From contig JAFSOW010000091.1 of the NCBI GenBank assembly GCA_017443165.1, forward strand, positions 1 to 13,737: a stretch of DNA of 13,737 nt, given 5' to 3'. Source of the stretch: Acidaminococcaceae bacterium (GTDB lineage: Bacteria; Bacillota; Negativicutes; Acidaminococcales; Acidaminococcaceae). The notes under the pieces were generated by a model, which was given only the letters and a program-made list of their open reading frames with translations, searched no databases and had not been told where the DNA came from. Shown here one piece after another: positions 1 to 13,737 of the stretch. How positions within the stretch are numbered: position 1 is the first letter of the stretch; each line of letters starts with the position of its first letter. Made by a program: the position numbers and the translations under genes.

Positions 1-2
1 CA

Positions 3-455
3 GAGGTTATACATTCTACGTATGCTGCCGAACCGGCCAGCGTGATTTATTACGCAGAGGATTCTACACGTCCTTTTATTCCGAAAGAAGCCATCAAATA
101 TAAAGGACATCACTATCATGTATTCTCCGATATCGGTAAAACCATGGAAGAAGCGCAGCAGTTTTGCGAATCCATGGGCGGTCATCTGGCAGCGGTCGGT
201 GACGACGAAATGAATGAGCGTATGTACCGGCTGATCAATGACAGCGGCTATGATAATGAATACTTTGAAAAATTCGGGCATTACCGCATGATTCCCAACG
301 AACCTGTTACCTATGTGAAAGCGAACCAGGAAAGCAACTTAGAAGAAGATGAAGTCTTCTACGGCTTGTATTACTGGAACTACAAAAACCTGACGGAAGA
401 CGGTACGACCGACGGCACAGGCGGGAACGCTTTTGTCTGTGAATGGGACAAATAA
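3..455 (+). CDS. C-terminal part of a protein with a C-type-lectin-like domain (5' end cut by window)
   Basis: The reading frame is open from the first bases of the window to a TAA at 453-455, so the true start lies upstream. The GTG at 42 has no ribosome binding site and is not a credible start. The visible 150 residues carry the hallmarks of a C-type-lectin-like fold: a YKGHHYHVF strand, an 'EEAQQFCESMGGHLAAVGDDE' block (the classic W/EEA..C...GGHLA..), and a closing FVCEWD strand whose Cys would pair with the first. Such domains in bacteria are usually binding modules of larger, often exported proteins or of formylglycine-type enzymes. The missing N-terminus would decide location and partner. 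The calcium-binding EPN/WND signature is not obvious, although 'NEP' occurs mid-domain. It converges on the symporter gene and shares a terminator with it. The fold is confident; the function is unknown. Confidence 0.75.
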   Translation, partial: EVIHSTYAAEPASVIYYAEDSTRPFIPKEAIKYKGHHYHVFSDIGKTMEEAQQFCESMGGHLAAVGDDEMNERMYRLINDSGYDNEYFEKFGHYRMIPNEPVTYVKANQESNLEEDEVFYGLYYWNYKNLTEDGTTDGTGGNAFVCEWDK

Positions 456-521
456 TACAATAAGTTCAGCCGCGAAGGGCGAAAGTTCTGCGGGGTTTGC
501 TTAGCGCTTAGCACCAAAAAA

Positions 522-553
522 CAGGTGGTTCCGGATTTTTCCGAAACCACCTG
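522..553. terminator. Intrinsic terminator between convergent genes
   Basis: A 13-base stem (CAGGTGGTTCCGG / CCGAAACCACCTG, one mismatch) closes a short T-rich loop. On the minus strand it is followed by six T residues (complement of 516-521), so it best serves the symporter gene. The plus-strand side has only a weak T-rich tail but can also end the lectin-domain gene. Confidence 0.8.
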
Positions 554-595
554 AAGAATTTTATATCCGAAAATAATTCTTTTAAACTGCTTTCA

Positions 596-1969
596 TTACT
601 TTTCCTTTTCCATGCCCCACGCGTATACGCCGTCAAGGCTGGGCAGGATATGCGGATCGAAATCCGGATCCATGCCTTCGGCGCGCTGTTTTTCATAATC
701 GTCCAGCGCAATCTTCGCAAAGGGGAACAGACGGGAAATGGCGTACAGGTTAGTCGTAGCCAGGAACGCGATGCTGCCGAACATAGTCATGGCGACCACC
801 GCTGCCCGGAATATATACAGCGCGGTTTTGCTCTGGGTCAGGAAGGCCAGATTGATTTCGCCGTAATAATAATTGCCCACCAGGGAACTGAAGGCGAACA
901 TCATGATCATGATGCCGATAAAGACGATGGCCCAGCTGCCTACTTCCGCTGCCAGGCAGTTCTGGATCAGTTCGATGCCGGTGACCTTGCCGCCGATTTC
1001 ATACACACCGGACAGGAGTACCAGGGCGGCGGAGGCAGAACAGATCAGCAGCGTGTCCACATAAACACCGAAAGCCTGGATCAGGCCTTGCTTGACCGGA
1101 TGGGTCACATAGGCGGTGGCCGCTGCGTTGGGCACGGAACCTTCACCGGCTTCGTTGGAGAACAGGCCCCGCTTGATGCCGTTCATGACACAGGCCCCGA
1201 AACCGCCGGCTACCGCTGCCTGTGGCGCAAAGGCGTTGCTTACGATTAAAGCGAACACAGAGGGGAGCTGTCCGAAATTCATAATGACGACGATCAGCGC
1301 AATCAGAAGATACGCGCCGGCCATGACCGGCACCAGCATTTCCGCCACCCTGGCCACGAAGTGGGCGCCGCCGCAGATTACGAGGGCGATCAGGATGGAA
1401 ACGACTACACCTACAATCGTGCGGTCCCAGCCAAAAGCACTGTGCAGGGACAGGGTGATGGTGTTGGCCTGCAGGGAATTATAGACCAGCGCGAAGGTTG
1501 TCATTAACAGCAGGGAAAACAGTTTTGCCAGATTGGGCATGTGCAGCACATTCTGAATGTAATATGCAGGCCCCCCGTGAAAGGTCCATTTCCCCCGGGG
1601 GATTTTATAAATCTGGGCCAGGGTGCTTTCCACAAAACCGGTGGCGCTGCCTACGATGGCCACCATCCACATCCAGAAGATGGCGCCCGGCCCGCCCAGC
1701 ACGATGGCAATGGCCACGCCGGCGATGTTGCCGACGCCCACGCGGCTGGCCGTACTGACGCAGAAAGCCTGGAACGAGGAGATCTGGTTCCCCATCCGTC
1801 TTGTCCCGACGCCTTCCGCCAGTAAACGGACCATATCAACTAAAAGCCGTATCTGGATAAAACCGGTACGGAACGTGAAATACAGTCCCAGTCCGATCAG
1901 CAGGACAATCAGGATGTAGGACCAGAGGATTGTGTTGACCTGGTTGATGACAGCGTTTAACGTTTCCAT
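596..1969 (-). CDS. alsT: Sodium:alanine/glycine symporter, AGCS family
   Basis: This is a 457-residue polytopic inner-membrane protein of normal length for the AGCS family, which imports alanine or glycine with Na+. N-terminal 'YFTFRTGFIQIR' (about 30-41), 'GVGNIAGVAIAI' (about 78-89) with 'GGPGAIFWMW' after it, 'HGGPAYYI' (131-138) and the long 'SNEAGEGSVPNAAATA' segment are family signatures. About ten hydrophobic segments are visible. The ATG at 1969 is supported by a GGGAG site eight bases upstream on the minus strand. It is a single-gene unit, ending at the terminator at 522-553. Its roughly 160-base leader holds an 8-bp hairpin but no recognisable glycine riboswitch. The alternative substrate is another small neutral amino acid. 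The symbol alsT is given by family resemblance. Confidence 0.93.
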   Translation of the reverse strand: METLNAVINQVNTILWSYILIVLLIGLGLYFTFRTGFIQIRLLVDMVRLLAEGVGTRRMGNQISSFQAFCVSTASRVGVGNIAGVAIAIVLGGPGAIFWMWMVAIVGSATGFVESTLAQIYKIPRGKWTFHGGPAYYIQNVLHMPNLAKLFSLLLMTTFALVYNSLQANTITLSLHSAFGWDRTIVGVVVSILIALVICGGAHFVARVAEMLVPVMAGAYLLIALIVVIMNFGQLPSVFALIVSNAFAPQAAVAGGFGACVMNGIKRGLFSNEAGEGSVPNAAATAYVTHPVKQGLIQAFGVYVDTLLICSASAALVLLSGVYEIGGKVTGIELIQNCLAAEVGSWAIVFIGIMIMMFAFSSLVGNYYYGEINLAFLTQSKTALYIFRAAVVAMTMFGSIAFLATTNLYAISRLFPFAKIALDDYEKQRAEGMDPDFDPHILPSLDGVYAWGMEKEK

Positions 1970-2358
1970 AATGCAACTCCCGTCTTTAAGGAACCGCTGA
2001 TTAATTTGTCTGCAGGCCTGTCTGCGCTTTTGCGGATTGCTTCATTAGTAATTCCCGAAAAGCAATCAAACTCATTGAACCAGCGTTTACTTATTTAATT
2101 TTTCTCCGATAGTCACGAATCTAATAAAATTATATTACGGATAAAGGTTTAAATACAGAAAAGACCGAGCTTTATTTATTTTGAAAGGCAATTTTGAAAA
2201 CAATGTATATTATGAACGGTTTTTGTGTTAAAATAAATAAATAAGTAAGTAAAACAAAGTCATCAAAAAGAAGTAACCGAAAAGAAATATGTGAAAAAAT
2301 AAATATAATGCAGGTATTAAATTGATAGAGATAAAGATTCTTTCTTCAGGAGGAAAAT
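1970..2358. other. Divergent intergenic region between alsT-like and kup genes
   Basis: No gene is seen here. The alsT side contains a perfect inverted repeat, GATTGCTT (2035-2042) / AAGCAATC (2060-2067), which would be transcribed in the alsT leader. The kup side (2150-2340) is very AT-rich, with short TAAA/TAAG runs (about 2231-2254). I see no convincing -35/-10 pair for kup and no c-di-AMP (ydaO) riboswitch signature, which might have been expected before a potassium transporter gene. Confidence 0.5.
2129..2157 (-). promoter_or_regulatory. Possible promoter of the alsT-like gene
   Basis: On the minus strand a perfect TATAAT (complement of 2129-2134) lies 17 bases from TGTATT (complement of 2152-2157). 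The -35 is poor, so this rests mainly on the -10 box and its position upstream of the symporter gene. Confidence 0.35.
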
Positions 2359-4356
2359 ATGCAGGAGAATCAGGCTGAACACAGCCATAAATTCAGTTTT
2401 GGGATGTTCCTTGTGGCGCTGGGTATAGTATACGGCGACATCGGCACATCCCCCATGTATGTAATGAAATCCATCGTGGAAGGGAACGGCGGAATCGAGT
2501 TTGTAGATCCGGAGTTTATCGTCGGGTCCCTGTCTCTGGTCATCTGGACCATCACGCTGCTGACGACGATCAAGCATGTGCTGATCGCGCTACGGGCCGA
2601 CAACCACGGCGAAGGCGGCATCTTTGCGCTTTACAGTCTGATCCGCGACTGCGGGAAATGGCTGATCATCCCCACCATGATCGGCGGCTGTACCATGCTG
2701 GCCGACGGCGTCCTGACTCCCGCGGTGACCGTCACGACGGCAGTGGAAGGGCTGCGCAGCATCGAGGCTGTAGATAATTTTCTCGGACCCGGACAGCATA
2801 TCGTTGTAGTGATTACGCTGGCGATTATCAGCCTGCTGTTTATGATCCAGCGGAGTGGGACCAGTTCCATCGGCAAGATGTTCGGCCCGGCTATGATGGT
2901 GTGGTTTTTGTTTCTTGGTATCACGGGAATCTGGATGACCCTTGGTGACCTTTCGATTCTCCGGGCGTTTAATCCGGTTTATGCCGCACAGGTACTGCTC
3001 AGTCCCGGCAACAAGGCAGGATTAATGATCCTGGGAAGCGTGTTCCTGTGTACCACCGGCGCGGAAGCCCTGTATACAGATATGGGGCATGTAGGCCGGG
3101 CGAACATCTATTTCAGCTGGCCCTTCGTTAAAATCTGCCTGATCCTGAACTATATGGGACAATGTGTCTGGATCATCCAGAACCATACTAATCCGGCCTT
3201 ATGGGCCATGGAGGATTTTAACCCGTTTTATGTGATGCTTCCGGAAGCGCTGCGCCCGGTGGCGATCCTGCTGAGCGCGCTGGCTGCGATCATCGCCAGC
3301 CAGGCCCTGATCAGCGGCAGCTATACGCTGGTGCATGAGGCAGCCAACCTTGATCTTATGCCTCATTTAAACGTGCGGTACCCCTCGGACACGAAGGGCC
3401 AGATTTATATTCCGTTTGTCAACAATATCCTGTGGCTCTTCTGCGCGCTGGTAGTCCTTTACTTCCGCAGCGGGTCCCGGATGGAAAATGCCTACGGTCT
3501 GGCGATCACGATCAGTATGCTGATGATGACGGTCATGTTCTGCGTTTATATCGGGGTGATACATAAACTCCCGGTGGCAGCCTTTGTGTTCGGCTTGGTA
3601 TTCTTTGCCATCGAAGGCGTGTTTTTCATCTCGAGCCTCGGGAAATTTATGGTTGGCGGCTATGTGGCCATCATCATTTCCCTGGCGGTTCTCTTTATCA
3701 TGCTCGCATGGTACCGGGGGACACAGGTTGAGCAGGCGCAGAACACGTTCCTGAATATGCGGGAACATCTGTCGGCCATTAAAAACCTGCAGAACGATGA
3801 ATCCATTCCGATGTGCAGCCACAATGTGGTTTATCTGGTCAAGGGGGAAGATCCGGAAAAAATCGACCGGGATATCCTGTATTCGATCCTGGATAAAGAC
3901 CCGAAACGGGCCAATGCCTACTGGTTTATCAGTGTCAATACTACCAACGAGCCGTACCAGAAGCAGTATGAAGTGGAAACCTTCGGAACGGATTATATCT
4001 TCCGAATTAACCTGTATCTCGGCTATAAGGTACGGCCCAGCGTCAACATCTATCTGAGACAGGTCGTGAGCGATCTGCTGGCGTCGGGCGAATTGCCGAA
4101 ACAGCACCGGCAGCATTCGATCTACGGACCTTCGGATGTAGGTTCCTTCAAGTTCTGCCTGATCCGGAAAATGATGCCCCAGGAAGGGGATATTGACGAA
4201 GTGGATAACCTGCTGATCCGTTCGAAATACACGATCCGCCGCATCGTCGGGAACCCGTTCCAGTGGTTCGGGCTGGAAACTTCCAACATCCTCATCGAAT
4301 ACGTGCCCCTGTTCCTGGCGCGGCGGTTGAAAGACGACCGGCTGGAACGGGTCTGA
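2359..4356 (+). CDS. kup: Low-affinity potassium transport protein Kup
   Basis: This is a 665-residue protein of the KUP/HAK/KT family, which imports K+ (probably with H+) across the cytoplasmic membrane. Family signatures are in order: 'GIVYGDIGTSP' (22-32), 'ADNHGEGGIFALYSLI' (80-95), 'ADGVLTPAVTV' (115-125). About twelve hydrophobic segments run to about residue 460, and a soluble C-terminal domain of about 200 residues follows, as is usual for the family. The ATG at 2359 has AGGAGG five bases upstream. Length and motifs look intact. It appears monocistronic, with a strong terminator at 4426-4462, and is divergent from the alsT-like gene. No regulatory RNA was recognised in its leader. Confidence 0.95.
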   Translation: MQENQAEHSHKFSFGMFLVALGIVYGDIGTSPMYVMKSIVEGNGGIEFVDPEFIVGSLSLVIWTITLLTTIKHVLIALRADNHGEGGIFALYSLIRDCGKWLIIPTMIGGCTMLADGVLTPAVTVTTAVEGLRSIEAVDNFLGPGQHIVVVITLAIISLLFMIQRSGTSSIGKMFGPAMMVWFLFLGITGIWMTLGDLSILRAFNPVYAAQVLLSPGNKAGLMILGSVFLCTTGAEALYTDMGHVGRANIYFSWPFVKICLILNYMGQCVWIIQNHTNPALWAMEDFNPFYVMLPEALRPVAILLSALAAIIASQALISGSYTLVHEAANLDLMPHLNVRYPSDTKGQIYIPFVNNILWLFCALVVLYFRSGSRMENAYGLAITISMLMMTVMFCVYIGVIHKLPVAAFVFGLVFFAIEGVFFISSLGKFMVGGYVAIIISLAVLFIMLAWYRGTQVEQAQNTFLNMREHLSAIKNLQNDESIPMCSHNVVYLVKGEDPEKIDRDILYSILDKDPKRANAYWFISVNTTNEPYQKQYEVETFGTDYIFRINLYLGYKVRPSVNIYLRQVVSDLLASGELPKQHRQHSIYGPSDVGSFKFCLIRKMMPQEGDIDEVDNLLIRSKYTIRRIVGNPFQWFGLETSNILIEYVPLFLARRLKDDRLERV

Positions 4357-4425
4357 AACTTTGGCTTCCTCACAGAGCCCGGTTGCGCAGAAAAAGAACG
4401 GCAACTCATATGTAAACTCATTCAG

Positions 4426-4462
4426 CGCGGTTTGCAGCTACATGCAGACCGCGTTGTTTTTT
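4426..4462 (+). terminator. Intrinsic terminator of kup
   Basis: An 11-bp stem, CGCGGTTTGCA (4426-4436) / TGCAGACCGCG (4443-4453, one G-U pair), with a six-base loop is followed by TTGTTTTTT (4454-4462). Confidence 0.9.
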
Positions 4463-4574
4463 CGTGCCAATTGAAAGAGTTAGAAAAAGTCGCATCCGGC
4501 GAAAAAAGCCCACATAAAAACAGCAAAAAAACGGCCGATAATAACATAGAGAGCAAAAATTAAAATCAAAAGTC
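4463..4574. other. AT-rich spacer upstream of the palindrome promoter
   Basis: No gene is seen. The stretch is A-rich with several A-tracts. The A-tracts just upstream of the palindrome (about 4551-4570) would sit where UP elements or upstream alpha-CTD contacts normally fall. Nothing else was recognised. Confidence 0.4.
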
Positions 4575-4575
4575 G

Positions 4576-4621
4576 TTGTCGCCTGGGAAGCGACCACGAA
4601 TTCGGTGCGTTGTGGTATAAT
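4576..4621 (+). promoter_or_regulatory. Promoter with shared palindrome, copy 1
   Basis: The palindrome TTGTCGC-N7-GCGACCA (arms GTCGC 4578-4582 and GCGAC 4590-4594) overlaps the -35 position (GACCAC, 4592-4597). It is followed after 18 bases by a perfect -10 box TATAAT at 4616-4621. There is no TTGACA-like -35, so an activator (or an alternative sigma factor) is probably required. The palindrome centre is about 42 bases before the expected start near 4628. It is near-identical to the copies at 5472 and 12069. It would drive the long leader that holds the S-box and the HTH gene. Confidence 0.75.
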
Positions 4622-4627
4622 ATTATC

Positions 4628-4860
4628 AGAAAAGGTGAACAGACCGGATCACCTTCCGGGGATCAGTCCAGAGTAGAAATAAAAATCCCCGGATTTGAGA
4701 ATTTGATCACAGATGCAGAAACGCATTTTAGTTAAAGCGCGTAAATTTATATAAACGTCCAATCAACATTGCAGTTGATTCAGGTAAGTGTTCAGTTGTT
4801 GGGAAACGGAGTAACGTATGGCATTATAAAAGAGCAATCAGGATTGCATTTTCTTTCTTT
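4628..4860 (+). ncRNA. Possible small RNA or structured leader ahead of the S-box
   Basis: The stretch between the copy-1 promoter and a terminator-like hairpin has no convincing gene. It starts with a perfect 7-bp hairpin (AAGGTGA 4632-4638 / TCACCTT 4649-4655) and then a 9-bp stem with a 21-base loop (TCCGGGGAT 4655-4663 / ATCCCCGGA 4685-4693). Near the end is GCAAT/ATTGC (4834-4847) followed by a T-rich run (4848-4860). This could be a discrete RNA of about 230 nt, or simply the upstream half of the riboswitch leader with partial termination. It is not assigned to a known RNA family. Confidence 0.35.
4834..4860 (+). terminator. Terminator-like hairpin upstream of the S-box
   Basis: A short stem GCAAT-CAGG-ATTGC is followed by ATTTTCTTTCTTT. 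The stem is only 5-6 bp, so termination may be partial. If it were complete, the downstream S-box would need its own promoter, and none is obvious. Confidence 0.45.
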
Positions 4861-4884
4861 AATATTGGTTCCGGAAACGGAAAG

Positions 4885-4984
4885 CAATTGACCATAGAGA
4901 GTGCGCGAGAGACAAGCTCTTTGACCGCACAGCAACCTGGCCGTAATACGGTTAAGGTGCTAAAGCTTGTATGATGGGAGATTG
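4885..4984 (+). promoter_or_regulatory. SAM-I (S-box) riboswitch aptamer
   Basis: The conserved S-box core is readable. AGAGAG follows the P1 5' strand (4896-4901). Then comes a kink-turn-type element 'GAGAGAC..GCTC..TGAC', then GCAACC (4932-4937), a P3 hairpin GCCGT-AAT-ACGGT, and AAGGTGCTAA (4954-4963). P1 is CAAT-TGA-CCAT (4885-4895) pairing with ATGG-GAG-ATTG (4974-4984). It departs from consensus in the P2 and P4 regions (AGAGA for AGGGA, and AGCTT where AATCC is usual). Known S-boxes bind S-adenosylmethionine and switch off methionine or SAM genes, so an HTH gene downstream is unusual. The 3' strand of P1 overlaps the antiterminator, as expected for transcriptional control. Confidence 0.8.
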
Positions 4985-5056
4985 AGAGCTCTGCCCATCA
5001 TTCCGATGGGCCTTTGTATTTACAAAAGCCCGTCTGTATGATGGGCTTTCTTTTGT
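4972..5056 (+). terminator. Chained terminator/antiterminator of the S-box
   Basis: Five complementary segments alternate: A TGATGGG (4972-4978), B GCCCATCA (4993-5000), C GATGGGC (5005-5011), D GCCCGTC (5028-5034) and E GATGGGC (5040-5046), followed by TTTCTTTT. B:C plus D:E gives a terminator ending in the T-tract. A:B plus C:D (the latter extended by TTTGT-ATTT-ACAAA) leaves E unpaired and permits read-through. Segment A lies in the P1 3' strand, so SAM binding should favour termination. Confidence 0.8.
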
Positions 5057-5087
5057 CCCCCAAAGTATTGAAAGGAGTGATTTGACT

Positions 5088-5423
5088 ATGGTAGAAACTT
5101 TCACACAAATGCTGCTTCGCTTTATGGAGGAACGGAAGATCACCCGGGCCGGGTTGTATAAAGATGCCGACATAGACCGCAAACTGATTTACAAAATTCT
5201 GAAACAAAAGGACTACCAGCCAAAGAAAGGGACTGCGGTACGGCTTGCGCTGGGACTGCGGCTTTCCCTGGAAGAAACGAAAGCATTGCTGGAGGCCGCG
5301 GGATTCGCTTTGTCCCGCAGCATCCGGAAAGACTGTGTGATTTCCGATTGCATCGCCCGGAACAGGGGGACAGTATGGGAGGTGAACCGTGTGCTGAGAG
5401 CCCGTGGTCTGGGGGATATATAA
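5088..5423 (+). CDS. Small HTH-like (XRE-type) regulator, possibly linked to ADP-ribose systems
   Basis: This is a 111-residue soluble protein. Residues 2-75 look like an all-helical lambda-repressor/XRE-type domain, with ETFTQMLLRFMEE, a recognition-helix-like 'DIDRKLIYKILKQKDYQPKK' (28-47) and 'AVRLALGLRLSLEETKALLEAAGFALS' (50-76). The C-terminal tail, 'KDCVISDCIA...WEVNRVLRARGL', matches the tail of the same family. From memory, this family, with its IDRKLFSKI-type motif, occurs alone or fused to macro domains; that should be checked. The ATG at 5088 is preferred over a TTG at 5082 because GGAG (5074-5077) is ten bases upstream of the ATG but only four from the TTG. The S-box leader lies immediately upstream, so expression should rise when SAM is low. 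It is probably DNA-binding. It could regulate the shared palindromes, but nothing here proves it. Confidence 0.8.
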   Translation: MVETFTQMLLRFMEERKITRAGLYKDADIDRKLIYKILKQKDYQPKKGTAVRLALGLRLSLEETKALLEAAGFALSRSIRKDCVISDCIARNRGTVWEVNRVLRARGLGDI

Positions 5424-5424
5424 A

Positions 5425-5463
5425 ACAGTAAGGAAACGCGTCTGGACAGCGTCTCCCTGCTGT
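5425..5463 (+). terminator. Hairpin after the HTH gene
   Basis: An interrupted stem, ACAG-GGA-ACGC (5425-5439) / GCGT-TCC-CTGT (5449-5463), starts two bases after the stop codon. Only a weak T-rich tail follows (CCTTTG), so it may be a leaky terminator that allows some read-through into the next unit. Confidence 0.35.
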
Positions 5464-5471
5464 AAGATCCT

Positions 5472-5516
5472 TTGTCGCCCGGGAGGCGACCACTTTTTTC
5501 CGGTATGCAGTACAAT
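5472..5516 (+). promoter_or_regulatory. Promoter with shared palindrome, copy 2
   Basis: Arms GTCGC (5474-5478) and GCGAC (5486-5490) are separated by seven bases. GACCAC lies at the -35 position (5488-5493), followed by a 17-base spacer and the -10 box TACAAT (5511-5516). Transcription would begin near 5523, about 33 bases before the alpha-CTD-like gene. The reading frame of that gene is open through this element, but the element is too similar to the other two promoters to be coding. Confidence 0.75.
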
Positions 5517-5555
5517 GAATTTGAAAGGCGGGAACGGTTACCGCAAGGAGGTAAG

Positions 5556-6146
5556 GTGGAAGTGCAACAGGATTTATTACAGACAGACATGACAGACAAA
5601 ACAGAAGCAGCAAGGCGTTTTCTGGAAGAAGCGCTGGCGGATTTCAGAAAAGGCAGGCTGCAGGAAGCGGCAGAAAAGATGACAGTTTCGGGCACGCTCG
5701 TGCGGGAGATGATCGGTTTCATTAAATGGGAAGAATTGAACCGCCCGGTTCAGATTACGGCCGACGCAACATTCCGGCACCGCCCCGAACGTCATGTAAT
5801 GTGGTATGAGCTGAAAGAGAAATATCTGTCGGAACGGGAACACAGGAACCACTCGCTGAACACGGAAAAGACTGCCGGCGCATTGCCGGAAAAGATTCCG
5901 GAAAGAGAAACGCAGCAGGAAGATCTGTTGTCACAGGTTTGTATCGAGGAGCTGGGACTTTCGTTGCGTGCCGAAAACTGCCTGCACCGCGTCGGAATCG
6001 AAACCGTCGGGCAGCTGACGGCAAAAACGGCAGGCGAGCTGAGCATGATCCGGAACTTCGGGCAGAAATGTCTGGCGGAAGTAAGGGAAAAGCTGGCAGA
6101 GAAAAACCTGACGCTGCGTGAAGAAGAAAACAAAGAGAAGACCTGA
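5556..6146 (+). CDS. Stand-alone RNA polymerase alpha-CTD-like domain protein
   Basis: This is a 196-residue protein. Residues about 128-188 match the C-terminal domain of the RNA polymerase alpha subunit: 'CIEELGLSLRAENCLHRVGIETVGQL...LSMIRNFGQKCLAEVREKL'. Aligned to E. coli alpha, the DNA-contact positions R265, N268, G296 and K298 are kept (R138, N141, G169, K171), while S299 is replaced by C172. The first about 125 residues are charged and helical and are unrecognised; they are not the alpha N-terminal domain. The start is uncertain. GTG 5556 is four bases and GTG 5562 ten bases after AAGGAGG (5545-5551), and ATG 5589 is too far away. It is the first gene of a likely operon with the vWA gene 94 bases downstream. 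In alpha, this domain binds UP-element DNA and activators, so a transcriptional or nucleic-acid-binding role is inferred. Confidence 0.8.
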   Translation: MEVQQDLLQTDMTDKTEAARRFLEEALADFRKGRLQEAAEKMTVSGTLVREMIGFIKWEELNRPVQITADATFRHRPERHVMWYELKEKYLSEREHRNHSLNTEKTAGALPEKIPERETQQEDLLSQVCIEELGLSLRAENCLHRVGIETVGQLTAKTAGELSMIRNFGQKCLAEVREKLAEKNLTLREEENKEKT

Positions 6147-6240
6147 AACTTGAAGATACCGGAAGGAAGCGGTACGAACAGCAAAGACGGTTACAGAAGC
6201 GTACAGTAAAAACAATTAATTAAATTAAGGAGAGAAAGTT

Positions 6241-8112
6241 ATGAAATTTAAGCACCTGATCAACAAATCGAAAGAGACCCGCAGAAAGTATGAATACTAC
6301 CTCGGTCTGGGCTATTCCGAGCATGCGGCCAAAGTACTGAGCGTAGTAACCTATGGTGATGAGAAGCTTGTATTTCTCGTTAAACAGCTTGGCAGGAAGA
6401 ATGTGATGGAGGAGCTGTATGCCTGGCTGCAAGAGAGAAAAGAAAAGACTCCGGGAGAGGCAATAGAAGCGTTTTATGAGGAGAAGCACCCCCGCCCTGC
6501 ATACGAAGAGGAGCGGAGGCTCGGATGTTCATGCGCCGGTATACGTATGCCGGGCAGCGCTCCCAGGGGCGGTGCTTCCGGAAGATTTGCGGCGAAGAAA
6601 GCAGCCCCTCCGATCGAGGTTGAGGAAAACGTAGTGATGTGCTGTGAAGCGTGTGAGGAAATTCCTTCCTGGATGGCCGATGAGGCTGACTCCGAACTCA
6701 TGGAAGATTTATCCACGGATTCGTACGAACCCATTGAAGAAAAAGACGCGAAGAACGTCTTTACGGCGCCCACTTCCACGTTCCGTATGACCACCAGTAA
6801 CGCATCCATGGGCATCGTCTTTAATCAGATCCGGTCTGAACGCCGTGTCAACATGGATCAGGTCCGCATTGAGGAAGTCCTCAACTATTTCGATTATGAA
6901 GCAAAAATTCCGACGGACGCAAAGTTCGCGATCACTACGGAACTGATGGAAAAGAAGGGGAACAAAAAGGTCCTCTTCATTGACGCCCAGGCCGCCCATG
7001 AGAAAAAGGAACACCAGAACATCATCCTGCTCCTGGATACGTCGGGCAGTATGTGTTCGAATGATGAAGTTACACAGGAAGCCATCGCGACAATCTTCAG
7101 CAAGCTCAGGGCAGGCGACCGCGTCAGCCTGGTTACCTACAGCTCAAAAGACCATACGTACTTTAAGGGCTTCGAGATTAAAGATGAACAGTCCAAAGAG
7201 GAACTGATGGGCATCATTCTCGGCATTGAGATTGAGGGTTGCACCTGGGGCTCTGCCGGAATTAACACGGCGTATGCCATCGGGGAGAAGTTTTACAACC
7301 CTGACTGGAACAACCAGGTGATCCTGATCACCGACGGCGACCTGAATTTCGGCATTACGGACAAGCACGGGCTGAAGGGGCTGATCGAAGAAAAGAAAAA
7401 GAGCAACCTGTTCCTGTCGGTCATCGGCACGGGCCTTTACAACTACAAGGACGACAATCTGGAAGTCCTCGCGAAACACGGCAACGGTACCTACTGCGTG
7501 GTGAACAATCTGGACGATGTGGACGAGTCCATTAACCGGCGCTTCATCGCCCTCACCAATATTGTGGCGAAGGACGTCAAGGCGCAGGTTGAGTTTAACC
7601 CGCGTTTCGTAAAATCCTACCGGCTTCTCGGCTATGAAAACCGCCAGCTGAACCACGAGGATTTTAAAAATGACGCCGTAATCTCCGAACCTTACGGCAG
7701 CGGCGGGCATGGCATCGCCCTTTACGAACTGGAGATGAACGAAGGGGAAGATCCTGCGGTTACTACGGATCTGAAATACCAGAAGCCCGTGCTGACGGAT
7801 TCTGACGAACTGGGTTCCGTGTCCATCCGTTATAAAGAGCCGCTGAACGATAAAAGTTCCGAAATCGGGACGGCAGTTTACAATAAAAACCACAGCACGC
7901 AGAATGTGCAGCTGGCCTATTTGCTCTATTGTCTTTCCGAAAAACTCCGGGGCTCGGATAAACTGGACGAGTATGACGGGCAGTTCCTTGACGTTATGAT
8001 CACCAGTGAATTCTACAAGAACTTCTCCGGCCCCAACAGGGAGAAACTGGAAATGCTTCTGGATGCATACAAATTCAACGCGGAACGGGAAGAAGCGGAC
8101 GAAGATCTGTGA
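6241..8112 (+). CDS. YfbK-like von Willebrand factor A domain protein, cytoplasmic form
   Basis: This is a 623-residue protein. Residues about 175-222 match the segment that precedes the vWA domain in the YfbK family ('TSTFRMTTSNASMGIVFNQI...VRIEEVLNYFDYE'). The vWA domain spans about 258-440 with an intact metal-ion-dependent adhesion site: DTSGS (D266, S268, S270), T335 and D365 (ITDGD). The tail resembles the YfbK C-terminal domain ('YKEP...AYLLYCLSEKLRGSDKLDEYDGQFLDVM'). Unlike classical YfbK there is no lipoprotein signal. Instead there is an N-terminal helical segment (1-70) and a low-complexity linker carrying C96, C98, C134, C135 and C138. The ATG at 6241 has AAGGAG eight bases upstream. 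It probably shares the copy-2 promoter with the alpha-CTD-like gene. vWA proteins bind partners through a divalent metal; the partner here is unknown. Confidence 0.88.
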   Translation: MKFKHLINKSKETRRKYEYYLGLGYSEHAAKVLSVVTYGDEKLVFLVKQLGRKNVMEELYAWLQERKEKTPGEAIEAFYEEKHPRPAYEEERRLGCSCAGIRMPGSAPRGGASGRFAAKKAAPPIEVEENVVMCCEACEEIPSWMADEADSELMEDLSTDSYEPIEEKDAKNVFTAPTSTFRMTTSNASMGIVFNQIRSERRVNMDQVRIEEVLNYFDYEAKIPTDAKFAITTELMEKKGNKKVLFIDAQAAHEKKEHQNIILLLDTSGSMCSNDEVTQEAIATIFSKLRAGDRVSLVTYSSKDHTYFKGFEIKDEQSKEELMGIILGIEIEGCTWGSAGINTAYAIGEKFYNPDWNNQVILITDGDLNFGITDKHGLKGLIEEKKKSNLFLSVIGTGLYNYKDDNLEVLAKHGNGTYCVVNNLDDVDESINRRFIALTNIVAKDVKAQVEFNPRFVKSYRLLGYENRQLNHEDFKNDAVISEPYGSGGHGIALYELEMNEGEDPAVTTDLKYQKPVLTDSDELGSVSIRYKEPLNDKSSEIGTAVYNKNHSTQNVQLAYLLYCLSEKLRGSDKLDEYDGQFLDVMITSEFYKNFSGPNREKLEMLLDAYKFNAEREEADEDL

Positions 8113-8136
8113 TAATAACGGGAAGATGCAGCAATC

Positions 8137-8161
8137 GTGAAGCCGCAACTTGCGGCTTCAC
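8137..8161 (+). other. Perfect 11-bp hairpin after the vWA gene
   Basis: GTGAAGCCGCA (8137-8147) and TGCGGCTTCAC (8151-8161) are perfectly complementary around a three-base loop. A-rich rather than T-rich sequence follows on the plus strand, so it is not a classical terminator. It may act as an RNA-end stabiliser or as a terminator aided by other factors. Confidence 0.55.
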
Positions 8162-8258
8162 AAAAAGAGTATTTATATAATTTAAATGAAAACAAAAAAG
8201 AAAAATGCAAATAATAAACAATAAAACAAATAAAAAATATAAATTACAAAATAAATGC
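8162..8258. promoter_or_regulatory. A/T-rich tract, probable UP-element region
   Basis: This stretch of nearly 100 bases is overwhelmingly A and T with many A-tracts, directly upstream of the consensus promoter at 8259. Such tracts bind the alpha-CTD of RNA polymerase and strengthen transcription. No gene is seen in it. Confidence 0.5.
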
Positions 8259-8287
8259 TTGACAAAATAAAAAACAATTGCTATAAT
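8259..8287 (+). promoter_or_regulatory. Perfect-consensus sigma-A/sigma-70 promoter
   Basis: TTGACA (8259-8264), a 17-base spacer and TATAAT (8282-8287). All twelve hexamer positions match consensus, so constitutively strong transcription of the downstream RNA (start near 8294) is expected. Confidence 0.92.
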
Positions 8288-8293
8288 TACCAT

Positions 8294-8545
8294 AGTGAGA
8301 TTCATAAAGGCACGAACAGCAATATTCCATATACATTTGGAATGTCACGGCAATGTGTCTGCGGACCGGCCCTGATACCTTGGACGGTGCCTTGTGGAAT
8401 GTCACTGTATGTAAAGGCGCTAACAGCAATCATTGCCTATATCTGGCCCTGTTTTTCAGAGGAACCGGTTCGGCGTTCTCCGGAACGCTTGCAAATACGC
8501 GCCTTGTAAAAAAGTGCGGGCGGATTCCCTCCCGCACTTTTCTTT
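8294..8545 (+). ncRNA. Novel-looking ncRNA or leader with two tandem structured domains
   Basis: The RNA of about 250 nt runs from the consensus promoter to a strong terminator and contains no plausible gene. It has two domains. Domain 1 (8307-8393) is closed by AAGGCAC/GTGCCTT; domain 2 (8414-8505) is closed by AAGGCGC/GCGCCTT. The closing helices differ by a compensatory A-U to G-C change, and both 5' strands are followed, after one base, by the same nine bases AACAGCAAT (8315-8323, 8422-8430). Domain 1 holds hairpin ATTCCA/TGGAAT; domain 2 holds GCGTTC-TCCG-GAACGC, a stable UNCG-type tetraloop. TGGAATGTCAC occurs twice (8338-8348, 8395-8405), so ATTCCA can pair locally or with the inter-domain linker. 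It lies directly upstream of a TROVE/Ro60-like gene, where bacterial Y RNAs are known to lie. It could be Y-RNA-like or a tandem riboswitch. I do not recognise it as a known class. Confidence 0.7.
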
Positions 8546-8547
8546 CT
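8510..8547 (+). terminator. Strong intrinsic terminator of the tandem-domain RNA
   Basis: A perfect 11-bp stem, AAAAGTGCGGG (8510-8520) / CCCGCACTTTT (8531-8541), with a ten-base loop is followed by CTTTCT. It lies about 110 bases before the DUF2828 gene start, so it either ends a separate RNA or controls read-through into that gene. Confidence 0.9.
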
Positions 8548-8655
8548 CAGGAACCTTTGGGGAAATGCGTTTAATCCGTGTTTCCTTTGGCTATGATGTA
8601 GAAAAATAACTTGTTCTCCAAGGAATAAACGTTTGATGTAATCAGGAGGAAAATC
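8548..8655 (+). promoter_or_regulatory. Short region between the ncRNA and DUF2828 gene, possible weak promoter
   Basis: There is a candidate -10 TATGAT (8593-8598) with GTTTAA 17 bases upstream (8570-8575). If real, it would let the protein gene be expressed independently of the tandem-domain RNA. The -35 is poor. An AGGAGG site precedes the start codon at 8656. Confidence 0.3.
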
Positions 8656-10146
8656 ATGGACTTATTACACGCTATCGAAGACGCTGCCAATAAAACCCAT
8701 ACCGAAAACGGAGCCGTGACCCTGGAAACGACGGGGGACTGCTGCCTGGACCTGTTTGCCACAGTCGGCGCGCTGCGCCATGTGTCCGAAGAGGAAATCT
8801 GCCTGCGCTTCCAGCGCGCCTGGGCGGAAGATCGGGATATCGCCATGAAGATCCTCTTCTTCGCCCGCGACGTGCGGGGCGGGCTGGGGGAACGCCGCGC
8901 CTTCCGGGCCATCACCCGCTGGCTGGCAGACTACGCCCATACCTCCGTTGTCAAAAACATCAGCAATATCCCGGAATACGGCCGCTACGACGACCTGCTG
9001 AGCCTGCTGTCCACCTCCTGTGAAGCCGATGTGTTGCGCTTCATCGCGGCACAGTGGAAGAAAGACATGGAAGCGCTGCAGACCGGGGAACCTGTGTCCC
9101 TGCTGGGCAAATGGCTGCCCTCTGTCAACGCGTCCGGCGCAAAAACCGTCGCGCTGGCGAAAAAAGTTGCAAAGTCCCTGAAACTCCGCCCTGCGGAATA
9201 CCGTAAGTCGTTAACCGCATTGCGCAAACGCATCCACATTCTGGAAAACGATCTGCGGGTAAAAGAATACAACTTCGACTACGCGAAACTTCCCTCTAAA
9301 GCCATGTACAAATACCGCGCGGCTTTCCAGCGAAACGACGGGAAGCGGTATCAGGAGTTCCTGGGCAACGTGGAAAAAGGCGAGGCGCAGATGCATACGG
9401 ACAGCCTGACTCCGTACGACATTGTTGCGTCTGTGCTTGACAATTCCTCCCGCTGGAAACCGGACATCAAGGCAGCAAATAAAAATGAACGCAAAGCGCT
9501 GGACGTGACCTGGAAGGCGCTGCCGGACTACACCTGTGGGGAAAACGCGCTGGTAGTGGTGGACGGTTCCGGTTCCATGTACGGTTACGGCAACCCCGTG
9601 CCCGCAGCCGTAGCCATGTCCCTGGGCATCTACTACGCGGAACGTAACCGGGGCCAGCTCCGCAACCACTTCATCACGTTCTCCGAACGTCCGCGGTTGG
9701 TTCAGATCAAAGGAAAGGACATCGTCGACAAAGTCATGTACTGCGAAAGCTACAACGAATGTGCCAATACGGACATCGAAGCAGTCTTCCGCCTGATCCT
9801 TACCGCTGCAAAAAAACATCAGGTGCCGCAGGATGAGATGCCCACCCGCATCTACATCGTCTCAGACATGGAGTTCGACTGCTGTGCGGAAAACGCAAGC
9901 CTGACGAACTTCCAGAACATGGAGCAGATGTACCGGAAGGCCGGATACAAACTGCCGGAAGTGGTGTTCTGGAACGTAGCCAGCCGCAATCAGCAGCAGC
10001 CGGTGAAGAAAAACCAGCAGGGTGTGGCCCTGGTCAGCGGGTGCACGCCGCGTCTCTTCGAGATGCTGGCAGGGGGCAACCTGTCGCCCTACGCCTGCAT
10101 GATGGACGTCCTGAACCGGGACCGGTACAAGGATATCGTAGCGTAA
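8656..10146 (+). CDS. DUF2828-family protein: TROVE-like helical module plus vWA domain (Ro60-like)
   Basis: This is a 496-residue soluble protein. The N-terminal about 250 residues are helical and include 'KILFFARDVRGGLGERRAFRAI' (65-86), like the R-D-x-R-G-G-x-G-E-R-R motif of TROVE/DUF2828 proteins, and 'LPSKAMYKYRAAFQRNDGKRYQEFL' (212-236), typical of DUF2828. A vWA domain follows at about 296-480 with a full metal site: DGSGS (D303, S305, S307), T372 and D404 (VSDME). The architecture parallels Ro60, a helical RNA-binding ring plus vWA, which binds misfolded RNAs and Y RNAs. The ATG at 8656 has AGGAGG six bases upstream. The structured ncRNA immediately upstream supports an RNA-binding role, but RNA binding is inferred, not shown. 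It is intact, monocistronic and convergent with the ferredoxin-like operon. Confidence 0.85.
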   Translation: MDLLHAIEDAANKTHTENGAVTLETTGDCCLDLFATVGALRHVSEEEICLRFQRAWAEDRDIAMKILFFARDVRGGLGERRAFRAITRWLADYAHTSVVKNISNIPEYGRYDDLLSLLSTSCEADVLRFIAAQWKKDMEALQTGEPVSLLGKWLPSVNASGAKTVALAKKVAKSLKLRPAEYRKSLTALRKRIHILENDLRVKEYNFDYAKLPSKAMYKYRAAFQRNDGKRYQEFLGNVEKGEAQMHTDSLTPYDIVASVLDNSSRWKPDIKAANKNERKALDVTWKALPDYTCGENALVVVDGSGSMYGYGNPVPAAVAMSLGIYYAERNRGQLRNHFITFSERPRLVQIKGKDIVDKVMYCESYNECANTDIEAVFRLILTAAKKHQVPQDEMPTRIYIVSDMEFDCCAENASLTNFQNMEQMYRKAGYKLPEVVFWNVASRNQQQPVKKNQQGVALVSGCTPRLFEMLAGGNLSPYACMMDVLNRDRYKDIVA

Positions 10147-10176
10147 AAGAAACAAGGACATCGTAACAAAAACAAC

Positions 10177-10241
10177 GCCGGCCTGGAAAAGAATCCGCAA
10201 AACTGTTCCCATTGTTTTGCTACGTTCTTTCCCTGACCGGC
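10177..10241 (+). other. Structured 3' region after the DUF2828 gene
   Basis: GCAAAAC (10197-10203) pairs with GTTTTGC (10214-10220) and is followed by a moderately T-rich stretch. An outer GCCGG (10177-10181) can pair with CCGGC (10237-10241). It may be a first, weak terminator of the DUF2828 transcript. Confidence 0.4.
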
Positions 10242-10273
10242 ACTTTGTTATGCGTTGACGTATTTTTCTCACA

Positions 10274-10300
10274 GCCGCAGATCACACTGCGGCATTTTTA
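10274..10300 (+). terminator. Intrinsic terminator downstream of the DUF2828 gene
   Basis: A perfect 7-bp stem, GCCGCAG (10274-10280) / CTGCGGC (10287-10293), is followed by ATTTTTAATTTTA. On the minus strand it abuts the end of the 41-bp repeat array, with A-rich rather than T-rich sequence after it, so its main use is on the plus strand. Confidence 0.75.
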
Positions 10301-10419
10301 ATTTTACTTCTACGCCCGCGTCAATATCTGCTGCGATTATTATTTTGCCTCTTCGCCCGCATTTATATCCGCGGCAATTTTTATTTTATTTCCACACCCG
10401 CGTTAATATCCGCGGCGAT
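10299..10419 (-). repeat. Three tandem 41-bp copies of the 3' end of the Cys/His-rich protein gene
   Basis: Copies of 39 bases with 2-base linkers lie at 10381-10419 (the last codons and stop of the gene), 10340-10378 and 10299-10337. Read on the minus strand in their own frames they encode IAADINAGVEIK-stop, IAADINAGEEAK-stop and IAADIDAGVEVK. Most differences between copies are synonymous. Each step shifts the frame by two bases, so copies 2 and 3 are out of frame with copy 1. Confidence 0.85.
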
Positions 10420-11031
10420 TTTATCAATGATGCGTACAGCCCGCACCGGATTGAAGACGCCGCAATGGCAGAGGCCCGCAAGCTTTTCGGCGGCCTGTTG
10501 GGAGGTCATCCGTTTCTTCGCCACTTTTTGGGCCAGGTCTTTGATCAGGTTAAAGGAAAGCATCCCGTGCCCGCACATCGTGCTGACCCGCAGCACGTCC
10601 TCGGAAGGAAGACGGTCCGTTTTGCCCCAGATGCCCATTGAATGTTCCACCGTATGGGGAGCGATGCCCGCGCCGTGACAGCAGGCTGCCGTATGGTCCG
10701 TCAGGCCGGAAACCACGATGGAAAGATCCAGGTTGGCCTCATACAGGTCTTTCAGGACTTTGGTCACCGTCGCCTCATCGGTAAACACCGCGTGGACGAT
10801 GCTGTTGTCGTGGTAACTGCTGCCCACGGTTTCCATGCCCACGTTGAACTTGTTGCCTGTGCGCATATCGCCGTAGTTCACGGGATTGTATTTCATAACG
10901 ATTTTCTCAAATTCGCGAAACTGGGGATGGATGCCCTTCGCGTTGACCGTTTGCGCCGCAATGGCAAAGACCACATAATCATCCTGCAAATCCGCTTCGT
11001 TGATGCCGTAGCGATGTAACGTGTGAGACAT
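10381..11031 (-). CDS. Conserved-looking Cys/His-rich protein, unrecognised, partner of ferredoxin-like protein
   Basis: This is a 216-residue soluble protein that I do not recognise. The first about 110 residues look alpha/beta. The second half is rich in potential metal ligands: C117-C118-H119 ('TAACCHGAG'), H126, H130, C153 and H155 ('TMCGHGM'), and C188-H189-C190 ('LCHCGVFNP'). The ATG at 11031 lies three bases after the stop of the upstream ferredoxin-like gene. Its GGAGGA site overlaps that gene's last codons, so the two are translationally linked. A metal-binding or redox enzyme component is the most that can be inferred. Its terminal codons are repeated twice more beyond the stop codon. 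Confidence 0.75.
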   Translation of the reverse strand: MSHTLHRYGINEADLQDDYVVFAIAAQTVNAKGIHPQFREFEKIVMKYNPVNYGDMRTGNKFNVGMETVGSSYHDNSIVHAVFTDEATVTKVLKDLYEANLDLSIVVSGLTDHTAACCHGAGIAPHTVEHSMGIWGKTDRLPSEDVLRVSTMCGHGMLSFNLIKDLAQKVAKKRMTSQQAAEKLAGLCHCGVFNPVRAVRIIDKIAADINAGVEIK

Positions 11032-11034
11032 GAT

Positions 11035-11754
11035 CTATTCCTCCTTTGCGAGCGGTTTTCCGAGTCCGACATTGGTTTTCCCGTTAGGCGACAGTTTGTA
11101 ACCGGCCTTCTGGGCAACAATTTTGGCAGGGAAGCTTTCATCGCGCTCAAGCCGTCCGGCAAAATCCACGCTGAACACCGTGTCGACATCTTTCTGGACC
11201 TTGCTGATGGCGTCCAGTACCGCGCCGATATCCTTCTGGTCCACTTCGATTTCCACAATGGCGGACAAGGTTTTTTCCTGCAGGACGTCTTCCCGGAGTT
11301 TGCCGGTCGCGTCCACCATCAATGCCGTGACGGGATTATGGGGCTCAAACCCGTATTTGGCGTAAGGGGCCACCGCCATGGCAACGGTCTGCACATCTTT
11401 CAGTCTCGTGCCGGTGCCCGGCCGTCCCAGTTCGATGCAGACGCCGGCCCGCCCTCTCTTGAAGCGGCCCGTCACGTCATTTGTCTTCATTTCCTCGGTG
11501 CCGCGTCCCGGGACACCGGTCTTCGGATGGGTGATGAGGGGATTGGAAAACTGGCTGCGCAGGATGCGGGTTCCTTCCAGCTTCTGCATGTACAGGGCGT
11601 CCCGCGGGCAGACACGGGCATTCCGGCAGGCTTCACATTCCACGCATTCGTCAAGATCAATCTGGACGATGCCGTCCTTTTTCTGAATGCAGGCCATGGG
11701 GCAGTACGGAATGCACTGACCGCAGTTGACGCATTTGGTTTTGTCGATCAGCAT
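11035..11754 (-). CDS. 2[4Fe-4S] ferredoxin-like protein with an unknown C-terminal domain
   Basis: This is a 239-residue protein. Residues 1-55 are a bacterial ferredoxin domain. The first cluster ligands are C8, C11, C14 and C18 in a regular CX2CX2CX3CP. The second are C37, C40, C43 and C49 in CX2CX2CX5CP, two residues longer than usual. The remaining about 180 residues are unrecognised and include 'RFKRGRAGVCIELGRPGTGTRL' and a C-terminal 'KTNVGLGKPL'. The ATG at 11754 has GAGGAGGA eight bases upstream. It is the first gene of a two-gene minus-strand operon, and would pass electrons to or from a partner, plausibly its downstream neighbour. The pathway is unknown. The operon is embedded between the DUF2828 gene and the ADP-ribosylglycohydrolase gene, with no evident functional link to either. 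Confidence 0.85.
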   Translation of the reverse strand: MLIDKTKCVNCGQCIPYCPMACIQKKDGIVQIDLDECVECEACRNARVCPRDALYMQKLEGTRILRSQFSNPLITHPKTGVPGRGTEEMKTNDVTGRFKRGRAGVCIELGRPGTGTRLKDVQTVAMAVAPYAKYGFEPHNPVTALMVDATGKLREDVLQEKTLSAIVEIEVDQKDIGAVLDAISKVQKDVDTVFSVDFAGRLERDESFPAKIVAQKAGYKLSPNGKTNVGLGKPLAKEE

Positions 11755-11789
11755 GATGGAAATCCTCCTCTTTTATAATTATTTTTCTT

Positions 11790-11829
11790 ATTATATCATA
11801 ATTATATTGCGAAGCTTAAATTTTAGCGG
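11790..11829 (-). promoter_or_regulatory. Probable promoter region of the ferredoxin-like operon
   Basis: Two perfect TATAAT boxes occur on the minus strand (complements of 11790-11795 and 11801-11806), 36-47 bases upstream of the start codon. Neither has a good -35 at 17 bases (TAAGCT or CCGCTA). The location in an AT-rich stretch supports a promoter, but which box is used is unclear. Confidence 0.4.
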
Positions 11830-11866
11830 GAAGATTTCCTGTGTTGTTTAATTCAGGGATAAATGA

Positions 11867-12154
11867 CTTAAATCCTGTATCCGTACTTTCAAAAGTCAAT
11901 TTCCTGACATTGCCTGCAGCGTTTTTCCAGGTCCGTACAAATGTACATATAAATATGATAAAATTAATCTGGCAGAACAGTTAAATGCTTTAAATGAAAA
12001 AGCTATTGCAACAAAACAGTTAAATGCAATCGTAACACAGTGTCCGGCTTACCTGAAATCACAGCAATTTGTCGCCCGGGACGCGACCACAATTTTAGTA
12101 AAATCTACTATGATAATATTGGAAATAAAAACTTATAAATCAGTTTGCAGATAA
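11867..12154 (+). pseudogene. Possible gene remnant: open frame without a start codon
   Basis: A 95-codon frame is open with no upstream ATG, GTG or ribosome binding site. Its middle (about 11950-12065) reads as a plausible helical protein segment ('DKINLAEQLNALNEKAIATK', then 'QLNAIVTQCPAYLKSQ'), with a direct repeat AACAGTTAAATGC (about 11977-11989 and 12017-12029). The end runs through the palindrome promoter, so that part cannot be functional coding. It could be a decayed gene fragment or chance. The rest of the gap from 11755 to 12170 holds the two promoters only. Confidence 0.25.
12069..12114 (+). promoter_or_regulatory. Promoter with shared palindrome, copy 3
   Basis: Arms GTCGC (12071-12075) and GCGAC (12083-12087) are separated by seven bases. 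GACCAC (12085-12090) lies in the -35 position, followed by an 18-base spacer and the -10 box TATGAT (12109-12114). The start is expected near 12121, about 50 bases before the ADP-ribosylglycohydrolase gene. Confidence 0.75.
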
Positions 12155-12170
12155 TAAGGAGGAACACACC

Positions 12171-12971
12171 ATGTTAGGTGCAATTATCGGTGATATGTCC
12201 GGCTCCCGGTTTGAGTGGGACAATATAAAAACTAAAAATTTCGAACTGCTCAACGAAGAATGTTTCCCGACAGACGACAGCATCATGACGCTGGCAATTG
12301 CCAAAACGATCCTTGAATGCAACGGGGATTATGCAGCGATAGAAGAAAAAGTCATAGGGAATATGCAAATGTTAGGGCGCAGCTATCCTGATGCAGGATA
12401 TGGGGCAAAATTTTACGACTGGCTTTTTGAAGAAAATCCGAAACCTTACCGCAGCTTCGGCAACGGCGCGGCCATGCGGGTAAGCCCCTGCGGTTTTGCG
12501 GCCGGAACGATGGAAGAGGCCATCGCTTTAGCAAAGGCGGTCACCAAAGTCACCCACAACCACCGTGAAGGAATGAAAGCGGCCGAGGCGGTGACGGTGG
12601 CGATCTTTATGGCGAGAAGCGGCAAAAAACTGGCCGAAATCAGGGAACATATCGAAAAAACCTACTATAAGATAGATTTTACTTTGGACCAGATCCGCCC
12701 GACCTATACGTTTGACGTAACCTGTCAGGGAAGCGTTCCCCAGGCCTTCGAAGCCTTTTTCGAATCCACCGGTTTTGAAGATGCCATCCGCAACGCCGTT
12801 TCCATCGGCGGGGACAGCGATACCATTGCGGCCATTACGGGCAGCATGGCCGAAGCGTATTACGGCATACCGTCCGGAATCCGGGAACGGGCGCTGGCGT
12901 TTTTGGACGACAACCTTCTCATAATTGCGGAAAAATTTGAAAAGAGATTCGGGCAGAAAACAGAGATTTAA
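12171..12971 (+). CDS. ADP-ribosylglycohydrolase (ARH/DraG family)
   Basis: This is a 266-residue cytoplasmic enzyme of the family that removes ADP-ribose from modified proteins or nucleic acids, or cleaves related ADP-ribose linkages, using Mg2+ or Mn2+. Signature elements are present in order: 'GAIIGDMSGSRFE' (3-15), metal-binding TDDS (34-37), 'GNGAAMRVSP' (97-106), THNH (128-131) and 'IGGDSDTIAAITGSMAEAYYGIP' (212-234) with D215, D217 and T218. The usual TDDT is TDDS here, a conservative change. Length is normal and it looks intact. The ATG at 12171 has AAGGAGG eight bases upstream, behind the copy-3 palindrome promoter. The substrate is not predictable from sequence. The family and fold are confident; its link to the rest of the cluster is inferred from the shared promoter. 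Confidence 0.93.
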   Translation: MLGAIIGDMSGSRFEWDNIKTKNFELLNEECFPTDDSIMTLAIAKTILECNGDYAAIEEKVIGNMQMLGRSYPDAGYGAKFYDWLFEENPKPYRSFGNGAAMRVSPCGFAAGTMEEAIALAKAVTKVTHNHREGMKAAEAVTVAIFMARSGKKLAEIREHIEKTYYKIDFTLDQIRPTYTFDVTCQGSVPQAFEAFFESTGFEDAIRNAVSIGGDSDTIAAITGSMAEAYYGIPSGIRERALAFLDDNLLIIAEKFEKRFGQKTEI

Positions 12972-13050
12972 TTTGAGACATAATCAATAATCAGAAAATG
13001 AAAAACCCTCTTTTGAAATTTTGAAATAATCCTTTCAGCGGAGGAATACA

Positions 13051-13737
13051 ATGTCAGCGTTAAAGAAAAAAGATTTGTTTGTCAAGGAACTGAAGATAAA
13101 CTGGGACGCCATTGCGCCCGGCAGTTATCTGCGAAGCATTAAAACCATTGCCGGCATAGATCGCCTGGCGTTTCATTCCCCTATCACGTTCTTCGTGGGG
13201 GAAAACGGCACTGGCAAGTCTACATTATTGGAAGCGATGGCAGTGGCGTACGGGTTCAACCCGGAGGGGGGGACTGTCAATTACAGCTTTTCTACCTACG
13301 ATTCCCACAGCGAGTTGTGGGATGCGGTCACCCTGTCCAAAAGTTTTAAGAAAGTACACTGCGGTTACTTCCTCCGGGCGGAGAGTTTTTATAATGTGGC
13401 CACAAAAGAAGACGAGTACGGAAAAATGCCGGGCGGTGTTCCCTTAAACCTGCATAAAAAATCCCACGGTGAAAGTTTTCTTACCATAATAAACGAATAT
13501 TTTAAAGCGGACGGCCTCTTCTTTCTCGATGAACCGGAAGCGGCCCTGTCGCCTCAGCGCCAGATGACCCTGCTCCTGAAAATCGCGGAAAGCGTCAGAG
13601 AAAATTCGCAGTTTTTTATCGTGACCCATTCGCCGGTATTGCTGACGCTGCCCGGGGCGGAAATTTTAAGCTTTGACAACGGACGCCTGCACAAAATCGA
13701 ATATGAAGACACGGAAAGCTACCGCATATCGGAGATG
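13051..13737 (+). CDS. Predicted AAA/ABC-type ATPase (3' end cut by window)
   Basis: An open frame of 229 codons runs off the window end without a stop. It is a soluble P-loop ATPase of the small predicted-ATPase type (COG3910-like). Walker A is GENGTGKST (50-58). An ABC-type signature SHGES lies at 138-142, Walker B LFFLDEPEAALSP at 156-168, and a switch His in THSP at 192-195. The ATG at 13051 has GGAGG seven bases upstream. It starts 79 bases after the ADP-ribosylglycohydrolase stop, with no terminator visible between them, so co-transcription from the copy-3 promoter is likely. Known members are about 240-250 residues, so only the tail is probably missing. The role is unknown; there is no membrane partner in the window, which argues against a transporter. 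Confidence 0.88.
   Translation, partial: MSALKKKDLFVKELKINWDAIAPGSYLRSIKTIAGIDRLAFHSPITFFVGENGTGKSTLLEAMAVAYGFNPEGGTVNYSFSTYDSHSELWDAVTLSKSFKKVHCGYFLRAESFYNVATKEDEYGKMPGGVPLNLHKKSHGESFLTIINEYFKADGLFFLDEPEAALSPQRQMTLLLKIAESVRENSQFFIVTHSPVLLTLPGAEILSFDNGRLHKIEYEDTESYRISEM

Follow-up and report, generated by a model that had tools for sequence, protein, structure and literature searches.

A conserved two-module RNA beside a DUF2828 gene: a likely Ro60-Y-RNA-like pair outside the TROVE and YrlA families

We describe a two-module RNA, encoded at positions 8294-8545 of a 13,737-nucleotide stretch of bacterial DNA (the window), that is probably bound by the Ro60-like protein encoded downstream of it, forming a Y-RNA-like ribonucleoprotein concerned with the quality control or repair of RNA, probably tRNA. 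The pairing of RNA with protein is the most certain step in this reading and we hold it to be very likely; participation in the repair of tRNA is the most uncertain and is put forward tentatively, with some doubt. The two genes form a real, conserved pair that likely works in the manner of Ro60 and its Y RNAs. Judged by the sequence definitions of the families themselves, the pair falls outside both TROVE and YrlA.

Results

The two-module RNA and its locus

The window comes from a Succiniclasticum genome (assembly G000, 73% complete). The interval 8294-8545 lies between the gene for a YfbK-type vWA protein (6241-8112, Pfam), directly upstream, and a DUF2828 gene on the forward strand (8656-10146), whose ribosome-binding site, AGGAGG, is at 8644-8649 of the same strand. 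The 496-residue product (DUF2828 plus DUF7788) was recognised as a Ro60-like ring protein from Pfam, PHROG, an AF2 model and a fold match. Elsewhere in the window, an unexpected neighbour is a SAM riboswitch at 4889-4980 (Rfam, E 1.5e-9), upstream of a small HTH-like open reading frame (5082-5423). A 224-residue protein encoded at 5472-6146 has the C-terminal domain of the RNA polymerase alpha subunit as its sole Pfam domain, and an ADP-ribosylglycohydrolase family protein (Pfam) is encoded at 12171-12971. A long hairpin at 522-553 is perhaps a terminator between convergent genes; its one Rfam match, to Dictyoglomi-1, is weak (18.1 of 150 bits).

The RNA interval begins a few bases past a forward-strand promoter of the sigma-70 type (8259-8287; TTGACA-17-TATAAT with an extended TG) that scores 12 of 12. 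Five promoter-like sites occur on the two strands of 8100-8700, compared with a shuffle mean of 1.9, and the other four score 9 or 10 of 12. Two modules follow, both on the forward strand. Module A (8307-8393) is closed by the helix AAGGCAC (8307-8313)/GTGCCTT (8387-8393), its 5' strand being followed by the motif AACAGCAAT (8315-8323) and a variable insert. An outer helix, which folding predicts and which recurs in relatives, surrounds it on the same strand (8294-8406), pairing 8294-8303 with 8397-8406 at nine of ten positions with one mismatch. Module B (8414-8505) is built in the same way from AAGGCGC (8414-8420)/GCGCCTT (8499-8505), the same motif at 8422-8430 and an insert that carries the hairpin GCGUUC-UCCG-GAACGC. 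The helices of A and B differ by an A-U to G-C change. An intrinsic terminator (AAAAGTGCGGG...CCCGCACTTTTCTTT; 8510-8545, forward strand) closes the interval, with a hairpin at 8510-8541 and then a T-rich tail. Its fold has an energy of -20.9 kcal/mol, and its counterpart in the relative L011 one of -22.1 kcal/mol; an automated terminator pattern scan called no terminator.

Both modules, the promoter and the terminator are kept in four aligned relatives. In L011, the more distant one (80% protein identity), the inserts have diverged but the two handles survive, as do the promoter hexamers and the terminator, and the module A helix has undergone a compensatory change from AAGGCAC/GTGCCTT to AAGGCGC/GCGCCTT. 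Folded as a whole, the 252 nucleotides beat all 200 dinucleotide shuffles (z -3.9), a value to which the terminator contributes; the single modules stand only modestly above their shuffles (z -1.5 for A and -2.2 for B), and the comparative data are the better evidence for structure. Our covariance model R1 matches 8307-8395 and 8414-8507, both modules being among those on which it was trained. No Rfam family matches 8294-8545 at E values up to 5. The features from which an earlier note had argued, namely two domains closed by covarying 7-bp helices, an identical motif after both 5' strands, a perfect-consensus promoter and a strong terminator, are thus all present in the sequence.

A Ro60 fold without a TROVE sequence

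Pfam finds only DUF2828 and DUF7788 in the window protein, and PHROG 850 ('RNA-binding protein') matches it at 1e-130. The AF2 model has a pLDDT of 89.6 and consists of a helical-repeat ring joined to a vWA domain. Searched with Foldseek, the AlphaFold model finds Ro60 as its best match by far (7e-10); in the structural alignment the top ten PDB entries are all Ro60, Rsr or TROVE proteins, and the best covers residues 9-475. The vWA metal site, D303-S305-S307, T372 and D404 (DxSxS, T, D), is invariant across 50 aligned relatives. The protein has no match to Pfam TROVE (PF05731), and a PDB sequence search, run with the single sequence or with a 50-row profile, matched no Ro60 chain. The DUF2828 protein thus lies outside the TROVE sequence family though it is Ro60-like in its predicted fold. 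The suggestion that it holds a TROVE-like module plus a vWA domain therefore stands as regards fold, in the model, and fails as regards sequence family.

By tblastn, relatives of the window protein are encoded in 682 of 50,697 phage records, some of which give E. coli K-12 MG1655 as the host. All four papers found to mention DUF2828 have plants in their titles (potato, poplar, wheat and Casuarina), and plants too may have proteins of this family.

Modules accompany DUF2828 genes

The handle, AAGRYRC-NN-ACAGCAA ... GYRYCUUG, recurs beside DUF2828 relatives in gut bacteria and phages. At least one module lies within 1 kb upstream in 22 of 23 bacterial loci drawn from genome_contigs, as against 1 of 23 on the antisense strand, and in the exception (L018) variant modules are visible by eye. 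The viral sample comprised the best 80 of 598 IMG/VR DUF2828 loci. Within 1 kb upstream a module was found in 48 of these 80, whereas the antisense strand gave one in 1 of 80 and shuffled sequences in 12 of 400; within 3 kb on either side the figures were 59 of 80 and 10 of 80 antisense, leaving 21 of 80 loci with no module in that range. Total counts within 3 kb were 132 modules in sense, 10 in antisense and 18 in one shuffled set. Most of the viral upstream modules (62 of 102) are at most 250 nucleotides from the start codon. On the downstream side, 24 of the 80 viral loci have modules, and 20 have one within the first 1 kb; with antisense matches downstream within 3 kb in only 3 of 80, we take these for real modules and not for background. 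The conservation upstream of DUF2828 homologues that the earlier note had named as a check is therefore seen in bacteria and, within 1 kb, in more than half of the viral loci.

We also scanned a selection of 13 phage and plasmid records. Sense matches were found upstream in eight and downstream only in two; one of the upstream matches, in L044, is weak in its motif and could be due to chance. The three records with no module were Mycobacterium phage LeBron (L038), a Jeotgalibacillus plasmid (L046) and Vibrio phage PG216 (L047). Antisense matches occurred in two records, L038 and L043, with two in each.

The detector selects modules by their pairing, and the covariation count on our alignment A4 (94.8% paired, with five of seven pairs changing on both sides) is for that reason partly circular. 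An unbiased test took every upstream CAGCAA regardless of pairing and sought a downstream complement to the 7-mer preceding it. In the 80 viral loci a complement was found for 127 of 195, where 200 permutations gave a mean of 17 and a maximum of 26; the bacterial set, 20 of the 23 loci, yielded 35 of 38, compared with a mean of 15 and a maximum of 23. Chance structure is ruled out by the antisense, shuffle and permutation controls.

The training set of covariance model R1 included modules of the window, L011, L012 and L052, and matches there arise by construction; its scan scored up to 80 candidates per genome of the family and up to 11 per genome of the phylum, so that misses are possible. 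Within the family it matched 5 of 59 genomes. All five belong to the six that have DUF2828, and the 53 genomes lacking the gene gave no match; in the sixth (G004), which it missed, modules were found on reading. Among 398 genomes of the phylum it matched five of the seven with DUF2828 and 1 of the 391 others. The two that it missed have two modules found by the standard detector (G403, locus L054) and two CAGCC variants found by the looser detector only (G151, locus L056). The single match in a genome lacking DUF2828 (G379, at an ftsA/ftsZ locus, 31.9 bits) looks like chance. Run on 12 phage and plasmid records, R1 gave 12 matches in six; 11 of them are no further than about 2.6 kb from the DUF2828 gene, and a weak one is some 50 kb away.

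Interchangeable inserts and tRNA mimicry

From 160 distinct modules we obtained a filtered set of 150 by removing five that overlapped ARAGORN tRNAs and five with more than 130 nucleotides between the strands. Their consensus reads A-A-R-R-Y-N-C, one or two bases, N-CAGCAA-W, the insert, the complementary strand and U(U)G, where the detector itself imposes CAGC, the pairing and the closing U(U)G. The insert ends A-rich just before the 3' strand. Strand to strand, motif included, the 150 modules span 22-119 nucleotides (median 51). What the two stem strands enclose is interchangeable, and the handle alone is conserved.

Pieces of tRNA are mimicked in about a third of the modules from relatives, several of which come from closely related Clostridia loci, so that not all modules are independent. 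A T arm lies inside the insert in 34 of the 160 distinct modules, compared with 0.2 in shuffles, and the anticodon-loop signature CUNNNAA in 31 of 160, compared with 0.8 (maximum 3) in 100 dinucleotide shuffles. For hairpin loops of seven nucleotides, CUNNNAA is both the most enriched and the commonest of the 256 XYNNNZW patterns. At its wobble position, N34, 28 of the 31 loops have G or U, compared with about half in shuffles; G or U is usual at this position in most bacterial anticodons. The leading 'anticodons' are GUU (9) and UUU (6). After filtering, 29 of 150 modules have an anticodon arm, 29 have a T arm, three have both and 95 have neither. As these counts were made with the ARAGORN overlaps dropped, real tRNA genes mistaken for mimics do not explain them. 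Handle-like stems do surround an ARAGORN tRNA-Ile in the normal, unpermuted order in L092 (a module 348 nucleotides upstream) and L087 (1094 nucleotides upstream).

Some inserts resemble the tRNA-like domain of YrlA, in which a T arm, a closed acceptor stem and a D arm follow one another in circularly permuted order; the clearest are in L016 and in Enterococcus phage EfV12-phi1 (L041). A scripted D-arm pattern flagged six of the 34 T-arm modules and we accepted three, one from L016 and two from L041, with a closed acceptor-like hairpin between the T and D arms. By eye the same order was seen in L016 (second module), L020, L041 (third module), L087 and L105. The stretch L041:2289-2425 folds as one structure with an anticodon arm, a T arm, a closed acceptor and a D arm. 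In the window's own two inserts this domain was not seen, nor was a T arm, an anticodon arm or any clear tRNA mimicry.

Comparison with Ro60 and YrlA

The pair resembles the bacterial Ro60 (Rsr)-YrlA system and the Deinococcus Y RNA (RYPER; rsr-yrlBA-rtcBA) in several respects. In the predicted model a helical-repeat ring is combined with a vWA domain; the genes for RNA and protein adjoin; the 5' and 3' ends of the RNA pair and enclose an internal loop; some relatives have a circularly permuted tRNA-like domain; and rtcB is a neighbour in many bacterial loci. A noncoding paired-end RNA encoded beside the protein gene is one mark of a Ro60-Y RNA system, and structure and position agree with this here, with transcription expected from the promoter and terminator. 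There are differences too. By sequence the protein is DUF2828 and not TROVE; the handle, given above, is unlike the YrlA stem; DUF2828 loci carry several modules each; their inserts are diverse, some being a small hairpin or an anticodon arm and others as large as a permuted tRNA; and loci of the Clostridia type have a WYL regulator, unlike the RtcR of the rsr operon. The proposal of a Ro60-Y-RNA-like pair thus gains from the RNA conserved beside the gene and from the predicted Ro60 fold, and has to be qualified with respect to handle and protein family. Against Rfam YrlA (RF02553) two L041 modules aligned end to end, at 45.2 and 34.3 bits, and one in L016 partially, at 41.6 bits; no DUF2828 module reached the gathering score of 69 bits, and the window modules gave no match.

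The phage 'Ro-like RNA binding protein' (PHROG 850, for example gp53 of Mycobacterium phage LeBron) belongs to the same protein family (1e-130), an annotation made at the level of the protein. In 11 of our 13 phage and plasmid records, those carrying annotation, the feature tables name no RNA partner, only tRNAs (one listed as undetermined and one as a pseudo-tRNA); the other two are unannotated. LeBron itself has no sense-strand module near the gene. Among the openly licensed papers that our literature searches matched, no title or abstract opening describes DUF2828 modules, which is weak evidence of absence.

Nine genomes of the phylum have a canonical TROVE gene, and they are disjoint from the DUF2828 genomes. 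TROVE genes do not appear to use the DUF2828-type handle, a module being found upstream in none of the nine loci; the test is weak in two of them, L075, with only 41 nucleotides upstream, and L067, where the open frame at the match has 124 residues and another frame was taken as the gene start. Elsewhere in these loci the detector gave two sense matches and one antisense, and the looser detector chance-like matches in five. Seven of the nine (L068, L069 and L071-L075) have instead a YrlA-like RNA with a different stem, scoring 27.9-39.9 bits, below the Rfam cut-off. A T arm is present in all seven of these RNAs, and four (L069, L071, L074 and L075) have an anticodon arm with the loop CUGUUAA (GUU); YrlA of Bacillota may mimic a whole permuted tRNA, possibly tRNA-Asn. 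In L071 and L074 the flanks of the YrlA-like RNA contain ACAGCAA with no module.

Genomic context

A scan with one RtcB query (E <= 1e-5; confirmed by Pfam in the six tested) found rtcB, which encodes an RNA ligase, in 22 loci. These represent 20 distinct DUF2828 loci (L051 and L167 being one place) and the TROVE locus L075. The gene directly follows DUF2828 in 14 of the 23 bacterial loci, precedes it in L036, L045 and L051/L167, and is nearby in L057, in Listeria phage A511 (L040) and in L123, the one IMG/VR locus of 80 that has it. No rtcB was detected in the window genome, 73% complete, and of the other five DUF2828 genomes in this family four likewise gave none. We accordingly reject, for the window's genus, the idea that RtcB is an obligatory partner.

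Nineteen distinct loci have a divergent regulator upstream, with a WYL domain confirmed in the two tested; in L017-L019, L021-L035 and L057 it faces the module-DUF2828 operon, and in the sequences inspected the repeats TTGGGGTT and AACCCC between regulator and operon are a possible operator. In Escherichia phage EC6 (L043:4700-5500) four modules lie among tRNA genes downstream of the DUF2828 gene, interleaved with the phage tRNA cluster as if freed by tRNA processing. Staphylococcus phage S-CoN_Ph1 has three modules just 3' of the DUF2828 gene.

Discussion

In the mechanism that we propose, the RNA would be transcribed from its own promoter to its terminator, the latter making it more abundant than the mRNA. 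The handle is the candidate site gripped by the ring protein, and if it is indeed the protein-binding site, one RNA could therefore carry two rings. Each module would present a single effector domain. Since many of the bacteria have rtcB nearby, the particle may deal with RNA that is broken or misfolded, tRNA being the likeliest kind. Two papers (PMC7790460, PMC8394870) describe a Y RNA that tethers Rsr to PNPase in Deinococcus.

The leader position of the modules invites two regulatory explanations. The DUF2828 protein might bind its own leader and control termination or translation of its own mRNA, the modules acting mainly in cis as an autoregulatory attenuator. Most of them do lie in the leader, as the 62 of 102 viral upstream modules near the start codon illustrate, and a terminator separates RNA and gene in both the window and L011; in L011 the gene is probably read by readthrough, since only about 30 nucleotides separate the terminator hairpin from the start codon. 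We consider such autoregulation quite unlikely, given the modules downstream in 24 of 80 viral loci, among the EC6 tRNA genes and just 3' of the S-CoN_Ph1 gene. Moreover, an alternative, anti-terminating pairing is not evident by eye, and a site of this kind needs no tRNA mimicry. The second explanation is a tandem riboswitch controlling the DUF2828 gene in response to a small molecule, the alternative named in the earlier note, which the locus resembles in its terminator, its leader position and its paired structured domains. It is nevertheless highly improbable: the only riboswitches that Rfam finds, in the window (4889-4980), L011 and L030, are unrelated SAM riboswitches and none matches the modules; the stretch between the stem strands is free in length (22-119 nucleotides, motif included) and sequence with the handle alone conserved, the reverse of an aptamer; and the modules track one protein family and also occur downstream of its gene and among tRNA genes.

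A further possibility is a sharper version of the Y-RNA-like reading and not its opposite. Modules with anticodon arms or permuted tRNAs might act as decoys, absorbing anticodon nucleases and other enzymes that damage tRNA or serving as their sacrificial targets, with RtcB, where present, resealing whatever is cut. The prominence of CUNNNAA among the 256 loop patterns (31 of 160 modules compared with 0.8), G or U at N34 in 28 of 31, the predominance of GUU and UUU and the position of the EC6 modules amid tRNA genes all fit such a function. Published work points the same way, describing phage tRNAs that evade tRNA-targeting defences (PMC10264068, PMC11555353) and proposing YrlA as a competitive inhibitor of anticodon nuclease (PMC7790460). 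Set against this, just 29 of 150 filtered modules have an anticodon arm, 95 have neither tRNA feature, none was seen in those of the window, and a single one of the 80 viral loci has rtcB close by; we regard a decoy function as rather unlikely.

Returning to the Y-RNA-like particle, a more speculative extension, and one that we doubt as it stands, is that DUF2828 represents a second, phage-rich branch of Ro60-type ribonucleoproteins. Its RNAs would be strings of interchangeable cartridges with one common protein-binding handle, many of the cartridges mimicking tRNA (as permuted tRNA elbows or as anticodon arms on their own, for the most part GUU and UUU), and would serve as repairable decoys and in surveillance against tRNA-cutting immunity, paired with RtcB in many bacteria.

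Animals have Ro60 and Y RNAs, and so do a few percent of bacteria. A partner RNA family is now offered for a large and poorly described protein family, with 682 phage records and, from one scan, 23 bacterial loci, and the simple sequence handle provides a way to find such RNAs. Because DUF2828 proteins are encoded by phages with E. coli K-12 MG1655 as recorded host, the protein is directly testable. The findings point to tRNA repair and the conflict between phage and host as the areas in which its function is best sought.
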